A stretch of DNA of 64,000 bases from Yinghuangia soli (GTDB lineage Bacteria; Actinomycetota; Actinomycetes; Streptomycetales; Streptomycetaceae): positions 1 to 64,000 of the forward strand of contig NZ_JAKFHA010000012.1 in NCBI RefSeq assembly GCF_021502675.1, written 5' to 3'. Both the position numbers and the translations under genes were made by a program. Of this stretch, positions 1 through 64,000 are shown piece after piece. The notes below the pieces were generated by a model. The model was not told the origin of the DNA. It saw only the letters and a list, made by a program, of their open reading frames with translations, and ran no database searches. Positions within the stretch are counted from its first letter, which is position 1. Every line of letters begins with the position of its first letter.

Positions 1-2
1 AC

Positions 3-1019
3 ACGGTGGTGTGGAAGCCGTCGCCGACGCAGACGGTGGCGGCGTGGCATCTGATGCGGTTGCTGGAGGAGGCGGGGCTGCCGCCGGGGGTGATCAACAT
101 GCTTCCGGGCGACGGCATCGCCGTCTCGGACGTCGTGCTCGAGGACCCGCACCTGGCCGGCATCCACTTCACCGGATCCACCGCGACCTTCAGGCACCTC
201 TGGTCGCGCGTCGGCGCGAACATCGACCGCTACCGCGCGTACCCGCGGATCGTGGGGGAGACCGGCGGCAAGGACTTCATCGTCGCGCACCCGTCGGCCG
301 ACCCGGCGGTGCTCAAGACCGCGATGGTGCGCGGCGCGTACGAGTACCAGGGCCAGAAGTGCTCCGCCGCCTCCCGGGCCTACATCCCGCGTTCGCTGTG
401 GAACAGCAGCTTCCGCGACGAACTCGTCGCGGAGATCGAGGGCCTCTCGATGGGCGACGTCACCGACCTGTCGAACTTCATGGGCGCGGTGATCGACGAC
501 CGCTCCTTCGCCAAGAACAAGGCGGCCATCGACCGGGCGCACGCCGACGACCGCGTCGACGTGGTCGCGGGCGGCACCTACGACGACAGCGTCGGCTACT
601 TCGTCCGCCCGACGCTGCTCGTGTCCGACGACCCGGAGCACGAGATCTTCCGGGACGAGTACTTCGGCCCGATCCTGGCCGTCCATGTCTACGACGACGC
701 CGACTGGGAGCCGATGCTGCGCCAGATGGAATCGGTGTCGCCGTACGCGCTCACGGGTGCGGTGATCGCGCAGGACCGGGCCGCGCTGGCGCAGGCCACC
801 GAGCTGCTGCGGTTCGCGGCGGGCAATTTCTACCTCAACGACAAGCCGACCGGTGCGGTGGTCGGGCAGCAGCCGTTCGGCGGCGGGCGGGCGTCCGGCA
901 CCAACGACAAGGCCGGGGCCGCGCAGAACCTGATGCGCTGGACCAGCACGCGCACCATCAAGGAGACCTTCGTCCCGCCCACCGACTACCGCTACCCGCA
1001 CATGGGCGGCGGCAACTGA
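3..1019 (+). CDS. pruA: L-glutamate gamma-semialdehyde dehydrogenase (1-pyrroline-5-carboxylate dehydrogenase), 3' part
   Basis: The frame is open at the left edge, so the start is outside the window; about 338 C-terminal residues of a protein usually near 540 are present. It is an aldehyde dehydrogenase: the conserved glutamate region GETGGKDF and the catalytic cysteine in GQKCSAASRAYIP are both visible, and the end PFGGGRASGTNDKAG...RWTSTRTIKE is typical of the PruA branch. The family oxidises glutamate semialdehyde to glutamate with NAD+ in the second step of proline breakdown. In actinomycetes it usually sits beside proline dehydrogenase, which would lie to the left. A strong hairpin follows the stop. 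The family assignment is firm; the exact substrate is inferred from the PruA-like C-terminus. Confidence 0.9.
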   Translation, partial: TVVWKPSPTQTVAAWHLMRLLEEAGLPPGVINMLPGDGIAVSDVVLEDPHLAGIHFTGSTATFRHLWSRVGANIDRYRAYPRIVGETGGKDFIVAHPSADPAVLKTAMVRGAYEYQGQKCSAASRAYIPRSLWNSSFRDELVAEIEGLSMGDVTDLSNFMGAVIDDRSFAKNKAAIDRAHADDRVDVVAGGTYDDSVGYFVRPTLLVSDDPEHEIFRDEYFGPILAVHVYDDADWEPMLRQMESVSPYALTGAVIAQDRAALAQATELLRFAAGNFYLNDKPTGAVVGQQPFGGGRASGTNDKAGAAQNLMRWTSTRTIKETFVPPTDYRYPHMGGGN

Positions 1020-1073
1020 TCCAGCCGGCAGGCCGGTTCGCGGCTGGCGGCCGCGAGCCGACCGGCGCCGCAA

Positions 1074-1122
1074 CGCGCTGATGCGGGGAGGATGCCATGG
1101 GCATCCTCCCCGCATCAGCGCG
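1074..1122. terminator. Bidirectional terminator, 23-bp perfect stem
   Basis: Arms 1074-1096 and 1100-1122 are exact reverse complements around a 3-nt centre (ATG). The element lies between the stop of pruA and the stop of the convergent gene at 1150, so it can end both transcripts. There is no U-tract, as is common in high-GC actinomycetes. Confidence 0.8.
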
Positions 1123-1149
1123 TTCGGCTGTTCCGCAGCGGACCGGCTG

Positions 1150-2097
1150 CTACCCGGCGGCCTTGAGGTACGTGATGCGCAGGGACACGCTGAGCACGGA
1201 CGTACCGAGAGGGCGGTTGTCGTTCGAGACGACGTCCGTGGCGTCCGGCTTCTCGATCGAGTCGGCCGAGACGACATCGAACTGCAGGGGACGCTGGCGG
1301 CCGTCGAACGGCACGCCCACGGACACGTAGTCGCGCAGCTGGGCGTCGAGTTGGCGCTCCATGACCTGCGCCCCGTTGGTGGACGGGGTGGGCTTCTTCG
1401 TCGGCCGGCCGGCCGCCTTGGCGGCGGCGATGGCCTCGGCCCGGGATATGAACTCCGCCTCGGGGGAGGTCTCGGTCAGGCGGCAGCCGGGCTCCCGGAT
1501 CTTCTTCGCGTTCGCGTTGAGCCGGTCCGTCGCCACCGGCAGGCCGGAGACGGCCGAACCGGGCCGCGGCGGGCAGTCGCTCGCGTCGATGTCGTGCTCG
1601 GCCCGGTCGTGCGCGTACAGGCCGAGGGCCTGCAGCGCGTCCGCGACCTGGCCGATCTTCTCGGCGCGCGGTCCCGGGCCCACGTAGTACTGCACGACCT
1701 CGCGCTGGCAGGTCACCACGTCGTAGCGGGCCCCGGAGGCCAGCCAGCCGCCGAGCCGCTCGCTGCCGCAGACGTCCGAGACGCTGCCGGTGCGCGCCTG
1801 GAAACCGGCCGCGGCCAGCTCGCGGGCGAGCTTGGCGAACGCCTCGTCGATGTGCAGGGTGGCGGCTTCCCGGGCCTGCTTGGCGGCCGCCGACCGGGCC
1901 ACCTGCTCGACGTCCGGCGGCGACTCGTCGGCCTGCGACTCCGGCAGGGAGAACAACCCGTAACCCACGAACGCCGCGATGGCCACCAGCATCGCGACAA
2001 TGGCGCCGGTGGCACCTCGGGCGAAGCGGAGTTTGAGGCGGAGGTGTTCGTCGCGGCCCTTCGATTCAGGTACCGCGCGGTCGGCGTCGTTCACCAT
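1150..2097 (-). CDS. Unknown membrane-anchored protein with extracytoplasmic domain
   Basis: I do not recognise this 315-residue protein. A charged N-terminus of about 30 residues (MVNDADRAVPESKGRDEH) precedes one hydrophobic segment (about residues 31-52, ATGAIVAMLVAIAAFVGYGLF), so it is probably a type II anchored protein with most of its length outside the cell. The outer part has an Ala-rich amphipathic stretch (about 60-110) and four cysteines in its middle (DVCGS, VVTCQR, SDCPP, PGCR) that could form disulfides. It lies 60 bp downstream of the membrane gene at 2158-2853 on the same strand and is likely co-transcribed with it. Only a weak ribosome site (AGGAT) precedes the ATG at 2097; a GTG is the next codon. 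Confidence 0.6.
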   Translation of the reverse strand: MVNDADRAVPESKGRDEHLRLKLRFARGATGAIVAMLVAIAAFVGYGLFSLPESQADESPPDVEQVARSAAAKQAREAATLHIDEAFAKLARELAAAGFQARTGSVSDVCGSERLGGWLASGARYDVVTCQREVVQYYVGPGPRAEKIGQVADALQALGLYAHDRAEHDIDASDCPPRPGSAVSGLPVATDRLNANAKKIREPGCRLTETSPEAEFISRAEAIAAAKAAGRPTKKPTPSTNGAQVMERQLDAQLRDYVSVGVPFDGRQRPLQFDVVSADSIEKPDATDVVSNDNRPLGTSVLSVSLRITYLKAAG

Positions 2098-2157
2098 GGC
2101 ATCCTGACATGCCGCCGTCCCTGGCGGGCCAGGGCCCCCGGACCCGGAAGGCCGCGG

Positions 2158-2853
2158 TCACCGCAGAAACCGGTCCGCCTTGCGGCGCTCCTGCTCTTGC
2201 CCCTGGCCCTGCTCCAGTTCCTTCTCGTGCCCTTGCCCCTGCCCCTGCCCCTGCCCTTGTCCCTGCTCTTGCTCGCGGTCCGGGCCCAGGTACACGTCCA
2301 GGTCCGGATTCTGCGGCGGGGCGGGGTCCTCCTTGGGCCACAGCGTGTACGTGAGCGCGATCAGGCCGTTGATGCCCGCGATGTAGAGCGTGCGCACCTG
2401 GGTCTCCGACAGGGCCTCGGTCCGCGACGCGTCGCCGACCATCCAGATCGCGCCTTGCAGCAGGGTCAGCGCGATCGCCGCGGCGAGGGCCGTCATACCG
2501 GCCAGCTTCCATTCGTGCTTGGCCCGGGCGGAACCGTAGCGCGGCGGCTTGGCCGGCTTGGGTCCGCCCGCGAACCGGTACGCGAAGTGCCGGTCCGCCC
2601 ATTGCACCAGGTAGTGCCCGTACGCCACCGAGAAGCCGATGTACGCCGCGGCCAGCCCGTGCGTCCAGTCCGCCGTGGCCCCGCGGCGCAGGTCGGCGAC
2701 CGTCGCCGCGAGCAGCACGACGTCGACGACCGGCACCGATGCGAGCACCACGTTGCTGACCTTGCGCAGCCGCAGGACGTAGCGGACCACCAGCCCGAGC
2801 GCGAGCAGAACCCAGAAGCCCACCTCGCATGCCACCACCACACTGACCAGCAT
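2158..2853 (-). CDS. Unknown multi-pass membrane protein with Gln/Glu/Gly repeat tail
   Basis: This is a 231-residue protein of unknown function. Hydrophobic segments near residues 3-22, 35-55, 68-82, 120-145 and 158-178 suggest four or five membrane passes. The ATG at 2853 was chosen because AAGGAG stands 7 nt upstream and the first membrane segment begins directly after it; the frame stays open much further upstream but without coding character. The last 40 residues are a low-complexity tail (about residues 194-222) of alternating Gln, Gly and Glu, encoded by a hexanucleotide repeat. It is probably the first gene of a two-gene unit with 1150-2097. Confidence 0.65.
   Translation of the reverse strand: MLVSVVVACEVGFWVLLALGLVVRYVLRLRKVSNVVLASVPVVDVVLLAATVADLRRGATADWTHGLAAAYIGFSVAYGHYLVQWADRHFAYRFAGGPKPAKPPRYGSARAKHEWKLAGMTALAAAIALTLLQGAIWMVGDASRTEALSETQVRTLYIAGINGLIALTYTLWPKEDPAPPQNPDLDVYLGPDREQEQGQGQGQGQGQGHEKELEQGQGQEQERRKADRFLR
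2188..2274. repeat. Hexanucleotide repeat tract (Gln-Gly/Glu-Gln coding)
   Basis: Degenerate units of the type CCCTGC/CCTTGC repeat more than ten times here. Read on the minus strand they encode alternating Gly-Gln and Glu-Gln near the C-terminus of the membrane protein at 2158-2853. Units are multiples of three, so copy-number changes would alter tail length without a frameshift. Confidence 0.75.
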
Positions 2854-2872
2854 CGCGGGACTCCTTGATCCA

Positions 2873-2899
2873 TCGGGTTGCTCGGGTTGCTCGGGTTGC
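2873..2899. repeat. Three tandem 9-bp units upstream of a membrane gene
   Basis: The unit TCGGGTTGC occurs three times in tandem, 20 bp upstream of the start codon at 2853, in the 287-bp divergent region shared with the histidine kinase gene at 3141. It could be part of the leader or a protein binding array. Confidence 0.6.
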
Positions 2900-3140
2900 C
2901 CGGTCGGCGAACCGTTCGCCGTCCTGCTCTTCCAGGCTTCCGTCCGGACCGCCCCGCGGCGTCGTCGGCGGCGACGATCGTGCGCTGCATACTTCGATGT
3001 ACGCCGCGTCACCTCGGACACGCCCCGCAGAGGACGGCCCGGCATGCCGGGCCGTGATGCGATGGGACCCGCACCGAACGGGAGCAAACGGGAGCACCGG
3101 ACCGCAGCGCGCGGCGGCGGCACGAGACGAAAGAAGGGGC

Positions 3141-4355
3141 ATGGCACGCACACGCCCGCATCGCCACGACTTCGCCATCGCCGCGGCCGGCCTGGTCGGC
3201 GGCCTGGCGCTGTGGGCGTTCGACATCATCAACGAGCAGACCGGCCTTCCGACCTCGTGGACGCTCCTGCCGCTCGGCGCCATGACGGCCGCCGAGGTGA
3301 TGCGCCGCGCCGCCCCCCGCACGGCCCTCGGCATCGGGTTCGCGGCGCTCATCGCCGACCAGTTCCTCGGCTCGAACGTGGCGACCATCGTGATGTTCAC
3401 CGACGTCGTCTACGCCGCCACCCTGTACGGCCCGATCAAGCTGGCCCGCCGCCTGGCCCCCGCCTCGGTGATCGTCACCGTGGTCGCCACCGTCGTCACG
3501 CTCGGCGTGGTGCGCAGCCCCAAGGGGCTCATCGTCGGGGTGTTCGCCGGGCTGGTCACGCTGACCCCGTGGTGGACCGGCTGGGTCGTCCGCTCGCACC
3601 GCGATGCGGCCGCCGCGGAGCGCCTGCGCGCCGAGCAGATCGCGCTGCTCGCCGAGATGGACCGCCGGGCCGCGGTCGAGCAGGAACGCGCCCGGATGGC
3701 CCGGGAGCTGCACGACGTGGTGGCCAACCACCTCTCCGCGATCGCCATCCACTCCACCGCCGCCATGTCGGTGGCGGCCGGCGACCCGGACGCCACCGCG
3801 CGGGCGCTCGGCGTGATCCGGGAGAGCAGCGTGCAGGGCCTGGCCGAGATGCGGCGGCTGATCGGGCTGCTGCGCACCAGCGGCGGCGGGGAGGCGGCGT
3901 TCGCCGGGGACACGGACGGCCCCGCGGCCGCCGTACCGCGGCTCGACGCACTCGACGGACTCCTGGCCCGTGCCTCGCGCAGCGGCGCGGACAGCGGCCT
4001 GCGGTTCTCCCTCGACGACCGGCGGCCGAACGGGCGGCCGCTGCCCGCGCCGGTCGAGCTGGCCGCCTACCGCATCGTCCAGGAGTCCCTGACCAACTGC
4101 CTCAAGCACGCCGCGCCCGGCCAGGTGACGGTACGCCTGACCGAGGGCGGCGGGGACCTGGTCGTCGTGGTGGAGAGCCCGTACGCACCGGGCCCGGTAC
4201 CCCGCGCGCCGGGTGCGGGTGCCGGGCTGGCCGGCATGCGCGAGCGGGTCACGCTGCTGCGCGGCGCGTTCGAGGCCGGCCCGGCCCGGCTGGATTCCGG
4301 GGCCTGGCAGGTCCACGCCCGGTTGCCGCTGGGCGATCCCGAGGAGACGGCATGA
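3141..4355 (+). CDS. Two-component sensor histidine kinase (NarL/DesK type)
   Basis: The 404-residue protein has five or so hydrophobic segments in residues 12-150, then a short coiled stretch and a HisKA_3 dimerisation domain with the phospho-acceptor His191 in ARELHDVVANH. A HATPase domain follows (N box around AAYRIVQESLTN, G box around GAGLAGMRERV). It should sense a membrane or envelope signal and phosphorylate the response regulator encoded 34 bp downstream. The ATG at 3141 was chosen over longer frames because it has AAGAAGGGG just upstream and directly precedes the membrane region. The ligand cannot be told from sequence. Confidence 0.9.
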   Translation: MARTRPHRHDFAIAAAGLVGGLALWAFDIINEQTGLPTSWTLLPLGAMTAAEVMRRAAPRTALGIGFAALIADQFLGSNVATIVMFTDVVYAATLYGPIKLARRLAPASVIVTVVATVVTLGVVRSPKGLIVGVFAGLVTLTPWWTGWVVRSHRDAAAAERLRAEQIALLAEMDRRAAVEQERARMARELHDVVANHLSAIAIHSTAAMSVAAGDPDATARALGVIRESSVQGLAEMRRLIGLLRTSGGGEAAFAGDTDGPAAAVPRLDALDGLLARASRSGADSGLRFSLDDRRPNGRPLPAPVELAAYRIVQESLTNCLKHAAPGQVTVRLTEGGGDLVVVVESPYAPGPVPRAPGAGAGLAGMRERVTLLRGAFEAGPARLDSGAWQVHARLPLGDPEETA

Positions 4356-4389
4356 GCCGCACGGGCACGGCAGAGGGAGAGGGGAAGGC

Positions 4390-5133
4390 ATGAGCACCGC
4401 CGCGGAGGGAATCGTGCGCGTGGTGGTCGCCGACGACCAGGCCGCGGTCCGCGCGGGCCTCGTCATGATCCTGGGGGCGGCCCCCGGGATCGAGGTGGTC
4501 GGCGAGGCCGCGGACGGCGAGGAGGCGGTCCGGCTGGCCCGCGAGCTGCGGCCCGACGTGGTGCTGATGGATGTCCAGATGCCCCGCATGGACGGCGTGG
4601 CCGCGACGCGCGTGGTGGCCTCCGAAGCCCTTGCCGATGTGCTGGTGCTGACGACCTTCGACCTGGACGAGTACGTCTTCGGGGCGCTCCGCGCCGGTGC
4701 GGCGGGCTTCCTGCTCAAGGACTCCGATGCCGCGACGCTGACCGAGGCGGTCCGCCTGGTGGCCCGCGGCGAGGGGATGATCGCGCCGGCCGTCACTCGG
4801 CGGCTGATCGCCGCCTTCGGTGCCGAGACGGGCCGCGGCGGCGGCCGCGCCCGGGCCGAACTGACGGCAGCGGTCGCGGCCCTGACGCCGCGTGAGCACG
4901 AGGTCCTGGTGTGCCTGGGCCGCGGGATGTCGAACCTGGAGATCGCCGAGCACCTGGCGATGGCCGAGGCGACGACCAAGACGCACGTCAGCCGGATCCT
5001 GCCCAAGCTCGGCGTGCGCAGCCGCGCGCAGGCCGCGGTGGCCGCCCACGAACTGGGCCTTCTCGACGGCGCCGACGACACAGCCGGCACCCCCGGCATC
5101 TCCGCCGGCCCGGAGGAGCCCGGCCGGCCGTGA
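4390..5133 (+). CDS. LuxR/NarL-family response regulator
   Basis: A 247-residue protein with a receiver domain (acidic pair DD at 15-16, phospho-acceptor Asp61 in VVLMDVQMPRMDG, conserved Lys in FLLKDSD) and a C-terminal GerE/LuxR helix-turn-helix (ALTPREHEVLVCLGRGMSNLEIAEHL). It is the cognate partner of the kinase at 3141-4355, with 34 bp between them and a GGGGAAGG ribosome site. Targets are unknown; the hydrolase 50 bp downstream is one candidate. The receiver-HTH linker (about 145-160) is rich in Arg and Gly. Confidence 0.92.
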   Translation: MSTAAEGIVRVVVADDQAAVRAGLVMILGAAPGIEVVGEAADGEEAVRLARELRPDVVLMDVQMPRMDGVAATRVVASEALADVLVLTTFDLDEYVFGALRAGAAGFLLKDSDAATLTEAVRLVARGEGMIAPAVTRRLIAAFGAETGRGGGRARAELTAAVAALTPREHEVLVCLGRGMSNLEIAEHLAMAEATTKTHVSRILPKLGVRSRAQAAVAAHELGLLDGADDTAGTPGISAGPEEPGRP

Positions 5134-5183
5134 GCTGCCGGGCGGCGTGATCATCGGCCGACCCGAGATGGTTGACTGTGTTT

Positions 5184-6047
5184 ATGAAACTGCCTGCCTC
5201 GGGCGAGGGTGACGTGTCTCCGGCCGTGCACCACCTGGTGAAGGGTTCCGCGGGCGGCGTGACCGCGTTGTTCGCGCACGCCACCGGCTTCCACGGACGC
5301 GTCTGGGAACCGACCGCACGCCGGCTCCCCGGCATCGACGGCCATGCCCTCGACCTGCGCGGACACGGGGACACCGTGATGCCGGAGGGCTACGACTACC
5401 CGTGGGCGGCGTTCGGCGACGACATCCTCGCGGCCGTCGACGGTCTCGGCCGCTCCGGCGCCGGCACCGGCTCGGGTCCCGTCGTCGGCATCGGCCACTC
5501 CTGCGGCGGCGCCGCGCTGGTGCTCGCCGAGGCGGCGCGGCCCGGCACGTTCGCGGGCCTGTGGCTGTTCGAGCCGGCCGCCTTCCCGCCGCCCGCGCCC
5601 GGCGAGGTCCAGCACAACCCGCTCGTGGAGCCGACCAAGCGCCGCCGCCCGGCGTTCCCCGACCGCTCCGAGGCGCTGCGCAACTACACGTCCAAGTCGC
5701 CGATGGACGCATTCGACCCCGAGGTCCTCGCCGCCTACGTCGAGCACGGCTTCACCGACGAAGGCGACCACGTCCGCCTCAAATGCCGCCCGCTCGACGA
5801 GTCGCAGGTCTACGTGTCCTCGCTGGTCGCGAACGTCTACGACGCGATGGCCGAAGTCCGCTGCCCGGTCCTCCTCGTCCAGGGCGCCGAGACCCCGTCC
5901 GGCCGCTTCGGGAAGCTCACCTCCCAGTTCCCGGACGCCCGGCTGGAGGCGCATCCGGACCTGTCGCACTTCGGGCCGCTCACCCACCCGGAGCGCATCG
6001 CCGCGTCGATCCGGGTGTGGCTGGAGGGGCTCGGCACCCGGATCTGA
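5184..6047 (+). CDS. Alpha/beta hydrolase
   Basis: A 287-residue alpha/beta-hydrolase fold protein. Visible elements are the oxyanion region FAHATGFHGRVWEP, the nucleophile elbow GHSCGG with the catalytic serine, a late acid in the PVLLVQGAETPSG strand region and the catalytic His in DLSHFGP. No signal peptide is present, so it should act in the cytoplasm on an unknown ester, lactone or C-C bond substrate. The start is uncertain: ATG 5184 is preferred; TTG 5172 and GTG 5178 are in frame and no clear ribosome site separates them. The SnoaL-like gene follows after 55 bp. Confidence 0.85.
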   Translation: MKLPASGEGDVSPAVHHLVKGSAGGVTALFAHATGFHGRVWEPTARRLPGIDGHALDLRGHGDTVMPEGYDYPWAAFGDDILAAVDGLGRSGAGTGSGPVVGIGHSCGGAALVLAEAARPGTFAGLWLFEPAAFPPPAPGEVQHNPLVEPTKRRRPAFPDRSEALRNYTSKSPMDAFDPEVLAAYVEHGFTDEGDHVRLKCRPLDESQVYVSSLVANVYDAMAEVRCPVLLVQGAETPSGRFGKLTSQFPDARLEAHPDLSHFGPLTHPERIAASIRVWLEGLGTRI

Positions 6048-6102
6048 TGGTGTGTCAGACTCGGGCGGTGGAGCGACGGGGGCCGAGCACGAGGAGTACG
6101 CG

Positions 6103-6684
6103 ATGACGCCGACCAGCGCCGAGTCCCCGCAATCCCGACCGGGCGCCGCGGCCGCCGACGGTCCGGCCCGACTGGCCCGCCTGGAGGCTTACGAGGACAT
6201 CAGGCAGCTCGCCGCCCGCTACGCCCTGGCTCTCGACAGCCGCGACGTGACCGCACTGACGTCGCTCTTCGTCGACGACGTGCAGACCGGCGACGGCGGC
6301 GTGGGGCGCGAGGCGCTCGCGACGTGGTTCGACCCGGTGCTGCGGCCGTACGGCATCACCTTCCACCTGATCGGCAACCACGTCATCGACCTGGTCGACG
6401 AGGACCACGCCACCGGCGTGGTCTACTGCCGCCCCGAGCACGAAGTCGGCGACCTGTGGGTGGTCATGCCCATGCAGTACTGGGACCGCTACGAACGCCG
6501 CGACGGCCGCTGGTACTTCCGCAGCCGCAAGCCCAAGGTCTTCTACGCCGCGGACGTCCTCGAACACCCGCTGCAGGTCCCCGGCCGCTACAACTTCCCC
6601 GGCAACCCGCTGATCACCGCCGCCGAGCTGCCCGAGAAGTGGGCGTCGTGGCAGGAGTTCTGGTCCCGCACCGGCAGCGAGTAG
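6103..6684 (+). CDS. SnoaL-like / NTF2-fold family protein
   Basis: A 193-residue protein with the SnoaL_4-type opening LEAYEDIRQLAARYALALDSRDV..LTSLFVDDV and the cone-shaped NTF2 fold pattern through YERRDGRWYFRSRKPKVFYA. Relatives are small-molecule dehydratases, cyclases or hydroxylating-dioxygenase-like subunits; the substrate is unknown here. GAGGAG at 6091-6096 places the start at ATG 6103; a GTG at 6052 would add 17 poorly conserved residues. Its position after the alpha/beta hydrolase suggests a two-step conversion of one compound, which is inference. The gene ends 5 bp before the convergent stop at 6690. Confidence 0.8.
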   Translation: MTPTSAESPQSRPGAAAADGPARLARLEAYEDIRQLAARYALALDSRDVTALTSLFVDDVQTGDGGVGREALATWFDPVLRPYGITFHLIGNHVIDLVDEDHATGVVYCRPEHEVGDLWVVMPMQYWDRYERRDGRWYFRSRKPKVFYAADVLEHPLQVPGRYNFPGNPLITAAELPEKWASWQEFWSRTGSE

Positions 6685-6689
6685 GCGCC

Positions 6690-7583
6690 TTACGCGACCC
6701 CGTCGTCCGGCTCACGCGGCAGTTCGCGGCCGGTGAAGTCGCGGACCGGGCCGTACCGGTGCCGGGCGGCGGCCGCGGCGCCGTCCGCGGCCGCGCGTAC
6801 CCCGGCCGCCAGCAGCAGCGGGTCCCGGCCGGCCGCGCGCACCATGTGCAGGCCTACCAGCGTGGCCGCGTCCGGTAATTGCCCGGCCGGCACCTCGGCG
6901 CCGGCCGGCACCGCGGGCAGCAGGCCCCGTGTCAGGGACAGCCAGCTGCCGGCTATCGCCCGCACCATCAGCGCCTCGGGATCGACGCGGTCGGCCGGCC
7001 GCCGCGGCCACAGCCGGGTCTCCAGGATCGGGACATACGGAAGCGTCAGATGCCCGGCCGGCAGCCACGGCCCCACATGCGCAAGACCGGTCCGTGCCTC
7101 GGCCTCCGACAACCGCCCCTCGCGCACTTCACGGGCGGCGGCCGCCGCGGCGTCGAACCACCAGGTGAGCCACACCCCGGCGTACTGCGTCGCCAGACTC
7201 GGCCCCCAGGTCGCCGCGGTGAGCGGTGTGACCCGGTCGGACGGGTCGATGCCGACCGGGAGTTCGAACATCAGAAGCCCGCGCGCGGCGGGCAGCACCT
7301 CCGCGGCAAGGGGCAGGCGAAGGTCCACCGATGCGGACAGCAACGCGCGTACGGCGACATCGTCGAGGGCGTACGCCGGCCCCTCGGCGACCCGCTGGAC
7401 CTGCACATGGGCCATGCGGGCGGCCTGTTCGGCAGGGGAGGCATCGCGCCATTCGGCCGGGGCCATCGACCGGGCGCCGTGCGCGATCATCGCGGCCCAG
7501 TGCCGGGGCGCGCGCTCCACCAGGTAGGCAAGGAAGCGCGCGCGCCGGTCCGCACACCGTTGTGCAGTCCAAGTACCGGGCAT
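6690..7583 (-). CDS. Conserved actinobacterial protein of unknown function
   Basis: I do not recognise a defined domain in these 297 residues. The protein is alpha-rich, without signal peptide or membrane span. The segment LPAARGLLMFELPVGI followed by a short polar region and a Trp-rich stretch (GVWLTWWFDAAAA) resembles a family of hypothetical actinobacterial proteins with an LLxFExP-type motif, but I cannot name its role. It starts at ATG 7583 without a visible ribosome site in an A+T-rich stretch, so the message may be leaderless. It is transcribed divergently from the B12 riboswitch and cobN. Confidence 0.6.
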   Translation of the reverse strand: MPGTWTAQRCADRRARFLAYLVERAPRHWAAMIAHGARSMAPAEWRDASPAEQAARMAHVQVQRVAEGPAYALDDVAVRALLSASVDLRLPLAAEVLPAARGLLMFELPVGIDPSDRVTPLTAATWGPSLATQYAGVWLTWWFDAAAAAAREVREGRLSEAEARTGLAHVGPWLPAGHLTLPYVPILETRLWPRRPADRVDPEALMVRAIAGSWLSLTRGLLPAVPAGAEVPAGQLPDAATLVGLHMVRAAGRDPLLLAAGVRAAADGAAAAARHRYGPVRDFTGRELPREPDDGVA

Positions 7584-7636
7584 ATCTATGAAGTTAGACC
7601 CAGATAGTTGCTCACGGGTAGTTTTCGCCCAATTTT

Positions 7637-7649
7637 CCTAATCGTTAGG
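7637..7649. promoter_or_regulatory. 13-bp perfect palindrome in A+T-rich intergenic island
   Basis: CCTAA-TCG-TTAGG lies in the only clearly A+T-rich stretch of the region (about 7580-7660), 54 bp upstream of the unknown gene at 6690-7583 and about 160 bp before the B12 riboswitch. The position suits an operator or promoter for either direction. No regulator can be assigned. Confidence 0.45.
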
Positions 7650-7804
7650 CAAATGTAGGCAGTGCACGGCGGAACGGTCGTCGACTCCCGCCCACCGGGT
7701 CCTCCGCCCCGCCCGCACCGGGATCGGCCGGAATCGACGCCTCGTCCGTCGACTCGGACACATCGGGCGCCGGCGACTTGCAGGAGCGTCGCGGGCTACG
7801 CGAT

Positions 7805-7945
7805 GCTGACCCCGCACCGGCCACCGCCGGTGCGGGGAGGGCGTGGCCAGGAAGCCGGTGCAAGTCCGGCACGGTCCCGCCACTGTGACCGACCGTGCGG
7901 CGTCCTCGGACGACCGCCCGGACGGGAGTCAGGAACTGCGCGTCC
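7805..7945 (+). promoter_or_regulatory. Cobalamin (B12) riboswitch upstream of cobN
   Basis: The conserved B12-box core is present: GCCGGTGCAAGTCCGGCACG at 7854-7873 followed by GTCCCGCCACTGTGA, and the 3' element GGAGTCAGGAACTGCG near 7925-7940. A perfect 10-bp hairpin (7811-7820 with 7827-7836) opens the element. Binding of adenosylcobalamin is known to shut down expression of such leaders. After the core, a GGGG/CCCC stem (7963-7976) and about 110 nt lead to the cobN start, so control could be at translation initiation. The rest of the 7584-8089 gap holds only the palindrome listed separately and promoter sequence. Confidence 0.93.
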
Positions 7946-8089
7946 TACCCCTGTTGTCCGATGGGGCGAGGACCCCGGAGAGGCGCGCACAGTGACGGCT
8001 TCGTCGTGCCCGCAGGCCCGTATCCGCGTACGCATATCCGCGTGCCCGACCCGCACGGCCACCGCCGCCCGCGGCGCGGGGGTGGCGAA

Positions 8090-11000
8090 GTGATCCTGCT
8101 GCTCTCCACCTCCGACACCGACCTGCTGAGCGCCAAGGCGAGCAGCGGTGACTGGCGCCTCGCGAACCCCTCCCGGGTAGGCGTCGCCGACCTGCCCGCC
8201 CTCGTCGAGGGCACCGACCTCGTCGTGGTGCGCCTCCTCGGCGGCCGCCGGGCCTGGGAGGAAGGCCTCGACGCGCTGCTCGCCGGGCCGCGCCCGGTCG
8301 TCGTCGTGTCCGGCGAACAGGCCGCCGACGCCGCGCTGATGGAACTCGCCACGGTGCCCGCGGGCGTCGGCGCGCAGACCCACGCGTACCTCGCGCAGGG
8401 CGGCGCGGACAACCTCACGAACCTCTACCGGTTCCTCTCCGACACCCTCCTGCTCACCGGGCACGGCTTCGACCCGCCGGTCGAGGTGCCCAGCTGGGGA
8501 CGCCTGGAGCGGACCACCCGCAACCCGGGCGCACCCGGCGTCGGGGTGCTCTACTACCGGGCCCACCACCTCGCCGGGAACACCGCCTTCGTGGCCGCGC
8601 TGTGCGATGCCGTCGAGGACGCCGGCGGCCGGGCCGTACCCGTGTGGTGCGCGTCCCTGCGCGGCGCCGACCCCGAACTGTTCACCGCACTCGCCGAGGT
8701 CGACGCGCTCCTCGTGACCGTCCTCGCGGCCGGCGGCGCCCGGCCCGCCGAGGCCTCCGCGGGCGGCGACGACGAATCCTGGGACGTCGGCGCGCTCGCC
8801 GCCCTCGACATCACCGTCCTGCAGGCCCTCTCGCTGACCACCAGCCGCGCCGAATGGGAGGCCGGCGACGCCGGGCTCTCGCCGATGGACGCCGCCACCC
8901 AGGTCGCGGTCCCGGAGTTCGACGGGCGCCTCATCACCGTGCCGTTCTCCTTCAAGGAGACCGGCGCCGACGGCCTGACCTACTACGCCGCCGACCCCGA
9001 ACGCGCCGCGCGCGTCGCGGGCATCGCGGTGCGGCACGCCCGGCTGCGGCACGTCCCGGCCGCCGAGCGCCGGGTCGGCGTGGTGCTGTCCGCGTACCCG
9101 ACCAAGCACGCCCGGATCGGCAACGCGGTCGGCCTGGACACCCCGGCCAGCGCCGTCGCCCTGCTGCGCGCGATGCGCGAGGCCGGCTACGACGTCGGCC
9201 CCCTCGACGGCCCGGACGCGCTGCCCGGCCTCGAACCCGCGGACGGCGACGCGCTCATCCACGCGCTCATCGCGGCCGGCGGCCAGGACCCCGAATGGCT
9301 GACCGAGGCCCAGCTCGAAGGCCAGCCGGTCCGCATCCGGGCCGCCGAGTACCGCGAGCGGTACGCCAAGCTCCCGGTCGGCCTGCGCGCCAACATCGAG
9401 GAGCACTGGGGCCCGCCGCCCGGCGAACTGTACGTCGACCACTCGCGCGACCCCGAGGGCGAGATCGTCCTGGCCGCGCTGCGGGCCGGCAACATCGTGC
9501 TGATCATCCAGCCGCCGCGCGGCTTCGGCGAGAACCCGGTGGCGATCTACCACGACCCCGACCTGCCGCCGAGCCACCACTACCTGGCCGCGTACTGGTG
9601 GCTGGACGCCGACCAGGCCGACGCCGACGGCGGGTTCGGCGCGCACGCGCTCGTCCACCTCGGCAAGCACGGCACCCTGGAGTGGCTGCCCGGCAAGAAC
9701 CTCGGCCTGTCCGCCGAATGCGGACCGGACGCGGTACTCGGCGACCTGCCGCTGGTTTACCCGTTCCTGGTCAACGACCCCGGCGAGGGCGCCCAGGCGA
9801 AGCGCCGCGCGCACGCGGTCATCGTCGACCACCTGGTGCCGCCGATGGCGCGCGCCGAGACGTACGGCGACCTGACGCGCCTGGAGCAGCTCCTCGACGA
9901 GTACGCCAACGTCTCCGCACTCGACCCGGCGAAGGCGCCCGCCGTCCAGGCGCAGATCTGGACGCTGGTCCAGGCCGCCCGGCTCGACCACGACCTCGGT
10001 ATCGACGACCGGCCGCACGAGGCCGAGTTCGACGACTTCCTGCTGCATCTCGACGGCTGGCTCTGCGAGGTCAAGGACGCGCAGATCCGCGAGGGCCTGC
10101 ACATCCTCGGCACCGCGCCGACCGGCGAAGGCCGCATCAACCTGGTCACCGCGATGCTGCGGGCCCGGCAGGTGTGGGGCGGCCGCACCGCTGCCCTGCC
10201 CGGCCTGCGCGAGGCCCTCGGGCTGGTCGAGGGCGGCAGCGCGACCCGCCGCGAGACGGACGACGCCGAGGCCGCGGCGCTGGCCCTGGTCACCGCGATG
10301 GAGCAACACGCCTGGGACCCGGCCGCGGCACCCCGCGTCTGCGCGGAGGTCCTCGGTGCGGACACGACCGCCGGGCTCGACGCGGTCGCCGACGTCCTGG
10401 TGTTCGCGGCCACCGAGGTCGTCCCGCGCCTGGACCGCACCGGCGACGAGATCGGCGCGGTGCTGCACGCCCTGGACGGCGGATACGTGCCGGCCGGCCC
10501 GTCCGGCTCGCCGCTGCGCGGCCTGGTGAACGTGCTGCCGACCGGCCGCAACTTCTACACCGTCGACCCCAAGGCGGTGCCCAGCCGGCTGGCATGGGAG
10601 ACCGGCCAGGCGCTCGCCGACTCGCTGCTCGCGAAGTACCGTGCGGACACCGGGGATTGGCCGCGCTCGGTGGGCCTTTCGGTGTGGGGCACCAGTGCCA
10701 TGCGCACCAGCGGCGACGACGTGGGCGAGGTCCTCGCGCTGCTCGGCATACGTCCGGTGTGGGACGACGCGTCCCGGCGCGTCACCGGCCTGGAGCCGAT
10801 CCCGCTCGCCGAACTCGGCCGCCCGCGCGTGGACGTGACGGTCCGCATCTCCGGCTTCTTCCGCGACGCATTCCCGCACGTTGTCCTCCTGCTCGACGAC
10901 GCGGTCCGCCTCGCCGCCGGGCTCGACGAGGCCGACACCGACAACTACGTGCGGGCCCATGTCGGCGCCGACCTGGCCGCGCACGGCGACGAGCGCCGCG

Positions 11001-11734
11001 CCACCACGCGCGTCTTCGGATCCCGCCCGGGGGCCTACGGCGCCGGCCTGCTGCCGCTCATCGACGCCCGTACGTGGCGCGACGACGCCGACCTTGCCGA
11101 GGTCTACGCCACGTGGGGCGGCTATGCCTACGGGCGCGGCCTGGACGGGGTGTTCGCCCGCGAGGACATGGAAGGCGCGTACCGCCGTATCGCGGTCGCG
11201 GCCAAGAACACCGACACGCGCGAGCACGACATCGCCGACTCGGACGACTACTTCCAGTACCACGGCGGCATGGTCGCGGCCGTCCGCGCGCTGACCGGCA
11301 CGGCGCCCGCCGCGTACATCGGCGACTCCACGATGCCCGACGCGGTGCGCACCCGGACCCTGGAGCAGGAGACCGCCCGGGTGTTCCGGGCCCGCGTGGT
11401 GAACCCGCGCTGGATCGAGGCGATGCGCCGGCACGGGTACAAGGGCGCCTTCGAACTCGCCGCCACCGTGGACTACTTGTTCGGCTACGACGCCACCACC
11501 GGGGTCGTGCAGGACTGGATGTACGAGAAGCTCGCCGCCGAGTACGTACTCGACCCGGAGAACCGCGAATTCATGCGCACCTCCAACCCGTGGGCGCTGC
11601 GCGGCATCGCCGAACGCCTCATCGAGGCCGCCGACCGCGGCCTGTGGGGCAAGCCGGAGCCCGCCACGCTGGAGGGCCTGCGCGAGGCGTACCTGGAGGT
11701 CGAAGGGGACCTCGAAGGCGGCGAGGATGTCTGA
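8090..11734 (+). CDS. cobN: Aerobic cobaltochelatase subunit CobN
   Basis: A 1214-residue protein of the CobN/magnesium chelatase H family, which inserts Co2+ into hydrogenobyrinic acid a,c-diamide together with CobS/CobT-like or ChlI/D-like ATPase subunits. Diagnostic stretches are the start MILLLSTSDTDLLSAK, HLGKHGTLEWLPGKN, the GEGRINLVTAMLRARQVWGGR region, YHGGMVAAVRALTG and NPRWIEAMRRHGYKGAFE. The GTG at 8090 fits the family start and has GGGGGTGG upstream; the longer frame would run into the riboswitch. It is the first gene after the B12 riboswitch and overlaps cbiT by 8 bp. No AAA+ partner subunits lie in the window. Confidence 0.96.
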   Translation: MILLLSTSDTDLLSAKASSGDWRLANPSRVGVADLPALVEGTDLVVVRLLGGRRAWEEGLDALLAGPRPVVVVSGEQAADAALMELATVPAGVGAQTHAYLAQGGADNLTNLYRFLSDTLLLTGHGFDPPVEVPSWGRLERTTRNPGAPGVGVLYYRAHHLAGNTAFVAALCDAVEDAGGRAVPVWCASLRGADPELFTALAEVDALLVTVLAAGGARPAEASAGGDDESWDVGALAALDITVLQALSLTTSRAEWEAGDAGLSPMDAATQVAVPEFDGRLITVPFSFKETGADGLTYYAADPERAARVAGIAVRHARLRHVPAAERRVGVVLSAYPTKHARIGNAVGLDTPASAVALLRAMREAGYDVGPLDGPDALPGLEPADGDALIHALIAAGGQDPEWLTEAQLEGQPVRIRAAEYRERYAKLPVGLRANIEEHWGPPPGELYVDHSRDPEGEIVLAALRAGNIVLIIQPPRGFGENPVAIYHDPDLPPSHHYLAAYWWLDADQADADGGFGAHALVHLGKHGTLEWLPGKNLGLSAECGPDAVLGDLPLVYPFLVNDPGEGAQAKRRAHAVIVDHLVPPMARAETYGDLTRLEQLLDEYANVSALDPAKAPAVQAQIWTLVQAARLDHDLGIDDRPHEAEFDDFLLHLDGWLCEVKDAQIREGLHILGTAPTGEGRINLVTAMLRARQVWGGRTAALPGLREALGLVEGGSATRRETDDAEAAALALVTAMEQHAWDPAAAPRVCAEVLGADTTAGLDAVADVLVFAATEVVPRLDRTGDEIGAVLHALDGGYVPAGPSGSPLRGLVNVLPTGRNFYTVDPKAVPSRLAWETGQALADSLLAKYRADTGDWPRSVGLSVWGTSAMRTSGDDVGEVLALLGIRPVWDDASRRVTGLEPIPLAELGRPRVDVTVRISGFFRDAFPHVVLLLDDAVRLAAGLDEADTDNYVRAHVGADLAAHGDERRATTRVFGSRPGAYGAGLLPLIDARTWRDDADLAEVYATWGGYAYGRGLDGVFAREDMEGAYRRIAVAAKNTDTREHDIADSDDYFQYHGGMVAAVRALTGTAPAAYIGDSTMPDAVRTRTLEQETARVFRARVVNPRWIEAMRRHGYKGAFELAATVDYLFGYDATTGVVQDWMYEKLAAEYVLDPENREFMRTSNPWALRGIAERLIEAADRGLWGKPEPATLEGLREAYLEVEGDLEGGEDV

Positions 11735-12395
11735 CGGCCCGGCGATACCGGTGGTCACCGCGACGGCCGTGCCCGCGCCGGAATCACCGGCGCGGCCGGG
11801 CGCCGAGGTGACCGTCCCGGGCCTGCCCGACGAGGCGTACGACCACGACGGGCAGCTCACCAAGCGGGAGATACGCGCCGTCACCCTGGCCGCACTGGCG
11901 CCGCGGCCGGGGGAGTTGCTGTGGGACATCGGCGCGGGCAGCGGCAGCATCGCCATCGAATGGCTGCGCTCGCACGCGTCGTGCCGGGCGGTCGCGGTCG
12001 AGGCGCAGCCCGACCGAGCCGAGCGCATCCGCGGCAACGCGGCGGCGCTCGGCGTCCCGGCGCTCGCCGTGGTGGCCGGCTCCGCACCCGCGGTGCTCGA
12101 CGAACTCGCCGCCGGACAAGCCCCCGACGTGGTCTTCGTCGGCGGCGGACTCACCATCCCCGGCGTGGTGGAACGCTGCTGGGCCGCGCTTCGTCCCGGC
12201 GGGCGCCTCGTGGCCAACGCCGTCACCGCCGAGACCGAAGCCGACCTCGTCCGCCACCGGGCGTCCCTGGGCGGCGAGTTGACGCGCATCCAGATCAGCC
12301 GGTCGACCCCGGTGGGCCGCTTCACCGGCTGGCGCACCCTCATGCCGGTGACCCAGTGGACCGCCGTCAAGCCGACCCCGGAGGAAATCCCGTGA
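11727..12395 (+). CDS. cbiT: Precorrin-6B C15-methyltransferase/decarboxylase (CbiT-type)
   Basis: A 222-residue Rossmann SAM methyltransferase: LPDEAYDHDGQLTKREIRA opens the CbiT fold, the SAM loop is WDIGAGSGSIAIEW, and the end of the domain is FTGWRTLMPVTQW. It methylates C15 and decarboxylates the acetate side chain of precorrin-6B. In many actinomycetes CbiT is the C-terminal half of CobL, fused to CbiE (C5 methylation). Here only about 27 unrelated residues precede the CbiT domain, so the C5 activity must be encoded elsewhere. It overlaps cobN by 8 bp and cobM by 4 bp (GTGA). Confidence 0.92.
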   Translation: MSDGPAIPVVTATAVPAPESPARPGAEVTVPGLPDEAYDHDGQLTKREIRAVTLAALAPRPGELLWDIGAGSGSIAIEWLRSHASCRAVAVEAQPDRAERIRGNAAALGVPALAVVAGSAPAVLDELAAGQAPDVVFVGGGLTIPGVVERCWAALRPGGRLVANAVTAETEADLVRHRASLGGELTRIQISRSTPVGRFTGWRTLMPVTQWTAVKPTPEEIP

Positions 12396-13147
12396 CCGTC
12401 CACTTCGTCGGCGCCGGCCCCGGCGCCGCGGACCTCGTCACGGTGCGCGGCCTGCGGCTGATCGAGAACGCCGCGGTGTGCCTCTACGCCGGCGCCCTGA
12501 TCCCGCGCGAACTCCTGGACGCCGCACCGCCGCACGCGCGCCTCGTCGACACCGCGAACCTCACCCTCGACGAGATCGTCGCGGAGATCCGGACCGCCCA
12601 CGAAGCGGGCTTGGACGTCGTGCGCCTGCAGTCCGGCGACACGTCCTTCTTCAGTGCGATGGCCGAGCAGATCCGTCGGCTCGACGCCCTGGGGATCCCC
12701 TACGACGTGACCCCGGGCGTGCCCGCCTACGCTGCCGCCGCGGCCGCGATGGGCCGCGAACTCACCGTCCCCGGCGTCGGCCAGACCGTCGTCCTCACCC
12801 GGGTGTCCAACAACTCCACCGCGATGCCGCCCGGTGAAGACCTCGCCACCCTCGGCCGTTCCGGCGCCCTCCTGGTCCTCCACCTCGCGGTCCGCGAAAC
12901 CGCCCGCATCGTCGCCGAACTGACCCCGTCCCATGGCGCCGACTGCCCGGTCGCCGTCGTCGCCCGCGCCTCGCGCCCCGACGAACAGATCGTCCGAGGA
13001 CGCCTCGCCGACCTGGAGTCCATGGTCCGCGACAACGGCATCAAGGCGGTCGCGGTCATCATGATCGGCAGGGTCCTGGAGGACAGCACCCCCGGTTTCT
13101 GCGAAAGCCACCTCTACTCGCCGCAGCGCAGCCGCGCCGAGAACTGA
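12392..13147 (+). CDS. cobM: Precorrin-4 C11-methyltransferase
   Basis: A 251-residue tetrapyrrole methylase. VHFVGAGPGAADLVTVRG is the N-terminal SAM/GxGxGxxD loop, YAGALIPRELL and RLQSGDTSFFSAMAEQIRRL are typical of CobM/CbiF, and LTRVSNNSTAMPPGE and VVARASRPDEQIVRG complete the fold. It adds the C11 methyl group to precorrin-4. GAGGAAAT sits 5 nt before the GTG at 12392, which overlaps the cbiT stop. It is the last gene of the riboswitch-controlled unit and is followed by a strong hairpin. Confidence 0.95.
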   Translation: MTVHFVGAGPGAADLVTVRGLRLIENAAVCLYAGALIPRELLDAAPPHARLVDTANLTLDEIVAEIRTAHEAGLDVVRLQSGDTSFFSAMAEQIRRLDALGIPYDVTPGVPAYAAAAAAMGRELTVPGVGQTVVLTRVSNNSTAMPPGEDLATLGRSGALLVLHLAVRETARIVAELTPSHGADCPVAVVARASRPDEQIVRGRLADLESMVRDNGIKAVAVIMIGRVLEDSTPGFCESHLYSPQRSRAEN

Positions 13148-13150
13148 GAA

Positions 13151-13187
13151 GGGCGCCCGCCGCGGCGTGGTGCCGCGGCGGACGCCC
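13151..13187. terminator. Terminator between cobM and the convergent deiminase gene
   Basis: A 16-bp stem with a single mismatch (13151-13166 with 13172-13187) and a 5-nt loop lies 3 bp after the cobM stop and 16 bp from the convergent stop at 13204. It can serve both strands. Confidence 0.75.
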
Positions 13188-13203
13188 CCTCGGGGGTTGT
13201 GCG

Positions 13204-14382
13204 TCAGACCTTCGGCTCCTGCATGGTGACGCAGTGCGCGCCGCCGCCGCCGTTGCCGTAGAGGGCGTCCAGGTTCAGCTGCACGACCGGGCGGCCGTAG
13301 GCGGCCGCGATCGCGGACTTCGCCGCGGCGTCCCGGGCGGTGTCGCCGAACTGGGTGGTGATGATGGCGCCGTTGGTCACCGTCCAGTTCATGTACGAGC
13401 TGAGGAAGTCCGCCCACTTGCCGCGCGAGATGCGGGGCAGGGTGTCCGGGCCCTGGATCGTCAGCACCTGGAGGCGGCGGCCCTTGGCGTCGGTGGCGTT
13501 CGCGAGCACGTTGCGGATCGCGTCGGCGTTGCGGTTCCAGACGTCCTCGCGGGCGGCGCCGCCGAGTTGGACCATCACCACGCCGGGCTTGATGTACCGC
13601 GCGGTGCCGTCGATGTGCCCGTCGGTGACGTCGTAGCCCTTGACGCCGGGCAGCCAGATCATCTTGGTGGCGCCGAAGCGGGCGAGGAGCTCCGCCTCGA
13701 TCTGGCTGCGCGACTTGCCGGGGTTGCGGTTGCTGTTGATCCAGCAGCTCTCGGTGGCCATGAGCGTGCCGTCGCCGTCGTACTCGATGCCGCCGCCCTC
13801 GCCGACCACGGAGGCCTTGGCGAACGGGACGTCGATGTAGGTCGCGATCTTCCCGGCGACCACGCGGTCCTTGTTGTACGCGGAGGCGGGGATGCCGTAG
13901 AAGGACGTGGCGTTCTCGCCCCACGCGTTGAAGTTCAGGCCGAACGACGACAGGCCGCCGGTGCCGTCCACGGTGAACAGCGGGCCGGTGTCGCGCATCC
14001 AGCAGTCCGAGACCGGGATCGAGCTGACCACCGTGACGGTGGAGCCGCACATGGTGCGGGCCTTGGACGCAGCGGTCGAGCCGTCCGCGAGCATCATGAC
14101 CGGCTCGTACTTGGCGACCTCCTTCGCCAGCTTGGCGATGTCGGCCTGGATCTTGGCGAGGTCGGTCGACCAGATGGTGGTGCTCGACGGCCAGGCCATC
14201 CAGGTGCACTCGTGCGGGGTCTCCTCGCCGGGGACCCGCCAGGTGCCCGCGGCGGCCGCGGTCGACGTCGGGAAGGCGCCGATCACCGGTGCGGCGGCGA
14301 CGGCGGCCGCCACCATGCCGGTGCGGGCCAGCATCGACCGGCGCGTGATGCCCGGGTTGTCGCCACTGTTGCGGATGCTCAT
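13204..14382 (-). CDS. Tat-exported agmatine deiminase / peptidyl-arginine deiminase family protein
   Basis: A 392-residue PAD_porph-family guanidine hydrolase. A twin-arginine signal (TRRSMLARTG, then an Ala-rich hydrophobic core ending near residue 45) is followed by the catalytic domain: SDCWMRDTGPLF, EGGGIEYDGDGTLMATESC, DGHIDG and the C-terminal GGGGAHCVTMQEP with the nucleophilic Cys. The family hydrolyses agmatine to N-carbamoylputrescine or acts on other guanidines. Export is unusual for AguA, so the enzyme probably works outside the membrane. CAGGAGCG precedes ATG 14382, which overlaps the permease stop by 4 bp, so the two proteins are translationally coupled. Confidence 0.88.
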   Translation of the reverse strand: MSIRNSGDNPGITRRSMLARTGMVAAAVAAAPVIGAFPTSTAAAAGTWRVPGEETPHECTWMAWPSSTTIWSTDLAKIQADIAKLAKEVAKYEPVMMLADGSTAASKARTMCGSTVTVVSSIPVSDCWMRDTGPLFTVDGTGGLSSFGLNFNAWGENATSFYGIPASAYNKDRVVAGKIATYIDVPFAKASVVGEGGGIEYDGDGTLMATESCWINSNRNPGKSRSQIEAELLARFGATKMIWLPGVKGYDVTDGHIDGTARYIKPGVVMVQLGGAAREDVWNRNADAIRNVLANATDAKGRRLQVLTIQGPDTLPRISRGKWADFLSSYMNWTVTNGAIITTQFGDTARDAAAKSAIAAAYGRPVVQLNLDALYGNGGGGAHCVTMQEPKV

Positions 14383-15935
14383 GCTTCGCTCCTGCTCGGG
14401 GAAATCGTGTCGGACACGGTCGTCTCGCCAAGTGGTGCAGTGCTGCGGGGGATTCCGCCTGCGACGGAGCCGCCGGCCCGGCTGTGGTGCGCCGTGGCGA
14501 GCAGGCCCTCCTCCTCGACCAGGCGGCGTTCGGTGGCCAGGTCGAGGCTGCGGGCGAAGAGGAAGTACGCGGCGCCTGCGACGGGCAGCCCGATGAAGAT
14601 CGAGTAGTCGACGCCGTCGAGGGAGTCCACGGCGAAGCCGCGGTAGGTGTCGCTGATGACCATGAACGGGGCCATGGCGGCCAAGCCGATCACGTAGGCG
14701 AGGTTGCCCCGCCAGCCCCAGCGGCCGTAGATGCCGTCCGGGTTGAAGATCTCCTTCACGACGTACAGCCCGCGCCGGACGAAGAAGAAGTCCACCAGGT
14801 TGATGGCGGTCCAGGGGATGAACAGGTACGTCAGGATCACCACGACGTTGGCGTAGAACCAGTTGAAGTCGTCGATGCCGACGAACGACGAGATCGCGGC
14901 GACCAGGACCATCATGATCGCGATCGTCACGATGCGGATGTTCCGGGTCGGCTTGACCGGCCGGACCGAGTCCACGATCGAGATCATCGTGAGGCTGCCG
15001 CAGTACTGGTTCATGGCCATGATCGACAGCAGGCCGACGAACAGCACGAGGATCGCGATGTCGCCGAAGCCGTCGAACAGCCGGTCCGCGGAGGCCTGGA
15101 GGGCGGTGACCGGGTCGGCGCCCTCGGGAGCCCCGGCCGAGACCACGCTGCCCAGCAGGAAGACCCAGATGCCGGAGATCGCACTGGGCAGGTACGTCCA
15201 CCAGAAGGTGCTGCGCACCGACACGTCGGGCCGCAGGTAGCGCGAGTAGTCCGACACGTACGGCGCCCAGCCCAGCTGGAAGCCCGCGATGAAGACGAAC
15301 ACGAGCATGAACGGCGCGAGTTCGAACGGACCGGGCTTCCACACGCCGTCCGGCAGCCCGCCGCCGAACAGCGCGGTGCCGGTGATGACCGCGAGGATCA
15401 CGATGAACGGCCAGGTGAGCCACTGGTTGACCCGGTGGATCCAGGTGTAGCCGTACAGCGCGAGGACGGCGGCGACCACCGCCGCGATCAGGTAGCCGGC
15501 GGTGTTCGGCAGGTCCGTGAGGGTGTTCACGGCCTGGCCGGACAGCAGCGCGTTGGACGTGTTGAACGACACGTAGTTGACCATCGCGAACACCCACACC
15601 GTGAGTGCCGCACCGACGTAGCCGAACTGCGGCCGCGACTGGACGAGTTGGGGCAGGCCCAGCTGCGGGCCCTGGGCCGAGTGGAACGCCATGAAGAACG
15701 TGCCGAACAGCGACCCGAGCACGGTGGCGACAACCGTCCAGAGCAGCGAGGCGCCCATCGACAGCGTCACCACGCCCGTCGCCATGCCGGTGAGGTTGAG
15801 GCTGCCGACGAACCAGATCGCGCCGACGTCCCTGGGCTTGCCGTGCCGTTCCGAAAGGGGCACCCAGTCGATCGAGTGCTCTTCGATGCCCGAGGAGACA
15901 GGGGAGTCCGGTCTCTTCGGGGTGGTTGTCGCCAT
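14379..15935 (-). CDS. NCS1-family permease (cytosine/purine/allantoin type)
   Basis: A 518-residue transporter with about twelve hydrophobic segments. The N-terminal stretch GIEEHSIDWVPLSERHGKPRD..IWFVGSLNLTGMATGVVTLSMG and the later VNYVSFNTSNALLSG and GWAPYVSDYSRYL are characteristic of nucleobase:cation symporter-1 proteins. The family imports nucleobases, hydantoins, allantoin or similar nitrogen compounds. Coupling to the exported guanidine hydrolase suggests uptake of that enzyme's substrate or product, which is inference. GGGGAG lies 6 nt before ATG 15935. A promoter with a nested palindrome lies about 160-190 bp upstream. Confidence 0.9.
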   Translation of the reverse strand: MATTTPKRPDSPVSSGIEEHSIDWVPLSERHGKPRDVGAIWFVGSLNLTGMATGVVTLSMGASLLWTVVATVLGSLFGTFFMAFHSAQGPQLGLPQLVQSRPQFGYVGAALTVWVFAMVNYVSFNTSNALLSGQAVNTLTDLPNTAGYLIAAVVAAVLALYGYTWIHRVNQWLTWPFIVILAVITGTALFGGGLPDGVWKPGPFELAPFMLVFVFIAGFQLGWAPYVSDYSRYLRPDVSVRSTFWWTYLPSAISGIWVFLLGSVVSAGAPEGADPVTALQASADRLFDGFGDIAILVLFVGLLSIMAMNQYCGSLTMISIVDSVRPVKPTRNIRIVTIAIMMVLVAAISSFVGIDDFNWFYANVVVILTYLFIPWTAINLVDFFFVRRGLYVVKEIFNPDGIYGRWGWRGNLAYVIGLAAMAPFMVISDTYRGFAVDSLDGVDYSIFIGLPVAGAAYFLFARSLDLATERRLVEEEGLLATAHHSRAGGSVAGGIPRSTAPLGETTVSDTISPSRSEA

Positions 15936-16091
15936 ATGTCTCCCCTGAGGGTTTTCGGAGTACCGGGGCCCTTGGATTCGCGGGCGCCGGGATCCTCGGG
16001 CTTTCGGTTCTTCGGTGCCGTGAGGGTTCGAGCAGGGCGTGCGGTCCTGCCGGGGCCGGCCGGGCAAGCGAGGACCGGCCGGGCAGCGCTC

Positions 16092-16121
16092 ACCTTAGGG
16101 ACTGACTGGAAATTCAGTCAA
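16092..16121 (-). promoter_or_regulatory. Promoter with nested operator-like palindrome, upstream of the NCS1 permease
   Basis: On the minus strand a -35 box TTGACT (16116-16121) and a -10 box TAAGGT (16092-16097) are separated by 18 bp. Overlapping the -35 and the spacer is a perfect inverted repeat TGACTG-N6-CAGTCA (16103-16120), the size and position expected of a dimeric repressor site such as a TetR- or GntR-type operator. Transcription would start near 16085, giving a 150-nt leader. No matching repressor gene is in the window. Confidence 0.6.
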
Positions 16122-16227
16122 TGGTTACCCGGATGTCGATTCCCGGAGCACCGGTCGGGGACGCCAGGTCCCCCTACTGGCGCGAAAAGTCCGGTCGCCC
16201 GGCGATGTGGATCAATAGAGTGACCGC

Positions 16228-17046
16228 ATGGCATCTGTGGTCGAACTGAACATCCACCCGGTCAAGGGCTGCTCCGCCGTGCCCGCGACCGAGGCCGTCC
16301 TCACCGACGCCGGCCTCGCGCACGACCGCAGTTTCCTGGTCGTCGACGAGCACGGCGTCTTCCGCAGCCAGCGGACCGACCCCCGGCTCGCGGTCGTCCA
16401 CGCCGGCATCGACGCCGACGGCAGGCGCCTCACGCTGCGCGCGGACGGCGTCGAGGACTTCGGGCTGGACGTCGACATCGAGGCGCCGCGCGTGGACGTG
16501 GAGATGTTCAAGCTCCCGTACCGCGGCATCGACCAGGGCGCCGAGGTGGCCGCCTGGCTCACCGAGGCGCTCGGCGCCCCGAGCCGCCTGGTCCGCGTCC
16601 CGCCCGAGCACGACCGCGTCACCGGCGGCCTGACGGCCGGCACCGCCGCCTACGCCGACAGCGCCGCGATGCTCATGCTCTCCCGCGCCTCGCTCGACGA
16701 ACTCAACACCCGCATCGGGGAGCGCGGCGGCGACCCCCTGCCCATGACGCGGTTCCGCCCCACGATCGTCGTCGACGGCTGGGACACCGCGCACCGCGAG
16801 GACGACATCCGGCGCGCCGTCATCGGCGACACCGAGCTGGGCTTCGCCAAGCAGTGCGGGCGCTGCGTGGTCACCACCGTCGACCAGCAGAGCGGCGTCA
16901 AGTCCGGCCCGGAACCGCTGCGCACCCTCGCCACCTACCGGCGCGGCGACAGCGGCGGCGTGATGTTCGGCGCCCTGTTCGCGGTCCTGCGCACCGGCAA
17001 GCTGGCGGTCGGCGACACCGTCGACGTCACGGAATGGGCGGACTGA
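16228..17046 (+). CDS. MOSC-domain protein
   Basis: A 272-residue protein with an N-terminal MOSC beta-barrel (VVELNIHPVKGCSAVPATEAVLTDAGLAHDRSFLVVD) and a MOSC domain ending FAKQCGRCVVTTVDQQSG, where the conserved cysteine sits in CGRC. Relatives (YcbX, mARC) bind molybdenum cofactor and reduce N-hydroxylated compounds or sort sulfur. No membrane segment or ferredoxin domain is fused, so it would need a separate electron donor. A TAGAGT -10-like box at 16216-16221 lies 6 bp before the ATG and no ribosome site is visible, so the message may be leaderless. It separates the two halves of the B12 locus. Confidence 0.88.
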   Translation: MASVVELNIHPVKGCSAVPATEAVLTDAGLAHDRSFLVVDEHGVFRSQRTDPRLAVVHAGIDADGRRLTLRADGVEDFGLDVDIEAPRVDVEMFKLPYRGIDQGAEVAAWLTEALGAPSRLVRVPPEHDRVTGGLTAGTAAYADSAAMLMLSRASLDELNTRIGERGGDPLPMTRFRPTIVVDGWDTAHREDDIRRAVIGDTELGFAKQCGRCVVTTVDQQSGVKSGPEPLRTLATYRRGDSGGVMFGALFAVLRTGKLAVGDTVDVTEWAD

Positions 17047-17099
17047 GCAGACGGCGCAGCGCCCAGGGGCTTGTCCGGCCACCTCCGCGCGGTGCCCGG

Positions 17100-18191
17100 T
17101 CAGGCACCCGCCCGGCCGACGATGGTTCCGCCGCGGTCGATGGCGATGACGTCCACGGCGATCGGTGCGGCGGAGCCGGCCAGGACGTCGATTGCGGTAC
17201 GCCGGGCGGCGGCGCAGACTGCGTCGCCCAGGGGGATGCCGGCGGCGCGCGACAGTTGGAGTGCGTGCAGGGCGGTGTTCGCGGCCCGGATCTCCGCGGC
17301 CAGTCCGGGCGGCGCGCCCAGCGCCTCGGCGCGTCCGGCCAGAGCGTCGAGGTCCACCTGGGAACGCCCCGAGTGCAGGTCCAGGTGGCCGTCGGCGAGC
17401 TTGGACAGCTTGGCGATGCCGCCGGAAATCGTCAGGCGCGGCACCGGATGGCGCCGCAGGTACTTCAGCAGCGCGCCGGCGAAATCGCCCATGTCGAGAA
17501 GCGCCGTGCCCGACAGCCCGTACACCTCGGCGGCCACCCGTTCGGACGTGGACCCGGTCGCGCCCACCACGTGCGTCTCGCCGGCCGCGATCGCCACGTC
17601 GACGCCGCGCCGGATCGAGTCGATCCAGGCCGAGCACGAGTACGGGATGACGATGCCCGTGGTGCCGAGGATCGACAGGCCGCCCAGGATCCCGAGCCGC
17701 GGGTTCCAGGTCTGCGCGGCGATCTCCTCGCCGTTGTCCACCGACACTTCGACCACGGCGTCACCGCTGCCCCCGCAGGCGGCCGCGACCTCGGCGAGGT
17801 GCTCGCGCATCATGCGGCGCGGCACCGGATTGACCGCCGGTTCGCCCACCTCCAGCGGCAGGCCGGGAAGGGTGACCGTGCCGACGCCCGGGCCCGCCCG
17901 GAACACCACGCCGGTGCCGGGTGCGCCGTGGCTTACCGTCGCGCGGATCAACGCCCCATGGGTCACGTCGGGGTCGTCGCCCGCATCCTTCACCACCCCG
18001 GCCATCGCCTGTCCGGGGGCGGACCGCTCGACGGCCAGCGCAAAGGCCGGAGTCTGCCCGCCGGGGAGGGTGATGGTCACCGGGTCGGGGAACTCCCCGG
18101 TCAGCAAGGCCTGGTAGGCCGCGGTGGCAGCGGCGGTGGCACACGCGCCCGTGGTCCAGCCCCGGCGCAGCGGACCCGAAGGGCGGGTCAC
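17100..18191 (-). CDS. cbiD: Cobalt-precorrin-5B C1-methyltransferase
   Basis: A 363-residue CbiD protein: the N-terminal signature RRGWTTGACATAAATAAYQALL, GGTSILGTTGIV-like ILGGLSILGTTGIVIPYS and LTISGGIAKLSKLADGHLDLHSGRSQVD are diagnostic. CbiD methylates C1 and removes the acetaldehyde fragment in the anaerobic pathway. In this locus it coexists with CobG, the oxygen-dependent enzyme, and no CobF is visible; CbiD is presumably the C1 methylase here. GGGAGG precedes the GTG at 18191. It is divergent from cobK across 104 bp. Confidence 0.94.
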   Translation of the reverse strand: MTRPSGPLRRGWTTGACATAAATAAYQALLTGEFPDPVTITLPGGQTPAFALAVERSAPGQAMAGVVKDAGDDPDVTHGALIRATVSHGAPGTGVVFRAGPGVGTVTLPGLPLEVGEPAVNPVPRRMMREHLAEVAAACGGSGDAVVEVSVDNGEEIAAQTWNPRLGILGGLSILGTTGIVIPYSCSAWIDSIRRGVDVAIAAGETHVVGATGSTSERVAAEVYGLSGTALLDMGDFAGALLKYLRRHPVPRLTISGGIAKLSKLADGHLDLHSGRSQVDLDALAGRAEALGAPPGLAAEIRAANTALHALQLSRAAGIPLGDAVCAAARRTAIDVLAGSAAPIAVDVIAIDRGGTIVGRAGA

Positions 18192-18295
18192 TTGCAGCCT
18201 CCCGCGGCACCGGTGATGGGATGGGGGCGCGCGGGAGCCGCAGCGGACGCAGCGGCGGCGACCCGGGCACGGAAGCGGAACGGAGCGGCACAGCG

Positions 18296-19069
18296 GTGAC
18301 CGGGCAGCAGGTGGTACTGATCCTCGGCGGGACGTCGGACGCCCGCGACCTGGCGGGGCGCCTCGACGGCCGCCCCGGGCTGCGCGCCGTGTCCTCGCTC
18401 GCCGGCCGGACCCGCGAACCCGTGCTGCCGGTCGGCGAGTCGCGGGTCGGAGGCTTCGGCGGCATCCCGGGCCTCACGACATGGCTGCGCGACCACCGGG
18501 TGGCGGCGGTGGTCGACGCCACGCACCCGTTCGCCGCCCGGATCTCCGCCAACGCGGTCGCGGCGTGCGCCGGGACCGGCATTCCGCTGCTCCGCCTGCA
18601 GCGGCCGGGCTGGACGCCGCGCGAGGGCGACGACTGGCGCGAGGCCGCGTCGGCCGAGGAGGCGGCCCGCCTCCTGCCTTCCGTCGGACGCCGCGTCTTC
18701 CTCACCACCGGCCGCATGGAGACCGCGCCCTACGCGGGGCTCGACGACCTGTGGTTCCTGCTGCGCAGTGTGGAACCGCCCGAGGATGCCGTCCCCGCCA
18801 ATCTCGAAGTCCTGCTCGCCCGCGGGCCGTTCACCGTGGCGGACGAGATCGCCCTGATGCGCCGGCATGCCGTGGACGTGGTGGTCACCAAGGACAGCGG
18901 CGGCACCCAGACCGCCGCCAAGCTCGACGCCGCCCGCGAACTCGGACTCCCGGTGGTCATGATCACCCGTCCCGCGGTCGGCGCCGGGCCCCGCGTGGAG
19001 TCCGCCGCGGAGGCCGCGGACTGGGTGGTCGCCACGGTCCGGAGGCAGGCCGGGGACCCGGCCCGCTGA
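18296..19069 (+). CDS. cobK: Precorrin-6A reductase
   Basis: A 257-residue CobK/CbiJ protein. The N-terminal NADPH loop VVLILGGTSDARDLAGRL, VVDATHPFAARISANAVAAC, RLQRPGW and VVTKDSGGTQTAAKLDAARELGLPVVMITRP are all family hallmarks. It reduces the ring of precorrin-6A with NADPH before CbiE/CbiT act. GTG 18296 was chosen with CGGAG about 12 nt upstream; a longer frame from 18221 adds only low-complexity residues. It converges with cobIJ. Confidence 0.94.
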   Translation: MTGQQVVLILGGTSDARDLAGRLDGRPGLRAVSSLAGRTREPVLPVGESRVGGFGGIPGLTTWLRDHRVAAVVDATHPFAARISANAVAACAGTGIPLLRLQRPGWTPREGDDWREAASAEEAARLLPSVGRRVFLTTGRMETAPYAGLDDLWFLLRSVEPPEDAVPANLEVLLARGPFTVADEIALMRRHAVDVVVTKDSGGTQTAAKLDAARELGLPVVMITRPAVGAGPRVESAAEAADWVVATVRRQAGDPAR

Positions 19070-19098
19070 CCCTCGCCCGGCCACCACCCGGGGCGATG

Positions 19099-19148
19099 TG
19101 AGCGCAGACATAAGGGCGGATCCTCCGAAGTGCGGCGTTTTGCGCTCA
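19099..19148. terminator. Possible stem-loop between convergent cobK and cobIJ
   Basis: TGAGCGCA at 19099-19106 is exactly complementary to 19141-19148, enclosing a 34-nt loop that itself contains CGGATCCTCCG. The place between two convergent stops fits a terminator, but the stem is short. Confidence 0.4.
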
Positions 19149-19171
19149 CTGTCCCACAGCACCGCCCGCGA

Positions 19172-20788
19172 TCAGGCCGGGTAGCGGCGCGGCGTGTACA
19201 CCCCGAGGGTGCCGTCCGGCCGCGGATACGTCCGCGTCGTCGACGAACCGAAGATCAGCATGGTCCGCATGTCCACGATCCCGGGGTCGAGTTCGCCCAG
19301 CGGCACGATGCGCACTGCCTCGGTCGGCCCGCCCACGTCCCGCGCGACCACCACCGGCGTCAGGGGGTCGCGGTGCGCCAGGAACAGGTCCCGCGCCTCG
19401 GCCACCTGGTGCCGCCGCGTCTTGGACGCCGGGTTGTACACCGCCACCGCAAGATCCGCCTGCGCCGCCGCGGTGAGGCGGGCGGCGATGACGTCCCACG
19501 GCTTGAGCCGGTCGGACAGGCTGACCACGCAGAAGTCGTGCCCCAGCGGCGCCCCGGCGCGCGCCGCCACCGCCTGCATCGCGGACAGCCCCGGGATCAC
19601 CCGCACCGGCACGGGGCTCTTGGTCTCGTCGGCCGCCTCGAGCACCGCGGACGCCATCGCGAAGACCCCCGCATCGCCCGACGACACCACCGCGACCCGG
19701 GCGCCCGCCTCCGCCAACGCCAGCGCGTGCCGGGCGCGTTCGGCCTCGACCCGGTTGTCGGTCAGATGCCGCCGCTGCCCCGGGCGCGGGGCGACCCGCG
19801 ACACGTACGGCCCGTACCCCACCAGGTCGTCCGCGGCCGCGAGCGCGGCATGCGCCTCCGGGGTGAGCCAGGACGGACCTGCCGGACCCAGGCCCACCAC
19901 GTCCACCGAACCGAGTTCGCCGGTCGGGACGGGCACCGCGTACGGGTCGTCGACCACGGTCGGCCCGGTGCGGTTCGTCGCGAACGGTGTTCCCGGGGCC
20001 GTCGAGGGCGCGATCACCAGCGAGAAGTACGGCACCGCATCCGCATCGACGTCCGCGAGCGGCGCGACCCGCTGCCGATCGGTGGTGGCCCGCTCGACGT
20101 ACCACGTGCGCCCGGCCACGCCGGCCTCCTCGAACGCCGCGCGCACGTCCGGGAAATGCCGCCGGCCCAGCTTGATCACCGCGGCCGAGTCGGACGTGCG
20201 GAGCCGCGCCGCCAGCACCTCGGGCGGCAGGGTGCCGGGCAGGATCGTCAGCACCTCGTCATGCTGCACCAGCGGCCGCCCGAGCACGGCCGACGCGCCG
20301 CTGACCGACGTCACGCCCGGCACGACCTCGGTCGGATACCGGTCGGCGAGCCGCTCGTGCCAGTACATGTACGAGCCGTAGAAGAACGGGTCGCCCTCGC
20401 ACAGCACGGCGACATCGCGCCCGGCGTCCAGGTGCGCGGCGATCTCGGCCGCGGTGTCGTCGTAGAAATCGGCCAACGCCCCGTCGTACCCGCCCGGGTG
20501 GTCGGTCGTCCCGGTGGTCACCGGATACTCCATCGGCAGCCGGATCTGCCCGTCCTGGAGGAAGCGCGACGCGATGGTGATCGCCACTCCGGGCGCACCC
20601 TTCTTCACCGGATACGCGACGACGTGCGCGGACGTGATCAACCGGTGCGCTTTGAGCGTCATCAGCTCCGGGTCGCCGGGCCCGAGGCCGACACCGTAGA
20701 GACGCCCTGTGCGCGCGGCGGCGGGGGCAGGGGCGGCGTCGGCTCCGGGCACGGGGGAGGCTTCGGGCACAGGGGAGGCTTCGGTCAC
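19172..20788 (-). CDS. cobIJ: Bifunctional precorrin-2 C20-methyltransferase / precorrin-3B C17-methyltransferase
   Basis: Two tetrapyrrole methylase domains are fused in 538 residues. The N-terminal CobI/CbiL half (about 25-265) begins LYGVGLGPGDPELMTLKAHRL and includes CEGDPFFYGSYMYWHERL; the C-terminal CobJ/CbiH half (about 285-538) begins VDVVGLGPAGPSWLTPEA and includes SSGDAGVFAMASAVLEAA and VYNPASKTRRHQV. The fusion is known in actinomycetes and couples C20 and C17 methylation around the CobG step. The N-terminus has a short Ala/Pro repeat (EASPVP twice). GTG 20788 has CCGGAG upstream. It is downstream of cobH by 99 bp in the same operon. Confidence 0.95.
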   Translation of the reverse strand: MTEASPVPEASPVPGADAAPAPAAARTGRLYGVGLGPGDPELMTLKAHRLITSAHVVAYPVKKGAPGVAITIASRFLQDGQIRLPMEYPVTTGTTDHPGGYDGALADFYDDTAAEIAAHLDAGRDVAVLCEGDPFFYGSYMYWHERLADRYPTEVVPGVTSVSGASAVLGRPLVQHDEVLTILPGTLPPEVLAARLRTSDSAAVIKLGRRHFPDVRAAFEEAGVAGRTWYVERATTDRQRVAPLADVDADAVPYFSLVIAPSTAPGTPFATNRTGPTVVDDPYAVPVPTGELGSVDVVGLGPAGPSWLTPEAHAALAAADDLVGYGPYVSRVAPRPGQRRHLTDNRVEAERARHALALAEAGARVAVVSSGDAGVFAMASAVLEAADETKSPVPVRVIPGLSAMQAVAARAGAPLGHDFCVVSLSDRLKPWDVIAARLTAAAQADLAVAVYNPASKTRRHQVAEARDLFLAHRDPLTPVVVARDVGGPTEAVRIVPLGELDPGIVDMRTMLIFGSSTTRTYPRPDGTLGVYTPRRYPA

Positions 20789-20887
20789 GGTGGGCTCCGG
20801 CAGGTCGGTGCGCTGTGGTGCAGGGCGGGGGGCGAGGCAGAGACGAGGGCGGGGGAGGCGGGAGGCCGGCGGGCCGGGGCCGCCGCG

Positions 20888-21523
20888 TCAGGCGATGATC
20901 TCCGCCTCGGTGGCCACCGCGTTGAGTGCGGCCGCGGCCATGGCGCTTCCGCCGCGCCGCCCGTGCACCACCAAGTACGGGATGTCACCGGCCCGTTCGG
21001 CGAGCGCCTGCTTCGACTCGGCGGCGCCGATGAAGCCGACCGGGACGCCGATGATCGCGGCCGGCGCCGGAGCTCCGGCATCGAGGAGTTCGAGCAGCCG
21101 GAACAGCGTCGTGGGCGCGTTGCCCACCGCCACGACCGCGCCCGCCAACTCGTCGCCCCACAGGTCGACGGCCGCGGCGCTGCGCGTGGTGCCCTGTTCG
21201 GCGGCGAGCGCCGGTACGCGGGGGTCGGACAGCAGGCACTTGACCTGGTTGTCGCGCGGCAGCCGGGCGCGCGTGACGCCGGAGGCGACCATCTGCGCAT
21301 CGCACAGGATCGTCGCGCCCGCGCGCAGCGCCGCACCGGCCGCCCGGGCCACGTCCGGATGGAAGCCGACGTCCTGCGGCAGATCGGTCATGCCGCAGGC
21401 ATGGATCATGCGGACGACCACCCGCGAGACGTCCTCGGGGAACCGGTCGAGATCGGCCTCGGCCCGGATCGTCGCGAACGAACGGCGGTAGATCTCGGCG
21501 CCGTCCTTCAGCCAGTCGTCCAC
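20888..21523 (-). CDS. cobH: Precorrin-8X methylmutase
   Basis: A 211-residue CobH/CbiC protein: [32 protein letters not shown] with the catalytic-site His, [14 protein letters not shown] and [22 protein letters not shown] are diagnostic. It moves the C11 methyl group to C12, giving hydrogenobyrinic acid. The GTG at 21523 overlaps the end of cobG by 16 bp, so translation is coupled. Confidence 0.96.
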
Positions 21524-23073
21524 GGGTGCCTCTCTGATGGCGGGGGAGTCGGGGGAGTCGAGGGTGCGGGGGAAAGCGGGGGCGGACCGGGCGCGGCAGC
21601 TTCCGCAGCGCCCTGACCTGCGACGGAGTCCAGGACCGGTTGCAGAGCAGTGGTCAGGCGGGTCCAGGCCGCCCCCGACTCCTGGTCGGCGGAGACCGCG
21701 AAGCCCGGGTGCCCGGCGCCGACTTCGCCCCGCGGGACGACCGGGCCGCCGGGCGCATTGCCGAGCGCGTCGTCGGGTGCGTCGTCGGGGGCGCGGCCGG
21801 GTGCGTCATCGTGGACGCCGTCGCGTGCGACGACCAGCGCGGCTCCGGCCGGCCGTCCGCACGCGCGCTCGCACGCGGCGAAGTGCACCGGCAGCTCCGG
21901 CGCCGGCGAAGCCTCGCCGCCCGCGGAAAGCCCATGGGCAGCGAACTTCCGTGCCACAAGACGAATATCGGTTCGCGCCCGGCGGCATTCGCCGAGCCCG
22001 CTGCAGGCGGTGACGCGCAGCCACGGCGAGTCGGGGGAGACGGCCAGCCCGGCGGCGGCCAGACCGTCGAGCAGCGCGGGGGCTTCGTCCCAGGGGACGT
22101 CCGTGACCACGACGCCCCGCCAAGGGGCGATCCGCAGGCGTGCGGTGTCGTCCGCGGGCCCGACCACGTTTGCAAGGGCTCGGAGTTGGCGCGCGGTGAC
22201 GCGGCCGAGCGGCGCCACCACCGAAAGGGCGGCGCGTCCGTCCGCCTGCGGGACGATGCCGACCACCGGCCCGGTCGGGCGCGTCTTCGCGGACGCCGCC
22301 GCTCCGGATGCGCTCGGATCGACCGGACCCGCCGAGCCTGTACCTGTGGGCGCCGGCTGCCCGGCAGAGCGGCCGGTGAGGTACGCCGCCATCGCCGGAT
22401 CAAGGCGTACCGCACACGCCAACTGCGCAGGGCCACCCGGAAGTTCACGCACATGCCAAGCACCGCTCGGTCCGCGGAGGCGCAGGAACGCACGCGCGGC
22501 GGCCAGTGCCAGATCGGCGGACGCCTCGGGGGAGTGCGCCCGCAGCCCGGTGTCGGTGCCGGCCACGTGCAGGGCTGCCGTCCCTTCGGCCGCGGCCACC
22601 AGCGCGACGTCGTGGCGGCGGGACGCGACGCGGAGCGCCCCGTCGTCCACGGCGAACTGGAACCGCCCGGGAAGCGCGGCCAGTTCGGGGTCCGCGCACA
22701 GCGCTGCGTCCAGGATCTCGACGATGCGCGCAGCGTCCACGAGGGCGCCGCGGTCCCGTCCGGCGAAGGGGCCGGCCAGGATGTTCCGCACCCGGTCGTG
22801 TGCGGGCGACGGCAGGAGTCCGGCCGCGGACAGCCGTGCCGCGAGGGTGCGCAGGCCGGCGTCGTCCAGGCCGCGCAACTGCGCATTGGCCCGCACCGTC
22901 AGATCGACCGATCCGGTCCCCAAGTCCTCGGCGCACAGGGCGAGTTCGCTGGCCTGCGCGGCGGTCAGCCGACCGCCGGGAAGGCGTACGCGCGCGATGA
23001 GGCCGTCGTCGCCGACCGCGGCGTCGATGGTGCCGGGGCAGGCGTCGTCCCGGTCTCGTACGCGTCCCACCAC
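21508..23073 (-). CDS. cobG: Precorrin-3B synthase (oxygen-dependent)
   Basis: A 521-residue protein of the nitrite/sulfite reductase fold. The two [4Fe-4S]/siroheme-type cysteine pairs are in TACSGLGEC and FAACERACG (C-x5-C and C-x3-C). Ferredoxin-like half-domains precede each catalytic half. CobG hydroxylates C20 and forms the gamma-lactone of precorrin-3B with O2, so the host makes B12 aerobically. The protein is longer than usual because of an Asp/Ala/Pro-rich insertion (about 395-430) and a Pro-rich C-terminus. GTG 23073 was chosen (GGTGGTGGAG upstream). It is the first gene of cobG-cobH-cobIJ and faces the Fur-family gene. Confidence 0.92.
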
Positions 23074-23156
23074 CGCTCCACCACCCCTCCGCGCCGCAGC
23101 GCCGCATCACCCGGACCGCCGACCGGGCAGCCCGGCTCGCCGGACCGCAGGTCTAG

Positions 23157-23173
23157 ATGCGACACTGTTGCAT
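23157..23173. promoter_or_regulatory. Fur-family operator candidate (TGC-N9-GCA palindrome)
   Basis: ATGCGACA-C-TGTTGCAT is a 17-bp inverted repeat with one mismatched pair, in the 100-bp region between cobG and the Fur-family gene. It has the TGC-N9-GCA frame of Nur (nickel-responsive Fur homologue) boxes and the odd-centred symmetry of Fur sites generally. It ends exactly at the base before ATG 23174, so bound protein would block expression of the regulator and perhaps of cobG. Confidence 0.5.
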
Positions 23174-23695
23174 ATGGACCGCGGAACGCCACAGCCCACC
23201 CCCACCCCCGACCCCGGCGGGTCCGGGCTGCCCGACCCGGTGGACGAGGCGGTCCGCCGGATCCGCGCCCACGGCGAACGCGTCACGATCGCCCGTACTG
23301 CCGTCCTGCGCGTCCTGGCCGACAGCAAGGCGTATCTGACCGCCGATCAGATCTTCGTCGAGGTCAGCCGCGCCGCCCCCGGCGTGCACCGCACGACGAT
23401 CTACCGGGCGCTGGACGCGCTCGAACGCCTCGGGCTGGTCGTCCAGACCAGGATGGGCCAGGACGCGGCCGCCTACCAGCTTGCCGCGTACCTTCTGGGG
23501 GAATCCGACCCGCGCCTGCACGTCGTGTGCCGCGCCTGCGGCCGGGTCCAGGAGGTGGCCGGGGACCTGCTGGACGCCGTCGCCCGCCGCCTCGCCGCCG
23601 AGTACGCGTTCCGGCTCGACCCCACCGGCGTGGCGCTCACCGGCCACTGCGACACCTGCACCCGCAACCCGCTGCCGACCCGCGGCAGGGCCTGA
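23174..23695 (+). CDS. Fur-family metalloregulator
   Basis: A 173-residue Fur-superfamily repressor. The winged helix is visible in RVTIARTAVLRVLADSKAYLTADQIFVEVS...VHRTTIYRALDALERLGLV, and the structural zinc site in VCRACG and HCDTCT (two CxxC pairs). The His-rich sensory stretch found before the first CxxC in Fur, Zur and Nur is reduced to DPRLHVVC, with one His, so the sensed metal is unclear. ATG 23174 directly follows a palindrome and has no ribosome site; the message may be nearly leaderless, or start at an inner GTG near 23242. Its position suggests control of the cobG operon by metal status, which is inference. Confidence 0.9.
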   Translation: MDRGTPQPTPTPDPGGSGLPDPVDEAVRRIRAHGERVTIARTAVLRVLADSKAYLTADQIFVEVSRAAPGVHRTTIYRALDALERLGLVVQTRMGQDAAAYQLAAYLLGESDPRLHVVCRACGRVQEVAGDLLDAVARRLAAEYAFRLDPTGVALTGHCDTCTRNPLPTRGRA

Positions 23696-23769
23696 CCCTC
23701 CCGTACCGACGGGGAGAGCCAGGCCGCCACGTACGCGGTCTCGCACACCGCTTCCGGGGCGGCCCCGGA

Positions 23770-25284
23770 CTACGACCGCAGGTCGAACGGGTCGCTGTGG
23801 GTGGGACCCCCGGCCGCCGTGCCCGGGCGCCATACGCCCTCGGCGATGGACACCTGGACCTCGACATCCTTGTCCTTGATGTCCGACGGCAGCTCGTACC
23901 GGCCGAAGCCGATGGCGTCCAGGAGCGTCTCGCCGACCACGGTGTTCCCGGTCAGGAGCCGGGCCTGCTGCCCCTTGGCCGCCGGTGCGGCGATCACCAC
24001 CTGGCCCTCGTCGTACCAGGCCCACACCCGGTTGCGCACCATCTCCTGCGAGGATCCCCCGGCATCGTCGCCGCCTGCGACCGCCGCAGGGGCGGCCGTG
24101 AGCAGGAGCCTGTGTGCCGGCGGTGCGCCGGGCGAGTAGAAGGTGTGCAGGTACGCCACCAGCAGCGCACCGCTCGGCAGCCGCACCGTGTACATCGCGT
24201 ACCAGTCCCCGGACGGCAAGCCGTTGAGGATCACCGGCCGCGTGTTCTCCATGGTGAGCGTCCCGGGCGCCAGGCCCAGCGGGAGTTCCAGCCGGCGCTG
24301 CAGCCACTCGATCTGCGGCAGTTCGTCGATGGCCGGGTCGTGCGGCAGGAAACTCGGGTCGCCCAGGTCGCGGCTGTCCTCGATCACCGGCTGCGCCGCC
24401 GTGGTCACGCCGCCCCGGGTGAGGACGATGCGTGCGGTGACGGCCCGCCAGGGTGCCGCGGTGAGCACGATGCCGTCGTCGACGGCCAGTTGGGCCCACT
24501 GCCGCGGTGCTCTGCCGTGCACCCCGTACTCGGGGCGCCACGACACCCGGCCGCCGTCGATGCCCGGCGGTGCGACGGCCAGCAGCCACCATGAGCCGTC
24601 GGGCCCGGGCACCAGCCGCGAGACCGTCAGGTCGTCGGTCAGCGGCTCGCCGACGTTGCCGACCACCGTGAGGGCGGACACCGGTGCCCCTGACGGCCCG
24701 GCCCAGACCCGGATCTCGGTCCGCGTCCCGCGCGTGCCGGCGATCGGCGCGTCCACCACGCCGGCGACGATCCGGCCGGCCGGGGTGTCGCCGGCGAACC
24801 AGACATGCGCGACCGGTTCGTTCTCCCCGGTCGGCACGGTCCCTTGGCCGCGGCGGACGGCGGTTTCCGCGAGCAGCCGCTGTTCGGCGGCGGCCAGCAG
24901 CGCCCGGTCGCCGGCCAGCGATCCGCGGGTCGGCCAGCGGAGCGCATCGGCGGCCTCCGCGGGGAGGAGCCGCGCGGCTCCGTCGGGCGGGGCGGGCAGG
25001 CTCGGGTCGGGGGACGCCGGCATCTTCGTGCCCTCCGGGGGGCCGACGGTCGGCGCCGGCCGGGCCGGACTCCGTTCTTCCGACCGGTTCATCGCCGAAA
25101 TACCGCCCACCACAAGGGCGGTCACCACGGCCCCGGCGACCGATGCCAGCACCGCCCGCCGCCGCCGTCGGGCCGATCGGGCGCTCTGCGCACCGATCGC
25201 GGTCAACGGCGCCTCCCCGAACGCGGCTTCCTCCGCCTCCGCGGCGAGGAACCCGGCAAGGCGCAGCTCGGTGTCCCCGGTCAT
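23770..25284 (-). CDS. Unknown single-pass membrane protein coupled to a sigma factor
   Basis: A 504-residue protein: about 40 cytoplasmic residues (MTGDTELRLAGFLAAEAEEAAFGEAPLTAIG), an Arg-rich stop-transfer stretch, one membrane segment (about 43-64, VLASVAGAVVTALVVGGISAM), a Pro-rich linker and a large extracytoplasmic region without a domain I can name. The ATG overlaps the stop of the sigma gene (ATGA at 25281-25284). This gene order and topology is typical of SigE70 sigma factors and their membrane partners; an anti-sigma role of the short inner segment is possible but unproven, since no zinc motif (HxxxCxxC) is present. Confidence 0.75.
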   Translation of the reverse strand: MTGDTELRLAGFLAAEAEEAAFGEAPLTAIGAQSARSARRRRRAVLASVAGAVVTALVVGGISAMNRSEERSPARPAPTVGPPEGTKMPASPDPSLPAPPDGAARLLPAEAADALRWPTRGSLAGDRALLAAAEQRLLAETAVRRGQGTVPTGENEPVAHVWFAGDTPAGRIVAGVVDAPIAGTRGTRTEIRVWAGPSGAPVSALTVVGNVGEPLTDDLTVSRLVPGPDGSWWLLAVAPPGIDGGRVSWRPEYGVHGRAPRQWAQLAVDDGIVLTAAPWRAVTARIVLTRGGVTTAAQPVIEDSRDLGDPSFLPHDPAIDELPQIEWLQRRLELPLGLAPGTLTMENTRPVILNGLPSGDWYAMYTVRLPSGALLVAYLHTFYSPGAPPAHRLLLTAAPAAVAGGDDAGGSSQEMVRNRVWAWYDEGQVVIAAPAAKGQQARLLTGNTVVGETLLDAIGFGRYELPSDIKDKDVEVQVSIAEGVWRPGTAAGGPTHSDPFDLRS

Positions 25285-26174
25285 GACAGCTCCGCATCCG
25301 GCCGGCGCGTGAGCGCCGACGTGTCGTCGAGTTCCGGCAGGGAGACCGCGCCCGTCGGCTGGTACGACCGGTCGTCCGGGCGCCGGAACGGCGGCAGGCC
25401 GCGACCACCGGCCGACGGGCGCTCCGGGGCGCCGGCGTCCCGGCGGTCGTGGCGACCGTGCGGACCGGGCAGAGCACGCGGATCCTGGGGATCCTCCCCA
25501 TCCCGATGACCGTCCCCGTCCCGAAGGCCACCCGCATCCTCCCGGCGCAGCGCACCGGGCCGATCCGCACCGAGCACCGCCGGGGCCGACCCGTCTGCTC
25601 CCGCCGCCGAACCGGCAGCCCCGTACCCGGACCGCCCCGGCGGCAGCCCGCCCGCGGCCACCCCGTCGCCCGCGTGCAGCAGCCCCCGCAGCCGCTGAAG
25701 CCCCTGCGCGGTCTGGCTCTTGACCGTCCCGACCGCGCAGTCCAACGCGTCGGCGGTCTCCCGCTCGGTCAGGTGCTCGAAGAACCGCAGCACCAGCACC
25801 GCCCGCATCCGCGGCGGCAGGCGGCGCAGCGCGCGCCACAGCTCGTCCCGCTGGTCGACGCGCGCGTAGCCGTCCTCCGCGACGGCCTGCGGCGGCTGCT
25901 CCTCCGCCACCTCGTGCCGCAGCTTGCGGGCCTGCCGGATCGCCAGGTTCACCACGATCCGGTGCACATACGCGTCCGGGACGCCCTGCGCACTCACCCG
26001 CCGCCAATGCCGGTGCAGGCGGACGAACGCCCCCTGCGCCAAGTCCTCGGCCGCGGCCCGATCCCCGCACACCAGATAGGCGGTGCGGACGACGATCGGC
26101 CAGCGCCGCGACACGTACCCCGCGAAGTCGGCGTCCAAGGCCTGTGCGTCCTCGGAACGCGTGCGATCCGCCAC
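25281..26174 (-). CDS. ECF-type RNA polymerase sigma factor (SigE70 subfamily) with long C-terminal extension
   Basis: A 297-residue protein. Sigma region 2 spans about residues 12-80 (DADFAGYVSRRWPIVVRTAYLVCGDRAAAEDLAQGAFVRLHRHW) and region 4 about 108-165 (RALRRLPPRMRAVLVLRFFEHLTERETADALDCAVGTVKSQTAQGLQRLR). Family members usually stop near residue 170; here a Gly/Asp/Arg/Pro-rich tail of about 125 residues continues to the overlap with the membrane-protein gene. GTG 26174 was chosen because GGGGAGAGGGGG lies upstream. The coupled membrane protein probably controls it. Confidence 0.88.
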   Translation of the reverse strand: MADRTRSEDAQALDADFAGYVSRRWPIVVRTAYLVCGDRAAAEDLAQGAFVRLHRHWRRVSAQGVPDAYVHRIVVNLAIRQARKLRHEVAEEQPPQAVAEDGYARVDQRDELWRALRRLPPRMRAVLVLRFFEHLTERETADALDCAVGTVKSQTAQGLQRLRGLLHAGDGVAAGGLPPGRSGYGAAGSAAGADGSAPAVLGADRPGALRREDAGGLRDGDGHRDGEDPQDPRALPGPHGRHDRRDAGAPERPSAGGRGLPPFRRPDDRSYQPTGAVSLPELDDTSALTRRPDAELS

Positions 26175-26255
26175 GCCTGCCCCCTCTCCCCTCACCGGGA
26201 AGACAGACCTGGCCCCGGGCAAAGGTTCAGTACCTCCTCCGAAGTGTGATGCAGG

Positions 26256-27434
26256 TCACATGAGTTCGGCGGCCCGCACGATCGCCGCGGCGAACCGGTC
26301 GTTCTCCGGCGCTCCGCCGGACGGCGGGTAGTGGAAGCGCCGGCGCGTGTACCCGTACGCCACACCGCTCGCCGGATCGGCGAACGCCTGCGACCCGGCC
26401 GCGCCGCTGTGCCCGAACGCGGTCCCGCCCAGGAACGGGTAGCGCAGCCCCGACGTCTCGAACCCCAGGCCGAAGTGGTCCTGCTCGCCGGTGACCAGGT
26501 CGGTCCCCGGAGTGTGCAGCCGGGAGAACTCGGCGATGGTCGCCGCGGTGAGCAGCGGCGGCCTGCCGTCCAGGCCGTTCGCCGCGGCGGCGTAGAACCG
26601 CGCGAGGCCGCGCGCATTGCCGACACCGCCCGCCGAGGTCGGGCCCAGCGCCCGGACCTTGCGGTTGTTGAGGAACGCGGCGAGGTCGGTCGGCTGCTCG
26701 GCATGCAGGTTGAACGCGATGGCCAGCGCGCTGTCCGGGGCCGGCCGGGCCGCGGCCAACTGCGCCGCGATGTCCGGCGGCGGGGCCATCGGGCGGACCT
26801 CGCGGAACCGGGCCTCCTGCTCCTCCGGCAGCCCGATGTAGAAGTCCAGGCCGTACGGGGCGCGGATGCGCTCCTCCCAGATCTCCTGGACCGACTGCCC
26901 GGTCACCCGGCGCACGACCTCGCCGACGAGCGCACCGATGACGTACGCGTGGTAGCCGTAGCCCTGGCCGGGCGTCCAGAACGGCTTCTGCCCGGCCAGC
27001 CGTGCGGCGATGACGCGGTCGTCGGCCAACTCGTCCTCGGTGAACCCGCCGTCCACGCCGATCACGCCCGACCGGTGCGCGACCAGGTCGCGGAACGTCA
27101 GCGCGCCCTTGCCCTCGGCGGCGAATTCGGGCCAGTAGTCGGCCACCTTCCGCTCGAGATCGAGCACGCCTTCCTGCACCAGAAGCGCGACCACCGTGTG
27201 CAGCGCGCCCTTGGTGTTGGAGAAGACGGCATGCAGCGAATCTCCCGTGATGCCCTCGCCCACCCACAGGTCGACGACCTGGCGGTCACCCGCATAGGCG
27301 GCGAGCTGCGCGCCCGGCTCGTTGTACTCGGCGGCGGCAAATGCCTCGAACTCGGCCCGGACTTCCTCGAAGCCCTCCGCGACTGTCCCGAACACCTGGC
27401 GGTCGGCCGCTGCCTGCTGCGCTTCCACGCTCAT
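26256..27434 (-). CDS. Serine beta-lactamase-fold hydrolase (class C / EstB type)
   Basis: A 392-residue beta-lactamase-family protein. The active-site motif is S72-N-T-K75 in [12 protein letters not shown]; a Tyr-rich second motif ([12 protein letters not shown]) and GHSGAAGS near the C-terminus complete the pattern. No signal peptide is present, so it is probably a cytoplasmic esterase or peptidase rather than a drug-inactivating enzyme. GAGGAGGAG lies 6 nt before ATG 27434. It is transcribed toward the sigma factor gene, with 81 bp between stop and sigma start. Confidence 0.88.
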
Positions 27435-27692
27435 GGGTCTCTCCTCCTCGATGGTCGAACCGGTTTCGTGTCGGACAACCGGTCCCCGGAGACCCCGATT
27501 CCGGGTCAGGGTGGGACTGCTGATCCCCCTTTGATCCCCCTTTTGCGACCTGCTTCTCGGGCCCCTTCGTCCGCCCGGCCGCACCCGTCCCCGCCTGCGC
27601 AGACGTCGGACCCGGCGGCGAGCCGACTACCATCGGGCCGGTACGCCGAGCCACGACGCGTACGACGGAAGCTGGGAAAGGGCGGTGCCGCG

Positions 27693-28760
27693 GTGGGTCC
27701 GGTGGTTCTCGGGATCGAAACGTCCTGCGACGAGACCGGCGTCGGCCTGGTGCGGGACGGCGTCGTCCTCGGCCAGGCGGTCGCGTCGAGCATGGACGAG
27801 CACGCCCGCTTCGGCGGCGTCGTCCCCGAGATCGCCGCCCGTGCCCACCTGCACTCGGTCACGCCCGTGGTCCGCGCCGCACTGGCCGACGCCGGTCTGA
27901 CGCTCGCCGACGTGGGCGCGGTCGCCGTCACCGCCGGCCCCGGGCTGGCCACCGCGCTGCAGGTCGGCGTCGCGGCCGCCAAGGCGTACGCGGTCGCACT
28001 GGACGTCCCGCTGTACGGCGTCCACCACCTGGCCGGCCACGTCGCCGCCGCCACGCTGGACGGCGAGCCGCTGCCGAACCCGTCGATCGTGCTCATCGTG
28101 TCCGGCGGCCACACCTCGCTGCTGTACGTCCGCGACCTGGCCACCGACCCCATCGAGCACCTCGGCGACACCGTGGACGACGCGGCCGGCGAGTGCTTCG
28201 ACAAGGCCGCCCGCGTCCTCGGCCTGCCCTACCCCGGCGGACCGAACGTCGACCGGGTGGCCCGGGACGGCAACGCCTCCGCGGTGAAGTTCCCGCGGCC
28301 GATGACCGGACCGCGCGACGACGCGTTCGGCTTCTCCTTCTCCGGCCTCAAGACCGCCGCCGCGCGCTGGGTCGAGAACGAGCGCCGCGCGGGCCGCGAG
28401 CCGGCCGTCGCCGACGCCGCGGCATCGCTGCAGGAGGCCATCGCCGACGTGCTGACCCGCAAGGCCGTCGCGGCCTGCAAGGCGCGCGGCGTCGACACCC
28501 TCGTGGTGGTCGGCGGCGTGGCCGCCAACTCGCGCGTGCGGGCGATGGCCGAAGAGCGCTGCGCCGCGGCCGGCATCACGCTGCGCGTGCCGCCGCTGAG
28601 GCTGTGCACCGACAACGGCGCGATGACGGCGGCGGTCGGCGACCTCCTCATCCGGGCCGGCCGCCCGCCGGCCGAACTCGACCTGACCATCGACCCCTCG
28701 GCACCGCTGCTGGACGCACTCCTGCAGCCCCGGCCGGCCGAGTTCGCCGCGGCGGGCTGA
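27693..28760 (+). CDS. tsaD: tRNA N6-threonylcarbamoyladenosine transferase subunit TsaD
   Basis: A 355-residue Kae1/TsaD protein of normal length. The N-terminal ASKHA motif [16 protein letters not shown], the iron-binding HHLAGH (His112, His116), [21 protein letters not shown]-like [19 protein letters not shown] and [10 protein letters not shown] are all present. With TsaB and TsaE it attaches threonylcarbamoyl to A37 of ANN-decoding tRNAs. In Streptomyces it is usually downstream of tsaE-tsaB-rimI; here none of those genes is adjacent. GTG 27693 fits the family start. The downstream kinase gene begins 73 bp later. Confidence 0.95.
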
Positions 28761-28833
28761 ACCCGGGCAAGGACCGCAGGACCGCAAGCAGGCAACGGGT
28801 AACGGGTAACGGGGACTCGGGAGGCCGCAGCAC

Positions 28834-29850
28834 ATGCGCGACGACTGGAAGCCGCCGAAGCGGTTCCGCAGCATCATCAGCAGCATGTACGGCGCCGAAG
28901 GCCGCGCGTGGCTGAAGGAACTCCCCGGCCTGGTGGCCGACTTCACCGCGCGGCACGGCCTCGTCGCGGGCGAGCCGTACCGGGACCTGTCGTACAACTT
29001 CGTCGTCCCCGCCGACGCCCCCGATGCGGACGGCACCGGCGGAGGCCGCGTCCTCAAGATCGCGCCGCCCGGCGCGGGCGCCGATCTCGCCCGCGAGGCG
29101 AGCATCCTGCGGGCCTGGGACGGCGACGGAGCGGCCCGCCTGTACGACCACGACCCCGAACTCGCCGTCATGGTGGTGGAACGCGCCGACCCGGGCGGCT
29201 CGGCCGCGGCGCTGGGCGACGGCTCCGCCGCGGACGACCGCGAGGCGACCGCGGCCCTGGCCCGCAGCATGCGCGCCCTGTGGCGTCCGGTGCCGGACGG
29301 CCTCGACGTACCCCTGGTCTCCGACTACGCCGAGGACTACGCCTGGTACGCCGACACCTTCGGCACCGGAGGCGGCGGCACAGCCGGCACCGGCGGCCTG
29401 ATCGACGCGAAGCTGTTCGACACCGCGTACGGCATCTTCCGCGAACTCTCCGCGGACCCGCACACGCCCATGCTGCTGCACGGCGACCTGCACCACGACA
29501 ACCTCCTGCGGGCCCGCCGGAACGGCGAACCCGGCTGGCTGGCCATCGACCCCAAGGGCTTGAGCGGGGACCCGGGGTTCGAGACCTCGGTGATGCTCTG
29601 GAACCCGGTCGACCTGCCGAACCGCATGACCGGGTGCAGCCTCGGCGCGATGCTCGACCAGCGCCTCGGCGTCCTCGCCGAGGAACTGGACGGCGCGGTC
29701 CCCGGAGCTGCCCTGGACCGCGACACGCTGCGCCGGTGGGCCATCGCCCGCGGAGTCCTGGCCACCGTGTGGGACATTCAGGACGACGTCGCCGAAGCGG
29801 ACCGCCCGGCGGCGCTGACCGTGGCGGCCATGCTCGCCCACGAGGCCTGA
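28834..29850 (+). CDS. APH(6)/hydroxyurea-kinase family phosphotransferase
   Basis: A 338-residue kinase-fold protein of the aminoglycoside/hydroxyurea resistance kinase family. The catalytic loop is MLLHGDLHHDNLL and the metal-binding segment AIDPKGLSGDPGFE, both close to streptomycin 6-phosphotransferases. The ATP-binding N-lobe is FVVP...GGGRVLKIAPPG. No aminoglycoside gene is nearby, so the natural substrate may be a metabolite and drug resistance is only a possibility. It begins 73 bp after tsaD; a GGTAAC repeat occupies the gap. Confidence 0.82.
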   Translation: MRDDWKPPKRFRSIISSMYGAEGRAWLKELPGLVADFTARHGLVAGEPYRDLSYNFVVPADAPDADGTGGGRVLKIAPPGAGADLAREASILRAWDGDGAARLYDHDPELAVMVVERADPGGSAAALGDGSAADDREATAALARSMRALWRPVPDGLDVPLVSDYAEDYAWYADTFGTGGGGTAGTGGLIDAKLFDTAYGIFRELSADPHTPMLLHGDLHHDNLLRARRNGEPGWLAIDPKGLSGDPGFETSVMLWNPVDLPNRMTGCSLGAMLDQRLGVLAEELDGAVPGAALDRDTLRRWAIARGVLATVWDIQDDVAEADRPAALTVAAMLAHEA

Positions 29851-29899
29851 CCGGCACGTCCGAGCACCTGGCCACCCGAGCACCTGGGAAGGGAACAGC

Positions 29900-30442
29900 G
29901 TGAGCCGCTACATCGCCTTGCTCCGCGGCGTGAACGTCGGCGGCGGCAACAAAGTGCCGATGGCCGAACTCCGGGCACTGCTCGCCGATCTCGGCTACAC
30001 GTCCGTCAAGACGCTGCTGCAGAGCGGCAATGCCGTCTTCACCGTGCCCGCCGGGCCCGCGGACAGTCCGGGGCAGGTGACCGAAGCGGTCGAGAAGGCG
30101 TTGGAGAAGCAGTACGGCAGGACCATCAGCGTCATGGTCCGCACCCCTGACGAGCTGCGCGCGGTGATGGCGGCCAACCCGCTGACGGTCGGCCACCCGT
30201 CCCGCTTCCTCGTCAACTTCTACGCCGGGCCCGTGGACGCCGAGCGGCTCGCCGGGTTCGACGCCGAAGCGCACGCACCCGACCGGTTCGCGGTCGCGGG
30301 CCGCGAGATCTACTACGACTTCCCGGACGGTATGGGGAACTCCAAGCTGCCCGCGGCGATCGACCGCACGCTCAAGACACTGGGCACCGCACGGAACTGG
30401 AACACCGTCACCAAGCTCCTGGCCATCGCCGACGAGGAGTAG
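29900..30442 (+). CDS. DUF1697 family protein
   Basis: A 180-residue protein with the signature start RYIALLRGVNVGGGNKVPMAELRALLADLGYTSVKTLLQSGNAVF, which defines DUF1697. The fold is ferredoxin-like; the function of the family is not established. GGGAA stands 4 nt before GTG 29900. It follows the kinase gene by 49 bp on the same strand, so the two may be co-transcribed. Confidence 0.9.
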   Translation: MSRYIALLRGVNVGGGNKVPMAELRALLADLGYTSVKTLLQSGNAVFTVPAGPADSPGQVTEAVEKALEKQYGRTISVMVRTPDELRAVMAANPLTVGHPSRFLVNFYAGPVDAERLAGFDAEAHAPDRFAVAGREIYYDFPDGMGNSKLPAAIDRTLKTLGTARNWNTVTKLLAIADEE

Positions 30443-30466
30443 GCGGCCTGGGCACCGGTTCCGGGT

Positions 30467-31033
30467 TCAGACCGCGAACGCCATCATTGCCATGGACGCG
30501 ATCATGGCGGCCGAGCACGCCGACGACACGGAAGGCCGCGCGGCACCTTCTGTCGCTGCCGCCGACGACGGCTGGGAGGCGAGGACGAGGTTGCGATTGC
30601 GGTGCTCCGCGGCCGCGAGGGCCAAGCGTGCTGCCGCCCACACGATCAGCAGCACGGCGTAGGGCGCGGACCACCAGTCCGACGCCGCCGCCGCGCCCTG
30701 CCCCGAAGCGTGCCCCGATCCGTGTCCGCCGCCGTGCACGGCCGGCATCAGCAGCGTCAACACACCCATGGCATATAAGTCCAAGGCCGCCGCAGCCCGA
30801 ACCCGGCCCGGCCGTACGCCCGGCCGCCCCAGCGACCAGGCGGCCGCGCAGCCCAGCACGAGCATCCAGCCCGCCGGTCCCAGCGGATCATGCTCCGGGA
30901 GCGCCATCGCCGCCATCGCCGCGGCCATGAACACGTGGGGCAACCACCCGCGCGGCGGACCCTGCCGGTGCACGTATGCCCCGGCGAGACCTGCGGCGAC
31001 CCCGAGTTGCGCGGCGATCAGCTGAGCATCCAT
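30467..31033 (-). CDS. DUF5134-like membrane protein with a TTA codon
   Basis: A 188-residue protein with about five hydrophobic segments and a Met-rich C-terminus (MIASMAMMAFAV); a loop around HGGGHGSGHASGQG is His-rich. The arrangement resembles actinobacterial DUF5134 proteins, whose role is unknown; the His/Met content would suit copper or haem binding, which is speculation. Leu86 is encoded by TTA (bases 30776-30778), a very rare codon in such genomes and one that depends on the bldA tRNA in Streptomyces. Confidence 0.65.
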   Translation of the reverse strand: MDAQLIAAQLGVAAGLAGAYVHRQGPPRGWLPHVFMAAAMAAMALPEHDPLGPAGWMLVLGCAAAWSLGRPGVRPGRVRAAAALDLYAMGVLTLLMPAVHGGGHGSGHASGQGAAAASDWWSAPYAVLLIVWAAARLALAAAEHRNRNLVLASQPSSAAATEGAARPSVSSACSAAMIASMAMMAFAV

Positions 31034-31249
31034 CTCCGGATTCTTCCCGGGTACCTGCCGGTAAGACCCCTCCAGAGGCTGACATCACCGGGTGATCCGC
31101 ATCATTTCGCGCGCGTTTCCGTTCGCAACTGCCAAGCGGAAAAGCGCATTCCGGGCGTTCGGTCGGACCATCGGTGCGCGCTACCGTGGCCATTGAGGTC
31201 CACGGCGCGGGCGAAGGCGCCTGCACCGCACGGGAATCAGGTGGCCGCC

Positions 31250-32380
31250 ATGGCGTCGGACGAACAGCCGGAGCACCTCGGACCACTGCGCGGACTGGCG
31301 AACGCCGTGGATACGGTCGGGCGTTCGAGCGCCGCCGCGATCTACTCCGGAATCGCCCTGGACGTCGACGCCGGGTGCGTCGACGTCTACCTGACCGACC
31401 TGGGCCAGGCCAAGACGGTCCTGGACGCCGCGCGCATGCTCGACGGCACCATCGACACCGGCCTGGCCAGGTTCCGCCAGGGCCGGCACACCAAGGCGGA
31501 GATGTGCCAGGCCCGGGACCGGGTCTTCCGCGCCCGGCGCGAACTCGGCATCGAGAGCATCGCGGTGCCGGTCGACGGCGGTGCGCTGAAGGTCCGGGTC
31601 GCGGACGTCGAGGCGGCCCGCGAGGCGGCCGGGCAGCCCACCGCGACCGGGCGCTCGACGGCTGCCGAGGCCGGCGTCGAACTCGCCTTCGAACCGGCCG
31701 TCGAGGGCTCGGACATGTCCCGGCTGGCCGACACACCGCCCTGGGTCGCGGGCGCCGCGCTCACCGACCGCGCGTGGAATTCTGCCGCCGAGCCCTGGAT
31801 GTGCACCTCCGGCGTCCCCACTCGGCGCACGTCCGACGACCGGCCCTTCCTGATCACCGCCGCGCACTGCTTCAGGAACGGCCACAGCATCTACTCGGGC
31901 TGGTACCGCGACAGTTCCGGTGCCTACGTCCGCAACTACATCGGCCGCATCGCGGCGCGGGCCGGCCTGCTGGACGCCGTCGCCGTCGACACCTCGGGCA
32001 CCGGTGTCACCGCCGGATGGGAGTGGGACGGCCCGCGGCAATCGTCGTTCCTACTCGAACTGACCAGCTCGGCCTACTCGTTCCAGGGCGACTACGTCAG
32101 CCACGACGGCTACACCTCGGGCGTGGTCGGCCGCATCGAGGTGGTCGCACCGGACGTGTACTGGACCGGCACCGACGGCGTCCTGCACCGGGGCGTCGAA
32201 GGCCGCCGGAAGGGCGGCGAGGCGATCCGCGAGGGCGACAGCGGCAGCCTGGTCTTCGGCGTCACGGACGGCACCCGGCAGGCCCGCGGCATCAGCAGCT
32301 GGGGCGGCGGCGGCGCGATCCGGTGGACCGAAGTCGTCGACATCTACCGGCACTGGGGGCTGCGCCTGGCACCGCCCTGA
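31250..32380 (+). CDS. Trypsin-fold serine protease with N-terminal pro-like region and no signal peptide
   Basis: A 376-residue S1-type protease. The catalytic triad is recognisable: His206 in FLITAAHC, an Asp in LLDAVAVD (242 or 247), and Ser331 in EGDSGSLVFG. The first 130 residues (GIALDVDAGCVDVYLTDLGQ and following) resemble the alpha-lytic-protease type pro-region that assists folding of streptogrisins. Such enzymes are normally secreted, but no signal peptide is found at ATG 31250 (AGGTGG upstream), GTG 31241 or further upstream. It may act inside the cell, use another export route, or be a remodelled relative. Confidence 0.8.
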   Translation: MASDEQPEHLGPLRGLANAVDTVGRSSAAAIYSGIALDVDAGCVDVYLTDLGQAKTVLDAARMLDGTIDTGLARFRQGRHTKAEMCQARDRVFRARRELGIESIAVPVDGGALKVRVADVEAAREAAGQPTATGRSTAAEAGVELAFEPAVEGSDMSRLADTPPWVAGAALTDRAWNSAAEPWMCTSGVPTRRTSDDRPFLITAAHCFRNGHSIYSGWYRDSSGAYVRNYIGRIAARAGLLDAVAVDTSGTGVTAGWEWDGPRQSSFLLELTSSAYSFQGDYVSHDGYTSGVVGRIEVVAPDVYWTGTDGVLHRGVEGRRKGGEAIREGDSGSLVFGVTDGTRQARGISSWGGGGAIRWTEVVDIYRHWGLRLAPP

Positions 32381-32421
32381 GCGGTCCGGCGCCGGGTTCG
32401 GCTCCCGGTTCGGCTCCCGGG

Positions 32422-33084
32422 TCAGCGCCGCCCTGGGCGGACCAGGCCCGTCTCGTAGGCGAACACCACCAGCTGCGCCCGGTCGCGCACCGCGAGCTTG
32501 ACCATCGCGCGGCTCACGTGCGTCTTCGCGGTCAGCGGGCTGACCACCAAGTGCTCGGCGATCTCCTCGTTGGACAGGCCCTGCCCGACCAGGCCCACGA
32601 CCTCGCGCTCGCGCGTGGTGAGGAGCTCCAGGTCGGGGGTCTGCGCGGGGGCGGTGGCCTGGGCGGTGTACTCCTCGATCAGCCGGCGGGTCACGCCGGG
32701 GGAGAGCAGCGCGTCGCCGCCCGCGACCGACCGGACGCCGTGCAGCAGTTCGGCCGGCTCGGTGTCCTTGACGAGGAACCCGCTGGCTCCGTTGCGCAGG
32801 GCCTCGAAGACGTACTCGTCGAGGTCGAAGGTGGTCAGGATGATGATGCGCGTCGCGGCCAGCGCCGGGTCCGCGGTGATCTGCCGGGTCGCCTCCAGGC
32901 CGTCCCCGCCGGGCATCCGGATGTCCATGAGCACCACGTCGGGACGGTGCTCGCGAACCGCGGCGACCGCCGAGGCGCCGTCCGCGGCCTCGGCGACCAC
33001 GGTCATGTCCTGCTGGGCGTCCAGCAGGGCCCGGAACCCGGCCCGGACCAGGGCCTGGTCGTCGGCGAGGACCAACGTGATCAC
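32422..33084 (-). CDS. LuxR/NarL-family response regulator
   Basis: A 220-residue regulator with acidic pair DD at 8-9, phospho-acceptor Asp54 in VVLMDIRMPGGDG, the conserved Lys in FLVKDTE and a LuxR helix-turn-helix (LLTTREREVVGLVGQGLSNEEIAEHLVVSPLTAKTHV). The GTG at 33084 overlaps the stop of the kinase gene by 4 bp. It presumably controls the divergent ABC exporter at 34694-38235. Confidence 0.94.
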   Translation of the reverse strand: MITLVLADDQALVRAGFRALLDAQQDMTVVAEAADGASAVAAVREHRPDVVLMDIRMPGGDGLEATRQITADPALAATRIIILTTFDLDEYVFEALRNGASGFLVKDTEPAELLHGVRSVAGGDALLSPGVTRRLIEEYTAQATAPAQTPDLELLTTREREVVGLVGQGLSNEEIAEHLVVSPLTAKTHVSRAMVKLAVRDRAQLVVFAYETGLVRPGRR

Positions 33085-34445
33085 GCGGAATCCCTTTCGG
33101 AGGCATGCTCGGCAGGATCCCCATCTTGGCCGGTCAGCGGCAGCAGAGCCACCACCTCGTAGCCGCCCGCGGGGCGCGGGCCGCTGTCCAGGCGGCCGCC
33201 GAGCGCCGCGGCGCGCTCGCGCATGTTGCGCAGGCCTTGCCCGCTGCCCGGGGACGGGGAGGCGGCGAAACCCCGGCCGTCGTCCGCCACGACGACCCGC
33301 AACGCCTCTGCCGTATCCGTGGCCGTATCCGTGTCCGTGTCCGTGTCCGCGTCGGCCGTCGGGGCCGTCGCCGCGGGCGGCATCCGGTCGAGGCTCAGCC
33401 GTACCGTCACCATCGAAGCACCCGAGTGCCGGACCGCGTTGGTCAGCGCTTCCTGCACGATCCGGTACGCGGCCGGCCCGACCGGGCCGGGCAGCCGGAG
33501 TACCGCCTCCTCGCACTCGAGCCGCACCGCGAGGTGCGCGGTGGAGGCCCGGGCGACCAGGTCGTCGAGATCGGCGAGTCCGGCGGTCGGCGTGCGCGGG
33601 GCCGATTCGCCGTCGCCCTTCAAGATGGCCAGCACGCCGCGCAGTTCGCCCAGCGCCTCGCGGCTGGCCTGCTTGACCGCGGTCAGCGCGGTACGCGCCT
33701 GCTCGGGGTTGCCGTCCATCAACTCCAGCCCCACGGAGGCCTGGACGTTCATCATCGAGATGTGATGCGCCAGCACGTCGTGGAGTTCGCGGGCGATGCG
33801 CAGGCGCTCCTCGCCCGCGCGGGCCCGTTCGGCCTCGAAGCGGGCGCGCTCCGCCTCCTCGCGGGCGGCCTGCTCCTCGGCCGCGCGGCGGCGTTCCGCG
33901 GCCCGGTACGCCCGGCGGGTGCGGACCACTTCGCTGAAAGTCGCCAGCACCAGCAGCCACGCGGCGACCCCGCCCGCCCAGGCCGCATCGGGCAGCTCGT
34001 CGTCGCGCAGCCACGGCCCGATCCAGCCCATCGTGAGGTAGCCGACCGCGAGCGACGCGTACGACACCGCCCGGTGCCCGGCCGTCATGGCGGTGAACAG
34101 CGCCACGATCAGGGACAGGAAGATCGGTCCGGGCGGATAGTCGCGCAGCGTGTAGAGAATCGGCGGCAGCAAGGACGCCGCGAGCACCTGCACCGGGTAG
34201 CGGCTGCGCGCCAGCAGCAGCACCGGGCCGACCCCGATCAGCAGGTACGCCAGGATGTCCGGATCGCGCAGCCCGGCCCGGTCCTGCTGGTTGTGCATCG
34301 CGGCCAGCGTCCCGGCGATCTGCACGGCCGCGACCACCGCGGCGACCGGGATGTCGCGCGGGATCCGGCCGAACAGCGCAGGCCAGGGCGGCGAGGGCAA
34401 CGTGGCGCCGAACCAGGGGGCCTTGTCGCGGGTGGGAGCGTTCAC
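33081..34445 (-). CDS. Sensor histidine kinase (NarL type)
   Basis: A 454-residue kinase with about six hydrophobic segments in residues 33-172, an Arg/Glu-rich coiled linker (178-215), His222 in ARELHDVLAHHISMMN and a HATPase domain (YRIVQEALTNAVRHSG; VADDGRGF; GLRNMRERAAALGG). Between the N and G boxes, about residues 361-380, lies an inserted run of alternating Asp and Thr encoded by a hexamer repeat (33307-33363). The pair is divergent from a MacB-like exporter, a common arrangement for sensing of cell-envelope drugs or peptides. GTG 34445 is the start. Confidence 0.93.
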   Translation of the reverse strand: MNAPTRDKAPWFGATLPSPPWPALFGRIPRDIPVAAVVAAVQIAGTLAAMHNQQDRAGLRDPDILAYLLIGVGPVLLLARSRYPVQVLAASLLPPILYTLRDYPPGPIFLSLIVALFTAMTAGHRAVSYASLAVGYLTMGWIGPWLRDDELPDAAWAGGVAAWLLVLATFSEVVRTRRAYRAAERRRAAEEQAAREEAERARFEAERARAGEERLRIARELHDVLAHHISMMNVQASVGLELMDGNPEQARTALTAVKQASREALGELRGVLAILKGDGESAPRTPTAGLADLDDLVARASTAHLAVRLECEEAVLRLPGPVGPAAYRIVQEALTNAVRHSGASMVTVRLSLDRMPPAATAPTADADTDTDTDTATDTAEALRVVVADDGRGFAASPSPGSGQGLRNMRERAAALGGRLDSGPRPAGGYEVVALLPLTGQDGDPAEHASERDSA

Positions 34446-34693
34446 GCGCTCACCCTAGGACCGCGGCACCCCCGGGCACGTCCCGCCGGGGGCGGCGCTC
34501 CGCCGACTCCGCAGGGCGCAGCCCACCTGGTCCGGCTGCTCCCGGAGGAGTACGCCGCGGGCCTTCCCGGGCCTGCCGCGGCCTCCCGCGGAAGGCCTCC
34601 GGGTGCCTCCTGGCGAGGGACGCAAGCGCGGGCCGGCGGCGGCAACGTGGAGCCCATCGAACCGCGCCCCCTCCACCGAACCTGGAGTCCGCC

Positions 34694-35503
34694 ATGTCCG
34701 CTCCGCTTTCCGCCCCCGACGAGACCGAGGACGCAACGAACTCGATCACCCGGCCCGGCCGTTACGCTGCCTGCGCGGTGCACGCCGTACGGGCGTACGG
34801 CACCGGGGACACCGAGGTGCGCGCACTGGACGACGTCACCATCGGGTTCCCGCGCGGCCGCTTCACCGCGGTGATGGGTCCTTCCGGATCCGGCAAATCC
34901 ACGCTGCTGCACTGCCTCGCGGGCCTCGACACCCCCACCGGCGGGCAGGTCTTCCTGGGCGACACCGACCTCGGGACGCTGTCCGACAAGCAGCTCACCA
35001 GGCTGCGCCGGGACCGCATCGGCTTCGTCTTCCAGGCGTTCAACCTGCTGCCCACGCTGACCGCGGGGGAGAACGTCACCCTTCCGGCCGCACTGGCCGG
35101 CACCCGCCTGGACCAGGAGTGGGTGGACCGGGTCGTCGTGTCGGTCGGGCTCGCGGACCGCATCGGCCACCGGCCGAGCGAGCTGTCCGGCGGCCAGCAG
35201 CAGCGCGTCGCGGTGGCCCGCGCGCTGGCCGCGCGGCCCGAGCTGATCCTCGCCGACGAGCCGACCGGGAACCTCGACTCGCGCAGCGGCGCCGAGGTGC
35301 TGGGCCTGCTGCGCGACGCGGTCGACTCGCTGGGCCAGACCGTGCTCATGGTGACCCACGACCCCGGCGCGGCCGGCTACGCGGACACCGTCGTCTTCCT
35401 GGCCGACGGCCGCATCGCGGACCGGATGGACGCACCCACCCCGCAGGCCGTCCTGGACCGCCTCAAGGCATTCGAACGCCCCGCGCGCACGGCAAGCCGC
35501 TGA
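34694..35503 (+). CDS. ABC transporter ATP-binding protein (MacB/LolD type)
   Basis: A 269-residue ATPase with Walker A GPSGSGKST (62-70), Q-loop FQAFNLLPTLTAGEN, signature LSGGQQQR and Walker B LILADEPTGNLDS. The GNLD and LLPTLT features place it in the MacB/LolD group that works with FtsX-like permeases, matching the next gene 95 bp downstream. TGGAG lies 6 nt before the ATG. It is probably induced by the divergent two-component system. Confidence 0.95.
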   Translation: MSAPLSAPDETEDATNSITRPGRYAACAVHAVRAYGTGDTEVRALDDVTIGFPRGRFTAVMGPSGSGKSTLLHCLAGLDTPTGGQVFLGDTDLGTLSDKQLTRLRRDRIGFVFQAFNLLPTLTAGENVTLPAALAGTRLDQEWVDRVVVSVGLADRIGHRPSELSGGQQQRVAVARALAARPELILADEPTGNLDSRSGAEVLGLLRDAVDSLGQTVLMVTHDPGAAGYADTVVFLADGRIADRMDAPTPQAVLDRLKAFERPARTASR

Positions 35504-35598
35504 CCCGCGGTCGACCACCCGCGGACGGCCCGCAGACCCGACCGCCGTCCGGCCCCTGACCACGTGACCACGTCACCGCCCAAGGCAGGTGCATCCTT

Positions 35599-38235
35599 GT
35601 GAGTGCCGACATGACGTCCCCTGATCCTTCCTCCGGCCCCACCCGCAGTCCCGGCCCTACGTCCCCGCCACGCAACCGGCAGTCCCCTCCCGGCCGGGTC
35701 GGCATGGGCCGCCTGACGGTCCGCAACCTCCTCGCCCACAAGCGCCGCGTCGCCGGACTGGTCATCGCGGTCCTGCTCGGCACCGCGTTCCTGTCCGGCG
35801 CGCTGATCCTGTCCGACACCGTCAAGTCGTCCATCACGGGCTTGATCCGGGACAACGGCGCGGGCACCGACGTCGTGGTGCGCAACGCCACCGACGTGAC
35901 CGACCGGCCCGGGACCGACCGCGCCGCCATCCCGGCCGGCACCGCCGACCTGGTCCGCAAGGTCCCCGGCGTGGCCTCGGCCAGTCCGGTGGTCGTCGGA
36001 TACGGCCAACTCGTCGACACGGACGGCGAGATGATCACCGGGAACGGGCCGCGCATCGCGGGCAACTGGATCGACGACCCGGCGCTCAACCCGTACCGGC
36101 TCACCGAAGGCCGCGCTCCGCAGGCGGCCGACGAGATCGTCGTCGACCGGGCGTCCGCGAAGCAGGGCGGCCTCGAACCGGGCGACCGCATCACGGTGCT
36201 GACCCCTGAGCCCGTCCCGGTGACCGTCGTCGGCATCGCGACGTTCGGCGAGGCCGACGCCTTCGGCGGCGCGTCGTACACCGCCTTCGACCTGGCCGGC
36301 GCACTGCAGCACGTGGCCCGCGACCCGGGCCTGATCAGCTCGGTCTCCGTGCGGCTGGCGCCCGGCGCCGACCAGGAGGCCGCCGCGGCCGCGATCCAGC
36401 AGGTCCTGCCGCCGGGCGTGCAGGCCGTCCCGGGCAGCGCCGCCACGCAGGAGCAAGTGGACGCGGTCTCCGACGGGTTCCTCGCGATCTTCCGCACGTT
36501 CCTCACCGTGTTCGCGGTCATCGCGCTGGTGGTGGCGGCGTTCTCGATCAACCACACCTTCTCGGTCGTCACCGCGCAGCGCATGCGCGAAGGCGCCCTG
36601 CTGCGTGCGCTCGGTGCGTCGCGGCGGCAGATCCGGAGCCAGGCGCTGGGCGAGGCGGCCCTGATCGGCGTCACCGCATCGGTGCTCGGCCTGCTCGCCG
36701 GGGCCGGTCTGGCGGCCGGACTCAAGGCGATGTTCGCGGCGTTCGGCTTCGCGTTCCCCGTCGAGGGCCTGCAGTTCCGGACCGAGACCGCACTGATCGT
36801 GCTGCCCGTGGGCATCGTGGTCACGTTGGTGTCGGCGCTGATCCCGGCCGTGAAGGCCTCGCGCGTGCCGCCGGTCGCGGCGCTGCGCGATGCGGCGGTC
36901 GAGTCCGCGGGCGTCCCGGTACGCCGCACCGCGACCGGAGCGGTGCTCATCGCGGCCGGCGTCGTGGCGACCGTACTGGCCGACGGGTTCCTGCTGCTCG
37001 GCCTCGGCGCTGCGGCGACCGTCGCGGGCGTGCTCGTGGTCGCCCCGGCCGTCGTCCGCGTGCTGGGCAGTGCCCTGACCGCGCCCTTCGCCCGGTTCGG
37101 CGCGGGACCGATGCTGGCCCGCGGCAACGTGCTCCGCAGTCCGCGCCGCACCGTCGGCGCGGCGACCGCGATGGTCGTCGGGATCGCGGTGGTCACCGTC
37201 TTCGCGGTCTTCGCGGCCTCCCTCAAGAGCGGCGCGGAAGGCGAGACCCGCGACACCCTGGTCGGCGGACTCACCCTCGGGGACTCCTCGTCGGCCGGCT
37301 GGGCGGGCGGCGGACACAGCCCCGAACTCACCGCCAAGGCAGCCGAAGTACCCGGTGTCGCCACGGCGGTCGGCCTCCAGCGCGGCAACCTGCTGGCCTT
37401 CGGCTCCAGCCGGGACATCATGGCCGCGGACACCGCGCGCCTGGGCACCGTGCTGGACCTCGGCGTCGAGGACGGCTCCGTGGAAGCGCTGGGCACCGGC
37501 TCGATCGCGGTCTCCGACACAGCCGCCGACGACCACGCCCTGAAGGTCGGTTCGCGCGTCCCCGTCACTTACCCGGACGGCACCAAGGCCGAACTGACCG
37601 TGGCCGGCGTGTACGACCGCACGACGCTGGTCGGCGACTACCTGATCGACCGGCAGGCCTGGGCACCGCATTCGGTCGCCGACCTCGACGCCCTGACCGT
37701 GCTGGCGCTGGCCGCCGGGGCGCAGGCCGACCAGGTCAAGGCCGCGGTCGAGAAGGTGGCCGAGGCGTACGGCAACCCGCCGGTCCGCGACCGGGACGGC
37801 TACGTGGACGCCTCGCTGGCCATGGTCGACCAGTTCGTCACCATCGTGTACGTCCTGCTCGCGCTCGCCCTGCTGATCGCGCTCGGCGGCATCGCCAACA
37901 CCCTGTCCCTGGCCGCCCACGAGCGGCGCCGCGAACTGGGCCTGCTCCGCGCGGTCGGCGCCGAACGCGGCCAGGTGCGCGCCTCGCTGCGCTGGGAGTC
38001 CGCCTTCGTGGCCGCCCTGGGCGCGCTCACCGGCCTGGTGCTCGGCGCGTTCCTGGCCTGGTCCGCGGTCGGCGTCCTGGCCGGCTCCGGCGACCAGCAG
38101 GTGCCCGTGACGGTACCGGCCGTCCAACTCGCCGTGCTGTTCGCGGCCGGCACCCTCGGCGGCCTCCTCGCCGGCACCCGGCCCGCGGCCCGGGCCGCCA
38201 AAATGGACATCCTTCGTGCAGTCTCCGTCGAATAG
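35599..38235 (+). CDS. FtsX/MacB-like ABC transporter permease
   Basis: An 878-residue permease built of two FtsX-type halves: membrane segments near residues 50-72, then an extracytoplasmic domain; three more around 295-320, 350-375 and 395-415; a second set from about 445, with another outer domain (550-735) and three final segments. TVRNLLAHKRRVAGLVIAVLLGTAFLSGALILSDTVKS is the usual start. Such proteins use ATP hydrolysis to move peptides, drugs or lipoproteins in or across the envelope. The GTG start at 35599 is preceded by AAGGCAGG. The 3' end overlaps a possible upstream start of the NUDIX gene. Confidence 0.93.
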   Translation: MSADMTSPDPSSGPTRSPGPTSPPRNRQSPPGRVGMGRLTVRNLLAHKRRVAGLVIAVLLGTAFLSGALILSDTVKSSITGLIRDNGAGTDVVVRNATDVTDRPGTDRAAIPAGTADLVRKVPGVASASPVVVGYGQLVDTDGEMITGNGPRIAGNWIDDPALNPYRLTEGRAPQAADEIVVDRASAKQGGLEPGDRITVLTPEPVPVTVVGIATFGEADAFGGASYTAFDLAGALQHVARDPGLISSVSVRLAPGADQEAAAAAIQQVLPPGVQAVPGSAATQEQVDAVSDGFLAIFRTFLTVFAVIALVVAAFSINHTFSVVTAQRMREGALLRALGASRRQIRSQALGEAALIGVTASVLGLLAGAGLAAGLKAMFAAFGFAFPVEGLQFRTETALIVLPVGIVVTLVSALIPAVKASRVPPVAALRDAAVESAGVPVRRTATGAVLIAAGVVATVLADGFLLLGLGAAATVAGVLVVAPAVVRVLGSALTAPFARFGAGPMLARGNVLRSPRRTVGAATAMVVGIAVVTVFAVFAASLKSGAEGETRDTLVGGLTLGDSSSAGWAGGGHSPELTAKAAEVPGVATAVGLQRGNLLAFGSSRDIMAADTARLGTVLDLGVEDGSVEALGTGSIAVSDTAADDHALKVGSRVPVTYPDGTKAELTVAGVYDRTTLVGDYLIDRQAWAPHSVADLDALTVLALAAGAQADQVKAAVEKVAEAYGNPPVRDRDGYVDASLAMVDQFVTIVYVLLALALLIALGGIANTLSLAAHERRRELGLLRAVGAERGQVRASLRWESAFVAALGALTGLVLGAFLAWSAVGVLAGSGDQQVPVTVPAVQLAVLFAAGTLGGLLAGTRPAARAAKMDILRAVSVE

Positions 38236-38248
38236 CGAGGAGCGGATC

Positions 38249-38761
38249 TTGGACGAGACACGGACCGACGCACTTGTCCCGCAGCACGTCAAGGACATGG
38301 TCGCCGAGGAGACCGGGGTGCTGCACGCGGCCGGGGCGGTCATCCTCGACGCGGCCGGGCGGCTCGTCGTGGTCAATCCGTCGTACAAGGACGACTGGGA
38401 ACTGCCGGGCGGAATGGCCGACGACGACGAAGACCCGTACGCGGCCGCGCGCCGCGAGGTGGTCGAGGAGATCGGCCTCGACCTGGAACTCGGCCGTCTG
38501 CTCGTGGTCGACGTGACGCCCGCCCGGGTCTACGGCCGCATCATCACGCACTTCATCTTCGACGCGCCGGTCCTCACCGACGAGCAGGTGCGCGACCTGA
38601 AGGCGTGCGACGTCGAACTGCTCGGCGCCGCGGCGCTGCCGGTCGAGGAGGCCTTGGCGGCGCTCCACTCCCGAGTGGCGCGTCGCGTGGAGGTGGCGCT
38701 GCGCATGCGCGGGACCGGCGGGTGCGCGTACCTGCTGGACGGGCGGCCGGCGGCGGGCTGA
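38249..38761 (+). CDS. NUDIX hydrolase
   Basis: A 170-residue protein with a complete Nudix box G-x5-E-x7-REVVEEIGL in GGMADDDEDPYAAARREVVEEIGL (split here only for orientation: Gly, Glu and REVVEE are all in register). It hydrolyses a nucleoside diphosphate-linked compound; the specific substrate is unknown. The TTG at 38249 was preferred because GAGGAG stands 6 nt upstream; a GTG at 38216 inside the permease gene would add 11 residues. It probably belongs to the exporter transcript and ends at a strong hairpin. Confidence 0.88.
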   Translation: MDETRTDALVPQHVKDMVAEETGVLHAAGAVILDAAGRLVVVNPSYKDDWELPGGMADDDEDPYAAARREVVEEIGLDLELGRLLVVDVTPARVYGRIITHFIFDAPVLTDEQVRDLKACDVELLGAAALPVEEALAALHSRVARRVEVALRMRGTGGCAYLLDGRPAAG

Positions 38762-38790
38762 GACCCGGTCCGCGCCGACACCGCCGCATA

Positions 38791-38849
38791 GCGGCGAAGC
38801 CGCCTGGCCGTGACCCGGGACTCCGGGGCCGGCCAGGCGGCTTCGCCGC
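38791..38849. terminator. Terminator between NUDIX and YceI genes
   Basis: A perfect 19-bp inverted repeat (38791-38809 with 38831-38849) with a 21-nt loop lies between two convergent genes. It can end both transcripts. Confidence 0.8.
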
Positions 38850-38875
38850 CTGCGGGGCAGGGATGCGCCGGTGCG

Positions 38876-39433
38876 TCAGCCCGCCAGGGCGGCCTGGATC
38901 TCCAGCTCGATGACCGTCTTGTCGCCGATCGCGAGCTTGCCCGAGGGCAGCGAGATGTTCGGGCCGACGCCGAAGTCGCTGCGCAGGATCTCGGTGACCG
39001 CGCTGAAGCCGGCCTTGTCCGCGCCGCTCTGCGGGTCGGTCTCGGTGCCGTTGAAGTGCAGCTCGAAGTCGACCTGCCTGGTGACGCCCTTGAGGGTGAG
39101 CTCGCCCTGCAGGGTGTACTTGCCGTCGGCGACCTCGGTTATGCCGGTCGAGGCGAACGTCGCGGTCGGGTGCTTCTCCGCATCGAAGAAGTCGCCGGTG
39201 AGCAGGTGGCCGTCGCGGGCGCCGTTGAGGGTGTTGAGCGAGGCGATCGAGATCTCGGCGCGCACCGCGGAGGCGAGCGCGTCGTCGCCGACCGTGATCT
39301 CGCCGGAGAACTCGCCGAAGCCGCCGCGCATCGCGGCGAGGTTGAGGTGCCGGACGGAGAAGGACACCGCGGAGTGCACGGGGTCGATGACCCAGGTGCC
39401 GGCGGCGAGTCCGGGGGCGGAGGCGCTGGTCAT
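38876..39433 (-). CDS. YceI family lipocalin-like protein
   Basis: A 185-residue YceI protein: WVIDPVHSAVSFSVRHLNLAAMRGGFGEFSGEI, LLTGDFFDAEKHPTATFAST and YTLQGELTLKGVTRQVDFEL are the family blocks. YceI proteins bind isoprenoid-type lipids in a barrel; no signal peptide is present, so this copy is cytoplasmic. GGGAG precedes ATG 39433. Its 104-bp upstream region carries two TTCAACCA repeats (39513-39520, 39537-39544). Confidence 0.93.
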   Translation of the reverse strand: MTSASAPGLAAGTWVIDPVHSAVSFSVRHLNLAAMRGGFGEFSGEITVGDDALASAVRAEISIASLNTLNGARDGHLLTGDFFDAEKHPTATFASTGITEVADGKYTLQGELTLKGVTRQVDFELHFNGTETDPQSGADKAGFSAVTEILRSDFGVGPNISLPSGKLAIGDKTVIELEIQAALAG

Positions 39434-39512
39434 GGATGCTCCCAGGGAGAAAGGGGGATGCGGCAGAGGGCGCGGGGGCCGGGGGTTCCCGCGGCAAGGT
39501 GGTCGTTGTGAA

Positions 39513-39544
39513 TTCAACCAGCATTGTCGTTTAGGTTTCAACCA
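39513..39544. promoter_or_regulatory. Direct repeat TTCAACCA x2 in the YceI upstream region
   Basis: The 8-bp unit occurs at 39513-39520 and 39537-39544, 24 bp apart centre to centre. The second copy overlaps the stop of the upstream pucR-like gene. An EcoRI-like TGAATTCA palindrome overlaps the first copy. The layout suits a dimeric regulator of the YceI gene. Confidence 0.4.
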
Positions 39545-40821
39545 TTTGACCGAGGAAGAAGCGGACGTTCGCCTTCCGGTCGGTCGCCGGCGCGCCGTGC
39601 GACGAGTGCCGCGCCGATCCGCGGCAGGTCCGCGGCGTGCGCCGCGTTCAGGCCGGTCAGCTGCGCGATGCGGCGCAGCCGGTAGTCGATGGTGTTCGGA
39701 TGCACGTGCAGGCGCCCCGCGGCCCGCCGGCGGCTCAGTCCGGTCTGCAGGAAGACCTCCAGGGTCTCCAGGAGTTCCGGGCGGCCGGCCAGCGGCTCGA
39801 GGAGCGCGGCCAGCCGCTCGCGGGCCTCGCCGGGGCGGCTCAGCTGGTAGTCCAGCAGGACGTCCGCGAGCCGGAACAGGCCGGTGCCGCGCCCGGTCCG
39901 GCGGACCAGTTCGACGACCTCCGCGGTCTGGCGTACCGCCTCCGGCACTCCCGCGGGCGGCGCGACCGCCCCGGCCGCGGTGATCTCGGCCCCCGCGACA
40001 CGGGCGGCCCGGTCGATCAGCGCGCACAGGACCGGCCACGCGGGCGGCTCCCCGGCTGCCGGGAGCAGCACCGTGCCGCCGCTCGCATCGATCACCGCGA
40101 GCACCGGATCGTCCACGAACCGGTCCAACTCGGCGTGCACGCGCCGCAGTTTGCGGCGCGCCGCGATCTTCGGACTGCCCGAGCCCGCGCACTCGTCCGG
40201 ATGCGGCCCGATGACCAGGGTCAGGACGATGTAGTGGGGGGCCGGCCGCAGCCCGGCGCGCTCCGCGAGGTCGTCCACCGGGTCGCCGGCGATCAGCGCC
40301 GCCATCAGCGAGCGCCGCCCGTGGTGCTCCTGCGTCTCCAGCATGCTGCGTTCCTCGAGGTACGCCGCACTCACCGCCACCGTCACCTGCCGCAGCATGC
40401 CCAGCAGCAGCGTCAAGGCCGCCTGGACGTCCGCGATTTCGTCGGGCCGCGCATCCGCGGACACCTCCTCCCAGGCGGCCAGCATGCCCACGTGGTACGC
40501 CCCCAGCACCGCATCCAGCGGTACGCCCTCCTCGGCCCGCCGCGCCGCGGACAGCCGCTGCATGGCCAGTTCGTCCGGGGTCGCCTCGCGCCGCTCGCTC
40601 AGCACGTGCGCCAGGATCCGCAGATTGTGGTCGATGATCTCGGCGATCTCGCCGTGCACTTCCTCGCGCGGCAGCAACCGGTAGACCGGGAGCTCGTCGA
40701 CGATGCGCCGCACCACCCGGCCGGTGAGGCGCGCCGCCCGCCCTTCCAGCCAACTCCCGACCGGGCGCCCGCCGATGGTCAGCGGCGCCGGGGCCGGAGC
40801 CGCGGTTTTGTGACGGGTCAC
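39538..40821 (-). CDS. PucR/CdaR-family transcriptional regulator
   Basis: A 427-residue regulator ending in the HTH_30 domain of PucR proteins (LLETLEVFLQTGLSRRRAAGRLHVHPNTIDYRLRRIAQLTGL). The N-terminal part has an RsbT-antagonist/GGDEF-like arrangement seen in this family (RRIVDELPVYRLLPREEVHGEIAEIIDHNLRIL). Members control purine, proline, amine or sugar-acid catabolism. The start at GTG 40821 lies inside a perfect 14-bp palindrome and has only a weak ribosome site, so the real start could be slightly downstream. Target genes are unknown; YceI is the nearest downstream. Confidence 0.88.
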   Translation of the reverse strand: MTRHKTAAPAPAPLTIGGRPVGSWLEGRAARLTGRVVRRIVDELPVYRLLPREEVHGEIAEIIDHNLRILAHVLSERREATPDELAMQRLSAARRAEEGVPLDAVLGAYHVGMLAAWEEVSADARPDEIADVQAALTLLLGMLRQVTVAVSAAYLEERSMLETQEHHGRRSLMAALIAGDPVDDLAERAGLRPAPHYIVLTLVIGPHPDECAGSGSPKIAARRKLRRVHAELDRFVDDPVLAVIDASGGTVLLPAAGEPPAWPVLCALIDRAARVAGAEITAAGAVAPPAGVPEAVRQTAEVVELVRRTGRGTGLFRLADVLLDYQLSRPGEARERLAALLEPLAGRPELLETLEVFLQTGLSRRRAAGRLHVHPNTIDYRLRRIAQLTGLNAAHAADLPRIGAALVARRAGDRPEGERPLLPRSNG

Positions 40822-40822
40822 A
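40809..40822. promoter_or_regulatory. 14-bp palindrome over the start codon of the PucR-family gene
   Basis: TGTGAC-GG-GTCACA is perfectly symmetric and covers the GTG start codon at 40819-40821. It resembles a compact CRP/FNR-type site (TGTGA-N4-TCACA rather than N6). It may be an autoregulatory operator. Confidence 0.5.
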
Positions 40823-41016
40823 GGGCACCCCGCTTAAGTCTGCGTGACTTCCCAGGTGGCAACGTGCCGTACGACCAGCAAGATGTCAGTGAACCACTGC
40901 CGTGCACCGGTCCGACACCCCGAACCGGGCACGGTATTCCGGCCATGCCGCACTCCGCCCCGGGTCGACCGCCGCGACCCGGGGCAACTCGTGTCCCCGT
41001 CCCCGGAGGTGGCCCG

Positions 41017-43110
41017 TTGCGTTCCCGAATCGGCGTCATGCACCCTCCCTCGCGCCCCCGATCGCGCCCGCGGCTCTCGCGCACGCTCACCGCACTGGCC
41101 GGAGCACTGCTCCTGTCCGTCCCCGCGCTGCCCGCGGCCGCCCACGACGGGACGGGAGGCGACGGCGGCGACCGGCCCGCACCGCTGTCCGCCGAGGAGC
41201 GCGCCGCGGCGCCCGCCTGCGACCCCATCGACCCGGCCGCCTGCCTGCTGCCGTTCCCCAACGACTGGTTCACCGTCCGGGACCGGAAGACCGGGACCGG
41301 CCGCCGGATCGCGTTCACCCCGCAGACCCTGCCGGCCAACGCCCTCGGGCAGCCCGCGGACCCGGCCGCCTGGAACCGCGGCGACGGCTTCTCGCCCGGC
41401 TCGGCGCTCATCGCCAAGATCCCCGGTATCGACCTGGCCAAGTCCGGCGCCGCCCCGATCACCGACATCGCACGCTCGCTCTCCCGCGACGCGCCCATCG
41501 TCATCGTCGACACCACCACCGGGCAGCGCTGGCCCTACTGGGCCGAGCTGGACGCCAACGCCGCAGACCCGGCGCGCCAGGCCCTGTTGGTGCACCCGGC
41601 CCGCAACTTCATCCCCGGTCACACCTACGCAGTAGGCCTGCGGAACCTGCGCGACGGCTCCGGGACCCTGCTCGCCGCGAACGAGGCCTTCAGCCGCATC
41701 GCCGGCCGCCAGCTGCCGCGTGAGGACCCGCTGTGGGCCCGGCAGAAGCAGCTGCGCTGGGTCTTCGACGAACTCGCCGACCACGCCCGCATCGACAAGC
41801 GCAGCCTCTACCTGGCCTGGGACTTCACGGTCGCCAGCAGCGAGAACACCACCGGCGACCTGTTGGAGATCCGCGACGACGCTTTCGATCAGCTCGGCCG
41901 CAAGGCCCCGACGTACACCGTCACTTCGGTCGTCGACTTCACCCCCGAGCAGGACGCCCGCATCGCCCGCGAGGTCAAGGGCTTCGTGAGCGTGCCCAGC
42001 TACCTGAACGCCCCCGGCGGACCGCCCGGCTCCGCGTTCAACCTCGGCCGCGACGGCAAGCCCGAGCAGCTGCCCGGCAATACGCAGCAGGCGCCGTTCC
42101 AGTGCGAGATCCCGCGCAGCGCGCTCACCACGCCCTCGCAGGCCTCCCTGTACGGACACGGCCTCCTCGGCCGGGAACGCGAAGTCGCGGCAGGCAACGT
42201 GAAATCCATGGCCGCCGAGCACAACTTCAGCTTCTGCGCCACCAAGTGGATCGGCATGAGCGACGAGGACATCCCCGTCGTGATCTCCGCGCTGACCGAC
42301 ATGTCGAAGTTCCGGGCCGTCGCCGACCGGCTGCAGCAAGGCGTCCTGGACACGCTCTTCCTCGGCCGCCTCATGGCCCACCCCAAGGGCTTCGCGGCCG
42401 ACCCGGCCTTCCGCGGCGCCGACGGGCGGCCGCTGCTCGACACCCGCAAGGGCGTCGTCTACGACGGCAACAGCCAGGGCGGGATCATGGGCGGCATCAC
42501 CGTGGCCGTCTCCCAGGACGTCAAGCGCGGCGTGCTCGGCGTCACCGGCATGAACTACAGCGTGCTGCTCAACCGCAGCAGCGACTTCGTGCAGTTCCAA
42601 CCGCTCATCGACCGCGCGTACCCGGACAAGCTCGACCAGCAACTCGTCCTGTCCCTCTTCCAATTGCTGTGGGACCGCGGCGAGACCAACGGGTACGCCG
42701 CACACCTGACCGACCGGCCGCTGCCCGACACCCCGCGCCACCAGGTCCTCATGCAGATCGCCTTCGGCGACCACCAAGTGGCCAACGTCGCCGCGGAGGT
42801 CCAGGCCCGCACCATCGGCGCCCGGATCGCCACCCCTGCGCTGGCCCCGGGCCGCAGCCCGGACGTCACGCCGTACTGGGGCATCGCCCCGATCACCCGC
42901 TACCCGTACCGCGGTTCGGCGATGGTCGTCTGGGACAGCGGCACGCCGGCACCGCCGCAGACCAACACCCCGCCCTTCGAGCCCGACTACGGAGAGGACC
43001 CGCACTCGGCTCCGCGGAACACCGCCGCGGCCCGGCAGCAGAAGGCCGAGTTCCTGACCACCGGCAAGGTCGTCGACGTATGCAGCGGGCAGCCCTGCCG
43101 CTCGGGCTGA
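41017..43110 (+). CDS. Large secreted protein with GxSxG-type lipase/esterase elbow
   Basis: A 697-residue protein with a signal peptide (Arg-rich start, hydrophobic core LTALAGALLLSVPALPAAAHDG, cleavage near residue 46). The mature part begins CDPIDPAACLLPFPNDWFTVRD, contains paired cysteines and has YDGNSQGGIMGG near residue 485, which fits a serine nucleophile elbow of an alpha/beta hydrolase. It recalls large bacterial lipases with an N-terminal beta domain, but I cannot prove that. TTG 41017 is chosen because GGAGGTGG lies 5 nt before it; ATG 41038 has no ribosome site. A strong hairpin follows. Confidence 0.75.
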   Translation: MRSRIGVMHPPSRPRSRPRLSRTLTALAGALLLSVPALPAAAHDGTGGDGGDRPAPLSAEERAAAPACDPIDPAACLLPFPNDWFTVRDRKTGTGRRIAFTPQTLPANALGQPADPAAWNRGDGFSPGSALIAKIPGIDLAKSGAAPITDIARSLSRDAPIVIVDTTTGQRWPYWAELDANAADPARQALLVHPARNFIPGHTYAVGLRNLRDGSGTLLAANEAFSRIAGRQLPREDPLWARQKQLRWVFDELADHARIDKRSLYLAWDFTVASSENTTGDLLEIRDDAFDQLGRKAPTYTVTSVVDFTPEQDARIAREVKGFVSVPSYLNAPGGPPGSAFNLGRDGKPEQLPGNTQQAPFQCEIPRSALTTPSQASLYGHGLLGREREVAAGNVKSMAAEHNFSFCATKWIGMSDEDIPVVISALTDMSKFRAVADRLQQGVLDTLFLGRLMAHPKGFAADPAFRGADGRPLLDTRKGVVYDGNSQGGIMGGITVAVSQDVKRGVLGVTGMNYSVLLNRSSDFVQFQPLIDRAYPDKLDQQLVLSLFQLLWDRGETNGYAAHLTDRPLPDTPRHQVLMQIAFGDHQVANVAAEVQARTIGARIATPALAPGRSPDVTPYWGIAPITRYPYRGSAMVVWDSGTPAPPQTNTPPFEPDYGEDPHSAPRNTAAARQQKAEFLTTGKVVDVCSGQPCRSG

Positions 43111-43197
43111 CCGGCACGCGCACGACCGGCCGACGGCCGGACCGCACGCCCCGACCGGACCGGTTCCCCCGACCGGCCCGGCCGGGGACCGGCCCGG

Positions 43198-43248
43198 TCA
43201 CCGGCCCTGCCGCACCCGGGCGGAGCCGCGGCGCGGCAGGGCCGGTGA
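43198..43248. terminator. Terminator after the secreted hydrolase-like gene
   Basis: A perfect 16-bp inverted repeat (43198-43213 with 43233-43248) with a 19-nt loop begins 87 bp after the stop at 43110. Confidence 0.75.
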
Positions 43249-43332
43249 GAGCTGCCGGGAGCCGATGAGAGGATGCCGCCGGGCTGCGGGCCACGGCACG
43301 CAGCGGTCCGGCGGCGAACCAGGGAGACGGCT

Positions 43333-43635
43333 GTGAGTGCGACGGCATCGGGCGGCACGGCCCACGGCCCGGTCGAGTGCCCGATGTGCGGGCTGGCCGA
43401 CGTGGCCCGCTACCGGATCGCCGCCACCGGCGAGTCCTTCACGATGTGCCCCGAGTGCGAGTCGCTGTGGCGGGACGGCGCCGACCCGCGGCGTACGACC
43501 GAGGCGTACCTGTCGATCCACCTCGAGTCGCGCGGGCTCGGCGCCGAGGACGTCGCCGCCGCCTCGGATGCCGCGGATGCTCCGTCCGAAACCCGCCGGA
43601 CCTCGGCAGGGCCGCGCGGCAGCATCGGGGCATGA
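43333..43635 (+). CDS. Small zinc-ribbon-like protein of unknown function
   Basis: A 100-residue protein with two CxxC knuckles (Cys16/Cys19 in CPMC and Cys39/Cys42 in CPEC) spaced 19 residues apart, the pattern of a zinc ribbon. The rest (LWRDGADPRRTTEAYLSIHLESRGL) is helical, and the C-terminus is disordered. No function can be assigned. AGGGAG stands before GTG 43333. Its stop overlaps the ATG of the DUF1203 gene (ATGA), so both proteins are made together. Confidence 0.7.
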   Translation: MSATASGGTAHGPVECPMCGLADVARYRIAATGESFTMCPECESLWRDGADPRRTTEAYLSIHLESRGLGAEDVAAASDAADAPSETRRTSAGPRGSIGA

Positions 43636-44153
43636 CCGACAACCCGAACGACTCTTTCCTTTTCCACGCGCTGCCTGCCGACCTGCTGGCCGCCATCCGG
43701 GCCGGCGGGCCCGACGCGTCCGGCAATCCGGCCGACCGGGCCCGCCACTGGGAGGCCGGCCGCCCGCTGCGCTGCTGCCTGCGCTACTCCGAAGCCGGTG
43801 ACGAACTGCTGCTGTTCGGCGTCGCCGCGCCGATGCCCGGCACCAGCCCCTACCGCGAGATCGGCGCCGTCCTCGTGCACGCGGACGAATGCCCTGGGCC
43901 GGTGCGCACCGACGGCTATCCGGAGGAGTGGTACGGCCGCCCGCAGATCCTGCGCGCCTACGACGCGCGCGGCTGGATCCACGGCGCCACGCGCATGCAC
44001 GACGGCAGCGACCCGGAACGCGAACTCGCCGAGATGTTCGCGCACCCCGAGGTCGTCCAGGTGCACAGCCGCAACATCTCCTGGGGCTGCTACATGTTCG
44101 CGGTGACCCGCAGCGGCAGCCCGGCCGAGACCGTCTGGACCCCGGCGGTCTGA
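43632..44153 (+). CDS. DUF1203 family protein
   Basis: A 173-residue protein with the DUF1203 pattern: FLFHALPADLLAAIRAGG, RCCLRYSEAGDELLLFGVAAP and SPYREIGAVLVHADEC. The family is widespread and of unknown function. It is translationally coupled to the zinc-ribbon protein upstream. A 7-bp hairpin (44192-44209) follows the gene. Confidence 0.88.
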   Translation: MTDNPNDSFLFHALPADLLAAIRAGGPDASGNPADRARHWEAGRPLRCCLRYSEAGDELLLFGVAAPMPGTSPYREIGAVLVHADECPGPVRTDGYPEEWYGRPQILRAYDARGWIHGATRMHDGSDPERELAEMFAHPEVVQVHSRNISWGCYMFAVTRSGSPAETVWTPAV

Positions 44154-44191
44154 GCCGGCGCGTCGGCTCCGCGCCGATGGACGGACGAATG

Positions 44192-44209
44192 GGCCGTCGG
44201 GGGACGGCC
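44192..44209 (+). terminator. Short GC hairpin after the DUF1203 gene
   Basis: GGCCGTC (44192-44198) and GACGGCC (44203-44209) form a 7-bp stem with a 4-nt loop, 38 bp after the stop. It may be a weak terminator. Confidence 0.45.
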
Positions 44210-44316
44210 GGATGGGTGAAGTTGGCGGCGGGCCGGGGGTTCCGGGGGCCGAGAGGGCGCGGCGGGCGTGCGCCGGTCGGTAGCGTCTGCGCTTCCCGAC
44301 CAGGAGGAACGGCAGA

Positions 44317-45576
44317 ATGCGCACGGGGCTGCGGACGCGGAAGCCGATGCGGACGACACGCGGCAGGGCGGCCTTCGCGGCCGCGACGGCACTGGCGACC
44401 CTCGCGCTCGCGGCTCCGGCCCTCGCGACCGGCGCACGCGCCGACGAGGCGGACTGGCACACCTGGCCCCTCGGAGCGCCGCGCGACGACCAGGAACTGC
44501 GCGCGGTGGCCGCGCTCGGGCCGCGGGACGTCTGGGCCGTGGGGTACCGCGGCGAGGCCGCCGACGGACCGCCGCTGGTCCAGCACTTCGACGGGCATGC
44601 GTGGCGTGACATCCCGGTCGAAGTGGCTTCCGGAAACGGCCAGTTCGATGCCGTGGCGCCACTCGCCGCGGACGACGTATGGGCCCTCGGGCACTGGAAC
44701 GAGGCCGCCGCGTCCAACGACCGGGCCTTGGCGGTGCACTTCGACGGGCACACCTGGCGGCAGACGCCGATGCCGCCCGAGCCGCGCAACATGTCGGCTT
44801 ACCCGTTCGGCGCAGCGGCCATCGGGCCGTCCGACGTCTGGGCGGTGGGTGCGCTCGCCGAGGACCGGATCGCCGACCCGCACCCGCTCGCGTACCACTG
44901 GGACGGCACGTCCTGGACCTCGGTCACCACGCCCGACACCGGCGGCAACGCGATCCTGTTCGCCGCCGCGGCCGACGGGGCCGGCGGCGCCTGGGCAGTC
45001 GGCGTCGCCTACACCGGCGGGGTCGGACGCCCGCTCGTGGAGCATTGGGACGGCACCCGGTGGCGCATCGTGGACGTGCCCTTCGACACCGCGCAGGCGC
45101 ACAGCCTCGAAGGCGTCGCGGTGCTCGGTCCGGACGACGCCTGGGCGGTGGGCAGCAGCAGCGGTGCCGACGGGGTGTCGCACCCGACCGCGTACCACTG
45201 GGACGGCACGGCCTGGACACCCGCCGCGATGCCGCCCGTCGAGGCCAACCTGCACGGCGTCTCGGCCGACCCGGTCAGCGGCGTCGTGTGGGCGGCCGGC
45301 ACCCGGCCGGACGAGAAAACCCCCGCGGTCCTGATGCGCTGGGACGGCACCGCATGGGTGCAGGTCCCCGCCGCCGAGGACCCGGACGCGCGCGGCGCCT
45401 CGCTCTTCTCGGTCGCCGCGGTGCCGGGCGCCGACCCGGCACTGCCGTCCGCCTGGGCGGTCGGCTCCACGCTCCCGACCTTCCAAGAGCCCTGGCACGC
45501 GGTCATCGAGGGCTACGGACCGCCCCCGGGCCGGCAGATCGACGACCGCGGCCCGCAGATCGGCCCGCAGCCCTGA
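44317..45576 (+). CDS. Secreted beta-propeller-like protein with DVWAVG repeats
   Basis: A 419-residue protein. A long n-region and hydrophobic core (AAFAAATALATLALAAPALA) form a signal peptide with cleavage near residue 43. The mature part repeats a block of the type DVWAVG...LVxHxDGxxWxxxxxP about six or seven times (DVWAVGYRG, DVWALGHWN, DVWAVGALA, GAWAVGVAY, DAWAVGSSS, VVWAAGTRP, SAWAVGSTL), which predicts a beta-propeller. Such proteins may bind carbohydrate or protein partners outside the cell; no catalytic motif is visible. CAGGAGGAA precedes the ATG and a TAGCGT -10-like box lies near 44280. Confidence 0.82.
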   Translation: MRTGLRTRKPMRTTRGRAAFAAATALATLALAAPALATGARADEADWHTWPLGAPRDDQELRAVAALGPRDVWAVGYRGEAADGPPLVQHFDGHAWRDIPVEVASGNGQFDAVAPLAADDVWALGHWNEAAASNDRALAVHFDGHTWRQTPMPPEPRNMSAYPFGAAAIGPSDVWAVGALAEDRIADPHPLAYHWDGTSWTSVTTPDTGGNAILFAAAADGAGGAWAVGVAYTGGVGRPLVEHWDGTRWRIVDVPFDTAQAHSLEGVAVLGPDDAWAVGSSSGADGVSHPTAYHWDGTAWTPAAMPPVEANLHGVSADPVSGVVWAAGTRPDEKTPAVLMRWDGTAWVQVPAAEDPDARGASLFSVAAVPGADPALPSAWAVGSTLPTFQEPWHAVIEGYGPPPGRQIDDRGPQIGPQP

Positions 45577-45613
45577 CGCGCCCCGCGAGGCGGCCCTGTT
45601 GTCACCCCAGCCG

Positions 45614-46924
45614 TCACCCCGCGGGGGCGAGCCATGCGAGCGCCGCGACCGTCATCGCCGCGACCCCGACGTCCAGCGTCGGCTGCACGACGGGCGCGAA
45701 CAGCGGCGAATGATTGGACGGGATGTCGCGCGCCACGGTGCCGGCCTCGAGCGCGGCGGCGAACTGCTCCCGGTCGGTGCCGCCGAAGAACCAGAAGCAC
45801 AGCGGCGCGCCGGACGCGGTGGCGAAGGTGCCGCAGTCCTCGCTGCCGGTGGCCGGCCCCGGGTCGAAGACCGCCTCGGGGCCGAAGTGCGCGGTCAGCG
45901 CGCCGACCGTGCGGCCGGTCGCGTCCGGGTCGTTGACCAGGACCGGGAACCGGCCGATCGGCGAGATCTCCGGCTCGCGCGGCGCGCCGCTCGCGGCCGC
46001 CTCCGCCTTGACGATGCGTTCGACCGCGGCCAGCACGGTCCCGCGCACCTCGTCGGTGTAGGTGCGGATGTTGAGCTTGAGCTCGGCGTCGTCCGGGATG
46101 ATGTTGTCCTTGGTGCCGGCCCGCATCGAGCCCACGGTCACCACGGCCGTGTCGCCGCCCGCGATCTCGCGGGACACCACCGACTGCAGCCGCACCACCG
46201 TGTGGGCGGCCATCAGCACCGGGTCGATCGCCGTCTCGGGCCGCGAGCCGTGCCCGCCTTTGCCGAACAACTGCACGCGCAGCGCATCCGTGGCCGCCAG
46301 CGCCGGGCCGGGATGGGCGCCGAGCGCGCCGGCCGGGAACGGCCCGACATGCTGGCCCAGGACGACATCGGGCGTGCCGAACCGCGCGAACAGCCGGTCG
46401 TCGACCATGGCCTGCGCGCCCTTGCCGATCTCCTCGGCGGGCTGGAACAGCGCGACGACCGTCCCCGACCACGACGCCCGCGCGTCCGCGAGCAGCCGCA
46501 GCGCACCCAGCAGGCACGTGACGTGCATGTCGTGGCCGCACGCGTGCATGACCGGGACCTGGTGGCCGTCCTGATCGGCGGCGGTCGCGGTCGAGGCGTA
46601 CGGCAGCCCGGTGCGCTCGGCAACCGGCAGCGCGTCGAAGTCGGCGCGCAGGAAGACGCGCGGCCCCTCGCCGTTGGCGAGGACCCCGACCACGCCGGTA
46701 CGCCCGACCCCGGTGGTGACCTCGTAACCAAGGTCCCGCAGCCGCTCGGCGACGATCCCGGAGGTGCGGACCTCGGCGAAGGACAGCTCGGGGTTGCGGT
46801 GCAGGTCCTTGTAGAGGTCCTCGAGATCGCCGCGCTGCGCGGGATGCCCGTCCAGTGCCTGCCGGATCACGTCGGCGGTGGCCGCCCCGTCCGCCGGGCC
46901 GGTGTCTGCGTGTGCGTCGTGCAT
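45614..46924 (-). CDS. M20 family amidohydrolase/peptidase
   Basis: A 436-residue metallo-amidohydrolase of the M20D group (hippurate hydrolase, indole-acetyl-amino acid hydrolase type). Metal-site motifs are LRADFDALPV, HACGHDMHV, FQPAEEIGKGA and a C-terminal SNHSPLF; the dimerisation domain contains GKGGHGSRPETAIDP. It cleaves an N-acyl amino acid or similar amide in the cytoplasm. GGAGG lies 6 nt before ATG 46924. It is divergent from the crotonase gene. Confidence 0.93.
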   Translation of the reverse strand: MHDAHADTGPADGAATADVIRQALDGHPAQRGDLEDLYKDLHRNPELSFAEVRTSGIVAERLRDLGYEVTTGVGRTGVVGVLANGEGPRVFLRADFDALPVAERTGLPYASTATAADQDGHQVPVMHACGHDMHVTCLLGALRLLADARASWSGTVVALFQPAEEIGKGAQAMVDDRLFARFGTPDVVLGQHVGPFPAGALGAHPGPALAATDALRVQLFGKGGHGSRPETAIDPVLMAAHTVVRLQSVVSREIAGGDTAVVTVGSMRAGTKDNIIPDDAELKLNIRTYTDEVRGTVLAAVERIVKAEAAASGAPREPEISPIGRFPVLVNDPDATGRTVGALTAHFGPEAVFDPGPATGSEDCGTFATASGAPLCFWFFGGTDREQFAAALEAGTVARDIPSNHSPLFAPVVQPTLDVGVAAMTVAALAWLAPAG

Positions 46925-47005
46925 CGTGGCCTCCTGCCCGTGCGCCCGCCGCACGGCTTCAGGACGGATGCCACGAATCGTCCGGATCATGCACGCCCCC
47001 GAAGA

Positions 47006-47022
47006 AGTTGACGTGATCAAGT
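47006..47022. promoter_or_regulatory. Operator-like imperfect palindrome between M20 hydrolase and crotonase
   Basis: AGTTGA-N5-TCAAGT is symmetric except for one base pair per arm. It lies 33 bp before the crotonase start, just upstream of a TAGTCT -10-like hexamer (47022-47027). Confidence 0.35.
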
Positions 47023-47054
47023 AGTCTGACCGGCGACGAGAGGCGGCAACAGGT

Positions 47055-47813
47055 ATGGCGACGGAACTGGTCACGTACGAGCGGCACGGGCACGTCCTGG
47101 TCATCGCGCTGCGCCGCGAGGACAAGCGCAACGCGATCGACCAGGAGCTGAGCGACGGCATCGAGGCCGGCCTCGACCTCCTGGAGGACGACCCCGACCT
47201 GTGGGCCGGCATCCTGACCGGCACGGCCACGGTGTTCTCGGCCGGCACCGACCTGTCCGCCGGCTACGCGCCCAAGACCGAACGCGGCGGTCAGTACGGC
47301 ATCATCCGGCGCCCGCGCACCAAGCCGCTCATCGCCGCGGTCGAAGGCGTCGCGTACGGCGGCGGCTTCGAGATCGTGCTCGCCTGCGACCTGGTCGTCG
47401 CCTCGCGCACCGCCGCCTTCGCGCTGCCCGAGGTGCGCCGCGGGCTGCTCGCCAACTGCGGCGCGATCTTCCGCGCGCCGCGCACTCTGCCGCTCAACGT
47501 GGCCCGCGAAATGCTGGTCACCGGCGACCCCGTGGACGCGGCCCGGCTGCATGCCCTCGGCGTCGTCAACCGCCTCACCGAACCCGGCGAAGCGCTCGCC
47601 CGAGCGCGGGAACTCGCCGAGCGCATCTGCGTCAACTCGCCCACCGCGGTGGCGCAGACCCTGCAGGCCGTCGACCGGGCCACCACGGGCGACGACGAAC
47701 TCGGCTGGCAGGCCACCACCGACGGCTTCGCGGCCATCATGGCCTCCGAGGACGCCAAGGAAGGCATCGCCGCGTTCCTGGAGAAGCGCCCGCCGCAGTG
47801 GACCGGCCGCTGA
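47055..47813 (+). CDS. Enoyl-CoA hydratase/isomerase family protein
   Basis: A 252-residue crotonase-fold protein. The CoA-oxyanion motifs are SAGTDLSAGY and EGVAYGGGFEIVLACDLVVA, followed by FALPEVRRGLLANCGAIFRAPRTLPLNVAREMLVTGDPVDA. The glutamates of true hydratases are partly replaced (PEVRRGL keeps one), so hydratase, isomerase or another acyl-CoA activity is possible. It starts at ATG 47055 with GAGAGGCGG upstream. No other beta-oxidation gene is adjacent. Confidence 0.9.
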   Translation: MATELVTYERHGHVLVIALRREDKRNAIDQELSDGIEAGLDLLEDDPDLWAGILTGTATVFSAGTDLSAGYAPKTERGGQYGIIRRPRTKPLIAAVEGVAYGGGFEIVLACDLVVASRTAAFALPEVRRGLLANCGAIFRAPRTLPLNVAREMLVTGDPVDAARLHALGVVNRLTEPGEALARARELAERICVNSPTAVAQTLQAVDRATTGDDELGWQATTDGFAAIMASEDAKEGIAAFLEKRPPQWTGR

Positions 47814-47881
47814 ACCCGCTCGATATGCAACGGTGACGGCGCGGAGACCTGCGGCCTGCCCGTTCTCCCTACATTGGCGCT

Positions 47882-48625
47882 GTGGAGGAACGACCGCACG
47901 AAGACGAGCGCGTCGGGGATCCGCCCTGGGTCCAAGCGAGTTGCCTGGGCGGGGCCTTCGTGTGGCTCGTCGCGATGGCGGTCGTGGTCGTGCTGTTCTT
48001 CCCCAGCTGCACGTTCGACCCCGGTAAACACCTCAAGTGGTGGGGGTCACCGCCCGGGCCGACCGGGGAGCAAGCCAAGCAGGCCGCCCGTGCGCGCGCG
48101 ATCGCATCGGCGCACGAGCAGGCCGTCCGGGCCATGGAGATGCGGCTGCCGCCGGTCGACCCGGTCACGTGGACGGCCTATCGCCTGGACAGCCGCACCG
48201 GCGAGGTGTGCGCCTACGACCTGCCGTTTCCCGCGGACCGGAAGACCCCCGGTGTTCCGGCAGCCTGCATCCGGGTGACCACGGTCCACATCATCGGCAG
48301 GTCCGGGGCCGACGCGCACGGGATCACGGCGATGGCCGCCGACGTGCTCGCCGCGGTCGAGATGCCGGAGATCGCGACGACCACCGAGATCGCCATCGCG
48401 CCCGGGCACTCGCTGCCGGAAGTGGCTCCGGCAGCGTACTTCCCGGACGGAACCGGGGAGTTGACGAAGCAGTACTCCTCGCTGCCGGTACTCGGCACCG
48501 CACGCCCCGAGCCGCTCCCGCTGCCCCGGCTCGAGGATGGCGGTCTCCTCGTCCGGATCATCCTGCGCGCCGAGTACCCGCTCACCGTCGCCGACCCGCG
48601 CTCAAAGGCCACCCCCGCACCCTGA
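47882..48625 (+). CDS. Unknown membrane-anchored protein
   Basis: A 247-residue protein with one membrane segment (about 24-42, GGAFVWLVAMAVVVVLFFP) and an outer domain starting at SCTFDPGKHLKWWG; a lipobox is not convincing. No recognised domain. The start GTG 47882 has no ribosome site; a TACATT -10-like hexamer at 47870-47875 ends 6 bp before it, so the message is probably leaderless. It converges with the esterase gene at 48825 after 199 bp that hold no clear feature. Confidence 0.6.
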   Translation: MEERPHEDERVGDPPWVQASCLGGAFVWLVAMAVVVVLFFPSCTFDPGKHLKWWGSPPGPTGEQAKQAARARAIASAHEQAVRAMEMRLPPVDPVTWTAYRLDSRTGEVCAYDLPFPADRKTPGVPAACIRVTTVHIIGRSGADAHGITAMAADVLAAVEMPEIATTTEIAIAPGHSLPEVAPAAYFPDGTGELTKQYSSLPVLGTARPEPLPLPRLEDGGLLVRIILRAEYPLTVADPRSKATPAP

Positions 48626-48824
48626 ACCGCCCGGCGGTCACGCCGAGCCGATCCGGCCCGCGCGCACGAATGCCCGATCCCTGACGTCCACCGCATTACG
48701 CGGCCCCGACGACCCGAGCGGGGTTCGGGCGTGCCGACCTGCGGACGGGCCGGTCCCGCCCGCCGTGGCCCGGGTGCGGGTCTGCGGCGGACGGGACTGT
48801 GGAGGGTCACAACGCCCGGGGGCG

Positions 48825-49718
48825 TCAGCTCATGGACTCCTGGATGATGCGGGCGTAGTTCCATTCGCCGCGCTCGTTCGGGTGCAGCGGGGCGGCCAGG
48901 TTGGTGGGGACGTAGCCCTCGACCCAGCGGTCGGACGGCGCCCGGCAGGCGTCGTGGCCCAGACTCGGGGTGCGGACGTCGACATACTCGGCGCCGTGCG
49001 CGGCGGCCTGGGCGGCGATCACGCCGTTGAGCCGGTCCACGTTGCCCTGCAGGTAGTTGGCATCGGTGTTGAGGATCGGCTGGATCGGCCAGCAGCCGCC
49101 GGCCTTGATGTAGAGGCCGTAGCCGGTGACGACCACGCGCGCGTTGGGGGCCTTGGCGTGGATGCCGTCCAGCACCGCGGCGAGCTTCGGGCCGACCGCG
49201 TCCACACGCTGCGCGACCTGGTCGACGCCGCCCGCGGTGAACCTGCTCTTGCAGGTCGCGGCGAACGGGTTGAGCTGCATGCAGTCGTTGGCGATGCCGA
49301 CCAGCCCGGCGTCGTTGCCGCCGATGGTCAGGGTCACCAGGGTCGTGTCGGTGCCCAGCGCGTCGAACTGCGGGGGAGCTTCGCCCATGTCGACGTCGAG
49401 GAGCGAGAGCGGCTGCGGCGAGGTCATGTCCTTGGTGTCCGCGCCGCTGCAGGTGACGTCGCGGAGCTCGTCCACGCCCAGCCGCTCGGCGAGTTCGTGC
49501 GGGTAGTTGTTGGTCGAGCGGGCGCAGGCCACGGGCCCGGTGATCGGCAGGATCAGCGGGCCGGACGCCATCGAGTCGCCCAGCGCGACATAGACCTGGC
49601 GCGGCTCGGCGGCGGTCGAGGTGCCCGCTTGGGTGCCGAAGACGAGACCGAGCAGCGCGGCGGCCGCCAGGACGCCGCGGCCGATACGCCGGAACCCTGG
49701 CCGGTGCGAGGACTTCAC
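48825..49718 (-). CDS. Secreted SGNH/GDSL esterase
   Basis: A 297-residue protein with a signal peptide (FRRIGRGVLAAAALLGLVFGTQAGTSTAAE). SGNH blocks are visible: ALGDSMASG (nucleophile Ser), TIGGNDAG and the C-terminal LHPNERG with the catalytic His. Several cysteines (VACARS, VTCSG, NDCMQ, ATCKS, GGCWP, DACRA) suggest disulfides, as in Streptomyces extracellular lipases. GTG 49718 has GCAGGAGG upstream; a longer frame adds 15 residues without a better start. It probably hydrolyses extracellular esters. Confidence 0.9.
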   Translation of the reverse strand: MKSSHRPGFRRIGRGVLAAAALLGLVFGTQAGTSTAAEPRQVYVALGDSMASGPLILPITGPVACARSTNNYPHELAERLGVDELRDVTCSGADTKDMTSPQPLSLLDVDMGEAPPQFDALGTDTTLVTLTIGGNDAGLVGIANDCMQLNPFAATCKSRFTAGGVDQVAQRVDAVGPKLAAVLDGIHAKAPNARVVVTGYGLYIKAGGCWPIQPILNTDANYLQGNVDRLNGVIAAQAAAHGAEYVDVRTPSLGHDACRAPSDRWVEGYVPTNLAAPLHPNERGEWNYARIIQESMS

Positions 49719-49913
49719 ATTGCCTCCTGCGGTGTGGCGGGTCAGCGAATTGCGCTGTCGCACATCATGGCGGCTCGTGATCCCCGGCTTAACTGGCCGG
49801 TAACGTAGAGTTCGGCAGCCTGCTTTGTGACCGGTGACAAGCGAACCGCCCTGGCGCTTCGCAGAGTTGCCGAAGCATCAGGGCGGCATGTCCGCGGCGC
49901 GCGAACGCCGGAG

Positions 49914-49942
49914 CCCCGGGCGGCGGGTACGCCGGCCCGGGG
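49914..49942 (-). terminator. Hairpin after the LVIVD-repeat gene
   Basis: A 12-bp stem with one bulged G (49914-49925 with 49930-49942) and a GGTA loop lies 28 bp beyond the minus-strand stop at 49970. Confidence 0.65.
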
Positions 49943-49969
49943 CCCCGGTTCTCCGAACAGCCGCAGGGG

Positions 49970-51820
49970 TCAGAACTGGCTGTTGCGGAAGGGCTGTTCC
50001 GGTCGGCCGAGGTTGGGCTTGCCGAGCACGTCACGCGACGAAAGCGCGTAGATGCCGTGGTTGGTGAACACCCAGACGATGTTCCGGTCCCACTCCGTGT
50101 AGACGCCGTGCGTCTGGTTGCCCTTGGCCCAGTCCGGGAACGATCCGTCCTCGCTGGGCCAGTCCTGGGTCTTCGTGCCGTACGCCTTCGGCACGAAGTA
50201 CGCCTCGATCTCCGGGCGGGCCGGGTTCTTCACGTCGAAGAACTGCGCGCCCGCGTTGTAGAACCCGTAGACCAGGGTGCCGTTGTCCGGCTTGCCGGGG
50301 TTCGTGTAGTACCCGGTGCGCTTCGGCCCGAAGCTGCCGCGCCGCTGGCAGTAGTCGGTGATGCCGGACGTCTTCGGCGGGGTCGGCCGCGGAAGCTGCC
50401 CGACCACGCGCGGCTTGGCGGGGTCGCGCGCGTCGATCTGCCAGATCGGCTTGTACGGCTCGTAGCAGTCCTCGGTCAGCGGGTAGCCGGACACGTAGAT
50501 CATGCCGGTCTTCTCGTACTGCGACACGTCGATGTTGTCGCCCTCGGTGCCGGCCACCGACGGCGGCAGGTCGAGGTGGCTGACCTGCTTCATGTCCGCC
50601 GGGTTCGAGATGTCCAGCACGGTCAGGCCGAAGCCGCCCTGGATCGCGAAGCCGTACTTGCCGCCCTGCTCCACCGGCTTGGGGATGAACAGCGGCATGC
50701 GCGCGCCCATCCAGCTGGTGCGGTTGCCGCAGCGCGGGTTCTTCGCGTACGCGGCCTCCTCACCCTTGACCTGGCCTTCGAGGTGCCAGGTGTCGAGCAG
50801 CTTGGGCTTGGCCGGGTCCGACATGTCCCACGACTGGTAGCCGGCCGAGTGCAGGTTGGTCGGGTACTCGGTGTTGGCGTAGGTGTCGTTCGGTGCGACG
50901 GCGATGAACAGGTACTTGCCGCCGTCCCAGTAGGGCACGTCCAGCGAGCCGGAACCCTGCTGCGGGTTGGCCAGGTCGCTGTTGAGCGGGTCGGCCTGCG
51001 TGGAGTCCGTGCTGACTGTGGACAGCAGCTGCCAGTCCTTCTTGGTCGGGCCGTTCAGCTTGAAGACCTTGAAGCCCTTCAGGCCCTTCTTGGCGCGGAC
51101 CGCGGCGACGCCGGCCGGGTTGTCGAACTTGTCCTGGCCGGGCTCGGGGTGCAGCTCGGAGATCTGCCGCTTGTCCTCGAACGACATGACCATGACGTAC
51201 GAGTTGAGCTTCGCGCTCCACTGGATCGTGGTGGCGCCCCAGTAGTCGTACGCCGCCCACGAGCCGTTGGCCTTGGACTCGTCGCCGTCCACGTCGTTGC
51301 GGCTCATGCGCTCGACGACCTGGACGTTCTTGACGTCGGTGATGTCGTAGACGCGGCCCTCGGACCGGTCGTACTGGAACATGTACCGGCGGCCGCCGAA
51401 GTCGACGATGTTCTGCCACGTGTGGAAGAAGTCCGGCGTGAAGGCCTCGCCTTCGTAAGCCGCTTCGATCTTGACGTTCTTGCTGTACGACCGGGTGTCG
51501 TAGTCGTCCATGCGGCCCGGGAACGGGTGCGGGTTCTCCTCGTCGACCGGGGTCGAGGCGGGGTGCAGGAAGCTGCCGTCGAGCTGCATGCCGTAGCTGC
51601 CGGGGTCGGCGGCCTGCGGACGGCTGTTGTCGCACACGAACGGGATGTTCGGGTCGTTGGCGGCGCTGCCCGGTGTGGCGGCCGCTGGGGCGGCGTCCGC
51701 GGCCGAGCCGCCGGTCGGGGCGAGCAGCGCGGCCGTGGTGGCGGTGGCCACGGCCGCGGCCACGAACGCCCCGGATCTGCGGGACAGCGGGATGCCGGGG
51801 ATGGTGCGGGGGACGCGCAT
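49970..51820 (-). CDS. Secreted LVIVD-repeat protein
   Basis: A 616-residue protein with a signal peptide (RRSGAFVAAAVATATTAALLAPTGGSAADAA). The mature part holds LVIVD-type beta-propeller blades such as LTVLDISNPADMKQVSHL, SWDMSDPAKPKLLDTW, WQIDARDPAKPRVVGQL and FFDVKNPARPEIEAYF. These repeats are common in large actinobacterial surface proteins of unknown role. The Arg pair in SRRSG hints at possible Tat export. AAGGAC precedes ATG 51820. The downstream hairpin ends the transcript. Confidence 0.85.
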   Translation of the reverse strand: MRVPRTIPGIPLSRRSGAFVAAAVATATTAALLAPTGGSAADAAPAAATPGSAANDPNIPFVCDNSRPQAADPGSYGMQLDGSFLHPASTPVDEENPHPFPGRMDDYDTRSYSKNVKIEAAYEGEAFTPDFFHTWQNIVDFGGRRYMFQYDRSEGRVYDITDVKNVQVVERMSRNDVDGDESKANGSWAAYDYWGATTIQWSAKLNSYVMVMSFEDKRQISELHPEPGQDKFDNPAGVAAVRAKKGLKGFKVFKLNGPTKKDWQLLSTVSTDSTQADPLNSDLANPQQGSGSLDVPYWDGGKYLFIAVAPNDTYANTEYPTNLHSAGYQSWDMSDPAKPKLLDTWHLEGQVKGEEAAYAKNPRCGNRTSWMGARMPLFIPKPVEQGGKYGFAIQGGFGLTVLDISNPADMKQVSHLDLPPSVAGTEGDNIDVSQYEKTGMIYVSGYPLTEDCYEPYKPIWQIDARDPAKPRVVGQLPRPTPPKTSGITDYCQRRGSFGPKRTGYYTNPGKPDNGTLVYGFYNAGAQFFDVKNPARPEIEAYFVPKAYGTKTQDWPSEDGSFPDWAKGNQTHGVYTEWDRNIVWVFTNHGIYALSSRDVLGKPNLGRPEQPFRNSQF

Positions 51821-51970
51821 AAGGACGGGTCCTTCCGTCGCGGGACTCCTAGGGGACATGTGCGGTGGTGCAGACCTGCGGTCGTGCGCGGCATGTTGCG
51901 CTCACCTGGCAGGTACGAACTCGGGGGAATGCCGCGTATCTGGAGGAATTGCAGGAATGTGGGGTGTGTT

Positions 51971-52018
51971 CGGCTCGGGGATCGGCCGGTCGGCGGTGCC
52001 GGACCGATCCCCGAGCCG
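51971..52018 (-). terminator. Terminator of the kynurenine catabolic operon
   Basis: A perfect 15-bp inverted repeat (51971-51985 with 52004-52018) with an 18-nt loop lies 30 bp beyond the kynU stop, at the end of the nine-gene minus-strand operon. Confidence 0.75.
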
Positions 52019-52047
52019 GGTCCGAGGGGCCGGGTGGGAAGGCCCGG

Positions 52048-53310
52048 TCAGGTGACCGCGGAGCGGACGGCGAACCTCTCGTCGGTGTACTCGCCGGTGG
52101 CGGTGATCTCGCGCAGCGCCTCGACCGCCGCGAACACGTCGCGGTGCGTCACGTACAGCGCGTTGAACCCGAAGCGCAGGATGTCCGGCGCCCGCATGTC
52201 GCCGATGAACCCGCGTTCGATGTGCGCCTGCACGATCGGGTACGCGTGCTCGTGCCGCAGCGAGACCTGGCTGCCCCGGCGTTCCGGTTCGCGGGGCGTG
52301 GCGACCGTGAAGCCGAGGCCGTCCAGCATCGCGTCCGCGCAGTCCAGGAAAAGCCCGGTCAGGGACAGGGACTTCGCCCGCAGCGCGGCCATGTCCACGC
52401 CGTCGAAGGCGGTGAGGGCCGCCTCCAACGCGAGCATCGACAGCAGCGGCGGCGTACCGATCCGGGCCCGCGCGATGCCCGGGGCCGGCGCGTACGTCGA
52501 CTGCATCGCGAACGGCTCGGCATGCCCATGCCAGCCGGTCACGGCGTGGTCGAACGCGTCCTGGTGGCGCTCCGCGACGTAGATGAACGCGGGCGCTCCG
52601 GGCCCGCCGGACAGGTATTTGTAGCCGCAGCCGACCGCGAGGTCCGCGCCGATCGCGTCGAGGCCGACCGGCAGCGCGCCGGCTGCGTGGCACAGGTCCC
52701 ACAGGAACAGCGCCCCGACCTCGTGCGCCGCCGCGGTGAGCGCCGCCATGTCGGCGAGTTCGCCGGTGCGGTAGTCCACCGGGCCGTACGCGGCGACCGC
52801 CACCCGGTGGCCCTCCGCGGCCAGCACGTCGGCCAGTTCGCCGACCGGCACGCGGCGCACGGTCAGCCCCAGCATGCGGGCCACCGAGTCGGCGATGTAC
52901 TGGTCGGTGGGGAAGTGGTCCGGGTCGGTCAGCAGCACCTGCCGGTCCGGGCGCAGCCGGGCGGCCGCGGTCAGCGCGTTGAACAACTGCACGCTGGTCG
53001 AGTCCCCGCACGCCACCTGGCCGGGCGCGGCGCCGATCAGCCGGCCGATGGTGTCGCCGATCCGCAGCGGCGCACCCCACCAGTCGTTGTCGTTCCACGA
53101 CCGGATCAGGTCGGTGCCCCACTGGCGGCGCACCGCGTCCTCGACCGCCGCGGGCACGGCGGCCGGCAGCGCGCCGAGCGAGTTGCCGTCCAGGTAGACG
53201 ACGCCCTTCGGGAGCAGGAAGCGGTCGCGCAGCGCGGCCAGTCCGTCGGCCGCGTCCAGCGCCTCGGCGCGGGCCGCGAGGGCGGCGGGCCCGGTTTCGG
53301 TGACGGTCAC
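52048..53310 (-). CDS. kynU: Kynureninase
   Basis: A 420-residue PLP enzyme of kynureninase type and length. [64 protein letters not shown] and the PLP lysine in [19 protein letters not shown] are diagnostic. It splits 3-hydroxykynurenine (or kynurenine) into 3-hydroxyanthranilate (or anthranilate) and alanine. It is the last gene of the operon; its GTG overlaps the aldolase stop (GTGA at 53307-53310). Since the operon encodes breakdown of 3-hydroxyanthranilate, 3-hydroxykynurenine is the likely substrate. Confidence 0.96.
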
Positions 53311-54464
53311 TTCGCCTCTTCCTTCGGTGCGGCGTTCTCGGCGGCGCGGGCCGCCAGGTCCAGGGCGACGTCCGGCAGCAGGTCCTCCTGGCCGCCGACC
53401 ATGCGGCGCGCCCCGACCTCGACGAGGATGTCGCGGGTGTCCACGCCGTACCGCGCCGATGCCGACTCGGCATGCCGCAGGAAGCTGGAGTACACCCCGG
53501 CGTAGCCGAGCGTCAGCGTCTCCCGGTCCACCCGCACCGGGCGGTCCTGGGTCGGCCGGACCAGGTCCTCGGCGGCGTCCATCAGCGGGAACAACGCGCA
53601 GCCGTGCTCCCAGCCGAGCAGGTCCATGACCGCCACGAACGGCTCCAGCGGCGCGTTCCCGGCCCCCGCGCCCTGGCCGGCCAGCGACGCGTCCACCCGC
53701 CGGACGCCGTTCTCGACCGCGACCACGCTGTTCGCCACGCCGAGCGCCAGGTTGTGGTGCGCGTGGATGCCGATCTCGGTCTCCGCGTCGAGCACGTCGC
53801 GGTACGCCCGCACCCGGTCGCGCACTCCGTCCATGGTGAGCCGGCCGCCGGAGTCCACGACGTACACGCAGTTCGCGCCGTACGACTCCATCAGCTTGGC
53901 CTGCGCGGCCAGCCGCGCCGGTTCGGCCATGTGCGACATCATCAGGAACCCCGAGACGTCCATGCCCAGTTCGCGGGCCAGGCCGATGTGCTGCGCGGAG
54001 ATGTCCGCCTCGGTGCAGTGCGTCGCGATGCGGATCGACACCACGCCCAGGTCGCGGGCCCGGCGCAGATCGTCGGCGGTGCCGATGCCGGGCAGCAGCA
54101 GCGAGGTCAGCTTGGCCCGGGTGAGCACCGAGGCCGCGGCCTCCAGCCATTCCCAGTCGGTGTGTTCGCCCGGTCCGTAGGTGAGGGAGCCGCCGGACAG
54201 GCCGTCGCCGTGCGCGACCTCGACCGCGTCCACCCCGGCGGCGTCCAACGCCGCGGCGATGGCCCGCACTTGGTCGAGGGTGTAGCTGTGCCGGATGGCG
54301 TGCATGCCGTCCCGCAGGGTCACATCCTGCACGTACACCCGCGGCGGCAGCGCAGCGGCGGTATCACCCGTGGCTGCGTTCTCCTGGGTCCCCTGGTTCT
54401 CCCGGTTCGCCCGGTTCTCCTGACCGGAGTCCGGGCCGGACGGGGCTATCTGTTCGGCGGTCAC
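53307..54464 (-). CDS. 4-hydroxy-2-oxovalerate aldolase
   Basis: A 385-residue DmpG/MhpE-type class II aldolase. [20 protein letters not shown] holds the catalytic Arg-Asp, [20 protein letters not shown] and [16 protein letters not shown] carry the metal ligands, and the C-terminal communication domain ([38 protein letters not shown]) pairs with acetaldehyde dehydrogenase. It splits 4-hydroxy-2-oxovalerate into pyruvate and acetaldehyde. About 40 poorly conserved residues (Gln/Asn/Glu-rich) precede the domain. GTG 54464 overlaps the dehydrogenase stop. Confidence 0.96.
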
Positions 54465-55398
54465 GCGGCGACCCTCCCGGCGGCCAGGTACTCGGCGGTG
54501 CGTAGCGCGGCCGCCGTCATGATGTCGAGGTTCCCGGCGTACGCGGGGAGGTAGTGCGCCGCTCCCTCGACTTCGAGGAACACGCTGATCTGCCAGCCGC
54601 CTTCGGCCAGTCCGGCGAGCTTCGCCGCGGGCGCGCCCGCGGGCACCGGCAGGAACTGGACCTCCTGCTTGAGGCGGTAGCCCGGGACGTACTCGCGCAC
54701 CCGCTCGACCATGCCGTGCACGGACGCCTTGACCTGCTCCGGATCGCAGTCCGGGACCAGGCAGTGCACCGTGTCCCGCATGATCAGCGGCGGTTCGGCC
54801 GGGTTGAGCACGATGATCGCCTTGCCGCGCCGCGCGCCGCCGAGTTCCTCCAGGGCGCGGGCCGTGGTCTCGGTGAACTCGTCGATGTTGGCGCGCGTCC
54901 CGGGGCCGGCCGAGCGCGACGATATGGACGCCACGATCTCGGCGTACGCGACGGGCGTGACCGCGCTGACCGCAGCCACCATCGGCACGGTCGCCTGGCC
55001 CCCGCAGGTGACCATGTTGACGTTCACGCTGTCCAGATGGGCGCCGAGATTGACCGGCGGCACCACGTAGGGGCCGATCGCGGCCGGCGTCAGGTCCACC
55101 ATGCGCTTGCCCAGCGGCACGAGGGTGTCGTGGTGGTGCCGGTGGGCGCGCGCCGAGGTGGCGTCGAAGACGAACGCGATGTCATCGAACTCGTCCAGCT
55201 TGACGAGCCCTTCGACCCCGGCTGCGCTGGTGGCCACGCCGAACCGGCGGGCCCTGGCCAGGCCGTCGGACTCCGGGTCGATACCGATCATGGCGGCCAC
55301 TTCGAGCGTCTCGGAGCCGCGGATCACCTTGATCATCAGGTCCGTGCCGATGTTGCCCGAACCGATGATCGCGACCTTGGTGCGCGGGGTGCGCGTCG

Positions 55399-55402
<4 letters not shown>
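54461..55402 (-). CDS. Acetaldehyde dehydrogenase (acetylating)
   Basis: A 313-residue DmpF/MhpF-type enzyme: NAD loop [16 protein letters not shown], catalytic Cys in [13 protein letters not shown], and [19 protein letters not shown] at the end. It converts the acetaldehyde channelled from the aldolase to acetyl-CoA, and the two proteins are known to form a complex. GGAGGCTT precedes ATG 55402, which overlaps the stop of the decarboxylase gene. Confidence 0.97.
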
Positions 55403-58385
<2,983 letters not shown>

Positions 58386-58389
<4 letters not shown>

Positions 58390-59219
58390 GCCCCGGCCTC
58401 CTCGTCCGTGCCGGATCCGGCCGCCGGACGCCCGAAGACCGCCCGCACGCTGCCCAACCCCTGGATGCGTGCCTCGAAGGCGTCCCCGGGCGCCGCGGCG
58501 ACCATCGGGCCCAGCGCGCCGGTCAGCACGGTGTCGCCCGCCCGGAGCGGGTCGCCCACCGCGGCCAGTGCGTCGGCCAGCCAGAGCGCGGCGTTCAGCG
58601 GATGCCCGAGGCAGGCCGCGCCCGCGCCCGTGGACACCTGCTCGCCGCGCCGCTCCAGGACCATGCCCGCGGTGCGCAGGTCCACATCGCGCAGCAGTGT
58701 CGGCCGCCCGCCCAGCACGTACAGGCCGGACGAGGCGTTGTCGGCGACCGTGTCGACGATCGTGATGTCCCAGTCCGCGACCCGGCTGCCGACCACCTCG
58801 ATCGCGGGCAGCACGAACGCGGTCGCGCGGATCAGGTCCGCCACCGTGTTGCGCTCGTGCGGCAGGTCGTGTTCGAGCACCAGCGCGACCTCGGCCTCGG
58901 CGCGCGGCTGCAGCACCGCACCGTGCGGGATCTCCGCCCCGTCCGGCACCGCCATGTCGTCGAAGAGCACCCCGAAGTCCGGTGTGTCCACGCCGAGTTG
59001 CTTCTGCACGGCAAGCGAGGTCAGGCCGATCTTGCGGCCCACCACGCGGCGCCCCGACGTCATCCGGCGCTCGGTCTGGATCTGCTGCACCGCATACGCC
59101 GCGGCGACGTCGCCGGGCGGCAGGATGTCGCGCACCGGCGGACACGGGGTGCCGTTGCGGCGCGCCCAGTCCAGCCGGTCCGCGGCTTCCACAAGGACCT
59201 TGCGGTCGGTCGTCGTCAC
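58386..59219 (-). CDS. 2-oxopent-4-enoate hydratase
   Basis: A 277-residue paralogue of the decarboxylase: [49 protein letters not shown] is typical of DmpE/MhpD hydratases, as are [16 protein letters not shown] and [14 protein letters not shown]. It adds water to 2-oxopent-4-enoate to give 4-hydroxy-2-oxovalerate for the aldolase. GTG 59219 overlaps the dehydrogenase stop (GTGA). Confidence 0.92.
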
Positions 59220-60664
59220 AGCTTCACGCACACATTCGTCGGTTCGGAGAAGAAGTCCAGGGAGTGCATGCCGCCTTCGCGGCCGATGCCGGAGGCCTTG
59301 ACGCCGCCGAACGGGGTCCGCAGGTCGCGCAGGTTCCAGCAGTTCACCCAGGAGATGCCGACCTCGAGCTTCGGCGCGACCCGGTGCGCGCGCGAGACGT
59401 CGGTGGTCCACAGTGACGCGGCCAGGCCGTACGGGCTGTCGTTGGCCAGCCGCACGGCCTCCTCCTCGGTATCGAAGGGGGCGACGTGGCAGACCGGGCC
59501 GAAGATCTCCTCGCGCACCACCGGATGCGACTCGGGCAGCCCGGCCAGCACGGTGGGCTGCACGAAGTAGCCGCCGTCGCGGTCGTCGCCGAAGTACGGG
59601 ATGCCGCCGCCGGCCAGGACCGCCCCGTCGCGCGCGGCCTGCTCGTAGTAGCCGAGCACCTTGGCGCGGTGCTCCGCGGAGACCAGCGGGCCCATCCGGG
59701 TGCTCTCGTCGTACGGCCGGCCCAGGACCAGTTCCTTGGCCCGGGCGGCCAGCGCGGCGGCGAAGTCGTCGAACACCGCGCGTTCGACGTACACGCGCTC
59801 GGTGCACAGGCACACCTGGCCGGCGTTGGTGAACGCGGAGGCCAGGGTGCCCTCGACGGCCTTGTCGAGGTCCGCGTCGGCGAACACCAGTGCGGCGTTC
59901 TTGCCGCCGAGTTCGAACGAGACCGGGGTCAGGTTGCGCGCGGCGGCGCGCATGATGGCGGTTCCGGTGCGGGTCTCCCCGGTGAACGCGATGGCGTCCA
60001 CGCCCGGGTGGGAGGTCAGGAACTCGCCCGCGCTGTCCGTGCCGAGTCCGTGCACCAGGTTGAACACGCCGGCCGGGACCCCGGCCTCGTCCATCACCTC
60101 CGCCAGCAGGGTCGCCGTGGACGGGGTGAGTTCGGACGGCTTGGCCACCACCGTGTTGCCCGCCGCGAGCGCCGGGGCGACCTTCCAGGTCAGCAGGAGC
60201 AGCGGCAGGTTCCACGGGGAGACCACGGCCACCACGCCCAGCGGGCGGCGCACCGTGTAGTTGAGTGCGCCCAGGCCGTCCGGGGTGGTCGTGCGATACG
60301 ACTCCTCCGCGCGGCCCAGCGCCAGGTCGGCGTAGCTGCGGAAGTTCGCGATGCCGCGCGGGATGTCGACCGTCGAGGCGAGTGCGTACGGCTTGCCGGT
60401 GTCCGCGATCTCGGCCGCCGCGAACTCCTCGAAGCGCGCCTCGATGCCGTCCGCGACGCGCCGCAGGATGCGGCACCGCTCCGCGGTGTCCAGATCGCCC
60501 CACGGGCCGGCCAGGGCGCTGCGGGCGGCCGCCACGGCGCGGCCGACGGTCTCCCGGCCTGCCTGCGGGACGGTGTCGAACGCGGTCCCGGTGACCGGGT
60601 CGGTCAACGCGAAGGGTTCGCCCTCGCTTTCGGCCTCGAACCGGCCGCCGATGTAGTGCTGCAT
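59216..60664 (-). CDS. 2-aminomuconate-6-semialdehyde dehydrogenase
   Basis: A 482-residue aldehyde dehydrogenase of the hydroxymuconic/aminomuconic semialdehyde group (starts [11 protein letters not shown]). NAD motif FTGETRTG, catalytic Glu in [18 protein letters not shown] and catalytic Cys in [15 protein letters not shown] are present. It oxidises 2-aminomuconate semialdehyde to 2-aminomuconate. It is the first gene of the operon, divergent from the LysR gene across 143 bp; no clear ribosome site precedes ATG 60664, so a leaderless or weakly led message is possible. Confidence 0.93.
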
Positions 60665-60696
60665 ACGTGCATCATGGCGGCGGGCAGCCATAACCA

Positions 60697-60722
60697 GCCA
60701 ATGCCCGTTTGGCGCTGTGCCA
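60697..60722. promoter_or_regulatory. LysR operator candidate between the catabolic operon and its regulator
   Basis: Three half-sites are arranged in series: GCCAA (60697-60701), TTGGC (60709-60713) and GCCA (60719-60722), giving the dyads GCCAA-N7-TTGGC and TGGC-N5-GCCA. A TATACT -10-like box for the LysR gene follows at 60735-60740. This fits a LysR recognition site placed 33 bp upstream of the operon's first codon. Confidence 0.5.
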
Positions 60723-60807
60723 TACCAGGATCGATATACTCGCGGCGTCCGGTGCGGCAGCTGCCCCGCAGCCCCGCGCACCACCCCGTCCGCTCGGAAG
60801 GCCGCCC

Positions 60808-61740
60808 ATGATCGACCTGCTCGACGGGCGGCTGAAATTCCGCCACCTGACCCTGGCCGTGGCGGTCGCCGAACAGGGCAGCGTGGTGCGTGCCGCCGAG
60901 ACGCTGCACCTGACCCAGCCCGCCGCCACCCGCACCCTGCGCGAGCTGGAGGACCTGGTCGGCGCCCGCCTCTTCGACCGCGGACCGCGCGGCATGACCG
61001 CGACCGTGTCCGGGGAGGCGTTCGTCGACCACGCACGCGTCGTGCTCGCCGAGGTCCGGCGGGCCGGCGACCACCTCGCCGGCCTGCGCGAGGGCCAGAC
61101 CGGGACGGTCACGGTCGGCACCCTCCTGGCCGGCACCGCCGTCCTGCTGCCGCGCGCGGTCGCGGCCCTCAAGCGCGAGCGGCCGCGCATCACCGTGGTG
61201 GTCCGCGAGGCCACCTACGACGTCCTGTACCAGCAGCTCCTGTCCGGCGAGGTCGACGTCGTCGTCGGCCGGCTGAGCCCGCCGCCGGAGCCGGGCCGGG
61301 TACGCCAGCACGCGCTGTACCACGAGCCGATCCGCCTCATGGCCCGGCGCGGCCACCCGCTGCACACCGGGCGCCGCCTCGCGCTCGCCGACACGCTCGC
61401 GCACCCGTGGATCCTGCCGCTCGAACAGACCACGCTGCGCGGCGAACTGGAAGGCCTGTTCGACCGCAGCGGCCTCCCGCTGCCCGCCGACCGGGTCGAG
61501 TGCACCTCGATCCTGACCGTGCGCGCCCTGCTGCTGGCCACCGACATGATCGCCGCGCTGCCCGAGCTGGTCATCTCCGGCGACGACCAGCTCGCGGCGC
61601 TGCCCGTGCCGCTCGAATCGGTCCGCCGCACGGTCGGCACGACGCTCGTCGCGGACCGCACGAGCACGCCGGCCGTCCGCGAGTTCCTGCGGCACCTGGA
61701 GTCCGAGGGCGGCGAACTGCGCGCCGCGCTCGACGGGTGA
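60808..61740 (+). CDS. LysR-family transcriptional regulator of the kynurenine/3-hydroxyanthranilate operon
   Basis: A 310-residue LysR protein. The winged helix is in LKFRHLTLAVAVAEQGSVVRAAETLHLTQPAATRTLRELEDLVGARLFDRGPRGM, followed by a two-lobed inducer-binding domain (VTVGTLLAGTAVLLPRAVAALKRERPRITVVV...). It belongs to the GbpR/PcaQ-like side of the family, which often controls aromatic breakdown. GGAAGG precedes ATG 60808. Its divergent position makes it the likely activator of the nine genes, with a pathway intermediate as inducer; this is inference. Confidence 0.93.
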   Translation: MIDLLDGRLKFRHLTLAVAVAEQGSVVRAAETLHLTQPAATRTLRELEDLVGARLFDRGPRGMTATVSGEAFVDHARVVLAEVRRAGDHLAGLREGQTGTVTVGTLLAGTAVLLPRAVAALKRERPRITVVVREATYDVLYQQLLSGEVDVVVGRLSPPPEPGRVRQHALYHEPIRLMARRGHPLHTGRRLALADTLAHPWILPLEQTTLRGELEGLFDRSGLPLPADRVECTSILTVRALLLATDMIAALPELVISGDDQLAALPVPLESVRRTVGTTLVADRTSTPAVREFLRHLESEGGELRAALDG

Positions 61741-61768
61741 CGCGCGCCTCGGTGCGGGATGCGAAGGC

Positions 61769-61801
61769 ACGGCGGGCCGGAGCGGATGGCCGGCCCGCCG
61801 T
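61769..61801. terminator. Terminator between LysR gene and geosmin synthase
   Basis: A perfect 12-bp inverted repeat (61769-61780 with 61790-61801) with a 9-nt loop lies between two convergent stops (61740 and 61825). Confidence 0.75.
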
Positions 61802-61824
61802 ACCGGTTCGGGAACCGCCGCGGG

Positions 61825-64000
<2,176 letters not shown>

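Follow-up and report, generated by a model that had tools for sequence, protein, structure and literature searches.

The nine-gene operon for 3-hydroxyanthranilate (3-HAA) meta-cleavage in the window (the whole 64,000-nucleotide stretch of Yinghuangia soli DNA that was analysed) looks like one part of a larger regulon that also takes in a divergent LysR-type gene, its likely binding site and a gene for a predicted exported beta-propeller protein. Taking the evidence together, we consider it somewhat more probable than the contrary that this is a LysR-linked regulon for the uptake and degradation of kynurenine-type compounds from outside the cell, with the propeller protein acting outside the membrane. 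The catabolic route is already known; this form of it comes with a regulator and a DNA site that are both conserved, and with an exported protein, functionally unassigned, which follows the route across phyla.

Operon and enzyme assignments

Nine frames, all intact and read from the minus strand (60664 down to 52048), specify a 3-HAA meta-cleavage route plus a kynureninase. As the first-pass annotation had described, the genes are co-directional and mostly overlap by 4 bp, such overlaps being found at seven of the eight junctions. The exception is the RidA/dioxygenase junction, which has a 53-bp gap with the dioxygenase start at 57089; an alternative ATG at 57119 would leave 23 bp, and a TTG at 57146 would give a 4-bp overlap.

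First in transcription order is an aldehyde dehydrogenase gene (59216..60664) whose product finds its best solved-structure match in 4npi, a 2-aminomuconate 6-semialdehyde dehydrogenase (E 1.4e-197), and also exceeds the cut-off of the model for a sister activity, 2-hydroxymuconic semialdehyde dehydrogenase (784.5 vs 693.25 bits). Two FAH-type proteins follow. The second gene (58386..59219; PF01557) probably encodes the 2-oxopent-4-enoate hydratase, scoring 348.8 bits with PRK11342, just under the cut-off of 350, and the third (57595..58389) probably encodes the 4-oxalocrotonate (2-oxo-3-hexenedioate) decarboxylase, scoring 230.7 bits with dmpH, under the cut-off of 350.55. The best-fitting models thus agree with the hydratase and decarboxylase calls made at first pass, but with both scores below cut-off the division of roles between the two proteins is likely rather than settled. 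The fourth to sixth genes encode a RidA-type 2-aminomuconate deaminase (57143..57598; PF01042; best solved match 6izh, a 2-aminomuconate deaminase, E 2.5e-53, next best 8.9e-22), 3-HAA 3,4-dioxygenase (56430..57089; PF06052; two NCBIfam models over cut-off; 1yfu, E 9.9e-75) and ACMSD (55399..56433; PF04909; 6mgt, E 1.6e-120), the last of which had no match in the NCBIfam profile scan. They are followed by genes for an acylating acetaldehyde dehydrogenase (54461..55402; TIGR03215), a 4-hydroxy-2-oxovalerate aldolase with a DmpG communication domain (53307..54464; TIGR03217) and, in ninth place, the kynureninase (52048..53310; TIGR01814; 1qz9 from Pseudomonas fluorescens, E 4.7e-111).

Five enzymes match characterised counterparts, and the scores of four (aldolase, acetaldehyde dehydrogenase, dioxygenase and kynureninase) lie above the curated NCBIfam cut-offs, in line with the enzyme set originally proposed. 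Dioxygenase, ACMSD, aminomuconate semialdehyde dehydrogenase and aminomuconate deaminase all fall in one cluster by their solved-structure matches, and at the level of sequence there is support both for a route leading from 3-HAA into central metabolism and for its operon arrangement. By homology, the nine enzymes would cleave a kynurenine and take 3-HAA via meta-cleavage to pyruvate and acetyl-CoA, releasing ammonia.

The gene order is in itself not unusual. It had been called notable for an actinomycete, with a search of actinomycete genomes proposed as a check; that search finds the same order, together with the LysR gene, in five of 150 family genomes, and the annotation of a Streptomyces cyaneofuscatus plasmid gives it too, gene for gene. 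The order with LysR also occurs in 23 of 65 named loci, a set that was fetched through the downstream propeller gene and so is not a neutral sample, and that contains many close relatives.

Source of 3-HAA

The operon had been assigned at first pass to both 3-hydroxykynurenine and 3-HAA; the 3-HAA route stands, whereas the 3-hydroxykynurenine entry is weakened. Kynureninases with residues of the W64/G281/T282 type prefer kynurenine, and those of the 3-hydroxykynurenine type have His and Asn at two specificity positions. In a structure-match alignment the window enzyme has the residues of P. fluorescens W64/G281/T282 at the aligned positions, with Trp and Thr where the other type would have His and Asn. 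Kynurenine 3-monooxygenase (KMO) was found in none of the nine family genomes that carry the propeller gene, this one included, with all candidates scored in this genome (G000) and in G024, G109 and G147. Because of these two results, 3-hydroxykynurenine is doubtful as the point of entry.

A KMO elsewhere in the genome was considered as the source of 3-HAA and was not found: in this assembly, about 96% complete, the best match reaches 50.9 bits and 29% identity, compared with 734.8 bits for a true orthologue. Nor does a KMO gene lie within any of the 65 propeller loci. Tryptophan 2,3-dioxygenase (TDO) is present in the genome (G000:C2:48337-49110; 168.9 bits vs a Pfam cut-off of 34.9). If the kynureninase yields anthranilate, a 3-hydroxylation step is missing. 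An HpaB-type anthranilate hydroxylase was tried for this step and set aside, the two matches in this genome both being below cut-off (best E 5.8e-4); such a protein exceeds the cut-off in two of the 14 genomes searched (G030 and G140).

A propeller protein that tracks the operon

Directly downstream of the kynureninase gene, on the same strand, lies a gene for an LVIVD-type propeller protein (49970..51859) that we propose as the tenth of the regulon; in S. cyaneofuscatus, a gene 72% identical to it stands beside kynU. A GDSL hydrolase gene lies 3' of the propeller gene in the window and is kept in G001; we do not count it in the unit. The protein has no match of its own in NCBIfam or Pfam profile scans, and its predicted structure (pLDDT 82) has a beta-propeller fold as seen with Foldseek and VIA-align. 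A hydrophobic, signal-like N-terminus in 41 of 47 members predicts export. The family spans Actinomycetota, Pseudomonadota, Bacillota and Acidobacteriota, and His146 and many Asp, Glu, Arg and Lys residues are invariant in all 47 aligned sequences from these four phyla, the alignment holding the window protein and 46/65 called frames, with the rest omitted as near-duplicates and one locus (L114) lacking a single called frame. The first Foldseek match is a propeller phosphotriesterase (5hrm, E 9e-14; next protein 3e-7), a distant one with a TM-score of 0.46 by query and 12% identity. A profile search of solved chains returned the phosphotriesterase as its sole enzyme, without significance (E 0.1 and 0.18); a single-sequence search of solved structures gave only an ABC-transporter chain (E 0.19), and the 50 rows listed by VIA-align are generic WD40 and various other propellers (Z 21-23), with the phosphotriesterase absent from them.

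Among the 65 loci, kynU or the dioxygenase gene lies near the propeller gene in 49, kynU with no dioxygenase gene nearby in 11, and none of kynU, dioxygenase, LysR or TDO in 10. An amino-acid permease gene is nearby in 24/65, and in beta-proteobacteria the neighbours include porin and binding-protein genes. A search of the available literature for LVIVD repeat proteins together with kynurenine returned no paper.

Across 150 family genomes, propeller orthologues (72-100%) occur in exactly the nine that have a close dioxygenase (67-100%). Matches too weak to count were those of the propeller in G023, G131 and G136, at no more than 45 bits, and those of the dioxygenase in 13 genomes that had nothing above 28.3 bits. 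Among 394 genomes of the class, a sample that shares some genomes with the family set, the dioxygenase is found in 9 of 10 with the propeller gene vs 26 of 384 without it (Fisher 1e-9, kinship ignored). In the 35 dioxygenase-positive class genomes KMO is found in 1 of 9 with the propeller gene vs 19 of 26 without (Fisher 0.002), three candidates being scored per genome, so that misses are possible. The propeller gene is also missing from 7 of the 15 dioxygenase-positive, KMO-negative class genomes. Against a simple rule that the propeller protein replaces KMO, six of 23 further propeller genomes (three Actinomadura and three Nonomuraea) have KMO; a fourth Actinomadura lacks it. The propeller-linked kynureninases of two KMO-bearing Nonomuraea (L105 and L114) are still of the kynurenine type, and G009 and G082 have a 3-hydroxykynurenine-type enzyme yet no KMO match. 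We infer that the entry marked by the propeller protein does mostly without KMO.

Shared promoter site and its likely LysR regulator

The LysR-type gene (60808..61740, plus strand) diverges from the operon, and its frame, taken for the scan from two codons ahead of that start (60802), matches PF00126 and PF03466. In relatives the LysR gene adjoins the operon or the propeller gene. Between LysR gene and operon in the window, a 19-bp candidate site on the minus strand (60690..60708, ACGGGCATTGGCTGGTTAT) aligns with that of relatives and, at a score of 13.0, is the sole position over 8 in the window; it is likely the LysR site.

The motif was trained on 21 of 37 extracted promoter regions. Left aside were the LysR/kynU promoter of L092, eight operon promoters that nearly duplicate others, and seven LysR/propeller promoters, three of which sit on contigs already represented by G020, G030 and G037. 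Learned solely from LysR/operon promoters, the motif was recovered in all four held-out LysR/propeller promoters of the Embleya group, and it is also present in all four promoters of operons unlinked to the propeller gene. Across the 26 loci scanned, 20 positions score above 8, every one of them a regulon promoter (8 used in training, one near-duplicate and 11 held out); the scan gave no match in L096 (Actinomadura) or L059-L063. A relaxed pattern, composed after the window and Embleya sites were seen, has 24 matches in 10 of 14 genomes vs six for the backwards pattern. Thirteen of these are known operon or propeller promoters, including the sole match in G001, G024, G109 and G147. Two of the remainder are in G140, which bears a KMO-type operon; in the Y. 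soli genome, an SGNH/GDSL-like hydrolase gene has an exact consensus 97 bp upstream, another match falls within coding sequence and a third has no clear gene. None of the eight inspected among these 11 other matches points to a hydroxylase.

In the four genomes of the Embleya group, operon and propeller gene are unlinked, being on different contigs in three and 4.6 Mb apart on one contig in G004; the propeller gene there diverges from a LysR gene with 76-77% identity to that of the window. The propeller gene thus shares promoter site, neighbours and species distribution with the operon, also in genomes where they lie apart, and operon, LysR gene and propeller gene look like one regulon. The nine genes, presented at first pass as a complete unit, cut it short.

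Discussion

We suspect that the propeller protein would work on the outer side of the membrane, its most likely role being that of a metal-dependent, hydrolase-like enzyme, and would convert or release an extracellular kynurenine-type compound feeding the KMO-less route, the product then being imported by the amino-acid transporters that often adjoin its gene. The reaction itself is a guess. That the protein founds an unrecognised enzyme family and, outside the cytoplasm, catalyses the opening step of a KMO-independent entry into kynurenine/3-HAA catabolism is a tentative proposal, to which we give a little less than even weight. Should the protein prove to be an enzyme, an unannotated family would gain a function, the feeding of the pathway in bacteria without KMO would become easier to understand, and extracellular kynurenine-type compounds would be indicated as nutrients.

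The nine genes alone form a coherent route, and bacterial kynureninases of the kynurenine type may accept 3-hydroxykynurenine too, so that a plain operon for imported 3-hydroxykynurenine or for 3-HAA, with the propeller gene as incidental neighbour, could suffice. We regard this reading as unlikely, and reject the incidental neighbour in particular, because co-occurrence, LysR pairing and shared site persist in genomes where the propeller gene is unlinked. Propellers often bind ligands without catalysis, and transporter genes adjoin this one in many loci, as would suit a non-catalytic protein that binds or carries the imported compound outside the cytoplasm; the dense invariant charged residues across four phyla look more like an active site, and we hold a binder to be less likely still. 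Least probable of all, in our judgement, is that the protein stands in functionally for KMO as a new oxygenase, adding the missing 3-hydroxyl to kynurenine or anthranilate. The absence of KMO from the nine family genomes and its skewed distribution in the class would fit such an enzyme, but supplying reductant to an exported protein is awkward, the first structural match is a hydrolase, and the loci pairing the propeller gene with kynU without a dioxygenase, the KMO-negative genomes that also lack the propeller and the KMO-bearing genomes that have it all speak against it. We favour the regulon for outside kynurenine-type compounds.

Comparison with known systems

The anthranilate hydroxylase of Geobacillus thermodenitrificans NG80-2 is presumably of the HpaB-type family, of which, unlike NG80-2, the Y. 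soli genome has no member over cut-off. As published, NG80-2 uses an FAD-dependent enzyme that converts anthranilate to 3-HAA, the ring-cleavage substrate common to NG80-2 and the window route (PMC4539516). Closer to hand, the KMO-type kynurenine operons of two family genomes (G140 L059 and G033 L061) share dioxygenase, ACMSD, RidA, aldehyde dehydrogenase and kynureninase with the window, but differ in having TDO and KMO, no propeller gene and no 19-bp site, and their kynureninases, 34-38% identical, have the other residue type. The modelled propeller fold would be common to the window protein and the phosphotriesterase/haloalkylphosphorus hydrolase of Sphingobium sp. TCM1 (5hrm), at 12% identity. 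Among 2-nitrobenzoate degraders that proceed via 3-HAA, the nba cluster of P. fluorescens KU-7 has the same eight enzyme activities as the onb cluster of Cupriavidus sp. ST-14. The latter also degrades 2-nitrobenzoate via 3-HAA and shares with the window the dioxygenase, ACMSD, aldehyde dehydrogenase, deaminase and four lower-pathway enzymes (PMC5817917). The nitroreductase and mutase of the 2-nitrobenzoate clusters are absent among the nine genes of the window operon, which, unlike onb and nba, comes with a kynureninase, a divergent LysR gene and an exported propeller protein.

The operon and its distribution

The first-pass annotation had proposed a nine-gene operon for 3-hydroxyanthranilate (3-HAA) meta-cleavage, and this claim was borne out: nine intact minus-strand genes span 60664 to 52048. 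Neighbouring genes overlap by 4 bp at seven of the eight junctions, and the remaining one has a 53-bp gap given the chosen start. Five of the enzymes (kynureninase, 3-HAA dioxygenase, ACMSD, 2-aminomuconate semialdehyde dehydrogenase and 2-aminomuconate deaminase) were identified by matches to solved structures and two, the aldolase and the acetaldehyde dehydrogenase, by curated models. The claimed hydratase and decarboxylase stand less firmly, as these models are favoured for the two FAH-type proteins at scores below the models' cut-offs. The operon, which is real and belongs to a known kind, is flanked by a divergent LysR-type gene (60808-61740), beyond which lies a two-domain terpene cyclase gene (61825-63960, minus strand; 974.9 bits to a family 2 encapsulin cargo model with a cut-off of 1200), a 69% relative of which adjoins the operon of the congener G001.

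The suggested search of actinomycete genomes also found the gene order elsewhere. A clear 3-HAA dioxygenase is encoded in 14 of 150 genomes of the family, at 53-100% identity; in nine of these it is the close type (67-100%). The full order plus LysR is present in five of these nine (Y. soli itself, G001, G024, G109 and G147); the other four belong to one genus (the Embleya group) and have the operon without kynureninase, the aldolase and acetaldehyde dehydrogenase genes likewise not being adjacent to it in G004 and G030. A Streptomyces cyaneofuscatus plasmid carries the same nine genes in the same order, as do 23 of 65 named loci fetched by way of a downstream gene described below; an additional gene interrupts the order in two of the 23. 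Close to its first cluster, Nonomuraea gerenzanensis carries a second pair of dioxygenase and aldehyde dehydrogenase genes (L004:15946-18059; 52% and 59%), on an 11.85-Mb record labelled plasmid.

A propeller gene associated with the operon

Directly downstream of the kynureninase gene (kynU) lies the propeller gene (49970-51859, minus strand), whose 629-aa product has no NCBIfam or Pfam match; a 72% identical counterpart after kynU in S. cyaneofuscatus is annotated "hypothetical protein" and has a weak LVIVD repeat. In the family sample, all nine close-dioxygenase genomes, and none of the remaining 141, have close orthologues (72-100%). In an overlapping sample of 394 class genomes, the dioxygenase is found in 9/10 propeller genomes, the tenth being a weaker match (257 bits), versus 26/384 others (Fisher 1e-9, kinship ignored). 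Linkage alone does not account for this association, because in the Embleya group the propeller gene is on a different contig from the operon, or 4.6 Mb away (G004), yet forms a divergent pair with a LysR gene that shares 76-77% identity with that of the window. A GDSL-type hydrolase gene (48825-49763, minus strand; PF13472) follows the propeller gene and has a 75% identical copy in G001.

From 21 LysR/operon promoters, including that of the window, expectation maximisation yielded a 19-bp motif, which was scanned over both strands of 26 loci. Only 20 of 559,841 positions scored above 8, each at a regulon promoter; eleven of them were held out from training. Eight of the eleven belong to the Embleya group, with all four LysR/propeller promoters (21.5) and all four operon promoters (9.2-12.3). 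The other three are the promoters of LysR/kynU-propeller in L092 (24.8) and of kynU-propeller in L138 (10.6), and one operon promoter from Actinomadura (L098; 12.0). No match above 8 was found in the KMO-type (kynurenine 3-monooxygenase) or otherwise divergent loci L059-L063, nor in Actinomadura L096. The candidate site of the window (60690-60708) scores 13.0, below most relatives, but aligns with their sites and is the sole match above 8 in 64 kb. Because the propeller gene, when outside the operon, keeps both its LysR pairing and a motif learned from LysR/operon promoters, we conclude at the sequence level that this gene belongs to the same regulon as the operon and its LysR gene, with a putative shared site.

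By called starts, the site lies 25 bp from the first gene of the window operon (60664-60708), compared with at least 52 bp in the 20 other training promoters, a distance at which the transcript may be leaderless. An exact copy of the consensus elsewhere in the Y. soli genome (G000:C10:147050; L169:7051) precedes an SGNH/GDSL-like hydrolase gene (L169:7148-7984) by 97 bp; this gene may be a further member.

Properties and relatives of the propeller protein

A hydrophobic, signal-like N-terminal stretch (mean hydropathy of at least 1.4 over 14 residues) is present in 41 of 47 aligned members. The AlphaFold2 model is mostly strand (pLDDT 82, pTM 0.84). In Foldseek it matches the phosphotriesterase of Sphingobium TCM1 best, with two chains of this enzyme at the top (E 9e-14 and 1.1e-13; TM 0.46 by query, 12% identity) and other propellers beginning at 3e-7. 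When solved chains were searched with a profile, this phosphotriesterase alone was returned, at non-significant E values of 0.1 and 0.18. A title cited in PMC11656708 describes it as a seven-bladed propeller with a binuclear metal centre. Invariant in all 47 sequences are His146, Asp172, Asp416, Glu439, Asp441, Asp464, Glu467, Asp502, Asp542, Glu589 and Asp591, together with several Arg and Lys and two Cys. From the N-terminus, model and invariant residues, we infer that the protein is probably an exported, metal-dependent enzyme.

The family extends through Streptomyces, Actinomadura, Nonomuraea and Nocardia to Pseudomonas, Bowmanella, Lacimicrobium, Vibrio, Photobacterium, Acidovorax, Roseateles, Roseovarius, Cytobacillus and Acidobacteria. 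Across the 65 loci, kynU is nearby in 45, the dioxygenase in 38 and one or both in 49; at least one of kynU, dioxygenase, LysR and tryptophan 2,3-dioxygenase (TDO) is near in 55 and none in ten. In three Vibrio loci, the propeller gene is accompanied by TDO and a gene that matches a kynureninase domain marginally. An amino-acid permease gene is found in 24/65 loci, and Acidovorax, Roseateles and relatives have kynU, porin, propeller and then a branched-chain amino-acid binding protein-like gene (by N-terminus). Uptake genes thus adjoin the gene of a probably exported protein, an arrangement that suggests an extracellular source for the substrate.

Some loci have further peculiarities. In Bowmanella, FAA hydrolase, glyoxalase-type, nitroreductase-type and GST-like (by N-terminus) genes lie downstream of the propeller gene (L112:15469-19534), with related clusters preceding kynU in Acidovorax and Roseateles. 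The propeller match in Nonomuraea dietziae (L114:10001-11672) is in two pieces with no single called frame, perhaps a frameshift. A contig titled Microtetraspora glauca (L089) has a Streptomyces-form locus whose permease shares 94% identity with its S. cyaneofuscatus counterpart, which suggests transfer or a mislabelled record.

The source of 3-hydroxyanthranilate

KMO was identified in two operons, of G140 (L059; E 4e-101 to solved KMOs) and G033 (L061). By homology, none was found in the nine propeller genomes of the family, where the best match reached 67.5 bits; the single true orthologue besides the query scored 734.8. Among 35 dioxygenase-positive class genomes, KMO occurs in 1/9 with the propeller gene versus 19/26 without it (Fisher 0.002). 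It is present in six and absent from 17 of 23 further propeller genomes, and lies near the propeller gene in none of the 65 loci. At the positions of P. fluorescens W64, G281 and T282, the window kynureninase has Trp, Gly and Thr, whereas His and Ser-Asn stand there in the kynureninases of the two KMO-type operons, as in the human enzyme. These residues presumably set the preference for kynurenine over 3-hydroxykynurenine. Elsewhere, the Y. soli genome encodes TDO with a second kynureninase (65% identical), and no HpaB-type hydroxylase in it scores over the cut-off. Given that neither KMO nor an HpaB-type hydroxylase over the cut-off was found, and given the kynurenine-type residues, 3-HAA may stem from import of a substrate already hydroxylated at position 3, from a hydroxylase belonging to a different family or from the activity of the propeller protein. 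What is added to an operon of known kind is a gap at the step where KMO would be expected, and a regulon of ten structural genes that includes a conserved protein with predicted export.
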